Source of the DNA: Commensalibacter oyaizuii
GTDB taxonomy: Bacteria > Pseudomonadota > Alphaproteobacteria > Acetobacterales > Acetobacteraceae
Length of the DNA stretch: 64,000 nt
Direction of reading: 5' to 3'
Assembly (NCBI RefSeq): GCF_029953265.1
Contig: NZ_JASBAO010000001.1
Coordinates: forward strand, 496,001-560,000
Below are positions 1 to 64,000 of the stretch, piece after piece. The first letter of the stretch is position 1; the number at the start of each line of letters is the position of its first letter. The notes beneath the pieces were generated by a model that did no database searches, was not told the origin of the DNA, and saw nothing but the letters and a program-made list of their open reading frames with translations. The translations under genes and the position numbers were made by a program.

Positions 1-12
1 CTCTTTTTATTA

Positions 13-3000
13 TTATTCGATGGTCATTAAAGAGGCATTTCCTCCAGCAGCTGTTGTATTAACACTGACAGATTGCTCTTCCATTAAGAAATCACTTGGG
101 TTGTGATTTTTATCCACATCAAAGGCAGAGACAATACCTGATGGGGTAAAGGCCAGTAATTGACGTGACTGTTCATAAACGTCATACCCTTTCTCACCCA
201 GAATTACAACACAGGGAAATTCATCAGCGCGTTTTACTTTTTTAATTTTTAAAGTTAATTCATGGGATAAATGTTCATACCATTGTGTAATTGTATCAGG
301 TGCCAAGATTAATACCGAATTTCCACAATTAACGGCCAAAGTAATTTGATATAATAATATTTCTTTGGTTTGAGCCACACATAAAATTGGGCCACGTGGT
401 GCAAGAGTATAACTGTTCTCTTCGCCAACAGGTCCTTTTAATTTTATGGTTGTACCAACTAGTGTATGTGATAAAATTTCACTGGCCGTTTGTAAAAAAT
501 CAGGTTGGTGAATTTTAAGCCAATTCATCCAATCTTGAGCAATAGCAGGAGTGATTTGCCCTGGTAACTGTGTGTAAGCAGGACATTTAGATAATAATCT
601 ACGTAATATGAAAGGGGTCCCCGCTTTTGGTCCAGTACCAGATAATCCGCGACCACCAAAAGGTTGCAGTCCAACAATAGCACCAATAATATTACGATTA
701 ATATAAATATTACCAGCATGGATTTTACGGGTCGTATATTCAATCATTTCATCGATACGTGAATGTACACCAAAGGTTAAACCATAGCCCGTATCGTTAA
801 TTTGTTGAATTAAGTTGTCCAAACTATCACGTTGATAACGGATAATATGTAAAACAGGGCCAAATACTTCATCTGGAATGTCGGATACTTTGTTAATTTC
901 AATAATTGTTGGCATCATAAATGTGCCATTTTTTGCATCGTCAGGCAAAGGTAAAGACCAGACATTAAACCCTTGATCGCGCATATAGTCGACATGCTTA
1001 TTTAAACGATCTAGTGCCTCTTGACTAATAACAGGTCCTACATCTGTGTTTAAGGCAATTGGATTATTGACATTTAACTCTTTGGTAGCATTTCGTAACA
1101 TCGTTATTACACGATCGGCACAATCTTCTTGAACGCATAGTACGCGTAATGCTGAACAGCGTTGACCCGCACTGTCAAAAGCAGATGCCAAAATATCTAA
1201 TACTACTTGTTCTGCCAATGCAGAAGAATCAACGATCAGAGAATTTTGTCCGCCTGTTTCAGCGATAAATGGAATAATGTCACCACTGGGTGATCGTCTT
1301 TTGGAAAGAATTTTAGAAATTTCTTTCGCAACCGCGGTTGAACCTGTAAACATAACGCCCGCTATATCTTTGTGTTCAACAAGTGCTGCACCAATTTCCC
1401 CTTTACCAGGTAATAATTGTAATACGTCCTTTGGAATGCCTGCGTCATGTAAAATTTGCACAGCTTGTGCTGCGATCAAAGGTGTCTCTTCTGCGGGTTT
1501 AGCAATGACAGGGCACCCAACAGCAAGCGCTGCAGAGACTTGACCCAAAAAGATTGCAAGAGGAAAGTTCCAAGGACTGATACAAACAACAGGTCCGTCC
1601 ACTGGAACATGGGTTTTGTTATTAAAATCCTCTTCTATATTGATTGCGTAATATCTTAAGAAATCAACGGCTTCTCTAACTTCGGCCAAAGCATTTGGAA
1701 AGGATTTTCCTGCTTCTCGAATAATTAATCCAAGCAAAGGATAAATCTGCTCTTCCAAAAGATCCGCAGCTTTCAACAAAATATTTGCTCGCTCCTTGGG
1801 AGGGGTAGCAGCCCATGTTTTAGCAGCTTTCTTGGCGGACTGAATGGCTTGCCCTACTTGTTCTGTAGAAGCTTCAATAACGGTTCCAACTTTGTCTTGA
1901 TGATTCCCTGGATTTAAAACATCAATTGCAATATTTTTATTTTTAGCATTTTTTTGTGCTAATAAAGGTTGGGCTTCCCAAGTGGTAGGGGAGGCTTTTA
2001 AGGCAGCAGCAATGTCGTCAAGAGTAAATTCGTTATTAAAATCTATACCTTTAGAGTTTTTGCGTTTATCCCCATAAATTGATAATGGATTAAGAATAGC
2101 AGGGTGAGGCGCCCCAACAGGGGTTATTGATGCTGCTTCTATCACTGGATCTGCAATCAATTGGTCAATAGAAATTGTATCATTACCAATTTGATTTACA
2201 AAAGATGAATTAGCCCCGTTTTCTAACAAACGTCTGACTAAATATGCCAACAGCGTTTCATGGGTTCCAACAGGTGCATAAATTCGACATGGACGTGACA
2301 AATGTTTTGCTTGAACAACTTTACTATATAGTTGTTCACCCATACCGTGCAAACACTGGAATTCATATTGTTCAGGGTCATAATTACGGCCAGCCATGGC
2401 AAAAATTGTGGCCATTGTACGGACATTGTGGGTTGCAAATTGTGGGAATACAGCGTCGCGATGGGCCAATAATTTACGAGCACAAGCAATATAACTGATA
2501 TCTGTATGAACCTTACGTGTATAAACAGGAAAATCAGACTGTCCTTCGACTTGGGCTCTTTTAATTTCACTGTCCCAATATGCCCCTTTCACCAAACGTA
2601 TCATCAAACGTCGATTGGTTCGATGAGCCAAATCGATTAAGTAGTCTAAAACATAAGGTGCTCTGCGACCATAAGCTTGCACGACAAATCCAATACCATT
2701 CCAGTTTTGCAGTTCTGGATGATGGCATAATGCTTCCATTAAATCTAAAGATAGTTCAAGGCGTTCACTTTCTTCGGCATCAATATTAATTCCGATATTA
2801 TATTGACGTGCTAATATAACCAAGTTGGTTAACGTTGGCAGTAATTCTTGCATGACACGATCATGTTGCGATCGTGAATAACGGGGATGTAATGCAGATA
2901 ATTTGATTGATAAACCCGCACGGTCATATAAGGTTTGACCTTGGGTTGTTTTACCAATAGCATGTAAAGCGTTTTCATAGTCCAAACGATACCGTTCAGC

Positions 3001-3654
3001 ATCTTGATGAGTTATGGCGGCTTCACCTAACATATCATATGAATAACGAAAACCAATTTTTTCAAGTTTTTTGCTATGATCAAGGGCCTCATGAATGGTT
3101 TGCCCTAAAACAAACTGTTCACCCATCATACGCATTGCCATATCTAGGCTTTGACGAATTAACTTTTCGCCTTTACGCTTGGCTAAACCTGCCAATGCGG
3201 AGGCTAGATTGCTTTCTTTTACGGGTTGTACTAGTTTCCCCGTAATTGCCAATCCCCAAGCTGCTGCGTTGGTAAATAATGGTTTTTGAAATCCAGCATG
3301 CGAGGTCCAATCGCCATTTGCAATTTTATCGCGAATCAAAGCATCTCTAGTTGCTTGATCAGGAATACGCAGTAAGGCTTCTGCAAGGCACATCAAGGCT
3401 ACGCCTTCGGCAGAAGATAAAGAGAATTCCTGGACGAGTGTTTCAACACCTGTCAGATGACGATGGCTTCTGAGGTATTGGGTTAATGTTTTTGCGTGAG
3501 CAGTGATTTGGGCGTTCATCGTTTCTGATAAAGTTGCCTGTTTTATCAAATCTTGTACACAATCTTGCTCTGGACGACGTGTCGCTTCGGTAATTTTGTC
3601 CCTTAGTGGGGTTTGTTTACGTAATGATTTGTAAAATAAGGAAAAATTAGACAT
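13..3654 (-). CDS. putA: Bifunctional proline dehydrogenase / L-glutamate gamma-semialdehyde dehydrogenase PutA
   Basis: Oxidises proline to glutamate in two steps, using FAD in the first domain and NAD+ in the second. The 1213-residue protein has a proline dehydrogenase barrel in roughly residues 150-480 (motifs RLVKGAYWDSEIKRAQ and CLHGMGEQLY) and an aldehyde dehydrogenase in roughly 600-1020 (SPWNFPLAIF, FTGSTAVAKEI, AETGGQN). The catalytic Cys is C833 in GQRCSALR. A further C-terminal dehydrogenase-like domain ends in the conserved tail SVNTTAAGGNASL. The N-terminus starts straight in the alpha-helical arm, so the ribbon-helix-helix DNA-binding domain of E. coli PutA is absent. This matches what is called a type B PutA. 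It cannot repress itself by that route, so regulation must come from elsewhere (inference). Confidence 0.96.
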   Translation of the reverse strand: MSNFSLFYKSLRKQTPLRDKITEATRRPEQDCVQDLIKQATLSETMNAQITAHAKTLTQYLRSHRHLTGVETLVQEFSLSSAEGVALMCLAEALLRIPDQATRDALIRDKIANGDWTSHAGFQKPLFTNAAAWGLAITGKLVQPVKESNLASALAGLAKRKGEKLIRQSLDMAMRMMGEQFVLGQTIHEALDHSKKLEKIGFRYSYDMLGEAAITHQDAERYRLDYENALHAIGKTTQGQTLYDRAGLSIKLSALHPRYSRSQHDRVMQELLPTLTNLVILARQYNIGINIDAEESERLELSLDLMEALCHHPELQNWNGIGFVVQAYGRRAPYVLDYLIDLAHRTNRRLMIRLVKGAYWDSEIKRAQVEGQSDFPVYTRKVHTDISYIACARKLLAHRDAVFPQFATHNVRTMATIFAMAGRNYDPEQYEFQCLHGMGEQLYSKVVQAKHLSRPCRIYAPVGTHETLLAYLVRRLLENGANSSFVNQIGNDTISIDQLIADPVIEAASITPVGAPHPAILNPLSIYGDKRKNSKGIDFNNEFTLDDIAAALKASPTTWEAQPLLAQKNAKNKNIAIDVLNPGNHQDKVGTVIEASTEQVGQAIQSAKKAAKTWAATPPKERANILLKAADLLEEQIYPLLGLIIREAGKSFPNALAEVREAVDFLRYYAINIEEDFNNKTHVPVDGPVVCISPWNFPLAIFLGQVSAALAVGCPVIAKPAEETPLIAAQAVQILHDAGIPKDVLQLLPGKGEIGAALVEHKDIAGVMFTGSTAVAKEISKILSKRRSPSGDIIPFIAETGGQNSLIVDSSALAEQVVLDILASAFDSAGQRCSALRVLCVQEDCADRVITMLRNATKELNVNNPIALNTDVGPVISQEALDRLNKHVDYMRDQGFNVWSLPLPDDAKNGTFMMPTIIEINKVSDIPDEVFGPVLHIIRYQRDSLDNLIQQINDTGYGLTFGVHSRIDEMIEYTTRKIHAGNIYINRNIIGAIVGLQPFGGRGLSGTGPKAGTPFILRRLLSKCPAYTQLPGQITPAIAQDWMNWLKIHQPDFLQTASEILSHTLVGTTIKLKGPVGEENSYTLAPRGPILCVAQTKEILLYQITLAVNCGNSVLILAPDTITQWYEHLSHELTLKIKKVKRADEFPCVVILGEKGYDVYEQSRQLLAFTPSGIVSAFDVDKNHNPSDFLMEEQSVSVNTTAAGGNASLMTIE

Positions 3655-3890
3655 ACGTCCCTCGAAACATCAAAAAATTGGATATGTTCAAACATCTTTA
3701 TCTTATATTGGATATTTGTTATTTCAGGGAATAATATTTAATAGACCGTTAGGCTAGTGTTTTTATAGCTTTCTTTCATTTTTTTATTTATTCGATAATT
3801 TGAGCAACAATTATTGTCATTTTGAACGACATTAAGTAACGATTTATTGATAAATTGATAGTGATTACAGTATGTGAATGAATGCTTTAT

Positions 3891-3917
3891 CAAGCAGGCC
3901 ATTAAAGGCCTGCCTTG
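3891..3917 (-). terminator. Hairpin after the carboxylesterase gene
   Basis: GCAGGCC at 3894-3900 and GGCCTGC at 3907-3913 form a perfect 7-bp GC-rich stem with a 6-nt loop, 15 bases beyond the carboxylesterase stop codon. Read on the minus strand the stem is followed by TTGATAAAG, so the U-tract is weak. It is probably the terminator of the two-gene hydrolase unit. Confidence 0.5.
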
Positions 3918-3927
3918 CAATCAGGTT

Positions 3928-5580
3928 TTAACGTGTGGGATATTTTGGGCGGTTGTTTTGTGTTGGGCTATTTTGCTCTTTATTCATTTTTCTATCTAAT
4001 TGACGCTCAATAAAATCAAGCCGAGACTTAAAGGAATCTTTTTCAAAAATAATTCCATCAGTTTTAAAATTATACACGCCTTCAGGATGCGATTGCATTG
4101 ACGGGAAATCTGGAAAACCATCAATATGAGGAATGCCATTTTTGGCAAAATTTACCCAAGTCATCATAACTGCCTTGGACATCGCGGTATCCTGAGGCGT
4201 AATATCAGTATAAACTTTGTTTAATGTATTAAAAATATAAGGTATTTCAGAAGCATGAGGGGCCCCAAAAGAAGTATAAGGTCTGGCTACATTAGCGATG
4301 TACGAAAAACGATACCGATAAACAGGGGTTTGCTTTTGAGCAATTTGACGTGCCAATAAGCGCGTAGGTTCTATAATTTGTAAATCTGCGACTACTTGAT
4401 GCAGTACCTTCGTTTGTGAATTCTTACCTATTGGATTGTAAATTTTATTAATTTCATCAACTGTTGTATTTAGTGTCTTTGCCAAATCATCCAGGCTAGT
4501 TGCTGATAATATTAAACCATCGCCATCAGTATCTCCAATTAATGTTGGTACAGGATAAAAATGATCATTTTTAAAGGCATCATCTAATGTTTCTCGTAAT
4601 GTAGTATTATCAACGACCAAACCAGAAAATAAATCTGATTGAAAATTTTGTAGATTTAATCCATCAACAATTTTATCAGTTGGTAAAGCCCTCAATTGTT
4701 CTAAACTTTGCGCACCATTTCCAGTTATATGATGTTTAGATGCAAAATTTACCCCTATTGCTTCTGCTTTTTCGGCAGAAATAGGTGGGAAAGCTCTGTT
4801 ATGTCCCGTACCAGATTGAATGATTGCTTTATTAAACAATCCCTTCGCCTCGGTAATTGTCATCAACGCGATGATCGAAGCACCCCCTGCAGATTCCCCA
4901 AAAACTGTAACATTGTTGCTGTCCCCCCCAAAAGAGGCAATATTTCTTTGTATCCACTGCAAAGCAAAAATTTGGTCTAACAACCCATAATTTGCCCATT
5001 TGTCTTCTTCATTTTCTTTTTTTAAAGCTGGATGAGCGAAAAAGCCAAAACGTCCTAAACGATAATTTATCGTAACAACAACGATCCCCCGTTGTGCAAG
5101 AGCTGCACCGTTATATATATCCAAAGACCCGCTACCAGAAACAAATCCACCCCCATGGATCCAAACCATAACTGGATAAGTATGTTGCTGATTTGGATGT
5201 TCAAAATAGGATCTCGGTGCCCAAATATTGAGGTATAAGCAATCCTCATTTGTTCTAAATAATTGGGGGTCTTTATCCCAATTATTTGAGAGTTGAGGGC
5301 AGCTGGGGCCAAAATCTGTTGCTTTTTTAATCTCTTGCCACTTCTTTGTTGGTTGAGGGGGCATCCATCGATATGTCCCGATGGGGGGCATTGCATATGG
5401 AATACCCTTAAATACAGCTAAATTATTTGAGAAAACACCTTGAATATTACCCTGATTTGGTAGCGATACAACGGGATCTTGATAAGATTGTGCAAAGACA
5501 GAGAAAGGAGTAAGACAAGACATGGTGTAATTAAATATCCCCATGATGAATAAGGACTTAACAAGAGTAAAAAAGCGCAT
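3928..5580 (-). CDS. Secreted type-B carboxylesterase
   Basis: Member of the carboxylesterase/cholinesterase branch of alpha/beta hydrolases, 550 residues, which is the usual family length. An N-terminal hydrophobic segment ending near VFAQS looks like a Sec signal peptide, so the enzyme is probably periplasmic or secreted. Visible motifs are HGGGF (oxyanion hole), NYRLGRFGF, the nucleophile elbow GESAGGAS with S230, an acidic residue in GDTDGDG and a histidine in GAPHASE. The tail (about the last 30 residues) is polar and low-complexity. The natural ester substrate cannot be told from sequence. The gene lies 25 bases after the unrecognised hydrolase-like gene on the same strand, so the two are probably co-transcribed. 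Confidence 0.92.
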   Translation of the reverse strand: MRFFTLVKSLFIMGIFNYTMSCLTPFSVFAQSYQDPVVSLPNQGNIQGVFSNNLAVFKGIPYAMPPIGTYRWMPPQPTKKWQEIKKATDFGPSCPQLSNNWDKDPQLFRTNEDCLYLNIWAPRSYFEHPNQQHTYPVMVWIHGGGFVSGSGSLDIYNGAALAQRGIVVVTINYRLGRFGFFAHPALKKENEEDKWANYGLLDQIFALQWIQRNIASFGGDSNNVTVFGESAGGASIIALMTITEAKGLFNKAIIQSGTGHNRAFPPISAEKAEAIGVNFASKHHITGNGAQSLEQLRALPTDKIVDGLNLQNFQSDLFSGLVVDNTTLRETLDDAFKNDHFYPVPTLIGDTDGDGLILSATSLDDLAKTLNTTVDEINKIYNPIGKNSQTKVLHQVVADLQIIEPTRLLARQIAQKQTPVYRYRFSYIANVARPYTSFGAPHASEIPYIFNTLNKVYTDITPQDTAMSKAVMMTWVNFAKNGIPHIDGFPDFPSMQSHPEGVYNFKTDGIIFEKDSFKSRLDFIERQLDRKMNKEQNSPTQNNRPKYPTR

Positions 5581-5605
5581 AAGTTAGTTTTCTAGCAATC
5601 ATCAA

Positions 5606-6979
5606 TTAAAATAGACATCCATTGTTAATATCGTTATTATAGGTCATTGGTATCGCAGTAAAGCTTTCCCATTCTTTTAATTGATTACTTGTAGCAATGT
5701 CTCCATTTGGAGATACACAAATATATTGTTTTTTACTTTTGGTTTGTATGAAGAGACGATAATCAGAAAAACTTATCTTAACGCTATTTTCTGTAGTGGT
5801 GTTTGGTAATAGCACTAAGTCAAAGGAATCCTCTTTACCATATTGAATGGCAAAAATTACACCTTGGTGAACACACACAAGTCTGATTTTCCCGTTCAAC
5901 TTGTAGAGTTGCAACGGCAAGCAAAATTTTTTTTCATAAAAATTGACGATTGATTCAATTTTTTTTGTAATGAAATTGTAACCTAAATAAAAACCATTAT
6001 AAGATATGACGTAGGGGTATGAGTTAATAGATGCAGATTGAATGTCTGTAAGAGAAAGAGTTCGCATCAAACGATAAAAAAAAGTTAGCTTTAAATAGTT
6101 TGAACTTTCTTGTTGATATCCGTTAGTATTAAGAAGATAGCATAATCTCAAACGAAGAGGATAATCTTCCAATAATAAATGATTATTTTTAACTTTTTGA
6201 AAAGTCAAACTTGTTAACATCTTATAAACAAGTAATGGATATTTTGACATTAATGCATTTGTTTTAACTAAGATATTAGTTATGTGATGTTTTCTAACCT
6301 TATTGACAGCTTTTACAACCTCTTGATCTTCACCATGTACGAGTGCATCAATAATGTGTTTCATTTCTTGAGACCCTTGTAAATGATGAATGGTAATATG
6401 TCCTGAAAAATAAATTGGGACTGATACTGCGTGAGGTAGTATTTTTAATAAAACTTCTTTTTGAGGACGGTCTTGCTTTGAAATATCTGAAATATCAATA
6501 GGATCATGACCGATATAGATTTTACCCTTCACATCTTCAGCTTGGATAGTAGATTTCTCAATTTCCTCTTGAGAAAAATTATGCATTATGGATTTAACGA
6601 AATCTACCACGGCGTAGTCTTTTTCGTTAAGAGTATATCTCGGATTCATTGTAAAAACAACATCAGCATTCAGGCGCCTAGAATATTTTATGGCACCATA
6701 CCCTCCCATACATAGTCCCATAATAATGATTTTATTGTAATTTTTTGTGATATCGTTGCATAAATCAATAACCCTATCCATCTCTTTGATCAAATAATAT
6801 AAGTCAGCTTTAGAATTAATACCTATACACGATATGTCATATTTTTTTACAACAGGTTCTAGAAAAAAAGTATTACGTGCGTGATGATATTCGTAAGCTC
6901 CGTTAAATGTAATTATGATGTAATCGGAATGTCCTTCGTGGTAATGAAGAACTAATTCTTCCCCTTCAAAAATTATCAC
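5606..6979 (-). CDS. Unrecognised alpha/beta-hydrolase-like protein with Cys at the nucleophile position
   Basis: I do not recognise this 457-residue protein as a named family. Residues 1-210 look like an alpha/beta hydrolase: strand IIITFNGAY, then IIIMGLCMGGYGAIKYS, which fits the GxSxGG elbow except that the nucleophile position is Cys (C90, TGT codon at 6710-6712), and a late histidine-rich GHITIHHL. The middle is helical. The last 150 residues are rich in short strands with aromatic residues (YNGFYLGYN, QYICVSPNGD), perhaps a beta-trefoil or other sugar-binding fold. No signal peptide is seen. The start is GTG at 6977-6979, chosen because AGGAG lies eight bases upstream. It may act on cell-surface polysaccharide or lipid, but that is only inference. 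Confidence 0.72.
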   Translation of the reverse strand: MIIFEGEELVLHYHEGHSDYIIITFNGAYEYHHARNTFFLEPVVKKYDISCIGINSKADLYYLIKEMDRVIDLCNDITKNYNKIIIMGLCMGGYGAIKYSRRLNADVVFTMNPRYTLNEKDYAVVDFVKSIMHNFSQEEIEKSTIQAEDVKGKIYIGHDPIDISDISKQDRPQKEVLLKILPHAVSVPIYFSGHITIHHLQGSQEMKHIIDALVHGEDQEVVKAVNKVRKHHITNILVKTNALMSKYPLLVYKMLTSLTFQKVKNNHLLLEDYPLRLRLCYLLNTNGYQQESSNYLKLTFFYRLMRTLSLTDIQSASINSYPYVISYNGFYLGYNFITKKIESIVNFYEKKFCLPLQLYKLNGKIRLVCVHQGVIFAIQYGKEDSFDLVLLPNTTTENSVKISFSDYRLFIQTKSKKQYICVSPNGDIATSNQLKEWESFTAIPMTYNNDINNGCLF

Positions 6980-7376
6980 TTTTTTATCTCCTTTACATAT
7001 CGTTTCTTTACAGTTTGTTAGCGTTAGTAGTTGATGCTTTTTATCTTTTAATTATTTTTTGAAGTTAAAGAAAGTCGCAATGGTTCATTTTTTATTACAT
7101 AAAACATCAATCAAAAATAAACCAGTTAAGATATGTAAAGGTTTATTATACAAATGTATGTAATCGTTAAATAAATAATTTTTTATTTACAAATATCGGT
7201 TATCAGAACGTATTATTAATCTTAATAAATTTTGATAGATCATCACAGAGGTGATAAAATTATCACTATATTTAACTATATAGTACAAAATACTGTATTT
7301 CCTGAAGTATTTTAATCTAATTTAATATAGAAATAATATTTTAACTGATGAAATATTTAAGTATCAAAGGTAAAAT
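6980..7376. other. Divergent intergenic region, about 400 bp, AT-rich
   Basis: This region separates the divergent hydrolase-like gene and the first lipoprotein gene, so it should hold both promoters. I see no coding potential. It contains overlapping palindromic half-sites at 7242-7266 and a second inverted repeat, AAAATACT at 7287-7294 with AGTATTTT at 7306-7313 (8 bp, 11-nt spacer), between those half-sites and the lipoprotein start. Confidence 0.6.
7242..7266. promoter_or_regulatory. Overlapping palindromic half-sites, candidate operator
   Basis: ATCAC (7242-7246), GTGATAA (7251-7257) and TTATCAC (7260-7266) alternate in orientation. GTGATAA and TTATCAC form a perfect 7-bp dyad with a 2-bp spacer, and the first half-site forms a second 5-bp dyad with the same GTGAT. 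The site lies about 110 bp before the lipoprotein gene. The regulator is unknown. Confidence 0.4.
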
Positions 7377-8069
7377 ATGATTAAGATCAATTTTTACAAG
7401 ATAACACTAGTGGGTTCTGCATGTTTGATACTGTCAGCATGTTCTCCGACATATAATGTTAATTTAACTCCGGAGCAAAATAGACAACAACAACGTGACG
7501 CCCAATATAATCGTACCCTAGGGGAAGGCGCATTACTAGGAACCGCACTTGGGGCATTGGCTGGTGGTTTGGCTGGTGGTAAAAAAGGATTATTGATCGG
7601 ATCATTAAGTGGTGCGGCTTTGGGAACAGGTGTGGGTGCCTTGACCGCTAACCGTACTCAAAATCAACAAATCGGTGAAGATCAATTAAATCAGCAAATT
7701 GCTGCAGCCCATCAAATTAATATGGCAGCACAAGCTGATGCACAAAATGCCGCCCAACAAGTGAATAACGCACAACAGCAACTTGCAACATTAAATCAAA
7801 AAATTGCTGCTAAAAAAATATCAATGGCGCAATATAATAAGCAGTTAGGTCGCATACAAAACACATCAAAAGAATTAAAGAATAAAATAAATTATTACTC
7901 AGAACAAAGCCGTCAAATACATCAATATGCACAATTATCCCAAGATCCAAGATTAGCAAGGGAAGCACAACAAACGGATGATGCCCTTAACCGTTTGAAG
8001 TATGCTGAAAATTTGTTGGCATCTGGTATGGGGGCACAGCCCGCTGGTTATAGTCAGCCAAGGGGGTAA
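7377..8069 (+). CDS. Glycine-zipper outer-membrane lipoprotein
   Basis: Predicted lipoprotein of 230 residues. A short hydrophobic leader ends in the lipobox LSAC, with the lipidated Cys at about residue 22. Residues 50-90 form a glycine zipper (ALLGTALGALAGGLAGGKKG and a following GxxxG run) as in the SlyB/OmpA-like glycine-zipper families, which insert in or cross membranes. Residues 95-200 are Gln/Ala-rich and likely to form a coiled coil, and the tail is Pro/Gly-rich. The next lipoprotein gene begins six bases after the stop, so the pair is an operon. The likely role is in the envelope, but the exact function is unknown. Confidence 0.82.
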   Translation: MIKINFYKITLVGSACLILSACSPTYNVNLTPEQNRQQQRDAQYNRTLGEGALLGTALGALAGGLAGGKKGLLIGSLSGAALGTGVGALTANRTQNQQIGEDQLNQQIAAAHQINMAAQADAQNAAQQVNNAQQQLATLNQKIAAKKISMAQYNKQLGRIQNTSKELKNKINYYSEQSRQIHQYAQLSQDPRLAREAQQTDDALNRLKYAENLLASGMGAQPAGYSQPRG

Positions 8070-8075
8070 ATTGAA

Positions 8076-8540
8076 ATGCGTATTTCTCGTTACTTTTTTA
8101 CATTTGGCAGTTTAATGTTGCTGGTTGGTTGTGCTTCTGCCCAAGAATGTAATCCGGACAATGCTGGATTATTTTCAGGTATTGGATGTTCTGTAGGGGG
8201 AGGATATCAACAACGAACCCAAAATCTTCAAAATCAGTTGGGTTCAGAACAACAAAGTGCACTGCAACAACAGCAACAAGCACAACAAGCCTATCAACAG
8301 GCTAATCAGTTGCAAAACGATATTGCGCAACGTCGTAATGAATTAAGTAAAATTGACAGTCAAGCTTGGTCAATCAGGCAAAAGCTACAAAAAGCAAAAG
8401 CAAACCACAGTTTAACACAGCAAGAAATTAAGAAAAAAGAACAACAGCTGGCAAGCTATAATAACAAACGTGCGAAAGTCTCTACAAACCCTTCTCAGCA
8501 AGATTTAGATTCACTGTCCAGTATTTTAAGTAAAATGTAG
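8076..8540 (+). CDS. Small Gln-rich coiled-coil lipoprotein
   Basis: Predicted lipoprotein of 154 residues with lipobox LVGC (Cys at about residue 19), then a short Cys/Gly-containing stretch (QECNPDNAGLFSGIGCS) and a long Gln/Lys-rich helix likely to form a coiled coil from about residue 45 to the end. The start is preceded by a few purines in GGGGTAAATTGAA. It follows the glycine-zipper lipoprotein with a 6-bp gap and ends at a strong hairpin, so the pair forms one transcript. The two proteins share the layout lipobox, glycine-rich segment, coiled coil and may act together; the partner and role are unknown. Confidence 0.8.
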   Translation: MRISRYFFTFGSLMLLVGCASAQECNPDNAGLFSGIGCSVGGGYQQRTQNLQNQLGSEQQSALQQQQQAQQAYQQANQLQNDIAQRRNELSKIDSQAWSIRQKLQKAKANHSLTQQEIKKKEQQLASYNNKRAKVSTNPSQQDLDSLSSILSKM

Positions 8541-8546
8541 ATAAAC

Positions 8547-8577
8547 GAAAGCTCTTCAATATTTATGAAGAGCTTTC
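8547..8577. terminator. Hairpin terminator between convergent genes
   Basis: GAAAGCTCTTCA (8547-8558) and TGAAGAGCTTTC (8566-8577) form a perfect 12-bp stem with a 7-nt loop, seven bases after the second lipoprotein stop and ten before the stop of the opposing DoxX-like gene. No long T-run follows on either strand, but the position fits a bidirectional terminator. Confidence 0.7.
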
Positions 8578-8587
8578 ATCAAAAGTA

Positions 8588-8923
8588 TTATTTCTTTTTA
8601 CAAAATAACAGAGATAAAGCAGCAATTACTCCAACACTATCGATTGCTAATTCTTCTTTTCTATTATGTTTAAGTCCTGTAAAAAATAAACATAAAGCAG
8701 TTGCTGCCAACAACAACGCCCCTAATTTAGAGGTCTTTTTGCAAGTTAACAAAGCAGCGCCGGCAATCTGTGCACCGCCTAGGGTTTTCATATTCGATTC
8801 AGACCAATTTAAAGCAGAAAATCTTTTTTCTTGTATATCAACACCCATTACTTTGCTGATACCACAGGCCGCAAATCCAAGGCCAACCAAACTGTGCCAT
8901 ATTTTTTTACAAGGCTTCGCCAT
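8588..8923 (-). CDS. Small DoxX-like membrane protein
   Basis: This 111-residue protein has four hydrophobic segments (about residues 10-25, 48-60, 66-84 and 93-107). The pattern G-x-x-K-x-x-G near the N-terminus (GISKVMGVD) followed by GGAQIAGAALL is like the DoxX/SURF4 group of small inner-membrane proteins. It ends in a lysine-rich tail. The gene is downstream of icd on the same strand with an 87-base gap, so it may be read from its own promoter. Function in this organism is unknown; the family assignment is by pattern only. Confidence 0.6.
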   Translation of the reverse strand: MAKPCKKIWHSLVGLGFAACGISKVMGVDIQEKRFSALNWSESNMKTLGGAQIAGAALLTCKKTSKLGALLLAATALCLFFTGLKHNRKEELAIDSVGVIAALSLLFCKKK

Positions 8924-9010
8924 CTTTTAAACTCCTTTGATGATCATGATTTAAGTATAAAGTTTATAGCTAAAAAAGTTAATAAAAAAATTCGCTTTAT
9001 TAGAAGTATT

Positions 9011-10039
9011 TTAAATGATGGCTTGTTTTATTGCGGCGGTGATATCACTGGTGGTTGCATTTCCTCCTAAATCTTTTGTACGAACTTTGTCATGAACCAC
9101 TACTTTTTCAATTGCAGTTTCTATACGTTTTGCAAGGTCAGCACGATTGACATGTTCTAACATCATCGCAGATGCTCTTAGTACAGCCAACGGATTAGCA
9201 CAATTTTTTCCAGCAATATCAGGCGCAGAACCATGTACGGCTTCAAACATGGCAGCCTTTTCACCGATATTTGCACCTGGCGGCATTCCCAAACCGCCAA
9301 TCAAACCAGAAGTTAAATCTGATAAGATATCTCCAAACAAATTGGTTGTTACAATAACGTCATAGGTTTCAGGCTTTAAAACCAGTTCCATTGCACATGC
9401 ATCAACAATACGTTCTTCACAGGCAATCTTACCTTCGTATTCTTTGGCAACCTTACGACCTTCTTCCAAGAATAAACCGCAAAGTTCTTTTAAAATATTG
9501 GCTTTGTGAACCAAAGTGACTTTTTTACGATTATGTTCCACTGCGTAATCAAAAGCATATTTTACAATACGACGACATTCTTTTCTGGACGTATATCCAG
9601 CACAAGTAGCAATTGCTTTTGGATCATCGTCAACAGGAATATAATGTTCCATAGCTGCGTAAAAACCTTCCAGATTTTCACGAACCAGGACAATGTCAAC
9701 ATTTTCAAATCGCCCACCAGGGATCAAAGTACGCGTTGGGCGCACATTTGCATACAAACCAAACTCTTTGCGTAAAGTAACGTTGATTGAACGAAATCCT
9801 TTGCCAACAGGGGTGGTAAGAGGACCCTTTAAAACCAATCCTGTTTTATGAATACTGTCCAGTGTGGCTTGGGGTAAGGGATCACCCGATGAATCAACCC
9901 CAGCCATACCAGCCAATTGTTTATCCCATTGAAACGGTGCCTTAATTGCTTCCAAAATTTCCAGCGTCGCAGAAATAATTTCAGGACCAATACCATCACC
10001 AGGAATAAGGGTTACTGGGATCATGGGGGAGTTTGTCAT
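9011..10039 (-). CDS. icd: Isocitrate dehydrogenase, probably NAD-dependent
   Basis: Converts isocitrate to 2-oxoglutarate and CO2 in the TCA cycle. The 342-residue length fits the short isocitrate/isopropylmalate dehydrogenase family rather than the 415-residue E. coli type. Visible motifs are TLIPGDGIGPEI at the N-terminus, substrate-binding arginines in INVTLRKEFGLYANVRP, the NLFGDILSDLTSG metal-binding segment and the coenzyme loop HGSAPDIAGKNCANP. The serine-bearing RSINVTLRK and the absence of a leuB neighbourhood favour isocitrate over isopropylmalate. NAD preference is inferred from the short form. It lies 88 bases downstream of the aminopeptidase gene on the same strand. Confidence 0.85.
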   Translation of the reverse strand: MTNSPMIPVTLIPGDGIGPEIISATLEILEAIKAPFQWDKQLAGMAGVDSSGDPLPQATLDSIHKTGLVLKGPLTTPVGKGFRSINVTLRKEFGLYANVRPTRTLIPGGRFENVDIVLVRENLEGFYAAMEHYIPVDDDPKAIATCAGYTSRKECRRIVKYAFDYAVEHNRKKVTLVHKANILKELCGLFLEEGRKVAKEYEGKIACEERIVDACAMELVLKPETYDVIVTTNLFGDILSDLTSGLIGGLGMPPGANIGEKAAMFEAVHGSAPDIAGKNCANPLAVLRASAMMLEHVNRADLAKRIETAIEKVVVHDKVRTKDLGGNATTSDITAAIKQAII

Positions 10040-10127
10040 TAATCAATTCCTTTTATCGCAATAAATCGCAGAATCTCTGCATCTTGTGGGTCATTATAGT
10101 CTTTTTTAACAAAACCAAAAGGCACAT

Positions 10128-11885
10128 CTATGTTATTGGTGAACAAATTTTAGCTAACCATTCTTGTTCTTTTTTAGAAAGGAAAGGAGATATTTTCATC
10201 ATAACAAGATAATGATAGGCATTTAGCCATTCTTTTTCAGACGAGGATAGATCTTCTTTAGAAATAATTTTTAAATCAAATGGAATTAATGTCAAAGGTT
10301 CAAATTGTAAAAAATTAGGGAAGTCAGCATCAATGACAAGTAAAAGGTTTTCCAAACGAATACCATATTGACCCAATAAATAATACCCAGGCTCATTGGA
10401 TAAAATCATCCCTTTTTGCAATGCTATAGGAAATGGCAAAGAAGAAATCCGACAAGGACCCTCGTGAACAGACAAATAGCTGCCAACCCCATGACCTGTA
10501 CCATGATCGTAATCTAAGCCTTTTTGCCACAAAGCATAACGGGCTAATACGTCTAAACGACTGCCAGTTGTTTTTTTGGGAAAAATAACAGAAGACAAAG
10601 CAATGTGACCTTTTAACACGGCCGTGGCTGCTTGGCTTAATGCTACTGGGGCTTTTTCTGTTCCCAACCAAACAGTTCGTGTTACATCTGTGGTACCATC
10701 TAAATATTGTCCACCACTATCGATTAAATAAGCTTGGTTTTCTTGTAATACAGCACAATGTTGTGGGCTGGCATGGTAATGAATAATGGCACCATTCGCA
10801 CCAACACCTGAAATAGCAGGAAAGCTTTCTTCTTGATAATATGTGCCACCAGCAGCTTTACGAAATTCATTTAATCGATGGGCAACTTCGATTTCGTTAT
10901 GCCCAATCCCTTCATGTTCTAGCCAGTATAAAAACCGACAAACTGCAATTCCATCACGTAAATGGGCTTGACGTGCGCCTTCTTGCTCAACAGGATTTTT
11001 ACATGCCTTGGATAGCATACACGGATTTTCACGAGGATGTAAAATTGCTTGATGTAATTTTAAGGTTTGAATAAACCAAATTGGAGTTTGCACAGGGTCA
11101 AATCCAATCTTCTTTCCTTTTAATGTTTCTAAGTCTTTTTCCAAATTGGCATGTGACTGTAAAATAACATTATTACCTAAAAACCTTGTCAAATCCTGGC
11201 TATATTGATTGGAGTCAGCATACAAAGATACATGATTTTGCGTGATAATGGCATAGACTAAGGGAATAGGGGTATAAGGGACATCAGACCCGCGGATATT
11301 TAATAACCAGCAAATTGATGCTGGGTCGCAAAATATATAAGCATCTTCGTCATATTTTATTAACCCCTCTTGCAAAGTTTTGATTTTATTTTGATGGTCT
11401 AATCCCGAGAATTCAACAGGGTGCGGAACAATTGGATGGGATGGAGGAGGAGGTTGATCAACCCAAATAGCATCAACAAGATTAGAGTTGACAGGGATCA
11501 TAGTAATATTTGGATGTGCAAAAGACTTTAAATCTTTTTCGCTCATTAACCTTGGGTCATATCCAATTTTTAAAGTATTTTTTCCTTCAGACAATATCCA
11601 ATCAACAGGCGGATTTTGAGAAATATGATAATGTTCCCAGCACTGGCTGTCCAATTCTTGTTGCATTTGTAAAATATAACGTCCGTCTGAAAAAACAGCT
11701 GCTTTCTTTTCTAGTACCAACGCTAAACCGGCACTGCCTGCAAATCCTGTTAACCACGACAAACGTTCGGCATAGGGGGCAACATATTCATTTAAATATT
11801 CATCCCCACGTTGGATAATAAAACCGTCGATTTGATGTTGAACCAACAAACGGCGTAGCTGTGTTAACTTTGTAGAAGGGGTCAT
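10128..11885 (-). CDS. pepP: Xaa-Pro aminopeptidase (M24B family)
   Basis: Metallopeptidase that removes an N-terminal residue preceding proline. At 585 residues it is the long, three-domain aminopeptidase P1 type: two creatinase-like N-terminal domains (about 1-310) and a pita-bread catalytic domain (about 315-530). Metal ligands are visible in IDSGGQYLDGTTDVTRT (two Asp), HGTGHGVGSYLSVHEGP (His), and NEPGYYL and GIRLEN (two Glu). A short C-terminal extension follows. It is cytosolic, with no signal peptide. It sits 28 bases after the acetyltransferase gene on the same strand, at the end of the uvrD-prmA-acetyltransferase run. Confidence 0.93.
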   Translation of the reverse strand: MTPSTKLTQLRRLLVQHQIDGFIIQRGDEYLNEYVAPYAERLSWLTGFAGSAGLALVLEKKAAVFSDGRYILQMQQELDSQCWEHYHISQNPPVDWILSEGKNTLKIGYDPRLMSEKDLKSFAHPNITMIPVNSNLVDAIWVDQPPPPSHPIVPHPVEFSGLDHQNKIKTLQEGLIKYDEDAYIFCDPASICWLLNIRGSDVPYTPIPLVYAIITQNHVSLYADSNQYSQDLTRFLGNNVILQSHANLEKDLETLKGKKIGFDPVQTPIWFIQTLKLHQAILHPRENPCMLSKACKNPVEQEGARQAHLRDGIAVCRFLYWLEHEGIGHNEIEVAHRLNEFRKAAGGTYYQEESFPAISGVGANGAIIHYHASPQHCAVLQENQAYLIDSGGQYLDGTTDVTRTVWLGTEKAPVALSQAATAVLKGHIALSSVIFPKKTTGSRLDVLARYALWQKGLDYDHGTGHGVGSYLSVHEGPCRISSLPFPIALQKGMILSNEPGYYLLGQYGIRLENLLLVIDADFPNFLQFEPLTLIPFDLKIISKEDLSSSEKEWLNAYHYLVMMKISPFLSKKEQEWLAKICSPIT

Positions 11886-11913
11886 AATTTAGGGTGCAAT
11901 CAAAATTGAAAAA

Positions 11914-12420
11914 TTAAGAAGAAGGGGTTAAAATTTTATACATAAATAGTAAATCTAACCACTGATCAAATTTAATGCCTGTCTGGGGTAAAACGCCCGC
12001 CCGTTTAAATCCAAACCATTCATGTAAGCGTATAGAAGCAATATTTCCATCGGTAATCCCTGCAACCATTGCGTGGACTTGATGATTTTCGGCATAATTA
12101 ATTATCTTTTGCATTAATTGTTTCCCCAAACCTTGCCCTTGGGCAGCTGGGTCAACATAGACAGAATGCTCAACAGTATATTTATACCCATCATAAGGAC
12201 GAAACGAGCCATAAGAGGCATATCCCAGTATTTTTTGATTTTCATTAACAGCAACAAATACTGGATATCCTGCTGCCTGACGTGCTTCGAACCATTGAAC
12301 TTGTTCTTCATATGTTCTGGGAACCGTCATCCAAAAAGCGGTTCCACAAATAATTTCACGGTTGGTGATTTCTAAAATGTCTCTGAGATCAGAAGGAATA
12401 GCGTGTCGAATATGGGTCAT
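11914..12420 (-). CDS. GNAT-family N-acetyltransferase, phosphinothricin-acetyltransferase-like
   Basis: Acetyl-CoA-dependent N-acetyltransferase of 168 residues. The acetyl-CoA loop is visible as VDPAAQGQGLGKQLM. Flanking motifs GYASYGSFRPYDGYKYTVEHSVYV and HEWFGFKRAGVLPQTGIKFDQWLDL are typical of the Pat/MnaT (methionine sulfone and phosphinothricin acetyltransferase) subgroup, so an amino-acid-like substrate is likely. The start at 12420 is chosen because its ATG overlaps the prmA stop as ATGA; an upstream in-frame ATG at 12456 would sit inside prmA. It is the third gene of the uvrD-prmA-acetyltransferase-pepP run. Confidence 0.86.
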   Translation of the reverse strand: MTHIRHAIPSDLRDILEITNREIICGTAFWMTVPRTYEEQVQWFEARQAAGYPVFVAVNENQKILGYASYGSFRPYDGYKYTVEHSVYVDPAAQGQGLGKQLMQKIINYAENHQVHAMVAGITDGNIASIRLHEWFGFKRAGVLPQTGIKFDQWLDLLFMYKILTPSS

Positions 12421-13322
12421 GATTTTTCTGGCTTGTAAAGAATTAATGTTGCCCAACTGCCTTGGATAATTTTCTCTTGTAATTTCAAACCTTGGCGTTG
12501 ATGTGCCCCTAGAACCATTGGTATTTGTGTTTTTAACAATCCTGCTAAGATTGCTTTTCCACCGGGGGCTAGATTAATGGCCAGATTTTTAGCCATTTTA
12601 CACAAAGGACGGGCTAATATATTTGCAAAAACTAAATCAAAGGGGGCTTTTTTACGGATAGATGGGGCCAGCCACCCATTTCCATGTTCACAAACAATCA
12701 AATTACGCAGCCCATTGCGAATAACATTTTGTTTGGCTGCACGAACAGACCAAGGTTCAATATCCACGGCTAATACTTTTTTATGTAATAATGCCGCAGC
12801 AGCCATTGCAAGGATACCAGAGCCACACCCCAAATCCAAAATATTACGGGGATTTGTATGGGCAATTTTTTCAAGCGCAATTAAACACCCCCGTGTAGAA
12901 CCATGTTCCCCCGAACCAAAAGCAACGCCAGCATCCAGTGTCAAAACCAAATGAGAAGGAGAGGGAACGTCCTCTAGATGAGTTCCACGGATGATAAATC
13001 GTTTGCCAATTTCTTGTTCAGGAAATGCTTCGTACGTTCTGGCCAACCATCCTTCTGTTTTGGTTGCATGTCGGTCCAATTGGGGTTCAATTCCCGTCAG
13101 ATTGGTGGCCAAAGTTAATGCGTTTTTTAATTCTTCTTCACCATAACCAACGTCTTTGATTCCTTCTAAACGCCAGAAATTTTGATCAGGATCTTCTTCA
13201 AAAATTCCAACTGTGGGGCAAATAGTGCCAAGAGCGTTTTCAAATATTTCTACATGTTCCTCAGGAACGACAATAGAAATTGTTTCAAGGGCGGTTGCGT
13301 GTCTTTTTGTTTTTAATGTCAT
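12417..13322 (-). CDS. prmA: Ribosomal protein L11 methyltransferase
   Basis: SAM-dependent methyltransferase that trimethylates ribosomal protein L11. The 301-residue protein has an N-terminal substrate-recognition domain (about 1-130), the segment LDAGVAFGSGEHGSTRGCL, the SAM-binding loop LDLGCGSGILAMAAA and the post-motif FDLVFANILARPL with the typical N-I-L-A core. Both ends overlap neighbours as ATGA: its ATG overlaps the uvrD stop, and its TGA overlaps the acetyltransferase start. Translation of the run is therefore probably coupled. Confidence 0.95.
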   Translation of the reverse strand: MTLKTKRHATALETISIVVPEEHVEIFENALGTICPTVGIFEEDPDQNFWRLEGIKDVGYGEEELKNALTLATNLTGIEPQLDRHATKTEGWLARTYEAFPEQEIGKRFIIRGTHLEDVPSPSHLVLTLDAGVAFGSGEHGSTRGCLIALEKIAHTNPRNILDLGCGSGILAMAAAALLHKKVLAVDIEPWSVRAAKQNVIRNGLRNLIVCEHGNGWLAPSIRKKAPFDLVFANILARPLCKMAKNLAINLAPGGKAILAGLLKTQIPMVLGAHQRQGLKLQEKIIQGSWATLILYKPEKS

Positions 13323-15538
13323 GATTCTAGGGTCACAAAGCTGTCGATAACGTTTTTAATACCAGATTTATCAAACTGAATTTCCAGTTTGTTTTGTTCA
13401 ACACCAGTCACTATCCCATAGCCAAATTTCTGATGAAACACACGGCTTCCAACGGGAATAGATTTAGTTTTAGGAGGTGTATAAGGCTTTTTTATAGATG
13501 TAGATTTTGATCCTTCATATGCAGTAGAGTGCGTTAATGTCGATTGTTGAGAATAACGATGTTCTTTAAAACGATTTTGTTGTGCGTTATAACTTTGACT
13601 TTGTTTAAAATAAGAAACTATTTTTGTAAATTGATTAGGTATTTCTTCTATAAATCGACTTGGTATTGAAGTTTGCCAGCTACCATATAATTGGCGATTG
13701 GCGGCATGGGATATAAATAAACGTTGTTTAGCCCTGGTTATTCCGACATATGCCAATCTTCGTTCTTCTTCAAGTCCATTATTGCCACTTTCATCCATAG
13801 TACGTTGGGAGGGGAATAATCCTTCTTCCCATCCAGGTAAAAAGACAGTATTGAATTCTAATCCCTTAGCAGCATGTAACGTCATTAAGTTGATTTTGTC
13901 GTCACCCGACAACTCATCATTATCCATAATTAACGAAATATGTTCCAAAAATTCTAGTAACGTTGGGAATTCTGCCATGGCGTGGAAAAGTTCTTTGATA
14001 TTTTCTAACCTACCTGTGGCGTCAGGTGCGGGATCATGTTTCCACATATCCATATAACCGCAAATATCCAATAAATATTCAATCGCATTGATATGGCCGT
14101 CTTGTTCTATTTTTTTACGCGTTTGATCAAAATGGTTCATTAATTGGGTTAATTCGTTAAAAATCTTTCCCTTTAATCCTTGATGAATTAATAAATAATC
14201 AACAGCATCGCTGAGGGGAATGGTTAATTCGCGGCGAATTTGGTGGATTTTTTGTAAAGCAGCAGGACCCACGCCGCGTCTTGGTACGTTAATAATACGT
14301 TCCAAAGCCAAATCGTCTGCAGGTTGTGCGACAACGCGCATATAAGCAATAACATCCCTAATTTCAGCACGCTCGTAAAACCGTACACCACCAATAATTT
14401 TATAGGGTAACCCTAGGGCGATCATGCGTTCTTCGAAGGGGCGCGTTTGTGAGCCTGTACGCATCAAAATAGCCATATCCCCGTAACGATATCCTTCTTG
14501 ATGTAATTTTATGATTTGTTCGCAAATTAAACGTGCCTCATCATCAGAATCCCATACCGAAGAAATAGTTACTTTTTCCCCTTGTAATGTTGAGTTGGCA
14601 GCACGTAGTGTTTTTCCCAAACGTTGAGTATTCATCTGAATTAATCCAGAGGCCGCGCCCAAGATCTCTGGTGTGGATCGATAATTATTTTCCAGACGAA
14701 TAAGTGTTGCGCCTGGAAAATCCTGTTCGAACCTTAGGATATTTGTTATCTCTGCCCCACGCCAAGAGTAAATCGATTGGTCGTCGTCCCCAACACAACA
14801 AATATTGGCAGGCATATCGGATTTTTGGGCCAATAGACGCAGCCACAAATACTGGATTGTATTGGTGTCTTGATATTCGTCTACTAAAATATATCGAAAA
14901 TAACGTTGGTATTTGTGCAAGATTTCAGAATGCTGATTAAAAATTGTCAACATATGCAGCATTAAATCGCCAAAATCACATGCATTAATTTGTTGTAAAC
15001 GTTTTTGATACTCTGTATAGATAGTAGCGATCTGTGCCTTTTCAGAATTATTCCTTTCTGTTAAAGACAGATTTTCTGGGGTGTAACCCTTATCTTTCCA
15101 AAATTGAATAGTTCCCAGAATAAGTTGGGGGGGTGTCGTTTTTGTATCTATTCCATAAGCTGGAATAATTTGTTTGATTAATCGTAATTGATCATCGGTA
15201 TCTAAAATCGTGAAATTAGAAGCCAGCCCGACAAGCTCTGCGTGCATTCTAAGCATTTTGGCACAGATTTTGTGAAAACTGCCCAGCCATAATCCTTCAA
15301 CAGGACGTTCAATTAATTGAGCAATACGTTCGCTCATTTCCTTAGAAGCTTTGTTTGTAAAGGTCACTGCTAATATTTGATTTGGGTAAGCTTTTCCACT
15401 TAACAAGATATGGGCGAAACGGGTTGTCAGTACTCTCGTTTTCCCTGTACCTGCACCAGCGAGTACCAACACGGGCCCTTCTGTTGTTTCAACTGCTTGA
15501 CGTTGAGTGTCGTTTAATTGATTAAGATACTCGGCCAT
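13319..15538 (-). CDS. uvrD: ATP-dependent DNA helicase, UvrD/PcrA/Rep family
   Basis: Superfamily 1 3'-to-5' helicase for nucleotide excision and mismatch repair and for removing proteins from DNA. Motifs in order over 739 residues are LNDTQRQAV (Q motif), VLAGAGTGKTRVL (Walker A), TFTNKASKEM, ILVDEYQDTN (Walker B), CVGDDDQSIYSWRGA, LENNYRST, VFLPGWEEGLFPSQR and EEERRLAYVGITRAK. A C-terminal Tudor-like tail starts near PVGSRVFHQKFGYG, as in UvrD/PcrA. It is the first gene of the minus-strand run ending in pepP, and is divergent from the RadC-family gene with a 61-bp gap. Confidence 0.95.
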   Translation of the reverse strand: MAEYLNQLNDTQRQAVETTEGPVLVLAGAGTGKTRVLTTRFAHILLSGKAYPNQILAVTFTNKASKEMSERIAQLIERPVEGLWLGSFHKICAKMLRMHAELVGLASNFTILDTDDQLRLIKQIIPAYGIDTKTTPPQLILGTIQFWKDKGYTPENLSLTERNNSEKAQIATIYTEYQKRLQQINACDFGDLMLHMLTIFNQHSEILHKYQRYFRYILVDEYQDTNTIQYLWLRLLAQKSDMPANICCVGDDDQSIYSWRGAEITNILRFEQDFPGATLIRLENNYRSTPEILGAASGLIQMNTQRLGKTLRAANSTLQGEKVTISSVWDSDDEARLICEQIIKLHQEGYRYGDMAILMRTGSQTRPFEERMIALGLPYKIIGGVRFYERAEIRDVIAYMRVVAQPADDLALERIINVPRRGVGPAALQKIHQIRRELTIPLSDAVDYLLIHQGLKGKIFNELTQLMNHFDQTRKKIEQDGHINAIEYLLDICGYMDMWKHDPAPDATGRLENIKELFHAMAEFPTLLEFLEHISLIMDNDELSGDDKINLMTLHAAKGLEFNTVFLPGWEEGLFPSQRTMDESGNNGLEEERRLAYVGITRAKQRLFISHAANRQLYGSWQTSIPSRFIEEIPNQFTKIVSYFKQSQSYNAQQNRFKEHRYSQQSTLTHSTAYEGSKSTSIKKPYTPPKTKSIPVGSRVFHQKFGYGIVTGVEQNKLEIQFDKSGIKNVIDSFVTLES

Positions 15539-15599
15539 ACCGTTTCACAATTACCTTTGCTTCAGTTTCATGATGAGTATAGATAAAAAGAACAAATAA

Positions 15600-16331
15600 A
15601 TGCACGATAATTCTTCTTTACCCCCTGTTGCGAAAAGAAGCAAACCTTTTACTCATTTAAACGGAATGGGTCATCGTGTACGCATGCGAAATAAGTTACT
15701 TGAAAAAGGGGCTGATATCCTTGAGGATTATGAAGTTTTGGAGATGTTGCTTTATTTGGTTATTCCACGGAAGGATACAAAACCTTTTGCTAAAAAATTA
15801 ATAAATCTTTTTGGGTCCCTAGAGAAAATTTTTGAAGCTGACATTGAAACACTAAGTCAAACATCTATACCCGAAAATTTTATTGTTTTAATCGATATTT
15901 TAAGAAAAATCTCAGATCGGTTAATTGCACCAGATGGTTGTGACCGACCTTATCTTAGACGTTGGAAAGATGTTATCATTTATTTAAATGATTATAAGTT
16001 AAAGGTAGAGACAGCCAATAAAAATATTATACGATTATTATTTTTGAATGGCCAACAACGTCTAATTTGTGATGAATATATTTTATATCAAGGCCTAGAT
16101 TCTATTTCTGTTATTATCAAAAAAGCCATTGAACTTTATGCAATCAATCTAATAACAATTAATTATACACCTCATACTGTTTTCTCACAGAAAATGCGTC
16201 AACAAGAGACAAAATTTGCTTTAACCCTACAAAGTTCAGCTCATCCTTTTGATTTAAATATTAGTGATCATATCATTCATATGGACAAACAATATTTTAG
16301 TATTTTTAAAAACAAAGCCTTAGATTTTTAA
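15600..16331 (+). CDS. radC: RadC-family protein with degenerate JAMM site
   Basis: RadC-family protein of 243 residues. The N-terminal helix-hairpin-helix part is present (GMGHRVRMRNKLLEKG, about residue 22 on, then LEMLLYLVIPRKDTKPFAKKLI). The C-terminal JAB/MPN-like domain runs from about residue 120 (LFLNGQQRLICDEYILYQG) to SDHIIHMDK. Where canonical RadC has the metal-binding HNHPSG and a downstream S-x-x-D, this protein reads INYTPH (I187, Y189) and no such Ser/Asp pair follows, so the JAMM metal ligands are lost. The reading frame is intact and not truncated. It is divergent from uvrD. Any enzymatic role is doubtful; a structural role or early gene decay is possible. Confidence 0.8.
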   Translation: MHDNSSLPPVAKRSKPFTHLNGMGHRVRMRNKLLEKGADILEDYEVLEMLLYLVIPRKDTKPFAKKLINLFGSLEKIFEADIETLSQTSIPENFIVLIDILRKISDRLIAPDGCDRPYLRRWKDVIIYLNDYKLKVETANKNIIRLLFLNGQQRLICDEYILYQGLDSISVIIKKAIELYAINLITINYTPHTVFSQKMRQQETKFALTLQSSAHPFDLNISDHIIHMDKQYFSIFKNKALDF

Positions 16332-16394
16332 TTTTTTGTAAATAATGGTAAACTCTGATTAACCTTATGATTCTTATAAAAGTTTAATATTCCA

Positions 16395-17162
16395 ATGTTA
16401 TTATGTGATACTGATCCAAATCCCGTAACGCTTGTAAATCCTGATTCCTTATCCCCATTTTTTCTTGTCTGTGATCATGCAGGTTTTACTTTTCCCAAAG
16501 CTTTGAAAAATCTTGGACTGACCAAAGAAGATCAACAGCGGCATATCTCAGGAGATATAGGTATTAAAGGGGTCGGGGAAAAGTTATCCTCTTTATTACA
16601 TGCAACCCTAATAACACAATCTTATTCAAGATTAGTCATTGATTGCAATCGCAATACACTAAATCCAACCTTAATAGCCCCCACTAGTGATGATACCGTA
16701 ATCCCCGGCAATCAAAACCTTTCTTTAGAACAACAACAAGCCAGAATTACCGAAATTTATCAGCCTTATCATCAAAAAATATCTGACTTATTAGATTGTC
16801 GTTTGCAACGAAATATTCATACTGTCTTTGTTTCATTGCACAGCTTTACCCCAAAAATGCAAAACGGGGAAAAACGGCCTTGGCATGCTGGGATTTTGCA
16901 TGAATATTCAGACAAATTTTCATTGCTTTTTAAACAAAAATTGCAGGAAAATTATGCGTATCCTATTGGGGACAATCAGCCCTATGCTTTGACCGAAAAA
17001 AATGATTATACAGTGCCGAACCACGCATTAAAAAGGAATATCCCGTACTTAGAACTTGAAATCCGTCAAGATCTAATAACAACTTCTGAACAGCAAGAAG
17101 AATGGGCGGAACGCCTATCGTTCTTATTACCTATTGCTTTAAAGGACTATACAATATTATGA
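16395..17162 (+). CDS. N-formylglutamate amidohydrolase family protein
   Basis: Hydrolase of 255 residues in the N-formylglutamate amidohydrolase (HutG-like) family. Visible motifs are LVCDHAGFTFP near the N-terminus, HISGDIGIKGVGEKLS, YSRLVIDCNRN with the conserved Arg/Asp/Asn, FVSLHSFTPKMQNGEKRPWHAGIL, and a final YLELEIRQDLI. The family releases glutamate from N-formylglutamate in histidine degradation, but no hut genes are nearby, so the real substrate is uncertain. Its stop overlaps the aroE start as ATGA, so it is coupled to aroE-coaE-dnaQ. Confidence 0.86.
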   Translation: MLLCDTDPNPVTLVNPDSLSPFFLVCDHAGFTFPKALKNLGLTKEDQQRHISGDIGIKGVGEKLSSLLHATLITQSYSRLVIDCNRNTLNPTLIAPTSDDTVIPGNQNLSLEQQQARITEIYQPYHQKISDLLDCRLQRNIHTVFVSLHSFTPKMQNGEKRPWHAGILHEYSDKFSLLFKQKLQENYAYPIGDNQPYALTEKNDYTVPNHALKRNIPYLELEIRQDLITTSEQQEEWAERLSFLLPIALKDYTIL

Positions 17163-18001
17163 CCATAATCACAGGTAGGGCAAAAATTGCAGCTGTATTG
17201 GGATGGCCCATTCAACACTCTCGTTCGCCCTTATTGCATAATTTTTGGCTTGATCGTTACCAAATTGATGGCGCGTATATTCCCTTAGCCGTTAAGCCAG
17301 AAGATCTAAGAAAAGTTATACAAGGCATGGTGGCCGCAGGATTTAAAGGATGCAATGTAACCATTCCACATAAAGAAGCTGCTTATTTATGTTGTGATCG
17401 TGTCGACGAGGCTGCCAAAAAAATGCAGTCTGTTAATACATTGTGGTTTGAGCCAGATGGAACCATTTGTGGAACCTCAACAGATGGGCTGGGCTTTGTT
17501 GCGTCATTATTAGATCAAGAAGTATCATTAAAAAGATGTAAAGTATTAATTTTGGGGGCAGGTGGGGCAGCACGATCTGTGGTAACAGCACTGTCGGATG
17601 TGGGGGCTGTTATAACCATTACCAACCGAACATCATCAAAGGCAAAACAACTGATTAATGATCTGGATATAAAAGCCAATCAACTAAATTGGGAAGATTG
17701 GCCTAATTCCTTAGAACAGTTTGATTTACTCGTCAATACAACCTCTTTGGGAATGGAGGGGAAAGAGGATTTTGCTTTTGATCTGACCTATGCACATCCA
17801 AAGCTGGTTGTTACAGATATTGTTTACGTACCAAGAGTAACACCACTGTTAAAAGCAGCACAAGATAAAGGTTTAAAGACAGTCGAAGGATTAGGCATGT
17901 TGTTACATCAGGCACGTCTGGGGTTCGAAAAATGGTTTGGTGTTAATCCAACCGTTGATCAAGAATTAACGGAATATGTTGCCAGCAGCTTAAGGAAATA
18001 A
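17159..18001 (+). CDS. aroE: Shikimate dehydrogenase
   Basis: Reduces 3-dehydroshikimate to shikimate with NADPH in aromatic amino acid synthesis. The 280-residue protein has the substrate domain motifs WPIQHSRSPLLHNFWL and GCNVTIPHKEAAY (catalytic Lys), STDGLGF, the Rossmann loop ILGAGGAARSVV, the NADPH-phosphate basic patch TNRTSSKAK, and VNTTSLGM. The ATG at 17159 is chosen because it overlaps the preceding stop as ATGA; a longer reading to 17102 would add 19 residues that do not match the family start. It is followed after nine bases by coaE. Confidence 0.96.
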   Translation: MTIITGRAKIAAVLGWPIQHSRSPLLHNFWLDRYQIDGAYIPLAVKPEDLRKVIQGMVAAGFKGCNVTIPHKEAAYLCCDRVDEAAKKMQSVNTLWFEPDGTICGTSTDGLGFVASLLDQEVSLKRCKVLILGAGGAARSVVTALSDVGAVITITNRTSSKAKQLINDLDIKANQLNWEDWPNSLEQFDLLVNTTSLGMEGKEDFAFDLTYAHPKLVVTDIVYVPRVTPLLKAAQDKGLKTVEGLGMLLHQARLGFEKWFGVNPTVDQELTEYVASSLRK

Positions 18002-18010
18002 TGGTTTAAT

Positions 18011-18607
18011 ATGAAAATTTTGGGCGTAACAGGCAGTATGGGTATGGGTAAAACCACCATATGTTCTATTTTCCGTAATTATGGTTTTTTAGTATTTGAT
18101 GCCGATTTAACAGTTCATCAACTGCAAAGCCCTAAAGGCAAAGGATTATATCATATTACCCAGGTTTTTCCTAAAGCAGTAAAAGATAATGTGCTCGATC
18201 GACAGTATTTACGAAAAATTATTGTTCAAGATCGTCAGAATTTAAAGCGATTGGAACAAATTATTCTACCATTAGTTGCAAAAGAAAGGGATAAATTTAT
18301 ACGTCTGGCACAAGCCAAAGGTCACCAATGGTGTATCTTAGACGTACCTTTATTATTTGAAAAAGGAATAGATCAATTATGCACGAAGACCTTGGTTGTT
18401 GATGCCCCAATGGCAATTCAAAAAGTAAGAATATTAAAACGGGGTAAAATTACGTGGGAACAAGCCCAAGCTTTTATTGATAGTCAATGGCCAAATCGAT
18501 TAAAATGTAAAAAAGCTGATATCGTTATTCAAACAGGATTATCTAAGGCTCATACTTTTTTTCAAATGAAACGCTTAATTTGTCAAATGCAAAAAGGTCT
18601 ATTATGA
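18011..18607 (+). CDS. coaE: Dephospho-CoA kinase
   Basis: Last step of coenzyme A synthesis: phosphorylates the 3'-hydroxyl of dephospho-CoA with ATP. The 198-residue protein begins with the P-loop VTGSMGMGKTTI (an unusual Met in place of the common Ile/Ser before GK), then VFDADLTVHQL, a lid region and the LDVPLLFEKG segment conserved in CoaE. The C-terminal third is basic. It sits between aroE and dnaQ, a common alphaproteobacterial arrangement, and its TGA overlaps the dnaQ ATG. Confidence 0.94.
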   Translation: MKILGVTGSMGMGKTTICSIFRNYGFLVFDADLTVHQLQSPKGKGLYHITQVFPKAVKDNVLDRQYLRKIIVQDRQNLKRLEQIILPLVAKERDKFIRLAQAKGHQWCILDVPLLFEKGIDQLCTKTLVVDAPMAIQKVRILKRGKITWEQAQAFIDSQWPNRLKCKKADIVIQTGLSKAHTFFQMKRLICQMQKGLL

Positions 18608-19290
18608 ATAAAAGATCGGTTCTTTTTGATACTGAAACAACAGGGGTTAATCCTGATCAGGGTGATCGAATAATTGAAATTGCTGCTATTGAATTAATTA
18701 ATGATTTACCAACGGATAAATTTTATCATGTTTTATTAAATCCAGAACGTGACATTCCAATTGAAGCGACCAAAGTGCATGGATTTACCCTGGATGACTT
18801 GAAAGATAAGCAAAAATTCAAAGAAATTGTTGATGATTTTTTAAATTTTATTCAAGATGATCCCTTGGTTGCCCATAATGCACCTTTTGATTTTCGTTTT
18901 GTGAATGCCGAATTAAACCGTATAAAAAGACCACCCATTTCGATGGACCGCATGATTGATACATTGCAGTTAGCTAGGGCAAAATTTCCTTCATCTCCAA
19001 ACAGTTTGGATGCATTATGTCGGCGTTTCTCAATTGATTTATCTGAACGTACAACCCATAATGCGTTACTCGATTGTAAATTATTATCTGAGGTCTATAT
19101 CCAATTAACAGGTGGTCGTCAAAGAGGTCTTGGATTTGCTAATCAACGATCAGAAAAAACAAGTAAGGTTTATCAAAGCATTAAAAAACATACCTCTATA
19201 TTTATCAAACCCACTAAGGAAGAAATAGAATTACATCGAGAATTCTTAGAAAAAAAGATTCCTAATGCATTGTGGAATCAGGAAAAATAA
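18604..19290 (+). CDS. dnaQ: DNA polymerase III epsilon subunit (3'-5' exonuclease)
   Basis: Proofreading exonuclease of the replicative polymerase, 228 residues. DEDDh exonuclease motifs are visible: Exo I LFDTETTGVNPDQGDRIIEI, Exo II VAHNAPFDFRFVNAEL and Exo III HNALLDCKLL with the catalytic His. A C-terminal tail follows that would bind the alpha subunit. The start at 18604 is chosen because it overlaps the coaE stop as ATGA; an in-frame ATG at 18580 lies inside coaE. It closes the aroE-coaE-dnaQ run. Confidence 0.95.
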   Translation: MNKRSVLFDTETTGVNPDQGDRIIEIAAIELINDLPTDKFYHVLLNPERDIPIEATKVHGFTLDDLKDKQKFKEIVDDFLNFIQDDPLVAHNAPFDFRFVNAELNRIKRPPISMDRMIDTLQLARAKFPSSPNSLDALCRRFSIDLSERTTHNALLDCKLLSEVYIQLTGGRQRGLGFANQRSEKTSKVYQSIKKHTSIFIKPTKEEIELHREFLEKKIPNALWNQEK

Positions 19291-19439
19291 TCTTTTTGAC
19301 CTGATAGGGCGTTGCAAATTTGTTCCTGTTTGGCTTAAAAAAAATCTTTTAGAATAAAAAGTCGTATAAAATTCTTTTCTTTCCCGTATAAAAGACTTAG
19401 AAATTCTTCAATTGGTTCTTTTATAGGTAAGGGGATGTT

Positions 19440-20465
19440 ATGGGCAACCTAAAATGTTTATCCATGTCTGGTTTCATATTGACGACAACCATTCTTTCTG
19501 TGGCTTCTTTGCAATTAAAACCTGCAAAAGCCACCCCTAAACAAGATCCTTACAATACGTTAACCCTACAATGGGAAAATGATGCTGCTTCAACGTTAAG
19601 TGGTACGTCTGATCAATATTACACCAATGGATTACGGATTGGTTGGACCTCTCCAACAGACAGCTTACCCGAACCAATTGCCAATGTGAATCGTTTTTTG
19701 CTTGGTGATGGTATGCAACGTATTCATTGGGGATTACAACAAATGATGTACACCCCAAGTGATACCAGGGCATATGCTAGATTACCCCATGACCGTCCAT
19801 ATGCAGGTGTTTTATTAACCACCGTTAATTTAATCAGTGATACAGATAATACACGAAGTGTTTTTGGTATTCAGGCAGGTGTAATGGGGCCAGCTGCCTT
19901 AGGCAGACAAGTTCAAAATGGATTTCATAGCATTATTGGCGACCATAAAAATAATGGATGGCACAATCAATTACAAAATATGCCTGTCTTCCAAGTACAA
20001 ATGGGGCGCACATGGCGTTTCCCAGTTGGAAAAGCTGGTCCAATTGAATTTGATTTCTTGCCTTCTGCCAATGGTGCAGCTGGAAACTATAAAACTTATG
20101 CTCAAATCGGTACCATTTTCAGATTTGGTCAAGGGTTAGACAGTGATTTTGGACCATCGCGCATTGGTTCTGGCAATGATGGAACAGATGCATATGTTGG
20201 CACAAAATTCGTAAATTGGTATTTGTTTGGTGGTGTCGATGGTCAAGCTGTCGCTTATAATTCCACCTTGCAAGGTAACCCAACCAACTCTCATTCTCAA
20301 CATGTCTCCAAAAAGTGGGATGTCGGCGAAATTGTCGCCGGCGCAGCAGTTATCGTTAAGGGGTATAAAATTGCTTATACCCAGACATGGCAAACCCAAG
20401 AATTTAATGGACAAAGAGGGGGGTTATTCAACTATGGCTCTGTTTCTGTTTCCTTCAAGTTCTGA
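19440..20465 (+). CDS. lpxR: LpxR-type outer-membrane lipid A deacylase family protein
   Basis: Outer-membrane beta-barrel protein of 341 residues, DUF2219/LpxR family. A signal peptide is predicted to end near AKA|TP (about residue 31). The mature start TLTLQWENDAAS carries the Asn-Asp pair used by LpxR for Ca2+ binding and catalysis; YYTNGLRIGWTS and HDRPYAGVL are family hallmarks. Alternating strands and a C-terminal Phe (VSVSFKF) fit Bam-dependent barrel insertion. LpxR removes the 3'-acyloxyacyl chain of lipid A, which changes how hosts sense LPS. Activity here is inferred from family membership. It stands alone, 149 bases after dnaQ, and ends in a clear terminator. Confidence 0.88.
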   Translation: MGNLKCLSMSGFILTTTILSVASLQLKPAKATPKQDPYNTLTLQWENDAASTLSGTSDQYYTNGLRIGWTSPTDSLPEPIANVNRFLLGDGMQRIHWGLQQMMYTPSDTRAYARLPHDRPYAGVLLTTVNLISDTDNTRSVFGIQAGVMGPAALGRQVQNGFHSIIGDHKNNGWHNQLQNMPVFQVQMGRTWRFPVGKAGPIEFDFLPSANGAAGNYKTYAQIGTIFRFGQGLDSDFGPSRIGSGNDGTDAYVGTKFVNWYLFGGVDGQAVAYNSTLQGNPTNSHSQHVSKKWDVGEIVAGAAVIVKGYKIAYTQTWQTQEFNGQRGGLFNYGSVSVSFKF

Positions 20466-20492
20466 GTTTTTTACGTATACATCATGATAACC

Positions 20493-20526
20493 AGCCCTAC
20501 AATTTTTTGTAGGGCTTAATTTTTTA
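20493..20526 (+). terminator. Rho-independent terminator after the LpxR-type gene
   Basis: AGCCCTACA (20493-20501) pairs perfectly with TGTAGGGCT (20508-20516), loop of six bases, followed by TAATTTTTTA. It lies 28 bases after the stop codon. Confidence 0.88.
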
Positions 20527-20539
20527 TAGCGAATTGTAA

Positions 20540-21544
20540 ATGCAAAAAAATTTAAATATAGAAATATTAAGAACATTCGCAATGCTGGGTGTAATTTTTA
20601 TTCACTGTTCAATGTCGTTTTTTTATAATGATACAATAATGAAAAATCATCACTTAGAATGGTCAATAATAAATTTTTATTATTCCTTAGCTAGATTTTG
20701 TGTGCCAAGTTTTTTCTTAATTACGGCTTATCTATATTTTGTCGGAAACAGCAAAGTCAATACATACAAAAAATTTAAAAGGATTTTTATCCCTTACTTT
20801 ATATGGTCTGTAATTTATTGGTGGATTAATGACAAACACACCCTCGTTTCTTTTTTCACAAAGATATTTTGTGATATCAGTAGTTATCATCTATGGTTTA
20901 TGGTAGCTTTTTTAGGATATGCAATTGTTTTACCTCTTATTATGGCATTTTCAAAAACAACCCAAAAAGAGGCTTATAAGCCAATAATCTTTTTTATATT
21001 TCTTTTTTCCATTATTCTTCCATCTTTGTACGAATTATTAGACAATTTGGGTATTCAAATAAGACATTTGTCAGGTTTTGACTTTGAATTCTCTCAATAT
21101 TATTTATATGCTTTGGTCATTCCTTTTATTACAAGGAAAATAAATCGCCTGTTATCACTTTTTCTATATTTTTTATGTATCATCCTAACCGCGTGTATTA
21201 ATATTAAATTTGCCTATCAAATTGGAAGACCTTACGAATATTGGTTTTCATTTACGGCTTTACCTGTCTTCGTCTCTTCATGTTTATTATTTAATTTGTT
21301 CATTAATTTAGATTTTAGTTTCATCGAAAAGAAATATACGACATTGCTATATATATTAGGTGAATGTACATTTGGAATATATCTGTGTCATGTATTGGTT
21401 ATTCAGATACTTGGGAATTACAGCTTATTATTTCATATAAATACCATTATTGATCCTATTGTTAACACACTTTTGGTGTTTACTGTTTCTTTCTTCGTCA
21501 CTGTGATATGCAGAAAAATAAAATACGTTAAAGAGGCATTTTAA
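20540..21544 (+). CDS. Acyltransferase family 3 membrane protein
   Basis: Integral membrane O-acyltransferase of the acyltransferase-3 (OafA/WecH/NodX-like) family, 334 residues with about ten hydrophobic segments. The family signature R...H is present early (R11 and H22 in ILRTFAMLGVIFIHCS). A second family segment is the FxxPYFIWSVIYW region. The family transfers acetyl or similar groups to surface sugars such as O-antigen, peptidoglycan or exopolysaccharide. The acceptor is unknown. The coding region is notably AT- and Phe-rich compared with neighbours. It begins 13 bases after the terminator of the LpxR-type gene and is convergent with the MATE gene. Confidence 0.87.
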   Translation: MQKNLNIEILRTFAMLGVIFIHCSMSFFYNDTIMKNHHLEWSIINFYYSLARFCVPSFFLITAYLYFVGNSKVNTYKKFKRIFIPYFIWSVIYWWINDKHTLVSFFTKIFCDISSYHLWFMVAFLGYAIVLPLIMAFSKTTQKEAYKPIIFFIFLFSIILPSLYELLDNLGIQIRHLSGFDFEFSQYYLYALVIPFITRKINRLLSLFLYFLCIILTACINIKFAYQIGRPYEYWFSFTALPVFVSSCLLFNLFINLDFSFIEKKYTTLLYILGECTFGIYLCHVLVIQILGNYSLLFHINTIIDPIVNTLLVFTVSFFVTVICRKIKYVKEAF

Positions 21545-21550
21545 AAGTCA

Positions 21551-21585
21551 AAAGTAATTATAAAATTGAATCTTATAATTACTTT
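21551..21585. terminator. Bidirectional hairpin between convergent acyltransferase and MATE genes
   Basis: AAAGTAATTATAA (21551-21563) pairs perfectly over 13 bp with TTATAATTACTTT (21573-21585), loop of nine. It follows the acyltransferase stop by six bases and overlaps the last codons of the MATE gene. Confidence 0.75.
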
Positions 21586-22961
21586 AATGCTCGAGCCAAC
21601 ATTTTTTTGGGGTTACGTGTTAATAAATAAAAGCGTGTTGTTGCCAAAAGTGCGATAACACCCAATCCAACCCCCATGCCAGCCCATAAGCCAGGGGCTC
21701 CCCAATGCAGATTAAAGGCAAAATAAATACTTAAAGTATATCCAACCCCCCAAAAACTAATTAAGGCTAAAATCATTGGAATAGTGGTATCTTTTAACCC
21801 ACGTAAGGCACCCATAGCAACGGTCTGTATACCGTCAACTATTTGAAAAAGTCCGACCACTTGGATAATCGCAATAGCGATTGATATTGTGGTAAAATTG
21901 TCCTCAGAAGATGCATCTAAAGATAAATTCACAACCAGTTGCGGAAATAAAAATACTGTAACGCAGACCAAGGTCATAATAAAAGCACTTATTCCAATTG
22001 AAAAAAAACCACTCTTTTTGGCACGGTATGGTTTTTCTGCACCAATCCAGTAACTAACTCTGACATTTGCTGCTTGGGCAATGGCCAGAGGAATCATAAA
22101 GGTTAATGTTGAAAAACTGACAGCAATTTGATGGGCAGCCAAGGATTCTGTACCCAGTTTGGTTACATTAAAATTTGCAAATAAAAATAATAAGATTTCA
22201 GCAGCTGAGCTGATACAAATTGGCAACCCCAAACGTGCCAAAGGCCATAATAATGCTAAATCAATTTTAAATGGACATAAATATTGCCTTAAGCTTTTTT
22301 TACAATGGGTCACGCCAATTAAGATAAAGGTTGACAGCCACAAAGTAATTGTCGTTCCTAAGGCAGAACCGTATAATCCCATTTTCGGTGCACCCCATAA
22401 TCCGTAAATAAAAGCAGCATTTAAAAGACCATTAATGACAGCTGTTATAGGGGTAATTTGCATTAGAATTTTAGAAGCATTAAATGCTGGTAGAATAACC
22501 CGTATTAACCCCGTTCCTGCGATAACAGGGGGCATCCCCCATAGCAAGATATGCATAAAGTGGTTACATTTATCTAAAATTTCTTGGTTATTTTCCCCTG
22601 TCCACTGCAAAATCGTTCCAGTATGGTATAAAACAAAAAAACAAGGGATACACAGCAATAAGCCAAAAATATATGTTGTCCAATAGACACCAGATATTTT
22701 TTTTACTTTATCTGCACCAATAAACTGTGCAATTAATATCGCAGCCGAGCTTAATGCAGATTGAAAGATAATGCTAATGGCAAAGAAAATATTTGTTGTT
22801 AAACCGCCAACAGCCAAAGTTTCCTTGTTTACATGTCCTAATAAAACAGTATCTGTTACCCCCATTGCCATTTGACATAATTGGGAAAAAGCAATTGGAA
22901 TTGCAATATATGCAATAGCAACAAGTTCACTTTTGAAAAAGCTTGGATTATTATTCTGCAT
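21579..22961 (-). CDS. MATE-family multidrug/Na+ antiporter
   Basis: Twelve-helix efflux transporter of 460 residues in the MatE/NorM family. Typical segments are AIPIAFSQLCQMAMGVTDTVLLG at the N-terminus, two similar halves each with a conserved Gly/Pro-containing helix, and GALRGLKDTTIPMI in the second half. The family exports cationic drugs or dyes in exchange for Na+ or H+. No regulator is adjacent. The gene is divergent from cysS with a 105-bp gap. Confidence 0.92.
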   Translation of the reverse strand: MQNNNPSFFKSELVAIAYIAIPIAFSQLCQMAMGVTDTVLLGHVNKETLAVGGLTTNIFFAISIIFQSALSSAAILIAQFIGADKVKKISGVYWTTYIFGLLLCIPCFFVLYHTGTILQWTGENNQEILDKCNHFMHILLWGMPPVIAGTGLIRVILPAFNASKILMQITPITAVINGLLNAAFIYGLWGAPKMGLYGSALGTTITLWLSTFILIGVTHCKKSLRQYLCPFKIDLALLWPLARLGLPICISSAAEILLFLFANFNVTKLGTESLAAHQIAVSFSTLTFMIPLAIAQAANVRVSYWIGAEKPYRAKKSGFFSIGISAFIMTLVCVTVFLFPQLVVNLSLDASSEDNFTTISIAIAIIQVVGLFQIVDGIQTVAMGALRGLKDTTIPMILALISFWGVGYTLSIYFAFNLHWGAPGLWAGMGVGLGVIALLATTRFYLLTRNPKKMLARALK

Positions 22962-23066
22962 GGAAATAACTACGACATATCGAAAAAAAAGTTGAATTTT
23001 TATTTAAAAAATTAAACAACAGGTTTAAAGTTTCCTCAAAAGTTAAAGACAGCAAAGAAGAGACAA

Positions 23067-24422
23067 ATGCACAAAGTTACACTATCATTATACGACAGCC
23101 GTCAACATCAAATTATTCCTTTTGTTGCCTTGGATCCGTACCATGTTCGTCTCTATTTTTGTGGTCCTACAGTTTATGATTTTTTACATATCGGTAATTT
23201 AAGGGCAATGTTGACCGCCGATATTTTGGTAAGATTGTTAAGACTATTGTATCCCACAGTGACATATGTGCGTAATATCACAGATGTGGATGATAAAATC
23301 AATGCCAGGGCAAAATTAAATAATGAATCGATTCAATCCCTAACCCAAAGAACAACAGCTGACTTTCATCAAGATATGCAATCTATGTATATTTTACCCC
23401 CTGATGTTGAACCCAGGGCAACAGAACATATTGCAGATATTATTCAAATGATATCGCAATTAATTGAAAAAAAACACGCCTATGAAGCACAAGGACATGT
23501 TTTATTTTCTGTATCTTCTTATCGTCATTATGGCAGTTTATCTGGACGTAATCCAGATGAATTATTAGCTGGCGCACGGGTAGAGGTCGCGACATATAAA
23601 AAAGATCCAGGAGATTTCGTTTTATGGAAACCTTCAACTGATCAAGAACCTGGTTGGGATAGTCCTTGGGGGCGGGGGCGTCCAGGGTGGCATATTGAAT
23701 GTTCCGCTATGTCTTATCGCTATCTTGGTGAAAATTTTGATATTCATGGTGGGGGGCATGATCTACTGTTTCCTCATCACGAAAATGAATGTGCTCAAAG
23801 CATATGCTGTTTTCCTAACAGCAAATTCGCTAATATTTGGGTTCACAATGCAATGTTACTGGTCGATGGTGAAAAAATGTCTAAATCCTTAGGTAATTTT
23901 TTTACTATACGTGAAATTCTAGAACAACATAATCCTGAAGCTATTCGTTTTGCGTTATTACAAGCACATTATCGTTCTGTTCTTAATTTCTCTCAATCGG
24001 GATTGAAAGAGGCCAAGCAAATTATGGATCGGTTTTATCGTGCATTACTAGCATTTGAACAAGATTTAAATCAAAATGTTGATTTACCACAAACGTTTTT
24101 GGAAGCAATGCTGGATGATTTAAACACGCCCAAAGCCCTGACAGTTATGCATCAATTGGCAGATTATGCATTGAAAGGGAATAAAGAGGCTGCTTTACAA
24201 CTTAGATCTGCTGGCCAACAATTGGGTCTATTTAATGTTTCACCAACACAATGGTTTCAAAATACAGACAAAGCTCAAGAGATTAAAACATTAATCGACC
24301 AACGTGATGCTGCAAAAAAAGCAAAAGATTATGCCTTAGCTGATCAAATCCGTAATCAATTAAAAGAACAAGGTATTATATTAGAAGATAGCCCCAACGG
24401 TACAACATGGAGACAAATATGA
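23067..24422 (+). CDS. cysS: Cysteinyl-tRNA synthetase
   Basis: Class I synthetase that charges tRNA-Cys, 451 residues. The HIGH signature is in VYDFLHIGNLRA, KMSKS is in EKMSKSLGNF, and zinc ligands are visible as C32 in YFCGPTV, the Cys in GWHIECSAM and the His/Glu of HHENECAQS. A C-terminal DALR-like anticodon-binding region ends in ILEDSPNGTTW. The TGA stop overlaps the ATG of the next gene, so the two are probably translated together. Confidence 0.97.
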   Translation: MHKVTLSLYDSRQHQIIPFVALDPYHVRLYFCGPTVYDFLHIGNLRAMLTADILVRLLRLLYPTVTYVRNITDVDDKINARAKLNNESIQSLTQRTTADFHQDMQSMYILPPDVEPRATEHIADIIQMISQLIEKKHAYEAQGHVLFSVSSYRHYGSLSGRNPDELLAGARVEVATYKKDPGDFVLWKPSTDQEPGWDSPWGRGRPGWHIECSAMSYRYLGENFDIHGGGHDLLFPHHENECAQSICCFPNSKFANIWVHNAMLLVDGEKMSKSLGNFFTIREILEQHNPEAIRFALLQAHYRSVLNFSQSGLKEAKQIMDRFYRALLAFEQDLNQNVDLPQTFLEAMLDDLNTPKALTVMHQLADYALKGNKEAALQLRSAGQQLGLFNVSPTQWFQNTDKAQEIKTLIDQRDAAKKAKDYALADQIRNQLKEQGIILEDSPNGTTWRQI

Positions 24423-25192
24423 CCGGCAAAGATGGCGGTGCCGATTTAACACCTATTGGAAATACACCCATTGTTATTTTGGTTAGACCTCAATTAGCTG
24501 AAAATATCGGTACTGTCGCCAGGGCCATGGCAAATGGTGGATTATTTCATCTCAGGTTGGTTTCCCCTCGGGATGGGTGGCCTCAACAAATTGCTTGGAG
24601 GGCAGCCTCTGGTGCAGATCGTTTATTAGAAAATGCACAAGTATTTGACACAGTTGCAGAAGCAGTTTCAGATTTGCATCATGTTTTTGCAACTTGTCCC
24701 AGACCCCGTCATATTATTAAACCCTTATTAACAGCAAGGGGTGGTGCTTTGGAAATGCGTGAAATGACCAACCGTGATTTAAAAGTTGGGATTTTATTTG
24801 GTCCCGAACGCACGGGATTAGAAAATGATGATTTTATTCATACGGATTATTGGGTTCGTTATCCCTTGGATCCACGTTTTATGTCGTTAAATTTATCACA
24901 AGCGGTGATGATTATGGCTTATGAATGGTGGATGGCAACCGAACAGACACCCCAACGTCAATTGCAGACGAACGGTACGCATATAGCAACAAAAGCCGAG
25001 CTTGAAAATTTTATGTCTCACTTGGTTCGGGAACTCGATCATTGTGGATTTTTACGTAACGAACAAAAACGCCCAGGTATGGTTCGTAATATTCATCACT
25101 TTTTCCAAAGAGGGGAAGTAACCGAACAAGAGTTACGAACACTACATGGGATTGTCGCGGAATTGGTCAGAGGGCCAAAGCCTCCAACATAA
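24419..25192 (+). CDS. trmJ: tRNA/rRNA 2'-O-methyltransferase, TrmJ-like (SPOUT)
   Basis: SPOUT-family RNA methyltransferase of 257 residues. TrmJ methylates the ribose of nucleotide 32 in certain tRNAs. Visible motifs are VRPQLAENIGTVARAMANGG at the N-terminus, LFGPERTGLENDD and the knot-forming SLNLSQAVMIMAYEW. A C-terminal extension with HHFFQRGEVTEQEL fits the TrmJ/LasT subgroup more than TrmL. The start at 24419 is chosen for its ATGA overlap with cysS. It is convergent with the HdeD-like gene, separated by only nine bases. Confidence 0.87.
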   Translation: MTGKDGGADLTPIGNTPIVILVRPQLAENIGTVARAMANGGLFHLRLVSPRDGWPQQIAWRAASGADRLLENAQVFDTVAEAVSDLHHVFATCPRPRHIIKPLLTARGGALEMREMTNRDLKVGILFGPERTGLENDDFIHTDYWVRYPLDPRFMSLNLSQAVMIMAYEWWMATEQTPQRQLQTNGTHIATKAELENFMSHLVRELDHCGFLRNEQKRPGMVRNIHHFFQRGEVTEQELRTLHGIVAELVRGPKPPT

Positions 25193-25201
25193 AAGTCAAA
25201 A

Positions 25202-25732
25202 TTATTTGATCTTTTGTTTAAAGGTTAAGCCTAGTTGTATCCAAGCTGCACCAATAAACATAAGATCAAATGCAATCATAAAACCAATAAACCATAATCC
25301 ACTAAGTGGTTCAGCAAGAAGAAACAGTCCAAGAATAACACTTAGCGCGCCACTGAAACACAAAAATCCCCAACCCCCAGAACCTTTGTGATTGATGGCA
25401 ATCATAATACGCATAACACCGCCGATACAAAAACAAACGGCAATAAAAGCTGTTAATATCAATGAACCGGCAACGGGTGCGCAGATTAATATAATACCAC
25501 TGGCTAAATATACTATTCCTGCAAGGGCAGATAATAAAAAACTTTTCCATGCATTTAAATAACAAGCATGAATAATTTGTGATAAACCAGCAAAAACCAA
25601 AACAATTCCTAAGATAATTACACTAGCAATTGTTGTTACAGCCGTATCCAGTAACGCAAAAAAACCTAAGACTAAGATGACGCTTCCTAGTCCTACAAAC
25701 CATTTCCATTTTTGGGCAAGTAACTGTTCCAT
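25202..25732 (-). CDS. HdeD-family (DUF308) membrane protein
   Basis: Small integral membrane protein of 176 residues with six predicted helices, each rich in Gly/Ala/Ile, in the HdeD/DUF308 family. Typical features are a repeated helix pair pattern, GIVYLASGIILI, and G-x-x-R-I in VMRIMIAINHKGSGGW. E. coli HdeD is linked to acid resistance at high cell density, which would fit an acid-exposed bacterium, but the molecular function of the family is not known. It is convergent with the TrmJ-like gene. Confidence 0.82.
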   Translation of the reverse strand: MEQLLAQKWKWFVGLGSVILVLGFFALLDTAVTTIASVIILGIVLVFAGLSQIIHACYLNAWKSFLLSALAGIVYLASGIILICAPVAGSLILTAFIAVCFCIGGVMRIMIAINHKGSGGWGFLCFSGALSVILGLFLLAEPLSGLWFIGFMIAFDLMFIGAAWIQLGLTFKQKIK

Positions 25733-25836
25733 TGAAATTCCTTGATAATATTACAGTGATTGATAGTAAAAATAAAATAATTATTAATAGTGTATAATTT
25801 ATCAAGCTTTGTGATCAAGTTAAAACAGCAAGAAAG

Positions 25837-25867
25837 ATACAACCCTACTTGTAAAGTTAGGTTGTAT
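25837..25867 (-). terminator. Hairpin after the repeat/Hint gene
   Basis: ATACAACC (25837-25844) and GGTTGTAT (25860-25867) form an 8-bp stem that can extend inward past a mismatch. It lies 13 bases past the stop of the repeat/Hint gene. The T-rich side is on the plus strand, so termination in the minus direction is less certain. Confidence 0.5.
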
Positions 25868-25880
25868 ATATTTTTGTTTT

Positions 25881-28800
25881 TTATGCTATTTTTTTAATTT
25901 CTTTGGTTAAAGATAAATAAGGCCCTCCAGCGATCACATGCACAATTAATATATCGTAGGACTGATTTTCTGAGTACTTAGTTTTATGATTACGTAAAGG
26001 CAAAGAGGCATGACCATTCGTCCAACGATATAAATGACTTTCAATTCCATGCCATCCTTCCAGATCATTCTGTAGCAAATGCGTATCAATTTTAATTGTT
26101 TCATTCCGACTTAGCAAGGTAACGTCACCAATCAAAACCCCTAATTCTCTTCGATCGTCTACAAAAGGGCCTATTGCGTCACAAGGACGGCTGCTTTGCG
26201 AAAGTATATGAATAGTCTGTGTATTTGATGGAAGCGTAAAGATAAAACGATCTTGATTTCGAGCATGAGGATAAATTATCTTTCCATCGTTTGTTTGTAC
26301 GCAAAGATCAGGATTATCGTCAATGACAAAATTATTTAAAGGTTCTTGCAATCCAATTTCTTTTGCCCTTGCTAATAGTCGATTGAACAAAGGTTCAACA
26401 TTATTTCTATCTGTTATTAAGGCAGCACATCCATCTTCTCCCCAACTTTTCGCAGTGCGTCGCTGTGGGAATAAAACAATATTATTATGTTGATTAAATG
26501 TATAACGATTACCTGTATCCAAATAACTTTCCGTTAACATTCCATCAGCCCATATGACTGAATGCGTATCTGTTTCAACATGATAATAGGTATAATTCTT
26601 AATGGAATAATCGTAAAAAATACTTACTCCGTTTACTAACATACGTACTGGCACAAACATATTCCCAAAGAAAAGACAATGTTCAGGGGTTATCAGTAAA
26701 TCTTTATAAGGGACGTTTTCTGCAATTGCGTCTTTTAAGATACGTACAGGATACCCCGCCATATCATCAGGTTGATCTGGATTAACTGTGGCATTTTTAT
26801 ATCCGACCCATTTGACATTTTGTATAACTTCCTGATTATTTTTCCAGTCATAGGTTACGATTTTATCCCCAGCACGCAAGTTTTCAACTTCTATTTCACC
26901 ATTAACAGTTTTTATCATTGACCCTGTTAGGAAACAAACTTCGTATACAAGCTGACCGTTACTAGATGATAAATTATATCCTGCATTTTCTGCACCCACG
27001 ATATTCATGGTAATTTTTGAACCATTTTTTAGGGTCAATGTCACATGATTTGGGCTTGCATTCCCATTAGCATCTTCATAAGCCACACTGACAACGTCAT
27101 TTGGATTAACACCCTCTAATATAATAGAGTCAGAGTTACCTGGTTCTTGACCTGCAAAATTATTAATGACGATTGTAGCGTTCCCACCATCATTCAAACC
27201 AGTCAGAACAAGTTGTGTATTATTATCACCTAGTAAATTGACATTACCACCAGCGCTGCCCCAAATAACAGCAGAACCACCATTGTAAATATCAGCAGTT
27301 CCATCCAAGAACGATCCTGCATCTATTACTAAAGAACCACCTTTATTGACAGTTACATCATGGGAAATGCCAGCACTATAGACTGATAAAAGACCACCTT
27401 CATTGATTGTTGTATCAAAAGCTTGACCGTTGCTGTATACTTGTAAAACACCATTATTTTCGATAATTGTTTTTGAGATAATGGCACCCACATTATAAAC
27501 AAATAATTTACCCCCTTGGTTAACTGTTGTATCATAAGCATACCCATCTGTAGATACACTCATTACTGCACCGCTATTAATAGTAGTGCCATAAGCCTTA
27601 CCATTATTAGAAACACCGATACCCAAATCAGAGGCATTGTTAATAATAGTGTTGCTGACAATCCCGTTACCTGCAACGAATATAGTCGCGTAATCGTTCA
27701 GGGTGGTGCCGACCATTTGTCCATCAGTAATAGAAATCGTGGCAATATATGCAGTTGTATTTTCTAGATAGTTATTTGAACCATTGGAAATAAGAATGGT
27801 GCCACCACTGACGGTATTGTCATAGGCACTGCCATTGCTTGTAATTGTCAGTAATGAATAACCAAGAGTAGTTGTATTGCTAACAACACCACCTTCAACA
27901 TTTAAAGAAGCTTTGGCTCTAACTGTAGTATCTTGGGCATATCCAAATGAAGATACGTTCATGACACCACCAGTACTAATGGTCGTACTATAAGCGTGAC
28001 CCGACGAGGACACGTTCATTGTGCCGCCACTGCTAATAGTTGTATCATAAGCATATCCAGCGGAAGTCACTTCCATAGTGCCGCCATTATTGATAGTGGT
28101 TGCATAAACAGAACCGTTATTAGAAACGCCTATGCCGAGGTCTATAGTATTATTAATAATGGTGTTGCTAGCTATTCCGTTGTCTTGAACAAATAAAGTC
28201 CCCTGAGCATTTAGGGTTGTGCTGACAATTTTACCATCAGAAATATAAATTGATGCAGAGGTTGCCGTTGTGTTTTCAATATAGTTTGTTGATCCGCTTG
28301 AGGCGTATAGCCTACCTGATTCGAAATTCGTATTATATACACTGCCGCCACTGGTAACGTACACTTTTCCATAAACAAAACTTGTATTGGATGCAATACC
28401 ACCATTGTCGACATATATAGTACCTAATGCTACGTTTGTGTCAAAGATAGCACCATTGGTAACGTATAAGGAGCCTGTATTCATACTGGTGTTATAAGCA
28501 CTACCATTATTGAAGACACTGACTTTTGTACCTTCATATATTCTAGTACCACTTGCGACACCGCCATTATATATGCTGACGACACCGTTTGCTCTGTTTG
28601 TGATGCTAGTGGCACTACCATTGTCAAATACGCTCATGGTTCCGCCACTTACAAGCGTATCATAAGCATATCCAGCGGAAGTCACTTCCATAGTGCCGCC
28701 ATTATTGATAGTGGTTGCATAAACAGAACCGTTATTGGAAACGCCTATGCCGAGGTCTATAGTATTATTAATAATGGTGTTGCTAGCTATTCCGTTGTCT

Positions 28801-29879
28801 TGAACAAATAAAGTCCCCTGAGCATTTAGGGTTGTGCTGACAATTTTACCATCAGAAATATAAATTGATGCAGAGGTTGCCGTTGTGTTTTCAATATAGT
28901 TTGTTGATCCACTTGAAGCAAACAGCGTGCCAGCTTGAAAATTTGTATTATATGCGCTGCCACCACTGGTGAGGTATACTCTGCCTGACACAAAGTTCGT
29001 ATTGGATGCAACACCATTATTACTGACGTATAAGTTACCATTCACAAAACTTGTATTGGATGTAACACCACCATTATTAACGTATATGTTACCCACTGCT
29101 ACGTTTGTGTCAAAGATAGAACCACCACCAGTAACGTATAAGGAACCTGTGTTCATACTGGTGTTGTAAGCACTACCATTATTGAAGACACTGACCTTTG
29201 TACTTTCATATATTCTGGTATCACTTGCGACACCGCCATTATATATGCTGACAACACCATTAGCTCTGTTTGTGATACTTGTGGCGATACCATTGTCAAA
29301 TACGCTCATGGTTCCGCCTTTTACAAGCGTGTCATAAGCATATCCAGCGGAAGCCACTTCCATGGTTCCGCCACTATTGATGGTCGTTGCATAGGCAGAG
29401 CCGTTGTTATAAACGCCTATGCCAAGATCTACATTATTATTAACTGTCGTATTGCTGGCTATTCCGTTATCTTCAACAAATAGGGTACCGCCTCTATTAA
29501 GGGTTGTACTTACAATTTTACCATCATTTACAGAAATTGTTGCAAAAGTTGCTGTTGTATTTTCAATATAGTTTGTTGATCCATTTGAAGCGTATATATG
29601 GCCAGCATTTATATTTGTGTTATACGCACTACCGCCACTAGTAATGACCACCCCACCGTTATTATTTACAGTGGTACTATAAATCTTACCATTATTATAG
29701 ACGTTTACGTTGCCATTAACATTAATAGTTGTATTAGAAGCAACGCCTTCATCATAAACATTTAAAGTATCATTTTTTGAAACAATTTTGTCATTGATTA
29801 TGCCACTGCTAACATTACTTGTCGATGCCATCGTATTGTTCCTATTGATATTAACGCTAATATTGCCTATATCACCCAT
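25881..29879 (-). CDS. Large AIDA-type repeat protein with C-terminal Hint domain
   Basis: A 1332-residue protein in two parts. Residues 1 to about 900 are tandem 18-20-residue repeats of the AIDA/adhesin type (pattern G-x-V-x-x-x-G-x-A-x-x-T-x-V-x-x-G-G), expected to form a long beta-solenoid. After a linker, a Hint (Hedgehog/intein-like, Hint_2) domain begins with C982 in EVCFLTGSMIKT and continues with ITPEHCLFF and DTHSVIWADG. There is no Sec signal peptide and no C-terminal autotransporter barrel, so export may use another route such as type I secretion (inference). Acetic acid bacteria commonly carry this repeat-plus-Hint design; its function is unknown but adhesion or self-processing is likely. 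The gene is monocistronic. Confidence 0.88.
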   Translation of the reverse strand: MGDIGNISVNINRNNTMASTSNVSSGIINDKIVSKNDTLNVYDEGVASNTTINVNGNVNVYNNGKIYSTTVNNNGGVVITSGGSAYNTNINAGHIYASNGSTNYIENTTATFATISVNDGKIVSTTLNRGGTLFVEDNGIASNTTVNNNVDLGIGVYNNGSAYATTINSGGTMEVASAGYAYDTLVKGGTMSVFDNGIATSITNRANGVVSIYNGGVASDTRIYESTKVSVFNNGSAYNTSMNTGSLYVTGGGSIFDTNVAVGNIYVNNGGVTSNTSFVNGNLYVSNNGVASNTNFVSGRVYLTSGGSAYNTNFQAGTLFASSGSTNYIENTTATSASIYISDGKIVSTTLNAQGTLFVQDNGIASNTIINNTIDLGIGVSNNGSVYATTINNGGTMEVTSAGYAYDTLVSGGTMSVFDNGSATSITNRANGVVSIYNGGVASGTRIYEGTKVSVFNNGSAYNTSMNTGSLYVTNGAIFDTNVALGTIYVDNGGIASNTSFVYGKVYVTSGGSVYNTNFESGRLYASSGSTNYIENTTATSASIYISDGKIVSTTLNAQGTLFVQDNGIASNTIINNTIDLGIGVSNNGSVYATTINNGGTMEVTSAGYAYDTTISSGGTMNVSSSGHAYSTTISTGGVMNVSSFGYAQDTTVRAKASLNVEGGVVSNTTTLGYSLLTITSNGSAYDNTVSGGTILISNGSNNYLENTTAYIATISITDGQMVGTTLNDYATIFVAGNGIVSNTIINNASDLGIGVSNNGKAYGTTINSGAVMSVSTDGYAYDTTVNQGGKLFVYNVGAIISKTIIENNGVLQVYSNGQAFDTTINEGGLLSVYSAGISHDVTVNKGGSLVIDAGSFLDGTADIYNGGSAVIWGSAGGNVNLLGDNNTQLVLTGLNDGGNATIVINNFAGQEPGNSDSIILEGVNPNDVVSVAYEDANGNASPNHVTLTLKNGSKITMNIVGAENAGYNLSSSNGQLVYEVCFLTGSMIKTVNGEIEVENLRAGDKIVTYDWKNNQEVIQNVKWVGYKNATVNPDQPDDMAGYPVRILKDAIAENVPYKDLLITPEHCLFFGNMFVPVRMLVNGVSIFYDYSIKNYTYYHVETDTHSVIWADGMLTESYLDTGNRYTFNQHNNIVLFPQRRTAKSWGEDGCAALITDRNNVEPLFNRLLARAKEIGLQEPLNNFVIDDNPDLCVQTNDGKIIYPHARNQDRFIFTLPSNTQTIHILSQSSRPCDAIGPFVDDRRELGVLIGDVTLLSRNETIKIDTHLLQNDLEGWHGIESHLYRWTNGHASLPLRNHKTKYSENQSYDILIVHVIAGGPYLSLTKEIKKIA
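28042..28295. repeat. Long internal direct repeat, copy A
   Basis: This 254-bp stretch inside the repeat/Hint gene is identical to 28657-28910 except for one base (A/G in the TTAGAAAC versus TTGGAAAC position). The offset is 615 bp, exactly 205 codons, so the frame is kept. Such near-identity at silent positions indicates recent duplication or gene conversion. Confidence 0.93.
28657..28910. repeat. Long internal direct repeat, copy B
   Basis: Partner of 28042-28295, one mismatch in 254 bp. A third, diverged copy lies at about 29329-29582. Measured between the shared STNYIENTTAT segments, the large repeats are 224 and 205 codons long, and the difference is about one 18-residue unit plus one residue. 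Confidence 0.93.
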
Positions 29880-29898
29880 CTAGTGACAGCAAAGTGTA

Positions 29899-29915
29899 AT
29901 TACAATATTTGTAAT
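29899..29915. promoter_or_regulatory. 17-bp dyad just upstream of the repeat/Hint start, candidate operator
   Basis: ATTACAA and TTGTAAT form a perfect 7-3-7 dyad ending 20 bases before the start codon of the repeat/Hint gene. A repressor bound here would block transcription or initiation. No matching regulator gene is adjacent. Confidence 0.4.
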
Positions 29916-30133
29916 ATTTTTTTCTTTGATTTTTTTTATATTATTTGCAAAAAATAAGTTTTTATTTGTTAATAAAATTAATTATTTATTAATAATTAAT
30001 ATTTATTTGTTAATTTGTTGGTATATTATAATGAAATTGTTTTGATTTATAAATAACGCAATTCGGCTATTTTGATTAACTATTTGACTTTTTAAAATAA
30101 TCTTCGTATACAGCATTTATTGCTGGGAAAGTG

Positions 30134-30236
30134 GTTTATTGTTTTTACCAAAATAGTTAGAGGTTACATTGGTAAGAAATATAGACCCGTCCTTACAGAA
30201 TATGGAACTACCAGTACAATAAACAATTAGTATTGT
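30134..30236 (+). promoter_or_regulatory. Candidate structured rpsD leader with alternative pairings
   Basis: GTTTATTGT (30134-30142) pairs perfectly with ACAATAAAC (30216-30224). Inside it TTACCAA (30145-30151) pairs with TTGGTAA (30169-30175), extendable by three pairs. The same ACAATA (30216-30221) can pair instead with TATTGT at 30231-30236. The two folds exclude each other. The rpsD start is 43 bases further on. This is a pattern seen by eye and not a known motif match. Confidence 0.4.
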
Positions 30237-30278
30237 TGCCTCTGCAATATTATAGATATAAGAAAGTTTTTAACTGTT

Positions 30279-30896
30279 ATGAGTAAACGCTTACAAAGCA
30301 AGTACAAAATTAACCGCCGTTTAGGTGTTAATTTGTGGGGTCGCGCAAAGTCCCCCGTTAATAAACGTGAATATGGTCCAGGTCAGCACGGTCAACGTCG
30401 CCGTTCAAAACCATCTGACTATAGTGTTCAGTTAATGGCAAAGCAAAAACTGAAAGGTTACTATGGTAACATCAGTGAAAAACAATTCCGCCGTTACTAT
30501 GCAGAAGCATCACGCCGTAAAGGGGATACTTCTGAAAATCTGATTGACCTACTAGAACGTCGTTTGGATGCGGTTGTTTACCGCCTGAAATTTGCAGCAA
30601 CACCTTTTGCTGCTCGTCAATTTATCAATCACGGTCATATTTTAGTTAACGGTAAGAAAGTTAATATTCCTTCTTACTCTTTAAAAGATAACGATGTTGT
30701 TGAAGTTAAAGAAAAATCAAAACAACTTTCTATTGTGTTAGATGCAGTTCAAAGCAAAGAACGTGACATTCCTGAATATTTACAAGTAGATCATCGTCAA
30801 ATGAAGGGATCGTTTGTTCGCACCCCTAAATTAAACGATGTTCCATATCCTGTTACCATGGAACCAAATTTGGTTATCGAGTTCTATTCTCGTTAA
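30279..30896 (+). CDS. rpsD: 30S ribosomal protein S4
   Basis: Primary 16S rRNA-binding protein that starts 30S assembly, 205 residues. Visible are the N-terminal basic segment [37 protein letters not shown], the S4 RNA-binding domain with [14 protein letters not shown] and [21 protein letters not shown], and the conserved C-terminal VIEFYSR. No Cys zinc knuckle is present, as expected for the alphaproteobacterial form. It is a single-gene unit, as usual in alphaproteobacteria, with a long leader and its own terminator. Confidence 0.98.
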
Positions 30897-30921
30897 TTTT
30901 TTTTGCCACTTTGCAAAATTT

Positions 30922-30950
30922 GCCGAGCGATATCTATCCGCTCGGCTTTT
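30922..30950 (+). terminator. Rho-independent terminator after rpsD
   Basis: GCCGAGCG (30922-30929) pairs with CGCTCGGC (30939-30946), loop of nine, followed by TTTTGTGTG. It lies 25 bases after the rpsD stop and before prfC. Confidence 0.88.
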
Positions 30951-30987
30951 GTGTGTTTAAATCCTTATATTTATCTGAGCTTTTTTT

Positions 30988-32544
30988 ATGTCAAACTCCG
31001 TTCACAATTTGGAAAATGAAATTTCTCGTCGTCGTACATTTGCGATTATTTCCCATCCTGACGCGGGTAAAACGACATTAACAGAACGGATTTTACATGC
31101 TGGGGGTGCCATTCAAATGGCTGGTAATGTTCGTGCAAAACGCGAACAACGGCGCACCCGATCTGATTGGATGAATATTGAAAAAGATCGTGGTATTTCG
31201 GTCGTAACTTCTGTTATGACTTTTGAATATGGTGGTTGTATTTTTAATTTACTTGATACCCCAGGCCACGAGGATTTTTCCGAGGATACATATAGAACGC
31301 TTACCGCTGTCGATGCTGCCGTCATGGTTATTGATGCAGCCAAAGGGATTGAGGCTAGAACTCGTAAGTTATTTGAAATTTGTCGCCTACGTGACATTCC
31401 CATTATAACCTTTATTAATAAAATGGACAGAGAATCTCAAGATCCGTTTGAATTACTTGACGAGGTTGCTTCTACGTTGGCACTAGAAACCACTCCTTTA
31501 ACATGGCCTGTTGGACGTGCTGCCAAATTTTTGGGAACCTATGATTTACGCACACAATCTATGCGGTTAAAAGAGGAAATTGCTGACACTGATGACCGCA
31601 TAATACTGTTGAATGAAGAAATAGAACTAGCCAAAGCAGCATTACCCGAATTTAATATTGATGATTTTAATGCTGGATTTTTAACGCCTGTTTTTTTCGG
31701 AAGTGCCATTAAAGAATTGGGGGTTATTGATTTATTGGATGCTTTGGCTGATTTTGGACCCAGTCCTAGAAACCAAGCCAGCAATGACCGTCAGGTTTCC
31801 GCAAACGAACCATCCATGACTGCTTTGGTTTTTAAAATTCAAGCAAATATGGATCCCAATCATCGCGACCGTATTGCCTTTGCCCGTATTTGTTCTGGTC
31901 GATTGGAACGGGGGATGAAGTTAAAGCATACACGTACTGGAAAAACATTTGCATTGCATACCCCACAATTTTTCTTTGCCAGAGACCGCCAACTTGCAGA
32001 AGAAGCTTTTGCTGGTGACGTTGTGGGAATTCCAAACCATGGTACATTAAGGATTGGCGATACATTAACTGAGGGTGAAGACTTACAATTTACAGGTGTT
32101 CCATATTTTGCCCCAGAAATTTTACGACGCGTTAATTTAAAAGATGCAATGAAGGCTAAAAAGTTAAAGCAAGCTTTAACAGAATTAGCAGAAGAGGGCG
32201 TTGTTCAGTTATTTAAACCTCAAGATGGTTCGGCCCCGATTGTAGGGGTTGTCGGAGTACTACAGCTGGATGTTTTGCAAACAAGATTAAAGCACGAATA
32301 TGGTGTGGAAATAACTTTCGATGGTATTTCCTTTACTCAGGCACGTTGGGTGCAAGGCGACAGAAATATGATCGAACGATTTATAAATTCAAATCGCAGT
32401 GCAATTGCTGATGATATTGACGGAGATCCAGTATTCTTGTCAACCTCGGATTTTATGATGCAACGCACTATCGATGCAAATAAAGAATTGTCCTTTCATG
32501 ATATTAAACAAATCGGTGTGGCTTTATCTTCTGATAAGCGTTAA
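30988..32544 (+). CDS. prfC: Peptide chain release factor 3
   Basis: Translational GTPase that recycles RF1/RF2 from the ribosome after termination. The 518-residue protein shows the G motifs ISHPDAGKTTLTE, DRGISVVTS (switch I), DTPGHEDFSEDTYR and FINKMDRES, which is the RF3 rather than EF-G pattern. Domain II/III signatures follow, including FVFK-like LVFKIQANMDPNHRDRIAF and GVVGVLQLDVLQTRLKHEY. It lies downstream of rpsD but behind its terminator, so it probably has its own promoter. Confidence 0.97.
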   Translation: MSNSVHNLENEISRRRTFAIISHPDAGKTTLTERILHAGGAIQMAGNVRAKREQRRTRSDWMNIEKDRGISVVTSVMTFEYGGCIFNLLDTPGHEDFSEDTYRTLTAVDAAVMVIDAAKGIEARTRKLFEICRLRDIPIITFINKMDRESQDPFELLDEVASTLALETTPLTWPVGRAAKFLGTYDLRTQSMRLKEEIADTDDRIILLNEEIELAKAALPEFNIDDFNAGFLTPVFFGSAIKELGVIDLLDALADFGPSPRNQASNDRQVSANEPSMTALVFKIQANMDPNHRDRIAFARICSGRLERGMKLKHTRTGKTFALHTPQFFFARDRQLAEEAFAGDVVGIPNHGTLRIGDTLTEGEDLQFTGVPYFAPEILRRVNLKDAMKAKKLKQALTELAEEGVVQLFKPQDGSAPIVGVVGVLQLDVLQTRLKHEYGVEITFDGISFTQARWVQGDRNMIERFINSNRSAIADDIDGDPVFLSTSDFMMQRTIDANKELSFHDIKQIGVALSSDKR

Positions 32545-32808
32545 CTAATAGCGTATAAATCTTGTAAAAGTCAGCAAATTAAGAAACTAACAATTTTAAC
32601 GCTTTTCAATGATGCTGGCTAATTGTATGCGGTTTGTAAATAGTATCAGTGATCCTATGGATAAAGCATGTGCTCAACTCTTGTAGAAAATTAATCTTCG
32701 TCTTTATGATAAGGATACTTTAGGCGCCTTATCTAAGTTTAGTTAAAGGGTAAATGATCAATAAACATCATCAATGGAGAAGATCAATAAACCGTTCTAT
32801 TTTCAAAA
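32545..32808. other. Intergenic region with a possible decayed reading frame
   Basis: About 260 bp between prfC and the convergent Nudix gene. From an ATG at 32627 a frame reads with residue choice that looks protein-like, is interrupted by TAG at 32684 and continues as KINLRLYDKDTLGALSKFS to a TAA at 32744. It could be a gene remnant or chance. No clear terminator is seen. Confidence 0.2.
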
Positions 32809-33495
32809 TTACTCGCCCATACTTTTCAATAAATATAAAGTAGTTGGCAGAGTTCGATCCGGAATATCCAATTGATTATTGATACAGATTAATGCTTGGT
32901 ATTCAGGATTGGCATTCTCCTTCCATTTTTGTAGTATTACTTGGTAAGATAATTGCGTTTCTAATTTAATACCGATATCAATAATATGCGTATCACTATG
33001 CTCGGTTGCAGAAAGTATTGTCGGATTGAAAAAATCATTTTGTTGTAGACCTAACTCTTCTTGAGCCTCCGCATAGAGTTGATCAAGCAAATTAACATCA
33101 TCAGTGTTTTGTCTGGATTCCACGGTGCCTGCGGGCGGAGATTGCCAATATCCTGGCAAATAGACAGCATTTGTTGATCTTTTCCCCAATATAATCCCTT
33201 GTGAACACTGAATTAATCCAATAACGGCAAGAGAGCGTATTAATAGCTGTGTATATAGTTCAGGTTTTACTGTTTGTGCTAAGACATATTTATATTCAGT
33301 CCAATATCCAGTAATATTATTTGACGTAATCGTTGTAACGTTGAATATTCTACCATTAAACAGCTTTGGAAATTGTTTTTTCTTGTTTTCCCAAAGTCTA
33401 TTGACCTCAGCCTCTAGCAATGATGGGTATATATATGGATTTGAAATGCTGCGAACTTTTAGTGATGGTTCTAAAGCAAAGGTTTCCCACTGCAT
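32809..33495 (-). CDS. Nudix hydrolase-like protein
   Basis: A 228-residue protein with a Nudix fold by pattern: a beta-rich N-terminal part (LFNGRIFNVTTI, WTEYKYVLAQ), GKRSTNAVYLPGYWQSPPAGTVE and then the Nudix box ending AEAQEELGL. The box differs from the consensus G-x5-E-x7-REUxEExGU: the Arg of REU is Ala, although the metal-binding EE pair is kept. The first half of the box also has a longer spacing. Substrate is unknown; possibly a nucleotide sugar or NDP-X compound. It lies 32 bases downstream of tRNA-Gln on the same strand and may share its transcript. Confidence 0.75.
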   Translation of the reverse strand: MQWETFALEPSLKVRSISNPYIYPSLLEAEVNRLWENKKKQFPKLFNGRIFNVTTITSNNITGYWTEYKYVLAQTVKPELYTQLLIRSLAVIGLIQCSQGIILGKRSTNAVYLPGYWQSPPAGTVESRQNTDDVNLLDQLYAEAQEELGLQQNDFFNPTILSATEHSDTHIIDIGIKLETQLSYQVILQKWKENANPEYQALICINNQLDIPDRTLPTTLYLLKSMGE

Positions 33496-33527
33496 TTTAT
33501 GATCTGCTTTATAAAATTTTAGGGATT

Positions 33528-33601
33528 TGGCTGGGAGACCTGGATTCGAACCAGGGCTGACCGGGTCAGAGCCGGTAGTTCTACCGCTAAACTATCTCCC
33601 A
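33528..33601 (-). tRNA. tRNA-Gln, anticodon CTG
   Basis: A 74-nt cloverleaf with CCA encoded. Acceptor stem TGGGAGA pairs with TCTCCCA, discriminator G, anticodon arm ACCGG-CTCTGAC-CCGGT, giving anticodon CTG (reads CAG), and T arm CCTGG-TTCGAAT-CCAGG. The weak U1-A72 pair and G73 are known identity features of bacterial tRNA-Gln, which supports the assignment. Confidence 0.95.
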
Positions 33602-33772
33602 ACGATAATTTAGGCTTTGATATCATTAATTTATATATATAACAAGGAAATTTTAGTGTATAAAGAATTAACAAAGGGATGTATTTATCATATCCGATAC
33701 ATATATAACTTTAAAAGATTAATCAATTTAAAGGAGCTTTATTGTTTTATAAAGTGATCTGAGGGTTAAGAG

Positions 33773-34786
33773 ATGTTCGCGGCATTAGATTTAGGTACAA
33801 ATAATTGCCGACTCCTAATCGTATCTTCAGGACGACGAGGTATAAAAGTTATAGATAACTATAACCGCGTAGTTCGATTAGGAGAAGGGTTATATGAAAG
33901 TGGTGTTTTGAGTGAAGCCGCTATGGAACGTACTTTATTTGCTTTACGTCACTGTGCCGCTAGAATTGAACGTCGAAAATCCTTTAAATTGTATGCTGTT
34001 GCAACTGAAGCTTGTCGTCGGGCCAGCAACGCAAGCACGTTTTTAAAACGTGTACACAACGAAACAGGGCTAAATATTAATATTATATCCCCAAGAGAGG
34101 AGGCAGAACTTGCAGTCGCTGGGTGCAGTGCCTTTCTTCATGATAAGCTTTTGAGACGTAATCGAACAAAAACTTTGCTTTTTGATATTGGTGGTGGATC
34201 AACTGAAATTGCTTGGGTAAGGATTGACCCCATCAGAAAAAAGCAAACTTTGATCGGTTGTTGCAGTATCCCCGTTGGTGTTATTACATTAAGAGAGCAA
34301 TTTAGACGCCTGACTTTAAATGAATATTATCATATGGTTGATTATGTTTTAAATAAAATCAATGCATTTGAACGCATACATCAAATCAGGGCCGAAATCT
34401 TACGCGAACAAGTACAGTTTGTCGGTGTCAGTGGCACAATCACTGCTTTGGCGAGCATGATTTTAAAACAACCTAAATATAGTCGTTCTGCTATTGATGG
34501 GCTATTGTTGGAAACATCACAAGTTAAAGATATGGTTCGACATATATTGGTCAGTAAATTTAACAAGATTTATGATTATTCCACGGTCAATCAAAGTCGT
34601 TTACATTATTTACTACCTGGTTGCGCAATTTTTGAGGCCATTCATACAGTATGGCCTGTAGAAGACATTGTTGTTGCGGACAGAGGTATACGTGACGGCA
34701 TCATTGCCAAAATGTTAGAGGCCAACAAATCACACAATACTGGAAAAAATCATTTCCACTCTTCTCGTTTTTTTGTAAAAAATTAA
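33773..34786 (+). CDS. ppx: Exopolyphosphatase / Ppx-GppA family phosphatase
   Basis: ASKHA-fold phosphatase of 337 residues. Motifs are AALDLGTNNCRLLIV at the N-terminus, KLYAVATEACRRASN, LFDIGGGSTEIAWV and VGVSGTITALASMIL, then DRGIRDGII. It is the short form made of the two ASKHA domains only, lacking the C-terminal HD-like region of E. coli Ppx. Substrates of the family are polyphosphate and pppGpp; which one applies here is not visible. It starts the ppx-rlmE-guaB-RsmB-like run and is divergent from tRNA-Gln. Confidence 0.9.
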   Translation: MFAALDLGTNNCRLLIVSSGRRGIKVIDNYNRVVRLGEGLYESGVLSEAAMERTLFALRHCAARIERRKSFKLYAVATEACRRASNASTFLKRVHNETGLNINIISPREEAELAVAGCSAFLHDKLLRRNRTKTLLFDIGGGSTEIAWVRIDPIRKKQTLIGCCSIPVGVITLREQFRRLTLNEYYHMVDYVLNKINAFERIHQIRAEILREQVQFVGVSGTITALASMILKQPKYSRSAIDGLLLETSQVKDMVRHILVSKFNKIYDYSTVNQSRLHYLLPGCAIFEAIHTVWPVEDIVVADRGIRDGIIAKMLEANKSHNTGKNHFHSSRFFVKN

Positions 34787-34811
34787 TATCTGAAATATAT
34801 AAAAGTTCTTA

Positions 34812-35525
34812 ATGATGGATAAACAAAACACAAACGAGGGGGCTAGAAAAAAAAAGACCTCTCGTTTTGCAACAGACGGACTAACAGTTAAACTAAAAAA
34901 AAGTAGAGGTCGTTCAACCTCTCAACAAAGATGGTTAACCCGTCAATTAAATGATCCATACGTGCGTGCTGCTCAACAACAAGGGTGGCGTTCCAGAGCA
35001 GCGTTCAAATTGATAGAATTGGATGAAAAATTTCATTTCTTAAGGCCTGGTTTAAAAGTTGTGGATCTAGGGGCTGCGCCTGGGGGATGGTCACAAGTTG
35101 CAGTTTATCGCAAGGCGACCACAGTGGTTGGTATTGATTTGTTAGCTGTCGATCCCATTCCTGGGGCTGAAATCGTGCAAGGAGATTTCACGGACCCACA
35201 GAATATGGATATTTTAATCGAAAAATTGGGGGGTAAGGCTGATCTAGTCATGTCTGACATGGCACCTAATACAACTGGCCATGCCATGACAGATCATATC
35301 CGTATTATGAATCTAACAGCAGAAGCATTGGATTTCGCAATCCAAATTTTAAACCCAGAAGGGGTCTTTATAGCTAAAGTTTTCCAAGGTGGTACAGAAA
35401 AGGATATGCTAAATACTCTAAAACGCATGTTTAAAACAGTTAAGCACGCCAAACCGCCAGCTAGTCGAAAAGAATCTAGAGAGTTATATGTTATTGCTAT
35501 GGGTTTTAAAAACACTGAAAACTGA
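34812..35525 (+). CDS. rlmE: 23S rRNA 2'-O-methyltransferase RlmE (FtsJ/RrmJ)
   Basis: Methylates the ribose of U2552 in 23S rRNA, late in 50S assembly. The 237-residue protein has a basic N-terminal extension of about 50 residues, then WRSRAAFKLIELDEKF (catalytic Lys), the SAM loop VVDLGAAPGGWSQVA, SDMAPNTTGHAMTDH (catalytic Asp), FIAKVFQGG (Lys) and SRKESRELYVIA (Glu), so the K-D-K-E tetrad is complete. Two adjacent ATG codons are possible starts. It lies 25 bases after ppx. Confidence 0.96.
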   Translation: MMDKQNTNEGARKKKTSRFATDGLTVKLKKSRGRSTSQQRWLTRQLNDPYVRAAQQQGWRSRAAFKLIELDEKFHFLRPGLKVVDLGAAPGGWSQVAVYRKATTVVGIDLLAVDPIPGAEIVQGDFTDPQNMDILIEKLGGKADLVMSDMAPNTTGHAMTDHIRIMNLTAEALDFAIQILNPEGVFIAKVFQGGTEKDMLNTLKRMFKTVKHAKPPASRKESRELYVIAMGFKNTEN

Positions 35526-35642
35526 CTAATGTTGGAAAGTTAATTTTCGTAATCAATTGTGTAAAAATATTCTGTTTCCTAGATAAATATTTTTTTCTCT
35601 TGTCGAGAACATCTTTTAAGAGTATGAAGAATTGCCAAATGA

Positions 35643-37196
<1,554 letters not shown>

Positions 37197-37218
37197 TTAA
37201 GAAAATAAGTACATAACT

Positions 37219-38535
37219 ATGACTCCTTCTGCGCAAGTATCAGCAGTAATTGAACTGTTGCTCAATATCCAAAATCAACGACATGCCCCTGCGGATGCAA
37301 CTGCTAATCGATTTTTTAGACAACGCAGATATATTGGTGGGGGGGATCGTCGTTATGTTTCAGCACAAATATGGGAAATTCTTAGACATTATCGGAAATT
37401 GCAATGGTGGCTAAAACGGGTTGGCAGCCCAATTAATCCCAGGATGATGGTGTCAACCTTTCTTGTATTATCGGGTCAGTCAGTAAAGGAAGTCAGCAAA
37501 TTATTTTCTGGTGAGAAATATGCTCCTTTACCTTTGAAACAAAACGAAGAACTTTATTTGCTATCTTTAGAAGGGAAATCTTTCTTTTCCAAAGAAATGC
37601 CAAATGCTGTAAAATTTGAAGTTCCCGATTGGTTATATCCATTACTTGAAGAACAATATGCTGATTCTATTGAAACAGAGTTAACCGCATTATTAGAACC
37701 AGCACATTTGGATCTAAGAGTAAATACATTAAAAGGTGACGATCGTTCAACCATCAAAGAGAAACTTAAACTTGAAGGAATCATTTCAACAGAAATGCAA
37801 TTTTCTCCTTGGGGATTACGGGTTGAAGGTCGTCAATCAATTACCTCTACCAATTTGTTCAAAGAGGGGGATATCGAAATCCAAGATGAAGGTAGCCAAT
37901 TAATTGCTTTAATGACAGGCGCTACTTCGCAAATGCGCGTATTGGATTTCTGTGCAGGTGCGGGTGGTAAAACCATGGCCATGGCTATGATGATGCAAAA
38001 TAAAGGACACATTATTGCTTCAGATGTATCCGAGGTTCGACTGGGCGCAGCGCAGCGGCGTTTACGGCGGGCGGGGGCATTTAACGTCGAAACCCATCAA
38101 TTCGTTGAAGGTGCTAAATGGATCAAGAGGCGTATTAAAAGTTTTGATCGTGTGTTAGTTGACGCACCATGCAGTGGTACTGGAACGTGGAGACGAAACC
38201 CAGATGCGCGTTTAAAATTCAGGCAAATTGATTTGGCAGAGCTGATTGCAAAACAGGCTGATATTTTGCGCTCTGCAGCGACTATGGTGAAAGAAGGGGG
38301 GCGTTTAATTTATGCCACCTGTTCATTGTTACAACAAGAAAATCAGTATCAGATTGAACAGTTTTTAGAAAATCATCCAGACTTTCATCTGGTTCCCCCC
38401 GATACTGCAGAAGGTTTATTACCTAAAGAATTCACTCAACATCCTACGTTTCAGTTAACACCAGCACAATATAAAACAGACGGTTTCTTTTGTGCTGTGT
38501 TAGAACGGAAAGTATCAAAAGTCGAGTTATCTTAG
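37219..38535 (+). CDS. RsmB/NOP2-family RNA cytosine-C5 methyltransferase
   Basis: SAM-dependent m5C methyltransferase of 438 residues. The N-terminal 110 residues resemble the NusB-like helical domain of RsmB. The catalytic domain shows LDFCAGAGGKTMAMA (SAM loop), DRVLVDAPCSGTGTWRRNPD and LIYATCSLLQQEN, so both conserved Cys of motifs IV and VI are present. Target may be 16S rRNA as for RsmB, though related proteins act on other sites. It follows guaB by 22 bases. Its end overlaps the convergent antiporter gene by nine bases. Confidence 0.9.
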   Translation: MTPSAQVSAVIELLLNIQNQRHAPADATANRFFRQRRYIGGGDRRYVSAQIWEILRHYRKLQWWLKRVGSPINPRMMVSTFLVLSGQSVKEVSKLFSGEKYAPLPLKQNEELYLLSLEGKSFFSKEMPNAVKFEVPDWLYPLLEEQYADSIETELTALLEPAHLDLRVNTLKGDDRSTIKEKLKLEGIISTEMQFSPWGLRVEGRQSITSTNLFKEGDIEIQDEGSQLIALMTGATSQMRVLDFCAGAGGKTMAMAMMMQNKGHIIASDVSEVRLGAAQRRLRRAGAFNVETHQFVEGAKWIKRRIKSFDRVLVDAPCSGTGTWRRNPDARLKFRQIDLAELIAKQADILRSAATMVKEGGRLIYATCSLLQQENQYQIEQFLENHPDFHLVPPDTAEGLLPKEFTQHPTFQLTPAQYKTDGFFCAVLERKVSKVELS

Positions 38536-39774
38536 TTTATAAAAATGATTAATAAGTCGTTCCATGGTTAATCCTTGGACGACTACCGTAAAGATCACAC
38601 AAACGTACGTGATAACCAAAATCTCATTCTTAGGAAAAATATCAGGCAGGGATAAGGCTATAGCCAATGAAATACCCCCGCGTAGTCCACCCCAAGTCAA
38701 AATTGAAATTAATCCCTTAGGATTAGAATCTTTGTATAGAAGTACTGAACCACTGATACCAATAGCAATAAATCGGCATAGAATTAGGAATGGGATACAT
38801 AGCAGGCTGATAATTAAGGTCTTGTAATGGAAAGGTATAACCATGATTTCCAAACCAATTAACAAAAATAACAAGGTGTTTAACAATTCATCAATAACAT
38901 GCCAAAACCCTGTAATCGTATCATGGTCCTTTTTGGTTGGGCGTTTTTGTAAGTAATTACCCATTAACAATCCGCTGACGACTACGGCGATAGGGCCAGA
39001 CATATGGAAATGATTGGCCATTGAAAAAGTACCTGCAGCCAAGGCTAATGAAAATAGAATAATGACTTCGTCATGGTTCATACGTTTAATAATCGATATA
39101 ACAATATAGGCAGTAACAGCCCCTAATATTCCACTACCAAATACTTCTTGTATAAAAACAAGTAATAATCCTCCGGCATTAGGCGTATGGTTACTGGTGG
39201 CGATGGCAATTAGCGTTGTGAAAGCCATGAGAGCAATACCATCGTTGAACAAGCTTTCCCCAGCAAAGATAGCTTGCATGCGAAATGGTAATCCCAAACG
39301 TCCCAGCATGTTAATAATAGCCACAGGATCAGTAGGGGCCAAAATAGATCCTAAGACCAGGCACCAGATAAATGATATTGGAAGGGAGAAAAGGGAAAAT
39401 AATCCCCAAAATACAATGCCCAAAGTAAAAATACAAATTAACGTCCCTAAAATCGCCAACGAAGCAACGTTATATTTAGCTTTCCATAATTCATCTAAAT
39501 GTATGTGTAAACTGCCTGCAAATAAAAGAAAGGCCAACACACCATTCAGTAAAAGGGTTGGGAAGTTTAGTCCAGATAAAATATTTTGAGCAAATGAATA
39601 TCCAGAGAAAAAAGAAATAGAATAATCACTAATGAACAAAACTAATGAGAAAACAAAGGCCATAATCATAATCCCAATTGTAATGGGAAGATGTAGAAAT
39701 TTATGATTTATTGCCCCAGCAATTGCCGTTAATAAAAATAACAAGGATATTAGCGTCAACAGGTCCATTTTCAA
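38527..39774 (-). CDS. CPA1-family Na+/H+ antiporter
   Basis: Cation/proton antiporter of 415 residues with about twelve membrane helices. CPA1/NhaP signatures are LAPTDPVAI and AGESLFNDGIALMAF, with the Asp of the ND motif that carries the ion, and TWGGLRGGISLAIALSLP near the C-terminus. There is no long cytoplasmic C-terminal tail. It would help with pH and sodium balance in an acid-producing lifestyle (inference). Transcribed towards the RsmB-like gene, and divergent from the response regulator. Confidence 0.92.
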   Translation of the reverse strand: MKMDLLTLISLLFLLTAIAGAINHKFLHLPITIGIMIMAFVFSLVLFISDYSISFFSGYSFAQNILSGLNFPTLLLNGVLAFLLFAGSLHIHLDELWKAKYNVASLAILGTLICIFTLGIVFWGLFSLFSLPISFIWCLVLGSILAPTDPVAIINMLGRLGLPFRMQAIFAGESLFNDGIALMAFTTLIAIATSNHTPNAGGLLLVFIQEVFGSGILGAVTAYIVISIIKRMNHDEVIILFSLALAAGTFSMANHFHMSGPIAVVVSGLLMGNYLQKRPTKKDHDTITGFWHVIDELLNTLLFLLIGLEIMVIPFHYKTLIISLLCIPFLILCRFIAIGISGSVLLYKDSNPKGLISILTWGGLRGGISLAIALSLPDIFPKNEILVITYVCVIFTVVVQGLTMERLINHFYKLR

Positions 39775-39966
39775 AATCTTCTTATAAATTTACATAATTT
39801 TTTGTATTATACGTTAATTTGGTATAAATATTGAGTGATAATAACTTTTTTTTGATGCTGTGTTCAAATAACAAATATAGTATTAAAAATATATTAATTT
39901 ATACTATTATAATTCCTTAAGTGGATTGACGACTATTTTTATTTTATCATAAAGGGATGGCGTTTG

Positions 39967-40689
39967 ATGGCTGGATTACACCCAATTTTAGTAGTTGATG
40001 ATGATCCAAAGTTAATTGAAACTTTGTCAGAACAATTACAGTTTGATGGAGAGTTCGAAGTTCACGGTGTTTATACCGTTGAAGAAGCAAAAACGAACAT
40101 ATTAAAATCAGAAAAACATTATGATGCCATTATTTTAGATGTCATGTTACCTGATGGTGATGGGTGTGATTTATGTGCGTATCTGCGTAAGGAAGGATGC
40201 AGAACACCTATTATAATGTTGACGGGCTCAGATGACGAAGCCGATGTCGTTCGCGGTCTTGATGCGGGTGGAAATGATTATGTATCAAAACCATTCCGAA
40301 TTGCCGAACTATTAGCGCGTTTACGCGCACAAATGCGTATTTTTGCCAACAGTGAAGACGCTGTTTTTGCGATTGGTCCATACGTATTTCGCCCTTCTGC
40401 CAAATTATTGCAAGAAAACGAAACCAATAAACGTATTCGTCTGACCGAAAAAGAAGCGGCAATTCTTAAATTTTTATATCGTTCAGGTACAAGACCAGTA
40501 CCAAGGCAGGTTTTGTTAAATGAAGTGTGGGGATACAACTCTGCTGTTACAACACACACTTTGGAAACACACATTTATCGTTTGCGCCAAAAAATCGAAC
40601 CCGATCCAACCAATGTTTCTTTATTAATTACCGAGGCTGGGGGATATCGCCTAAGCTCAGCTACTGATACTACAAAGAGCGATACCTAA
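39967..40689 (+). CDS. Orphan OmpR-family response regulator
   Basis: Two-component transcription regulator of 240 residues. The receiver domain (about 5-120) has the acidic pair in VVDDDPKL, the phospho-acceptor D58 in IILDVMLPDGDG, the Thr in IIMLTGSDD and the Lys in YVSKPF. A winged-helix DNA-binding domain follows (about 140-232) with TLETHIYRLRQKIEPDP. No histidine kinase is adjacent. The start is ATG 39967, directly after an in-frame TTG, behind AAAGGGA. Its targets are unknown. Confidence 0.92.
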   Translation: MAGLHPILVVDDDPKLIETLSEQLQFDGEFEVHGVYTVEEAKTNILKSEKHYDAIILDVMLPDGDGCDLCAYLRKEGCRTPIIMLTGSDDEADVVRGLDAGGNDYVSKPFRIAELLARLRAQMRIFANSEDAVFAIGPYVFRPSAKLLQENETNKRIRLTEKEAAILKFLYRSGTRPVPRQVLLNEVWGYNSAVTTHTLETHIYRLRQKIEPDPTNVSLLITEAGGYRLSSATDTTKSDT

Positions 40690-40705
40690 TCGTAAGATAA
40701 TATTG

Positions 40706-40740
40706 CTCCATGTATTAGATATTTAAGTATGTGGAGTTTT
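40706..40740 (+). terminator. Terminator after the response regulator gene
   Basis: CTCCATGTA (40706-40714) pairs with TATGTGGAG (40728-40736) over nine pairs including two G-U, followed by TTTTATT. The 3' arm lies within the last codons of the convergent xthA. Confidence 0.6.
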
Positions 40741-41529
40741 ATTGAATTCAATTAAAATTGGAACGTGATCGGATGGCTTTGGCCAGTTTCGAACCTCTTT
40801 ATAAACTTTAATTGTTTTCAAAGCAGGGCGTAAATTGGGAGTTATCCATAAATGGTCTAGCCTTCGACCTCTGTTTGATTTTTCCCAATCTTTGTTACGA
40901 TATGACCACCAAGTATATAATTTTTCCTGCTCTGGTATTATTTCGCGCATCGCATCTATAAATCCAGTTTCTAACCATTGATTTAAATTCTGAGTCTCAA
41001 TTGGAGTATGGCTAACAATTTTTAAAAGCTGTTTATGGTTCCACACATCGTGTTCTAAAGGAGCGATATTTAAATCACCAACCATAATGGTATATGAATC
41101 TAAATTATGTTTGAACCACTGGCTTGCTTCTTTTATAAAATCTAATTTGTGTTGAAATTTGGGATTGATTGCTGGGTCTGGTTCATCACCACCCGCTGGA
41201 ACATAAAAATTATGCAAGGTTACTGGATGATTTAAAAATTCGAATTGAACAGCTAAATGTCTGCAATCCTCTTTACCACACCAATCTTTGGTTAAGGGGC
41301 TAAGTTTAAATGGATGTTTCGACAAAATGCAAACACCGTTATAACTTTTCATTCCTTTATAAGCGATATAATTATACCCTAATGCCTTGATCTCTGCTTC
41401 TGGGAACAAATGGTCGGGGACTTTGGTTTCTTGCAAGCAAATTATTTCTGGTTGAGCAAGTGTAACAAGATCCCCTAATAAGGGCAGCCTTAGCCGAAGG
41501 GAATTAATATTCCAACTAATAATACGCAT
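40723..41529 (-). CDS. xthA: Exodeoxyribonuclease III
   Basis: AP endonuclease and 3'-5' exonuclease for base excision repair, 268 residues. EEP-family motifs are present in order: SWNINSLRLRL, CLQETKV (metal-binding Glu), YNGVCILSK, FYVPAGGDEPD, VGDLNIAPLEHD (Asp/Asn), SNRGRRLDHLWI and SDHVPILIEF (catalytic His). The length and motifs match the XthA rather than the ExoA/Ape1 extension type. It is convergent with the response regulator and divergent from uvrC across a 386-bp gap. Confidence 0.96.
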   Translation of the reverse strand: MRIISWNINSLRLRLPLLGDLVTLAQPEIICLQETKVPDHLFPEAEIKALGYNYIAYKGMKSYNGVCILSKHPFKLSPLTKDWCGKEDCRHLAVQFEFLNHPVTLHNFYVPAGGDEPDPAINPKFQHKLDFIKEASQWFKHNLDSYTIMVGDLNIAPLEHDVWNHKQLLKIVSHTPIETQNLNQWLETGFIDAMREIIPEQEKLYTWWSYRNKDWEKSNRGRRLDHLWITPNLRPALKTIKVYKEVRNWPKPSDHVPILIEFNKTPHT

Positions 41530-41915
41530 TCTCTACTGTTCTACTTTTCGAAATAGAAGGATTTTAAAATATATAGTCTAAATAATATATAAAAATTATT
41601 AATATAAGCTTAAAAATTTAAAGTTTTTTAAATTTTGTCCACTACTCCTATTGACATCTAGTTTTTTTAAAAATTATTAAAAATTTGAAATATAATTTAA
41701 TTTTGTTCTTTTAAAAAATACTTTAATATCAATGTGTTATAAAACATGATTAATTTTTAGGCAATACATGATAGAGCTTGATAAACTGCCCACCAGACCC
41801 ATATATTAAATAATCATCCATAGACTTATCCACAGAAACGGTGGAGAACTAAAATAAACCTTGAAAATCAAGGCAGAATAGAATTTTATAAAATTTCACA
41901 ACGTAAGATACCTTT
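41530..41915. other. AT-rich divergent intergenic region between xthA and uvrC
   Basis: Holds no visible gene. 41565-41760 is extremely AT-rich. Beyond it are a perfect DnaA box at 41826-41834, a small hairpin overlapping it (TCCAC/GTGGA) and the palindrome AATTTTATAAAATT at 41882-41895 about 20 bases before uvrC. Both DNA repair genes must have their promoters here. Confidence 0.6.
41826..41834 (+). promoter_or_regulatory. Perfect DnaA-box sequence
   Basis: TTATCCACA matches the strong E. coli DnaA box exactly. It stands alone next to an AT-rich tract, so it may be a regulatory DnaA site for uvrC or chance; a full origin would need a cluster of such boxes. Confidence 0.4.
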
Positions 41916-43787
41916 ATGAATCAATCGATATCAACATCACCTGATTCGCACCAAGGTGTGAATGTCATAAGAAAAATGCTTAAAACCATGCCTTCTGAGG
42001 CAGGGGTTTACAGAATGATTAATAAAGATGGCGAGGTTCTGTACGTAGGGAAAGCTAAAAATTTAAAGAAAAGAGTAACATCTTATACTCATTTAACCCA
42101 ATTATCTGATCGTATTCGACGTATGGTTTCCCAAACCGCGTCTATGGAAATCATCACTACCTACACCGAAGCTGAAGCACTCTTACTTGAAGCAAACCTC
42201 ATTAAAAGTTTTAAACCACGTTTTAATATTTTATTACGGGATGATAAAACTTACCCTTGGCTTGTTATAACAAAAGATGAATGGCCAAGAATTGACAAGC
42301 ATCGTGGGAAAGTTTCCAAGACAAATGAGTTTTGGGGACCGTTTGCCTCGGTTTGGGCAGTTAATCAAACATTGGAATTATTGCAAAAGATCTTTTTGCT
42401 AAGAACTTGCTCTGATAGTGAATTTCAGTCTAGAACAAGGCCTTGCTTATTATATCAAATTAAACGATGCTCTGGCCCCTGCGATAATCGGATAACAGCA
42501 ACTGAATACCAACAACTTATACAACAAGCTAGAGAATTCCTGTCGGGTCAAACCATTACCCTTCAACAGCAACTGGCCCAAGAAATGGAAAAGGCTGCGG
42601 CAAATTTAGATTACGAGCGTGCTGCAGCTTTACGAGATCGTATTCGTGCCTTTACCTACGTTCGTAGTACAGGTGTTGTTAACCCATCATCAATCACTAA
42701 TGCTGATATTATTGCCTTTTACCAGGCGGGAAACACCTGTTGTATTCAGGTTTTCTTTATTAGAGGAAGTCGCAATAACGGTAATAGAGCCTTCTTTCCT
42801 GACCATACAGAAGACCAATCAGATGAGGATATCGTTACAGCTTTTATAGGTCAATTTTATGAAAATAAGACCCCACCACCACAATTATTGTTAAATATTG
42901 CTTTATCCGAAGAAAAAGTTATTCGGGAAGCATTAAGCCTTAAAGCAAATCATAAAGTAACGATTAGTATTCCTCAAAAAGGCGAAAAAAAAGCGGTTAT
43001 AGATCACGCCGTTGAAAATGCTAAAGGTGCACTTGAACGTAAATTAGCTGAAACAGAATCTCAAAAAATACTGCTTGAAAAGGTTAAAGAATTATTCTTG
43101 TTGCCAGATATTCCCAATCGCATCGAAGTTTACGATAACAGTCACATTATGGGCAGTTTTGCCTATGGATGTATGATCGTTGCAGGACCTGAAGGCTTTA
43201 TCAAATCTGCATATCGTAAATTCAGTATTAAATCTGATATTACTCCAGGAGATGACTTTGGGATGATGCGTGAGGTTTTATCAAGACGCTTTAGTAAACA
43301 AAACCAAAATGATAAAAGTAGCTGGCCTGATATGTTGTTAATTGACGGGGGGGCAGGGCAATTTTCAGCAGTTGAATCTATTTTATCAGAATTGAATGTT
43401 ACAGGGGTTGCTTTGGTCGGTATCGCCAAAGGCAAAGACCGCAATGCTGGTCGTGAATGGTTTTTCACCAAGGATCAAGAGCCGTTTCAATTACCAATAA
43501 ACGATCCCGTTTTATACTATTTACAAAGATTACGTGACGAGGCCCATCGATTTGCGATTACAACCCATCGAAGTGGCAGATCAAGAGCCATTGAACGTTC
43601 TGAGCTTGATGATATTCCAGGAATAGGTATGCGTCGTAAAAAGCTATTATTAAATCACTTTGGATCAGCTAAGGGCGTAAAAGAAGCCAGTTTATCCGAT
43701 TTCTCAGCAATACCTGGTATTAATGAAGCATTGGCAGAAACAATCTACGGGCATTTTCGACCAGGATGGCATAAAAATAACAAATAA
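41916..43787 (+). CDS. uvrC: UvrABC system protein C
   Basis: Dual-incision nuclease of nucleotide excision repair, 623 residues. Domains in order: GIY-YIG nuclease ([20 protein letters not shown], about residues 25-110), Cys-rich region with CSGPCDN, UVR motif [20 protein letters not shown] that binds UvrB, the RNase H-like endonuclease ([13 protein letters not shown] with catalytic Asp, about 400) and tandem helix-hairpin-helix motifs at the C-terminus ([21 protein letters not shown]). It is followed by pgsA after 105 bases, an order common in alphaproteobacteria. Confidence 0.97.
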
Positions 43788-43892
43788 AGATTTTTTGTAA
43801 TTCTTTCATTATTAATATATTTTTCTTATGATAAATACCTTATAAGACTATTAGTTCTGATTTATTGCAAATAGCCATTATCTGAAAAAGTT

Positions 43893-44474
43893 ATGTTTAA
43901 TAATCTTCCCAATTGTCTAACTTTATCGCGTATTATCATTATTCCTTTATTGGCTATTCTTGTAATGATTAATCAGCCAATCACCGATTTTATTGCATGT
44001 TTATTATTCATCTTGGCGGGGGTTACCGATTATTTGGATGGGAAACTAGCGAGGGCTTGGCAACAACTTTCTGAATTGGGCAGAATGTTGGATCCTATTG
44101 CTGATAAATTATTAGTTGGAATTTTACTCATCGTTATGGCCAGTTATGATCGACTACCTTATGGTGGTTTAATTCCTGCTATGGTGATTCTCTCTCGCGA
44201 GATTTTAGTCAGTGGTTTAAGAGAGTTCTTGGCATCCTCACAAGTAAGTTTACCTGTGACAAAATTATCAAAATGGAAAACAACTTTTCAAATGATTGCT
44301 ATTGGTTTTTTGCTGGCTGGTGACAGTAGTGCAGAAATGTTAGGGATCGGTTGGGCACCAATTAGTTTAATTGGTGCAGTATTGTTATGGATTTCAGGTA
44401 TCTTAACCATCGTAACTGGTTGGGGATATGTTTATAAAGGGATAAATTTTATTAACAAATCAGAAAAAACTTAG
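43893..44474 (+). CDS. pgsA: CDP-diacylglycerol-glycerol-3-phosphate 3-phosphatidyltransferase
   Basis: Makes phosphatidylglycerol phosphate, precursor of phosphatidylglycerol and cardiolipin. A membrane protein of 193 residues with the CDP-alcohol phosphatidyltransferase signature D-G-x2-A-R-x8-G-x3-D-x3-D, seen here as DYLDGKLARAWQQLSELGRM followed by LDPIADK. The start NLPNCLTLSRIIIIPLL and the ILSREILVSGLREFLA segment are typical of PgsA. It is encoded just after uvrC and before a lipoprotein gene. Confidence 0.94.
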   Translation: MFNNLPNCLTLSRIIIIPLLAILVMINQPITDFIACLLFILAGVTDYLDGKLARAWQQLSELGRMLDPIADKLLVGILLIVMASYDRLPYGGLIPAMVILSREILVSGLREFLASSQVSLPVTKLSKWKTTFQMIAIGFLLAGDSSAEMLGIGWAPISLIGAVLLWISGILTIVTGWGYVYKGINFINKSEKT

Positions 44475-44563
44475 AATTATTCTGTGTTTTTCTCTTGAGA
44501 TTTTTTTGCTTTAAAGGCAAATTGCAAACAGATTTTAGTTTTATAATAAATTGGAGACTTTGA

Positions 44564-45241
44564 ATGCGGAGCTATGCTGCTCTTATAGCATCGGTGTTAC
44601 TGTTAAGCGGTTGCTCCGGATTTGATCGATTTTTAGATGACACCGTACGTTTACCTGGCAGCAATCCAGAAGCCCCAAAAGGGAATTCTGAAAATATGAT
44701 GAGAGTAAGAGGGGAGATGGTAGCATCTACTCCGATTCTTCCCCAAGGTGAAAATATTTGGCCATCTCGTCCCCCAGCATTACCCACACTTAGTGACGTT
44801 GCAAATGATGACAGTTTCTCTTTGTCTGATTATAGTCGTGCTTCTGGTGCTGATGTGGATGTGGTTACCAAAGAACGTGGGACAGACCGTACCCTACCTT
44901 CTGATTTCCCCGAAGATGGCAATTTAAATGAAGGCGAAAGCAACCTAATTAAAAATGGTGCATCAGGTAATAAGATGAATTCACTACCGCTGCGTCGTGG
45001 TGGGGTCTTACCAGATCATATCGAAGATCATGCCCCCAAATATATTGAAAAGAATACCAACAGCCAACCTATCGTTATTCCAAATGGTGATGGAACCAGC
45101 ACAATGATTACTTCTACTGGAACGGTAACCATTGTGAAAGATTCAGAAATTGCAAAACACAAAGGAGGAGTAAAAACTTTAAAAAATCTTTCTCCTTCTA
45201 AAACAACACCTTCTGAATCAGAAAAAGCAAATAAAAAATAA
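44564..45241 (+). CDS. Uncharacterised lipoprotein
   Basis: A 225-residue predicted lipoprotein: short hydrophobic leader and lipobox LSGC with Cys at about residue 17. The mature part is polar and probably mostly disordered, rich in Pro, Asn and Ser. A more conserved-looking segment at about residues 25-75 contains LPGSNPEAPKGNSENMMRV and PQGENIWPSRPPALPTL. The C-terminus is Lys/Ser-rich. I do not recognise a named family. It follows pgsA by 89 bases and its stop is four bases from the stop of convergent bioA. An envelope-assembly or cell-wall partner role is possible but unsupported. Confidence 0.7.
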   Translation: MRSYAALIASVLLLSGCSGFDRFLDDTVRLPGSNPEAPKGNSENMMRVRGEMVASTPILPQGENIWPSRPPALPTLSDVANDDSFSLSDYSRASGADVDVVTKERGTDRTLPSDFPEDGNLNEGESNLIKNGASGNKMNSLPLRRGGVLPDHIEDHAPKYIEKNTNSQPIVIPNGDGTSTMITSTGTVTIVKDSEIAKHKGGVKTLKNLSPSKTTPSESEKANKK

Positions 45242-45245
45242 TATT

Positions 45246-46496
45246 TCAACCTGCTAACACTTTATAAATCGTCTGAGTTAGATGGCTCAACTCGGACGAT
45301 GAAATTGTAAAAGCAGGGGTTAAATATATTATATTTCTAAAGGGCCTAATCCATACATGTTGAGCCAAAAACTGTTGTTTTAATAGATTGATATTTGTAA
45401 TTTTGTATAATTCTACTACCCCAATGGCTCCTTTCACCCTCACGTTCTTAACCTGATCCAGCTGCTGACAGGGGGCAAGCTCTTGTTGTAATTGAGATTC
45501 AATAGATCGAACGTTACCAAACCAATCATAGTTGTTGAATAAGTCCAAAGAAGCATTCCCACAAGCACAAGCCAAAGGATTAGCCATAAAGGTTGGACCA
45601 TGCATTAATGCGTGCGTATCCTGATCTGATAAAAAACCATTATAAACATGATCTTGGGCAATGGTTGCTGCCAATGGCATCGTTCCACCACTTAATGCTT
45701 TCGATAAAGTTATAATATCGGGAATAATTTCTGCCTGATTACAAGCAAATAAACTGCCAGTTCGTCCTAATCCTGTAAAAATTTCGTCGAAAATTAACAA
45801 AATATCATAATGGTCTGCTTGCTTACGTAAAAAAGATAAAACTTCAGGTTCATGAAATAACATTCCACCCGCACCCTGAACTAGAGGTTCCACTAGTATT
45901 GCAGCGATTTCATGATGATGATGCTCTAGAAAATTGACAAAATATTTCTGTAATTCAAGAGTAGATGGCAAAGCTGATATATATTGTTTTGGTAAAACCT
46001 CTTTAAATAAGCTGTGCATTCCCTCATCTGGGTCGCACACAGCCATTGTTGCCAAAGTATCACCATGATATCCCCCGTAAAAAGACAGAATTTTTGTCTT
46101 ATTTAGTTGGTTATGATTAAGCCAAAATTGAATGGCCATTTTCATGGCAACTTCGACCGAAACTGATCCTGATTCAGTAAAAAAAACTTTATTTAAAGAT
46201 CCTGGTAGTAAATTACTCAGCTTTTCAGCCAACATTAACGCTGGTTCATGAACAATTCCGCCAAACATAATATGTGGCATTTTTTCAAGCTGGCTTTTAA
46301 CTTGATCTGCAATATAGGGATGATTATATCCATGACACGCAGTCCACCACGAAGCAATACCATCTATAAGCTCTGTACCGTCTTTTAAGATAATACGAGA
46401 ACCTTGTGTTTGCTCCACAATAATGGGTGTATTACAGGTTTGCATTTGAGTATAAGGAAGCCAAATATTTTTAAAAATTGATTGAGACATTACCAT
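45246..46496 (-). CDS. bioA: Adenosylmethionine-8-amino-7-oxononanoate aminotransferase
   Basis: PLP enzyme that makes 7,8-diaminopelargonate (DAPA) from KAPA with SAM as amino donor. The 416-residue protein has the class III aminotransferase features IWLPYTQMQT, DGIASWWTACHGYNHP, GSVSVEVAMKMA, YGGYHGDT, LLIFDEIFTGLGRTG and the PLP lysine in LSKALSGGTMPLAA. SWW and YTQM are typical of BioA as opposed to other transaminases. Start may be 46496 or two codons later at 46490. It is divergent from bioF over about 70 bp. Confidence 0.96.
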   Translation of the reverse strand: MVMSQSIFKNIWLPYTQMQTCNTPIIVEQTQGSRIILKDGTELIDGIASWWTACHGYNHPYIADQVKSQLEKMPHIMFGGIVHEPALMLAEKLSNLLPGSLNKVFFTESGSVSVEVAMKMAIQFWLNHNQLNKTKILSFYGGYHGDTLATMAVCDPDEGMHSLFKEVLPKQYISALPSTLELQKYFVNFLEHHHHEIAAILVEPLVQGAGGMLFHEPEVLSFLRKQADHYDILLIFDEIFTGLGRTGSLFACNQAEIIPDIITLSKALSGGTMPLAATIAQDHVYNGFLSDQDTHALMHGPTFMANPLACACGNASLDLFNNYDWFGNVRSIESQLQQELAPCQQLDQVKNVRVKGAIGVVELYKITNINLLKQQFLAQHVWIRPFRNIIYLTPAFTISSSELSHLTQTIYKVLAG

Positions 46497-46567
46497 TGCA
46501 TATAAAATTGTATAAGAATATTTTAACTTTATACTGTTTTATCCCTACCTTAAATAGATTGTTTTTT

Positions 46568-47755
46568 ATGAGTAAATTTGATCATTTTTTTCAAGAGTCG
46601 TTACAATATAGACAAGAAAGAGGCATTAAAAGGCAGTTAAAACCCATTAACTATACAGATTCATTACATATCAATCATAAAAATACTGCGTATATTAATT
46701 TTTCCAGTAACGACTATCTGGGGTTTTCTTTTAATAATCATTTAAAACAGTTAAGTCAGTTATATATTAGAAATTACGGTGTAGGATCAGCTGCATCACG
46801 ATTAATTACGGGACATACCGAACATCAAGATGATCTTGAAAGAAATCTTGCTCGGTTTTTGGGAACAGAGGCAGCCATCATCTTTGCCTCCGGATGGCAG
46901 GCCAACGTCGCAGTTATTGCGTGTTTATTAGAAAACCTGCCCAAACCTGTATGGGTCATTACCGATAAATTAAACCATGCCAGCTTGCATTATGGATGTA
47001 AAGCAGGCCAAACAAAGCAAATTCGTTTTCATCACAACGATATGCAACATTTAAAGGAGCGTTTAGAATTTATTGCTGATGAAAAAGGAACAAAACTTAT
47101 TATTACTGAGACCATTTTCAGTATGGACGGAGATCAAGCTGATTTACAAACTCTTCGCCAGCTGGCAGATCATTATGATGCCTTTTTGTACTTAGATGAT
47201 GCCCATGCTAGCGGAGTTTTTGGCCATCAGGGGCAGGGACTTGCCCCTAGAATCGCTGATCTTACCATGGGTACATTCAGCAAAGCCTGGGGCAGTTTTG
47301 GGGCTTATATTGCCGGATCAAAAGCATTGTGTGATTGGTTAATCAATTATTGTTCTGGATTTATACACACGACAGCTTTGCCTCCTTCAATCATAGGCAG
47401 TATTCATGCCGCACTGGAATTGATACCTAATATGTCTGATGAACGTGAATATCTGTATCGTCAATGTCACCGTATTAAAAATAAACTATCTTCTTGGGGA
47501 ATAGAAACAGGGACCTCTACATCGCAAATTATCCCCTTAATTATTGGATCTGCTAATTATTCTGTTCAACTGGCACAAAAGCTACAAAATAAGGGATTAT
47601 GGATCATGCCAATACGACCACCAACCGTTCCACAAAATAGCAGCCGACTGCGACTGACAATCAGTGCTGGGCATACAGTTGACGAAATTGATTTTCTGCT
47701 TGAAACAATTTATCAATCTCTTCATTTTAATCCCGAATTATGGCAAGCATCATGA
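46568..47755 (+). CDS. bioF: 8-amino-7-oxononanoate synthase
   Basis: PLP enzyme condensing pimeloyl-ACP (or -CoA) with alanine to KAPA. The 395-residue protein shows INFSSNDYLGFSFN, GVGSAASRLITGHTEHQDDLE, the catalytic segment LDDAHASGVFG and the PLP lysine in GTFSKAWGSFGAYI, then STSQIIPLIIG. The ATG at 46568 fits the family start MSKFDHFFQ; a reading from 46478 would add 30 residues and run into bioA. Its stop overlaps the next start as ATGA, coupling it to the downstream hydrolase. Confidence 0.96.
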   Translation: MSKFDHFFQESLQYRQERGIKRQLKPINYTDSLHINHKNTAYINFSSNDYLGFSFNNHLKQLSQLYIRNYGVGSAASRLITGHTEHQDDLERNLARFLGTEAAIIFASGWQANVAVIACLLENLPKPVWVITDKLNHASLHYGCKAGQTKQIRFHHNDMQHLKERLEFIADEKGTKLIITETIFSMDGDQADLQTLRQLADHYDAFLYLDDAHASGVFGHQGQGLAPRIADLTMGTFSKAWGSFGAYIAGSKALCDWLINYCSGFIHTTALPPSIIGSIHAALELIPNMSDEREYLYRQCHRIKNKLSSWGIETGTSTSQIIPLIIGSANYSVQLAQKLQNKGLWIMPIRPPTVPQNSSRLRLTISAGHTVDEIDFLLETIYQSLHFNPELWQAS

Positions 47756-48417
47756 CATCAAAGCCTCAGCTTTTGTTTGTACATGGATGGGGATTTTCAA
47801 AAGAATTTTGGAATAAAATCCTTCCTTATTGCTCCAACTATAAAATACATCTCCTTGATATTGGATTTATCAGTAATCAACCAACATCGGAACAAGAGCT
47901 ACATTCTTTCATATCGCATCAAGATCATATAGTTGCAGTTGGACATTCCTTGGGGTTCTTATATTTATTAAAGCAGTTTCCTCACCGATTTAAGCATTAT
48001 ATTGCGATTAATAGCTTTGCACGTTTTTCAAAAACCGAAAATTTTATTCATGGTATTCCCACACGAATATTAGACCGCATGTCCAAAGGATTAGAACAAC
48101 CAAAAACTGAAACCTTGTCACAATTTTACCAGCAATGTGGTTATACACCCTCATCGTCAATCAAAGATATCAATATTCCATTATTGCAATTAGGATTAAA
48201 ATGGTTAAAGACCGAAGATGTCAGCCATATAATACCATTGATTTCTGATAAATTAACAGTTATTTCATCAACAAACGATCCTGTTATACCCCAAGCAATG
48301 ACAACAGCTTCTTTTCCGACACAGCATATTCATTGGGTCGACAGTCATACACATTTATTACCAATAACCCACCCTAAACTTTGTGTAACTCTTATTCAGC
48401 AAAATGCAATGTTATAA
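47752..48417 (+). CDS. bioH: Alpha/beta hydrolase in biotin operon, probable pimeloyl-ACP methyl ester esterase
   Basis: Small alpha/beta hydrolase of 221 residues. Visible are LLFVHGWGFSKEFWNKI (HGWG oxyanion loop as in BioH), nucleophile elbow VAVGHSLGFLY, an Asp in SSTNDPVIP and the terminal His in DSHTHLLP, giving a complete Ser-Asp-His triad. Position decides the likely role: it lies between bioF and bioC-bioD with ATGA and TAATG overlaps, so it should be the esterase that releases pimeloyl-ACP from its methyl ester. It is shorter than E. coli BioH (256) and clearly diverged, so it could equally be one of the BioG/BioJ/BioV-type replacements. Confidence 0.78.
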   Translation: MTSKPQLLFVHGWGFSKEFWNKILPYCSNYKIHLLDIGFISNQPTSEQELHSFISHQDHIVAVGHSLGFLYLLKQFPHRFKHYIAINSFARFSKTENFIHGIPTRILDRMSKGLEQPKTETLSQFYQQCGYTPSSSIKDINIPLLQLGLKWLKTEDVSHIIPLISDKLTVISSTNDPVIPQAMTTASFPTQHIHWVDSHTHLLPITHPKLCVTLIQQNAML

Positions 48418-49817
48418 TGACTACCTATAAAAACAAAATTCGCAACGCTTTTGATAAAGCTCATGATTATAATCGCTCAGCACACGTTCAAAAGATTGTC
48501 GTTCGTCAATTAATTGCAAAAATTAAAAAACTTTATCAATATCGACCACATCCTGTTTCAATTCTTGAAGTAGGATGTGGAACAGGGTTTTTGACTCAAG
48601 AGCTATTAAAATTATTTCCAACAGCTCAGTTTACGATAACAGATATTTCTTCGAATATGATTGAGTATTTAAAACAGAACTACAAAAATACTACAAGCAA
48701 TATCCATTTTGAAGTCATGGACGGGGAAAATCCTAGTAAAAATTATCATTCTTTCGATCTTATTTGTTCAAGCCTTGCATTTCAATGGTTCGAAAATCTG
48801 CCGACGGCATTACAACAACTGAGTAATTTACTGACACCAAATGGGTATTTAGTATGTTCTACGTTAAGCGAAGGAAATTTTATCGAATGGAAGCACCTTT
48901 ACGAAAGTAATGGTTATTCCAACTCTTTTCAGCAATATCCATCTATCGATAGGTTGCAAACCTACTGGCCATCTGACCATGGACATGGCTATTGGGAAGA
49001 GGAAAAAATTATCGATCGTTCCATCAGTGGTTATCAGTTCATCAAGGATCTACGCTCTATCGGTGCGCATACACCACGTAATATGCATCGCCCTTTATCC
49101 GCAGGAAGACTGAGAAAAATTATTGATCAATTTGATACAAATTATGGCTACACGACTTATCAGATTGCGTATGGAATTTTTCAACGCTTTGCCGCAAAGG
49201 GGTATTTCGTCACGGGAACCGATACGGATGTTGGGAAAACTTTTATTTCCGCCTGTCTGGTGAAATTACTAAATGCATTATATTGGAAGCCCATTCAAAC
49301 AGGATTAAATTGTGATCCAGGCGATACAAATACAATTTGCAAATTGACAGGTTTGCGAGATCAACAAATCATTCCGCCCTTAATCGAATTACAACATCCG
49401 CTATCACCTGAAGCAGCGGCAGAGATAGAAAACATTAAGTTAGATATTCATCAAATGAACTTTACCCTTAACGACCCATCAAAAACATATATAGTCGAAG
49501 GGGCAGGGGGAATTTTTGTCCCAATTGCAGAAAATCAATTTATGATTGACTGCATGAAGAAAATAAACCTGCCTGTTATTATTGTGGCTCGAACCAGTTT
49601 GGGTACGTTAAACCATACTTTGTTAACCATAGAATGTTTACGACATCATCATATTCCTATCGCGGGAGTTATTTTAAATGGCAGTTCCAATCCTGCAAAT
49701 AAAAAGGCTATTGAGCGTCATGGTAAAGTAAGAGTTATCGCCGAAATACCAAAAGCAGAAACGGTTGATGCCCGAACTATTAAGGATTTTTGTAAAAAAC
49801 TGTCGTTATTCAATTAG
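48417..49817 (+). CDS. bioC-bioD: Fused malonyl-ACP O-methyltransferase (BioC) and dethiobiotin synthetase (BioD)
   Basis: A single 466-residue frame with two biotin enzymes. Residues 1 to about 255 are BioC: NAFDKAHDYNRSAHVQ, SAM loop ILEVGCGTGFLT (49-60), ICSSLAFQWFEN and LRSIGAHTPR, all typical. BioD begins about residue 261 with GYFVTGTDTDVGKTFISACL (P-loop), followed by KPIQTGL, IVEGAGGIFVPI and VARTSLGTLNHTLL. No stop, start signal or linker of note separates them. BioC makes malonyl-ACP methyl ester at the start of the pathway; BioD closes the ureido ring near the end. The start overlaps the hydrolase stop by one base. BioB is not in the window. Confidence 0.93.
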   Translation: MTTYKNKIRNAFDKAHDYNRSAHVQKIVVRQLIAKIKKLYQYRPHPVSILEVGCGTGFLTQELLKLFPTAQFTITDISSNMIEYLKQNYKNTTSNIHFEVMDGENPSKNYHSFDLICSSLAFQWFENLPTALQQLSNLLTPNGYLVCSTLSEGNFIEWKHLYESNGYSNSFQQYPSIDRLQTYWPSDHGHGYWEEEKIIDRSISGYQFIKDLRSIGAHTPRNMHRPLSAGRLRKIIDQFDTNYGYTTYQIAYGIFQRFAAKGYFVTGTDTDVGKTFISACLVKLLNALYWKPIQTGLNCDPGDTNTICKLTGLRDQQIIPPLIELQHPLSPEAAAEIENIKLDIHQMNFTLNDPSKTYIVEGAGGIFVPIAENQFMIDCMKKINLPVIIVARTSLGTLNHTLLTIECLRHHHIPIAGVILNGSSNPANKKAIERHGKVRVIAEIPKAETVDARTIKDFCKKLSLFN

Positions 49818-49926
49818 AATTTTTAGCAAACATATTGTATAAGGAACTAGTATTTATTGATTTCTTATATTATTTCTATCAAATTACAATTTAAGATCTT
49901 ATCAGTAATGATATTTTAAATATAAT

Positions 49927-49954
49927 TTGACAAATAATGAAAAAATTGTATGAA
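49927..49954 (+). promoter_or_regulatory. Candidate sigma-70 promoter for rpmG
   Basis: TTGACA at 49927-49932 and TATGAA at 49949-49954 are separated by 16 bp. It would give a leader of about 100 nt in which CTTGAT (49978-49983) can pair with ATCAAG (50026-50031) around a small hairpin CATTT-AAT-AAATG at 50002-50014. Confidence 0.42.
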
Positions 49955-50057
49955 AATAGAGTAAATTAAAGAATAGACTTGATCTTTATACGAATTACAA
50001 GCATTTAATAAATGATATAAGCTGTATCAAGATAAAGCTAATCAAAACGAGGACGTA

Positions 50058-50225
50058 ATGGCTAAAAGTAACACAATTCAAATCAAATTGCTTTCAACCG
50101 CTGAAACAGGTTTTTTCTATGTAACCAGAAAAAATGCAAGAGCACACACTGGTAAAATGGAATTAAAAAAATACGATCCAGTTGTTCGTAAACACGTTGT
50201 GTTTCGTGAAGCAAAAATTAAATAA
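50058..50225 (+). CDS. rpmG: 50S ribosomal protein L33
   Basis: A 55-residue protein starting [20 protein letters not shown], with [20 protein letters not shown] and ending REAKIK, matching bacterial L33. It has no Cys, so it is the zinc-independent form. ATG is preceded by GAGGACGTA with a GAGG ribosome-binding site. It follows the biotin operon after 240 bases, has its own probable promoter and ends at a terminator. Confidence 0.96.
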
Positions 50226-50253
50226 GTTTTATAGTAATATAAAATCAAGAAAG

Positions 50254-50280
50254 GCTGGGCAAAATGTTCCAGCTTTTTTT
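50254..50280 (+). terminator. Rho-independent terminator after rpmG
   Basis: GCTGG (50254-50258) pairs with CCAGC (50269-50273), loop of ten with a possible inner pair, followed by eight T residues. The opposing ftsB ends 24 bases further on. Confidence 0.82.
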
Positions 50281-50303
50281 ATGTCTGAATGACCCAATGT
50301 AAA

Positions 50304-50633
50304 CTAGTACAAGTGATCATTTGCTTTATAAGGAATAACAATTTCATTGTCTTGAGCAAAGCTCAACATAACACGTGCGCGTTCGTCCAACAAATCCTTG
50401 TCCAAAGCACCTTCTTTTAAACCCACAACACGTCTGCCCCAAGCCTGCTGTTCAGATACAGCATCTTGTTGCGCGTTTTGCGCTTCTACCAGCAATTTTT
50501 GCTGAACATAATAACTTTTTAGTCCGTGGTCACCATTAAGCGTATTCCAAAGAAAATACCCTGTTAATCCTAAAAAAAATACAGGAGGGACAACTGATTT
50601 AATTACTTTCTTTACTACATGAAAAAAACCCAT
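50304..50633 (-). CDS. ftsB: Septum formation initiator, FtsB/DivIC family
   Basis: Cell-division protein linking FtsL and FtsQ at the septum, 109 residues. It has one N-terminal membrane helix (about 13-31), the motif GDHGL (family consensus G-x-x-G-L) and an adjoining coiled coil (about 35-65) rich in Gln/Ala, then an E-x-A-R-x-M-L segment. The location directly downstream of eno on the same strand is typical of alphaproteobacteria and supports the assignment. Confidence 0.87.
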   Translation of the reverse strand: MGFFHVVKKVIKSVVPPVFFLGLTGYFLWNTLNGDHGLKSYYVQQKLLVEAQNAQQDAVSEQQAWGRRVVGLKEGALDKDLLDERARVMLSFAQDNEIVIPYKANDHLY

Positions 50634-50660
50634 TTTTACCCCTTACATCCTAAATACAAT

Positions 50661-50692
50661 AAAATCGGAGTTAATATATTAACCCCGATTTT
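50661..50692. terminator. Long near-palindrome between eno and ftsB
   Basis: The 32-bp sequence starts AAAATCGG and ends CCGATTTT with a centre GTTAATATATTAAC; only one position deviates and pairs as G-U on the minus strand. It lies 12 bases after the eno stop and 28 before the ftsB start. It is probably the eno terminator or an attenuator that lets some transcripts reach ftsB. Confidence 0.62.
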
Positions 50693-50704
50693 ACTTAATT
50701 AAAC

Positions 50705-52036
<1,332 letters not shown>

Positions 52037-52207
52037 TTAAAATCACACCCCTGAAATATTGCCATAAATATATGATTAACAACATTAAAGATGTGTATTA
52101 GCAAAGGAACTTTGTTAAATACATGTGATTATAATCAAGAAATTGTTATATTACTAGATATTCTATAATTTAATTTGTAACCATAATAATAACTTTTGGA
52201 GACTCTT

Positions 52208-52670
52208 ATGAAGCGAATGCCTCTTTTATCTTTTTTAATAGGGGTTTTGTCACCAATTCCTTTGGTGTTTATGGCTTTCATGATGATGTTTTATTCACCT
52301 CAAACATCGTTGCCTGTATTATTACCTTCTTTTGTTGGGTATGGGGGAATAATGTTGGCGTTTATCGGTGGTATCAACTGGATTCTTACAATGCAGAAAC
52401 CTGTTATTCTCCTTGATAACGATGTTAGCACCATTGACAAAACACGTTTATTTACTGCCATCATTCCGTGTATTTTTGCCGAGCTGGCAATTATATTTAC
52501 AGCCAATCAAAAATGGATACTGGCACTAATATTATTAATGATAGGTTTTGCCACAACTTTATTTTTAGAGCGTAATGCTTATTTACCAGCAGAACAACCA
52601 CCAGGCTATCGAGCCATTAGATGGCTAACAACCCTTATCATCCAAATCTGCCTATTCGGAGCAATTATTT

Positions 52671-52687
<17 letters not shown>
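52208..52687 (+). CDS. DUF3429-like inner-membrane protein
   Basis: Membrane protein of 159 residues with about five hydrophobic helices. The F-x-G-G-I-N-W segment ([11 protein letters not shown]), followed by a polar loop and [14 protein letters not shown] near the C-terminus, resembles DUF3429 proteins, whose function is unknown. The ATG at 52208 is used because GGAG lies seven bases upstream; a TTG at 52196 is in frame but overlaps that site. It overlaps convergent kdsA by 17 bases. Confidence 0.72.
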
Positions 52688-55485
<2,798 letters not shown>

Positions 55486-55531
55486 TTGTTTAGTATACTT
55501 TCACCAACAACAAGGGCAGGGATATCTTTAA

Positions 55532-56281
55532 TTAGATGAAATCTTGGGCAATATTAACAAGTTGAAGGAAGTCTTCAGGAATTAAACTGACACCACCAAC
55601 CAAAACACCACCAAGTTCAGCAATAGCAAAAATGTCTTTTACATTATTTGGTTTTACAGATCCACCGTATAATATAGGTGTTTTTTTACCATTTTCTCCG
55701 TATTGAGCAATAAGTTTTTCACGAATAAATTCGATAACTTCGGCAATATCTTCATTTTTTGCAGATATTCCTGTGCCAATTGCCCAAACTGGTTCATACG
55801 CAACCAATCCTTTAAATTCTGAGGGAAGGGACCCCTTGATTTGGGTTGCAATGACTTCCTTATATTGGCCAGATTCACGTTCTTCTTTGGTTTCACCTAT
55901 GCACACAACTGGTAACAGACCTGATGACTGTGCGGCCTGCGTCTTTTGAAGAATCAGTTGATCTGTTTCGCTATGATCTTTTCTGCGTTCAGAATGGCCC
56001 ACGATAACATATTCTGCACCAAGATCTTTAATCATATCAGCAGCAATATCACCAGTATGTGCACCTTTGGACGCAACATGACAATCCTGAGCACCCAAAC
56101 CATAAGGAGTATTTTTAATCAATTCCTTTACGTGTTGTAACTGCGTAAAAGGTGGGCAAACAACCGTTTTTGCAAAGTTTTTATGGTTATTGGAGTACGT
56201 TAACAAAGCAGAGATAATATGATCTGCGTCTTTTGTTAACCCGTTCATTTTCCAATTTCCGATAATAATCGGTCCAGCCAT
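55532..56281 (-). CDS. tpiA: Triosephosphate isomerase
   Basis: Interconverts dihydroxyacetone phosphate and glyceraldehyde 3-phosphate. The 249-residue protein has GNWKMNG (catalytic Lys), VGHSERR (catalytic His), AYEPVWAIGTG (catalytic Glu) and the phosphate-binding ILYGGSVKPNN and GGVLVGGVSL. First gene of the minus-strand run tpiA-secG-pyrG-kdsA; divergent from the PpiD-like gene with a 215-bp AT-rich gap that I find otherwise featureless. Confidence 0.97.
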   Translation of the reverse strand: MAGPIIIGNWKMNGLTKDADHIISALLTYSNNHKNFAKTVVCPPFTQLQHVKELIKNTPYGLGAQDCHVASKGAHTGDIAADMIKDLGAEYVIVGHSERRKDHSETDQLILQKTQAAQSSGLLPVVCIGETKEERESGQYKEVIATQIKGSLPSEFKGLVAYEPVWAIGTGISAKNEDIAEVIEFIREKLIAQYGENGKKTPILYGGSVKPNNVKDIFAIAELGGVLVGGVSLIPEDFLQLVNIAQDFI

Positions 56282-56496
56282 TTTAAATACTCCTAAAATT
56301 ATGATATTATTATGGATAGGTTATAAACTTCGTTTTATAATTGAGTATGTGATCTTATCATAAAATAAAATAATTGCGTATGATTTAAAACAAATAACAT
56401 TTTTTTTGCAGCTTTTAAATATATAGGTTATTTCTTCATATATGATTATCATGTAAACGATCATCACTATTAAATTCAATATGTAGGTTTCATCAT

Positions 56497-58380
56497 ATGC
56501 TGTCTTCGTTACGACATTTGTTTATTGATTCATGGGTTGGGCGTATTCTTGTCGGGCTTATTTTTATCGTATTTGCAGGTTGGGGACTTGAAAATATTTG
56601 GACCAGCCAAAGCCAAAAAAATGCAAATGTTGTCGCATGGATTGGAAATCAAACGATTTCTGTTCAACAGCTAAATACTGCGGTTAAAGGGCAGCTAGGC
56701 GAATATGCCGCTGAACAAGGGTTTGCGGATATCTCGCAAATCCCAAATAATACTAAAACCAAGATTGTAAACCAAGCATTACAACAACTAATGACACAAA
56801 CCTCATTTATTGAAGCCGCACATAACTTGGGATTAACAGTTCCAGATGATATATTACGTCATGCAGTATTTGCGATGCCGCAATTTCAAAAAAACGGACA
56901 ATTTGATCGTGCAATCTTTGATAACTTTTTACAGCAAAGTCATATTACACAAGATGCTTTCTTAAATATTGTACGTGATCAATATAGTTTTGATGCAATC
57001 ATTCGTCCTTTAACTGCGGGAACGACTGTTCCAAACGCGATGATTAAACCTTTCTTTGATTATCAAAATGAAACCCGAACGATTGCTTATAAAAAATTCC
57101 CTTTAGATAGTTTTAAACCTGAACCACCCCCTTCAGAAGCCGTTTTAAAAAGATATTATGACAATCATATGTGGGAATTTACCGCCCCAGAATTTAGACG
57201 TGTTAAGTTAATTTTTATCTCACCCGAAACTGTTGCCAAAGATGTTGTAATTTCAGATCAAGATATTCTTAATTATTATAATACAAGAAAAGATCTATTT
57301 AAAAAACCAGCAACCAAGGCAATTCAACTGATTACAGTTAAAAATAAAGAGATTGCCGAGAACCTAGCAAAAGCTTGGAAAAATACATCTTGGGACGAAA
57401 TCCAAAAACAAACTGCCAAAGAACATGGTTTTGTCAGCAACATCCCTGATTTTAGTGCAGCATCTTCACCATCACTTCAACTAACTAATGCCGTTAATAA
57501 AGTGAATGTAAATGATATCTCATCCCCAGTTCAAACCCCAATGGGGTGGAGTGTTTTTAAAGTCATTGCTCTTAATCCTGCACATGATATCCCTTTAAGT
57601 GATGTTAAACAAACCTTAAAGCAAGAGTTAACTCAAGCAAAAGCAAAACAAACCTTTGGAAATAATATCAAAGAAATACAAGATGTCTTGGCTGGTGGGG
57701 CTGGACTGGATGGAAAATTAGGTGGATTGGGTGTCGTTGCAGTGGAAGGTACATTGAACGAACAAGGGTTGACAACCGAAGGTATGCCAGCACCCATTCC
57801 ATCGGATCCAAAAACTAAACAAGCCATGTTAACAAATATCTTTTCGGCTGCGAAAAATGGACAGCCTTCTCTTATTCAAGGGGATAATAATATCTACTAT
57901 GCCTTTGTTGTGGAGAATATAGATCCATCTCATCAAGAAAAATTCGAAGATGTGAAAGAAAAAGTATTAAAAACATGGCAGAAAGCAACAATACAAAAAC
58001 AAGCAAACATAGCGGCTTCTGCTCTATTTAAAGAAGTTCAAAGCAATAAAAGTGCGATTAAAGGTGAAAATGCTACTTTTTCAAGAAATCATTTGATTGA
58101 AAATATTCCTGCTTCTTTACAAAATGCCAGTTTCCAATTGCAAAACGGTCAATCAACCATGGTTGAAACCCCAGATGCATTTTATGTCGCAACGTTAACG
58201 CATATTTCAGCTCCTACGATACAAACTGATTCTGCTGCTTATAAAAATTTGAAAAACAAACTTATAGAACTTGAAAATAATGATATTTTACTAAGCTATA
58301 AGAATTTCGTTCAATCTACACAGAAATCATCAAGTAACCAGCAGGCTATTGATGCTGTTATCAAGCAGTACAGTAATTAA
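56497..58380 (+). CDS. ppiD: PpiD-like periplasmic folding chaperone/peptidyl-prolyl isomerase
   Basis: Membrane-anchored periplasmic chaperone of 627 residues. A single membrane helix (about 15-33, VGRILVGLIFIVFAGWGLEN) is followed by a SurA-N-like chaperone region (VVAWIGNQTISVQQLN, about 45-200) and a parvulin-type domain (about 230-350, FRRVKLIFISPE to SPVQTPMGWSVFKVI). The layout matches PpiD, which binds proteins leaving the Sec translocon. The parvulin core looks degenerate, so isomerase activity is uncertain. The trpE GTG is 22 bases after its stop; a shared transcript is likely. Confidence 0.88.
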   Translation: MLSSLRHLFIDSWVGRILVGLIFIVFAGWGLENIWTSQSQKNANVVAWIGNQTISVQQLNTAVKGQLGEYAAEQGFADISQIPNNTKTKIVNQALQQLMTQTSFIEAAHNLGLTVPDDILRHAVFAMPQFQKNGQFDRAIFDNFLQQSHITQDAFLNIVRDQYSFDAIIRPLTAGTTVPNAMIKPFFDYQNETRTIAYKKFPLDSFKPEPPPSEAVLKRYYDNHMWEFTAPEFRRVKLIFISPETVAKDVVISDQDILNYYNTRKDLFKKPATKAIQLITVKNKEIAENLAKAWKNTSWDEIQKQTAKEHGFVSNIPDFSAASSPSLQLTNAVNKVNVNDISSPVQTPMGWSVFKVIALNPAHDIPLSDVKQTLKQELTQAKAKQTFGNNIKEIQDVLAGGAGLDGKLGGLGVVAVEGTLNEQGLTTEGMPAPIPSDPKTKQAMLTNIFSAAKNGQPSLIQGDNNIYYAFVVENIDPSHQEKFEDVKEKVLKTWQKATIQKQANIAASALFKEVQSNKSAIKGENATFSRNHLIENIPASLQNASFQLQNGQSTMVETPDAFYVATLTHISAPTIQTDSAAYKNLKNKLIELENNDILLSYKNFVQSTQKSSSNQQAIDAVIKQYSN

Positions 58381-58402
58381 TAAGATTAAGGATATATTTT
58401 AA

Positions 58403-59905
58403 GTGTCAAATGGCCCATTTCAATTAAGTCAGCAAAAAACTGTACTATATACCGTTGAATCTGCTGATCTTATTACCCCTGTATCTGCATTTTTAAAGTT
58501 ATCTGTACTTGCAGGGAATCATCCAAAAAATATTTTTTTACTTGAAAGCGTGCAAGGGGGAGTATCTCGTGCTCGTTATTCAATTATTGGTTTGTTACCC
58601 GATATCATTTGGAAATGTCAGCAGGGAATTGTTTCAATTAATACAGACCCAATAAACAACCCAGATCAGTTTATACAACATGACATTTCTCCTCTGACTT
58701 CGCTGCAAGATTTCATAAATCAAAGTCAACTGGATATTCCAGATACTATTCCACCAATGGTCGGTGGGATCTTTGGATATTTGGGATATGATATGGTCAG
58801 GCAAATGGAACATTTGCCTAATCCCCCCAAAAATGATTTGGATTTACCTGAAGGAATTATGATCAGACCTTCGGTATTTGCTATTTTTGATACGGTTAAA
58901 GACGAATTAACCTTGGCTGTTCCCTTAAGAAATCAATCTCAAGCCGAACAAGAAAAAGCCAAAAAGCTTCTTGGTCAAGTCCAAAGGGCATTAAATGCAC
59001 CCATCCCCCTCAGCACGATAATTCATAAAACTAAAAAAGACCAATTTCCAACACCATCCTCTACCTTTACCAAGGATGAGTTTAAAGACGCAGTAAAACG
59101 CATCAAAGAATATATTTTTGCAGGGGATGCGTTCCAAGTTGTGCCCAGTCAACGTTTTTCTATTCCATTTGAACTGCCACCAGTGGCATTATATCGTTCA
59201 CTAAGACGCATTAATCCTGCACCTTTTCTTTTCTGTCTACAACTTGATGATTTTGCGTTGGTTGGTTCATCGCCTGAAATTTTAGTCAGGTTACGCAACG
59301 GTAAAGTCACCGTTCGGCCATTAGCAGGCACACGTCCCAGAGGAAAAACACCTGAAGAAGATTTACAATTAGAAAAAGATCTATTGGCTGATCAAAAAGA
59401 ACTGGCTGAACATCTGATGCTGATTGATTTAGGACGAAACGATGTTGGTCGTGTTTGTGATATTGGTTCTGTCAAGGTGACAGAACAATTTGTCATTGAA
59501 CGATTTAGCCACGTCATGCATATTTCTTCGAATGTTGAGGGTCGTTTAAAACAAAATTTAAATGCATTAGATGCCTTAATTGCAGGATTTCCCGCTGGTA
59601 CTTTAACAGGTGCCCCTAAAATTAGGGCAATGGAAATCCTTGACGAGATTGAACATACTCAACGCGCAACATATGCTGGATGTATTGGTTATTTTGGCGC
59701 CGACGGCAGTATGGACACATGCATCGGGTTAAGGACTGCTTTGATCAAAGATAAAACCATGTATGTTCAGGCAGGCTGCGGTGTTGTGGCAGACAGTGAT
59801 CCAGAGAGCGAATTCGAAGAAACGCAACATAAAGCCAAAGCACTATTTAGAGCTGCAGAAGAAGCATGGTCTTTCGTCCCAGATATTGATCATCACGATA
59901 GTTAA
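58403..59905 (+). CDS. trpE: Anthranilate synthase component I
   Basis: Makes anthranilate from chorismate with ammonia supplied by TrpG. The 500-residue protein has the tryptophan-binding LLES motif (FLLESVQGG), so feedback inhibition by tryptophan is likely. The catalytic part shows VVPSQRFS, RPLAGTRPRG, LIDLGRNDVGRV, GTLTGAPKIRAMEIL and QAGCGVVADSDPESE. Start is GTG at 58403 behind AAGGAT. With only 22 bases to the previous gene there is no room for a leader-peptide attenuator right before trpE. Confidence 0.96.
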   Translation: MSNGPFQLSQQKTVLYTVESADLITPVSAFLKLSVLAGNHPKNIFLLESVQGGVSRARYSIIGLLPDIIWKCQQGIVSINTDPINNPDQFIQHDISPLTSLQDFINQSQLDIPDTIPPMVGGIFGYLGYDMVRQMEHLPNPPKNDLDLPEGIMIRPSVFAIFDTVKDELTLAVPLRNQSQAEQEKAKKLLGQVQRALNAPIPLSTIIHKTKKDQFPTPSSTFTKDEFKDAVKRIKEYIFAGDAFQVVPSQRFSIPFELPPVALYRSLRRINPAPFLFCLQLDDFALVGSSPEILVRLRNGKVTVRPLAGTRPRGKTPEEDLQLEKDLLADQKELAEHLMLIDLGRNDVGRVCDIGSVKVTEQFVIERFSHVMHISSNVEGRLKQNLNALDALIAGFPAGTLTGAPKIRAMEILDEIEHTQRATYAGCIGYFGADGSMDTCIGLRTALIKDKTMYVQAGCGVVADSDPESEFEETQHKAKALFRAAEEAWSFVPDIDHHDS

Positions 59906-59981
59906 TCAAATATATATCCTAAAACCTATAAATAATTTATAATATATTAAGAATACAGCTTTATTGATTGTGTAGGAATAA

Positions 59982-60569
59982 ATGATTTTACTTATCGATA
60001 ACTACGACAGTTTCACCTATAATCTTGTTCAATATTTTGGTGATTTGGGTCATCAATGTATTGTTCATCGAAACGATACCATTACCGTTCAAGATGCTAT
60101 GGCTTTAAAACCAGAGGCCATCGTGATATCACCAGGTCCCTGCAGCCCATCAGAAGCAGGAATATGCTGCGATTTAATCACAACAGCCGCCAATGAAATC
60201 CCAATCCTAGGAGTATGTTTAGGTCATCAAGCCATTGGACAAGCTTTTGGTGCAAAAGTCGTTAAAGAAAAACCAGCGCATGGTAAGGTGTATCCCATAT
60301 TTCATACAGGGGAAGGAATTTTCAAAGGTTTATCAAACCCTTTGAAAGTTACCCGTTATCACTCTTTGATTGTTGATGTTGATACGTTACCCAACAGCTT
60401 TTTACCAACAGCGTTTACCGAAGACCGTATTTTGATGGCGTTGCATCACAAAGAGCTGCCTATTTATGGTGTACAGTTTCATCCAGAAAGTATAGCTTCA
60501 GAGCAGGGGCATGACTTGTTAAAAAACTTTATGGATATCGCTACCCAATGGAATAAGCAAAAACCTTGA
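59982..60569 (+). CDS. trpG: Anthranilate synthase component II (glutamine amidotransferase)
   Basis: Supplies ammonia to TrpE by hydrolysing glutamine. The 195-residue class I amidotransferase shows [27 protein letters not shown], nucleophile C79 in [15 protein letters not shown], and the His-Glu pair in GVQFHPESI. It lies 76 bases after trpE. Its TGA lies just before the ribosome-binding site of trpD. Such subunits can also serve folate synthesis (PabA), but the trp neighbourhood favours tryptophan. Confidence 0.96.
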
Positions 60570-60583
60570 ATGAAGGAATAAAC

Positions 60584-61660
60584 TTGTCTTTTTCTTTTAC
60601 TCATATTTTAGAACAAGCATTACAAAGAAAAATTTTTTCCTCGCAAGAATCAACGGAAATTTTTAATGCTATTTTATCTGGTCATCTTTCACATTCACAA
60701 ATTGCCGCCTTTTTGGCAGCTTTGCGAATACGTGGTGAAACTATCGAAGAATTGGAAGGCGCTGTACGGGCAATGCGTCATCGTATGCTTGCCCTCCCAA
60801 TCAACGATCCTAAAACTATAGATGTTTGTGGGACAGGCGGGGATGGACACAGTACATTAAATGTTTCAACAGCAGTAAGCTTTGTTCTGGCCGCATTGGG
60901 AATATCAGTAGCCAAACACGGGAATAGAGCGCAATCCTCTAAATCTGGTGGGGTGGATGTGTTGTCAGCATTAAATATCCCCCCTCAAACTGATTTTGTC
61001 GTTTTACAAAATATGCTGCATCAACACAAAATTGCCTTTTTATCGGCTTTTGTGCATCATCCTGCTTTAAAGGATATCAGCATTGTCAGAAAAGAGCTTG
61101 GGATCAGGACGATTTTTAATTTGTTGGGCCCCTTGTCCAATCCTGCAAATGTTAAATACCAAATGATAGGTGTCTATCATCCCAAATGGCTGGAACCCTT
61201 TGTTAATGTTTTACGTAATTTAGGTTCCCAGCGTGTATGGGTCGTACATGGATCTGTCAATTCCATGGAAGGCGAGCAGGGGGTCGATGAAGTTACCTTA
61301 GCTGGCCCTTCTAAGATCATGGCTTTAGAAAATAATAAAATTATTCCAGTCAGCTTGTCCTTACAAGATATCGAAAAAGCTGGGATAACACCAGCACCAT
61401 TATCCGAAATACGTGGCGGATCCCCACAATATAATGCGAATGCTATGCTTGAATTATTTAATGGTCAAAAAGGCCCATATCGTGATACAGTACTGATCAA
61501 CACTGCGATTGCAATGCATATTGTTCAAGACCATTCCTTGATTAATTCCCGTGGTGAAATTGATCCTGTTATTTTAAGTCAACTCATTTCTCACGCTGCC
61601 AGAGTCATTGACAATGGTAAAGCAATAACAATATTAAAATCTATTCAACGAAATTCTTAA
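60584..61660 (+). CDS. trpD: Anthranilate phosphoribosyltransferase
   Basis: Joins anthranilate to phosphoribosyl pyrophosphate. Of 358 residues from the chosen start, visible motifs are DVCGTGGDGHSTLNVSTA (PRPP-binding), KHGNRAQSSKSGGVDVL and GIRTIFNLLGPLSNPA. Start is TTG at 60584 because AAGGAA sits six bases upstream; an earlier in-frame TTG at 60566 overlaps the trpG stop and has no ribosome site. It closes in on trpC with a 21-base gap. Confidence 0.95.
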   Translation: MSFSFTHILEQALQRKIFSSQESTEIFNAILSGHLSHSQIAAFLAALRIRGETIEELEGAVRAMRHRMLALPINDPKTIDVCGTGGDGHSTLNVSTAVSFVLAALGISVAKHGNRAQSSKSGGVDVLSALNIPPQTDFVVLQNMLHQHKIAFLSAFVHHPALKDISIVRKELGIRTIFNLLGPLSNPANVKYQMIGVYHPKWLEPFVNVLRNLGSQRVWVVHGSVNSMEGEQGVDEVTLAGPSKIMALENNKIIPVSLSLQDIEKAGITPAPLSEIRGGSPQYNANAMLELFNGQKGPYRDTVLINTAIAMHIVQDHSLINSRGEIDPVILSQLISHAARVIDNGKAITILKSIQRNS

Positions 61661-61681
61661 AGTATATTACCAGTTATTATC

Positions 61682-62539
61682 ATGAACGAAGTATCCTCAA
61701 CAGACCCAGTCCTAGACGCAATTTTACAATCTGAAAACGAAGTGTCAGATGTGTTGGAGCAAATATGCGCCCGAACCAGAGCAGAAACACAAAAAAGAGC
61801 CAGTGTTAAACCTTTAAAAGAAATTGCTGAAGAAGCAAAAAATAAGAAAACACCCACCCGCGGATTTGCCCGTGTTCTTAAGGAAAAAATGGCAAAAAAG
61901 CAGATGGGACTTATTGCTGAATGTAAAAAGGCCTCTCCTTCTGCTGGTATTATTCGTCAAGAATACGATCCTGCTATGATTGCCGTTCAGTATGAAAACG
62001 CAGGGGCCAGTTGTTTATCTGTTTTGACGGAAAGTGCATATTTTTACGGTAATAACGAAGATTTGAAAGTCGCCAAAGAGGCTTGTTCATTACCCGTCTT
62101 ACGTAAGGATTTTATCCTTGAACCTTGGCAGGTTTATGAAAGCCGTGCCATTGATGCAGACTGTATTTTGATTATTATGGCGGCACTCAAGGATCAGGAG
62201 GCAGCCGAATTGGTTGAATTGGCAACATGTCTTGAATTAGACGTATTGGTTGAAGTTCATAACGAGCAAGAACTAAATCGTGCGCTAGCCTTAGATGTTT
62301 CTCTAATTGGTATTAATAATCGGAATTTACGTACTTTAAAAACTGATATTGCCGTAACGCAAGCACTGGCCCCATTGGTTCCCCCTGATCGAATTATTGT
62401 ATCTGAAAGTGGTTTAAAGACGTTTGATGATATTCACAAAGTACAATCTATAGGTGCCAGTGCTGTTTTGGTGGGCGAAAGTCTATTATCACAACAAAAT
62501 GCAGGGGCAGCAGTCAGAAATTTACTTGGATTAGAGTAA
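61682..62539 (+). CDS. trpC: Indole-3-glycerol phosphate synthase
   Basis: Converts 1-(2-carboxyphenylamino)-1-deoxyribulose 5-phosphate to indole-3-glycerol phosphate. The 285-residue barrel shows IAECKKASPSAGIIR (catalytic Lys/Ser), SVLTE, VLRKDFILEPWQVYESRA, LVEVHNEQEL, IGINNRNLRTL and VSESGL, then GESLL. The first 25 or so residues are an extra polar extension. The TrpF isomerase step lies between TrpD and TrpC but no trpF is in the window. Last gene of trpEGDC. Confidence 0.96.
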   Translation: MNEVSSTDPVLDAILQSENEVSDVLEQICARTRAETQKRASVKPLKEIAEEAKNKKTPTRGFARVLKEKMAKKQMGLIAECKKASPSAGIIRQEYDPAMIAVQYENAGASCLSVLTESAYFYGNNEDLKVAKEACSLPVLRKDFILEPWQVYESRAIDADCILIIMAALKDQEAAELVELATCLELDVLVEVHNEQELNRALALDVSLIGINNRNLRTLKTDIAVTQALAPLVPPDRIIVSESGLKTFDDIHKVQSIGASAVLVGESLLSQQNAGAAVRNLLGLE

Positions 62540-62598
62540 AATATATTTATATTAATTAGGTAAGCAGTTTAATTAGACGATTTACAAGGATGATATAA

Positions 62599-63546
62599 AT
62601 GTCGATTAAAAGAATTGTTGTGCATCATGCCCCAACCAAATCGCATGATCATATTGTAAATGCGTTACCTAAACCTGATTGGATTAAAACCAGAATACGC
62701 CAGTCCTCTGTTTTTGAACAAACCAGCAATCTGGTTAAAAATCATAAACTAAATACGGTTTGTACAGAAGCAGCATGCCCTAATATTGGTGAATGTTGGT
62801 CGCAACGTCATGCAACCGTTATGATACTTGGCAGTATTTGCACCAGAGCATGTGCATTTTGCAATGTCGCAACGGGACGCCCAAACCCCATCGATCACGA
62901 AGAGCCTGAACGCGTTGCCAAGATGGTTCAACAACTAAGCTTACGTCACGTCGTTATCACTTCTGTTGATAGGGATGATCTTCCTGATGGTGGGGCACAA
63001 CATTTTTCAAATGTTATTCATGCAATCAGAAAAGCTTTACCAACAGTAACAATTGAAATTCTGACCCCCGATTTTTTAAGAAAAGATGGGGCTTTACCAA
63101 TCATCAGTAAAGCAAAACCTGATGTATTCAATCACAATATGGAAACTGTCCCGCGTTTGTATCCGACCATTCGCCCTGGGGCACGATATTTCCAATCTAT
63201 GAAATTACTTTACGAAGCTAAATTATTGCAACCCGACGTATTTACAAAATCAGGATTAATGGTTGGACTTGGTGAAAATAAAGAAGAAGTCTTGCAAGTT
63301 ATGGACGACTTACGATGTGCTCAAGTTGATTTTTTAACCATAGGACAATATCTTCAACCAACGCCAAAACATGCTGCAGTTAAGGCATATATCCATCCAG
63401 ATATATTCGAAGAATATGCCCGTATCGCACGTGCCAAAGGCTTTTTACAAGTCAGTGCATCCCCAATGACCCGTTCCTCTTATCATGCTGATGCAGACTT
63501 TGAAATACTTAAAAATAAACGCCGCATTTTATCTGTAACAAATTAA
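62599..63546 (+). CDS. lipA: Lipoyl synthase
   Basis: Radical SAM enzyme that inserts two sulfurs into octanoyl groups to make lipoyl cofactors of 2-oxoacid dehydrogenases. The 315-residue protein has the auxiliary cluster Cys in [12 protein letters not shown], the radical SAM motif CTRACAFC, then [15 protein letters not shown], and the conserved RSSYHAD whose Ser ligates the second cluster. It follows trpC by about 60 bases and precedes the START-domain gene, as in many alphaproteobacteria. Confidence 0.97.
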
Positions 63547-63578
63547 TATGTACTCCCAAAATTTTCGGAGATTAACTT

Positions 63579-64000
63579 ATGCCTACCCATGCTGAAAAAC
63601 GCTTTATCGCCCATACGCCAGAGCAGATGTTTAATTTAGTTGCCGCGGTTGACCAGTATCCCGAATTCCTGCCTTGGTGTACGGGTGCTGATATTCGTTA
63701 CAAAGATAAAGAATTATTATTGGCGGACTTAAAAGTAGGGTTCGGACCGTTTAAGGAAGTTTTCGGTAGCCGTGTTGAGCTATTTAAACCCAGTAAAATC
63801 ATTGTGACCTATGATCGCGGGCCTTTAAAATATTTAAGCAATCAATGGCAGTTTTTACCTGATCCAAAAGGATGTGTTATTGATTTTTTTGTTGATTTCG
63901 AATTTAAATCTAAAATTATGCAAAAGGCGATGGGATTGGTATTTAACGAAGCTGTACAAAAAATGGTTTCAGCCTTTGTCAAGAGAGCTGACTTTTGCTA
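63579..64000 (+). CDS. START-domain coenzyme-Q-binding protein (RatA/COQ10 family), cut by the window edge
   Basis: The gene starts at ATG 63579 behind CGGAG and runs to the end of the window without a stop. The 140 visible residues begin MPTHAEKRFIAHTPEQMFNL and contain VAAVDQYPEFLPWC, KVGFGPFKEVFGSRVEL, and VIDFFVDFEFKS with VFNEAVQKMVSAF. This is the RatA/COQ10 pattern of a lipid-binding START-like fold that helps coenzyme Q function in the respiratory chain. E. coli RatA was named a toxin of ribosome association, but the family fold is better explained by quinone binding (inference). Related proteins are only about 150 residues, so little is missing. Confidence 0.88.
   Translation, partial: MPTHAEKRFIAHTPEQMFNLVAAVDQYPEFLPWCTGADIRYKDKELLLADLKVGFGPFKEVFGSRVELFKPSKIIVTYDRGPLKYLSNQWQFLPDPKGCVIDFFVDFEFKSKIMQKAMGLVFNEAVQKMVSAFVKRADFC

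Follow-up and report, generated by a model that had tools for sequence, protein, structure and literature searches.

A fused bioC-bioD gene in Commensalibacter oyaizuii, shared by many relatives and several distant bacteria

In the genome of Commensalibacter oyaizuii, the malonyl-ACP O-methyltransferase BioC and the dethiobiotin synthetase BioD were found as one fused protein of 466 aa, encoded by a single gene, i.e., bioCD (48417..49817, + strand). Positions are those of the window, the whole analyzed stretch of 64,000 nucleotides (contig NZ_JASBAO010000001.1, positions 496,001 to 560,000). Because many relatives and several distant bacteria share the fused gene, it is an ordinary, stable joining of neighboring genes and not an oddity peculiar to this genome. 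The best overall explanation is, very probably, an ordinary bifunctional biotin enzyme that arose by read-through of adjacent genes and was kept for coupled synthesis, with its halves working independently.

The fused gene and its two halves

The bioCD gene runs from ATG to TAG as a single open frame with zero internal stops, and the same register of the opposite strand is riddled with stops. An alternative opening of the frame was found at TTG 48381; with ATG 48417 as the start, however, the gene shares bases with the stop codon of the preceding gene (TAATG). The halves were recognized by profiles, a structure model, and fold matches. The first half, residues 1-257 (48417..49187, +), matched the BioC family TIGR02072 at residues 12-256 (179.2 bits, E 1.1e-52, profile 2-243 of 244). 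This was its top-scoring family, at a score slightly below the curated cut-off of 184.95 bits, and the Zymomonas homologue is also below that cut-off (153.8 bits). By position, fold, and family alignment, the first half is clearly to be read as BioC despite the sub-cut-off score. The second half, residues 261-466 (49197..49814, +), matched the BioD family TIGR00347 at residues 264-421 (149.1 bits, 1.2e-43, above the cut-off of 83.3) and Pfam AAA_26 at residues 261-452 (1.5e-58).

The SAM-binding loop of BioC occupies residues 49-60, i.e., ILEVGCGTGFLT, with EVGCGTG at 51-57, and the P-loop of BioD, GTDTDVGKT, lies at residues 267-275. An earlier note on this DNA had described a complete BioC and a complete BioD in one uninterrupted frame, with the SAM loop at residues 49-60 and the P-loop near residue 266; the stop-free frame, the near-full profile matches, and the motif positions bear this out. 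In an alignment with 18 fused relatives, D76 of BioC was invariant, and so were the glycines of the SAM loop and the P-loop, K291, D303, and E361 of the BioD half. These last three residues presumably have the catalytic roles of their counterparts in E. coli BioD. The short stretch that connects the P-loop helix of the BioD half to the following strand reads ALYWKPIQTG, a motif common to many other bacterial BioDs.

Judged from sequence, the N-terminal half would methylate malonyl-ACP and so start pimelate synthesis, and the C-terminal half would close the ureido ring to give dethiobiotin. When the 2.41 Mb genome was searched for further bioC and bioD matches, nothing was found except one weak match to the methyltransferase region of the fused protein. 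By that search, bioCD is the lone match for either gene and hence the sole source of both activities.

The halves meet at the junction GIFQRFAAKGYFVTGTDTDVGKT, with about three linking residues. In the monomer model (mean pLDDT 90.8, pTM 0.90), three residues separate the last strand of BioC (residues 246-257) from the first strand of BioD (residues 261-267). In the Foldseek search, the best fold match of the BioC part was the solved BioC 8x8j, and the BioD part matched the solved structures 3of5 and 4wop. None of the 50 matches listed spanned both parts. BioD is normally dimeric, so the fusion probably renders BioC dimeric as well.

The biotin operon

The genes are ordered bioF, BioH-like esterase, and bioCD, with bioA divergent. 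The bioA gene (45246..46496, −), which diverges from bioF, scored 535.6 bits with TIGR00508 (cut-off 405). The bioF gene (about 46568..47755, +) likely starts with ATG at 46568 and scored 405.2 bits with TIGR00858 (profile 2-364 of 365), below the cut-off of 426.45 bits. It is followed by an alpha/beta hydrolase gene (47740..48417, +; Pfam Abhydrolase_6), of which the start may be ATG 47752. The bioF stop overlaps this ATG (ATGA), and the hydrolase stop overlaps the bioCD start. As expected, these overlaps fit a translationally coupled operon.

Against the BioH family TIGR01738, the hydrolase scored 51.1 bits, far under the cut-off of 206.95, and its relatives scored 22-46 bits; it was not filed as BioH. 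A sequence search of the PDB gave no match for it. Ser70, Asp180, and His205 were invariant in six of six aligned sequences. These hydrolases, 208-225 aa in length, lie directly upstream of bioCD or bioC at all six loci. The genes bioG, bioK, and the operon bioH likewise immediately precede bioC, with an overlap (PMC3494674). Because of this matching position, the gene was read as a probable pimeloyl-ACP methyl ester esterase. With its Ser-Asp-His set, it probably functions like BioH, and the small upstream hydrolases are possibly a distinct esterase clade.

The bioB gene was found at G000:C1:1463277, about 0.9 Mb from bioCD. The compact biotin cluster proposed earlier is thus right for bioA, bioF, the esterase, and bioCD, and does not extend to bioB. 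The biotin synthase model gave a weak match at 62833-63345 (31.6 bits vs a cut-off of 225); this region probably encodes another radical SAM enzyme rather than bioB. The BioR operator TTATMKATAA, searched with at most one mismatch, had 26 matches in the window against 20.4 expected and zero between bioA and bioF, so BioR regulation is unsupported.

Distribution and origin of the fusion

The whole fused protein was found in one stop-free frame in 76 of 397 genomes of the family, Acetobacteraceae, belonging to 17 genera. In the genus itself, all nine sampled genomes carry it, the eight others at 51-61% identity and with the same junction. Among named records of the family, fused genes were found in Commensalibacter, Acetobacter, Gluconacetobacter, Komagataeibacter, Novacetimonas, and Asaia. 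Outside the family, six genera had fused records, i.e., Zymomonas, Azospirillum, Bordetella, Achromobacter, Pigmentiphaga, and Pusillimonas. The earlier note had called such a fusion less familiar, suggesting that it is unusual; with members also in Zymomonas, Azospirillum, and Alcaligenaceae, it is instead standard in a large part of the family and present beyond it. In the open-access literature searched, judged mostly by titles and abstracts, no description of a BioC-BioD fusion was found.

The junction had the same form, with a zero-to-short linker, in 39 of 39 fused family members inspected. In the wider comparison of named records, linker length varied among fused members. Many of the 397 family genomes gave no strong match to the fused protein. 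In a sizeable group of other acetic acid bacteria in the family, including Gluconobacter and its neighbors, bioC and bioD are separate but adjacent, and overlap in places. In three split members of one family genus (L043-L045), bioC and bioD are in-frame with at least one stop codon between them, and some members of other groups (L177-L181) are likewise in-frame with one or more intervening stop codons. A small change therefore separates the fused and split states. Genomes G416 and G736 were taken as fused candidates from equal open-frame lengths and proved to be split on inspection.

A family tree with 63 rows requires three changes between the fused and split states. In a wider quick tree, rooted with cyanobacteria, nine changes were counted, and at least five of these are forced by well-supported branches. 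One larger group, which includes split members, unites the fused members from Acetobacteraceae, Azospirillum, and Alcaligenaceae. This pattern fits either of two histories, one early fusion that was re-split several times or repeated fusion. That the fusion arose independently several times, a question of origin and not of function, is quite possible, if short of probable. The alternation of fused and split members with its count of changes, and the differing linker lengths, speak for multiple origins. However, one early fusion followed by several re-splits explains the same trees, and horizontal transfer blurs the count of changes, as where Zymomonas stands beside Commensalibacter. In the quick tree, the Zymomonas bioCD genes (L075 and L076) group with Commensalibacter (SH-aLRT 97). 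As Zymomonas does not belong to the acetic acid bacteria, such a placement suggests that its bioCD was acquired by horizontal transfer.

Retention of the fusion and comparison with known systems

Pimelate synthesis begins with the BioC step, and the BioD step comes just before that of biotin synthase. The substrate of BioC is malonyl-ACP and that of BioD is 7,8-diaminopelargonate; between them are two fatty acid synthesis cycles, an esterase, BioF, and BioA (PMC3494674). In an explanation by read-through, bioC would have lost its stop codon where bioD lay next to it in the same direction, giving an old fusion that some lineages may have re-split later. Both folds would tolerate strand-to-strand joining, and the fusion would be harmless. 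One polypeptide would then ensure equal, 1:1 coupled synthesis of two enzymes of which very little is required. Most likely, the halves act independently, with no intermediate handed across. The fusion would thus have been retained because it is harmless and fixes the co-synthesis of two scarce enzymes. Its long persistence across two proteobacterial classes could also mean a specific benefit beyond co-synthesis.

A physical role of the fusion is unlikely, i.e., that attachment to the BioD dimer holds BioC in a soluble or restrained state, or that the halves sense each other, e.g., the ATP or SAM status, and so tune the first committed step to the end of the pathway. The short junction, the high pTM, and the distribution over many genera would suit such a role. 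Only B. cereus BioC has been reported as soluble in E. coli, and it blocks fatty acid synthesis (review PMC11089781), which would also suit it. However, Gluconobacter and its neighbors, which are close relatives, manage without the fusion. The junction showed neither an additional domain nor a conserved motif in the linker, and the predicted packing of the halves depends on an alignment that, at 18 sequences, is shallow. A still more doubtful idea is a rigid regulatory device, in which the nucleotide or substrate state at the pathway end would alter BioC activity at its start through the BioD dimer; the loss in Gluconobacter and neighbors would then reflect a changed biotin need.

Substrate channeling between the active sites was rejected by pathway order. 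It is very unlikely because the two steps are not consecutive, as the earlier note had argued, and nothing was found in its favor. Co-expression, which the note had proposed instead, is the better guess. A sequencing or assembly error that erased a stop between two genes, suggested by the existence of split relatives, has a negligible chance and was rejected, since the congeners carry the same junction at 51-61% identity and the fusion is also present in named records of six genera from beyond the family.

The finding matters mainly for annotation. The fused gene of Azospirillum brasilense (L183 3941-5350; NZ_CP012917.1 525290-526699) is annotated for its BioD half alone, and Azospirillum plasmid records (PLSDB) label the fused gene as 'bioD: dethiobiotin synthase'. 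Because these fusions are named dethiobiotin synthase only, BioC seems absent, and a reader or pathway model may call biotin auxotrophy. A BioC-BioD fusion may merit a line in annotation guidelines. The scattered fused and split states also offer a natural test for any benefit of joining enzymes of non-consecutive steps.

The same fusion in A. brasilense (WP_035682570.1, NZ_CP012917.1) is 41.6% identical to the C. oyaizuii protein and has the order bioF, hydrolase, and bioCD, whereas its bioA and bioB are downstream on the same strand. Zymomonas mobilis (L076) also has this fusion, with the order bioF, esterase, and bioCD and 4-base overlaps. Its fused gene is sister to those of Commensalibacter in the quick tree, although the bacterium lies outside the acetic acid bacteria.

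Among characterized systems, the BioG-BioC fusion of Bacteroides fragilis is comparable, as neighboring genes of a biotin operon with non-consecutive steps are joined. It is functional in E. coli, where both halves work and replace both E. coli functions (PMC3494674). Its partner, however, is the esterase BioG placed upstream of BioC, with a linker-like NLAPAAAASS, and among the Bacteroides then compared, the fusion was found in B. fragilis only (PMC3494674). BioWF is likewise a natural two-domain fused biotin enzyme, but the BioW and BioF steps are consecutive (PMC9544090). Fused biotin enzymes, i.e., BioGC and BioWF, are thus already known as a kind.
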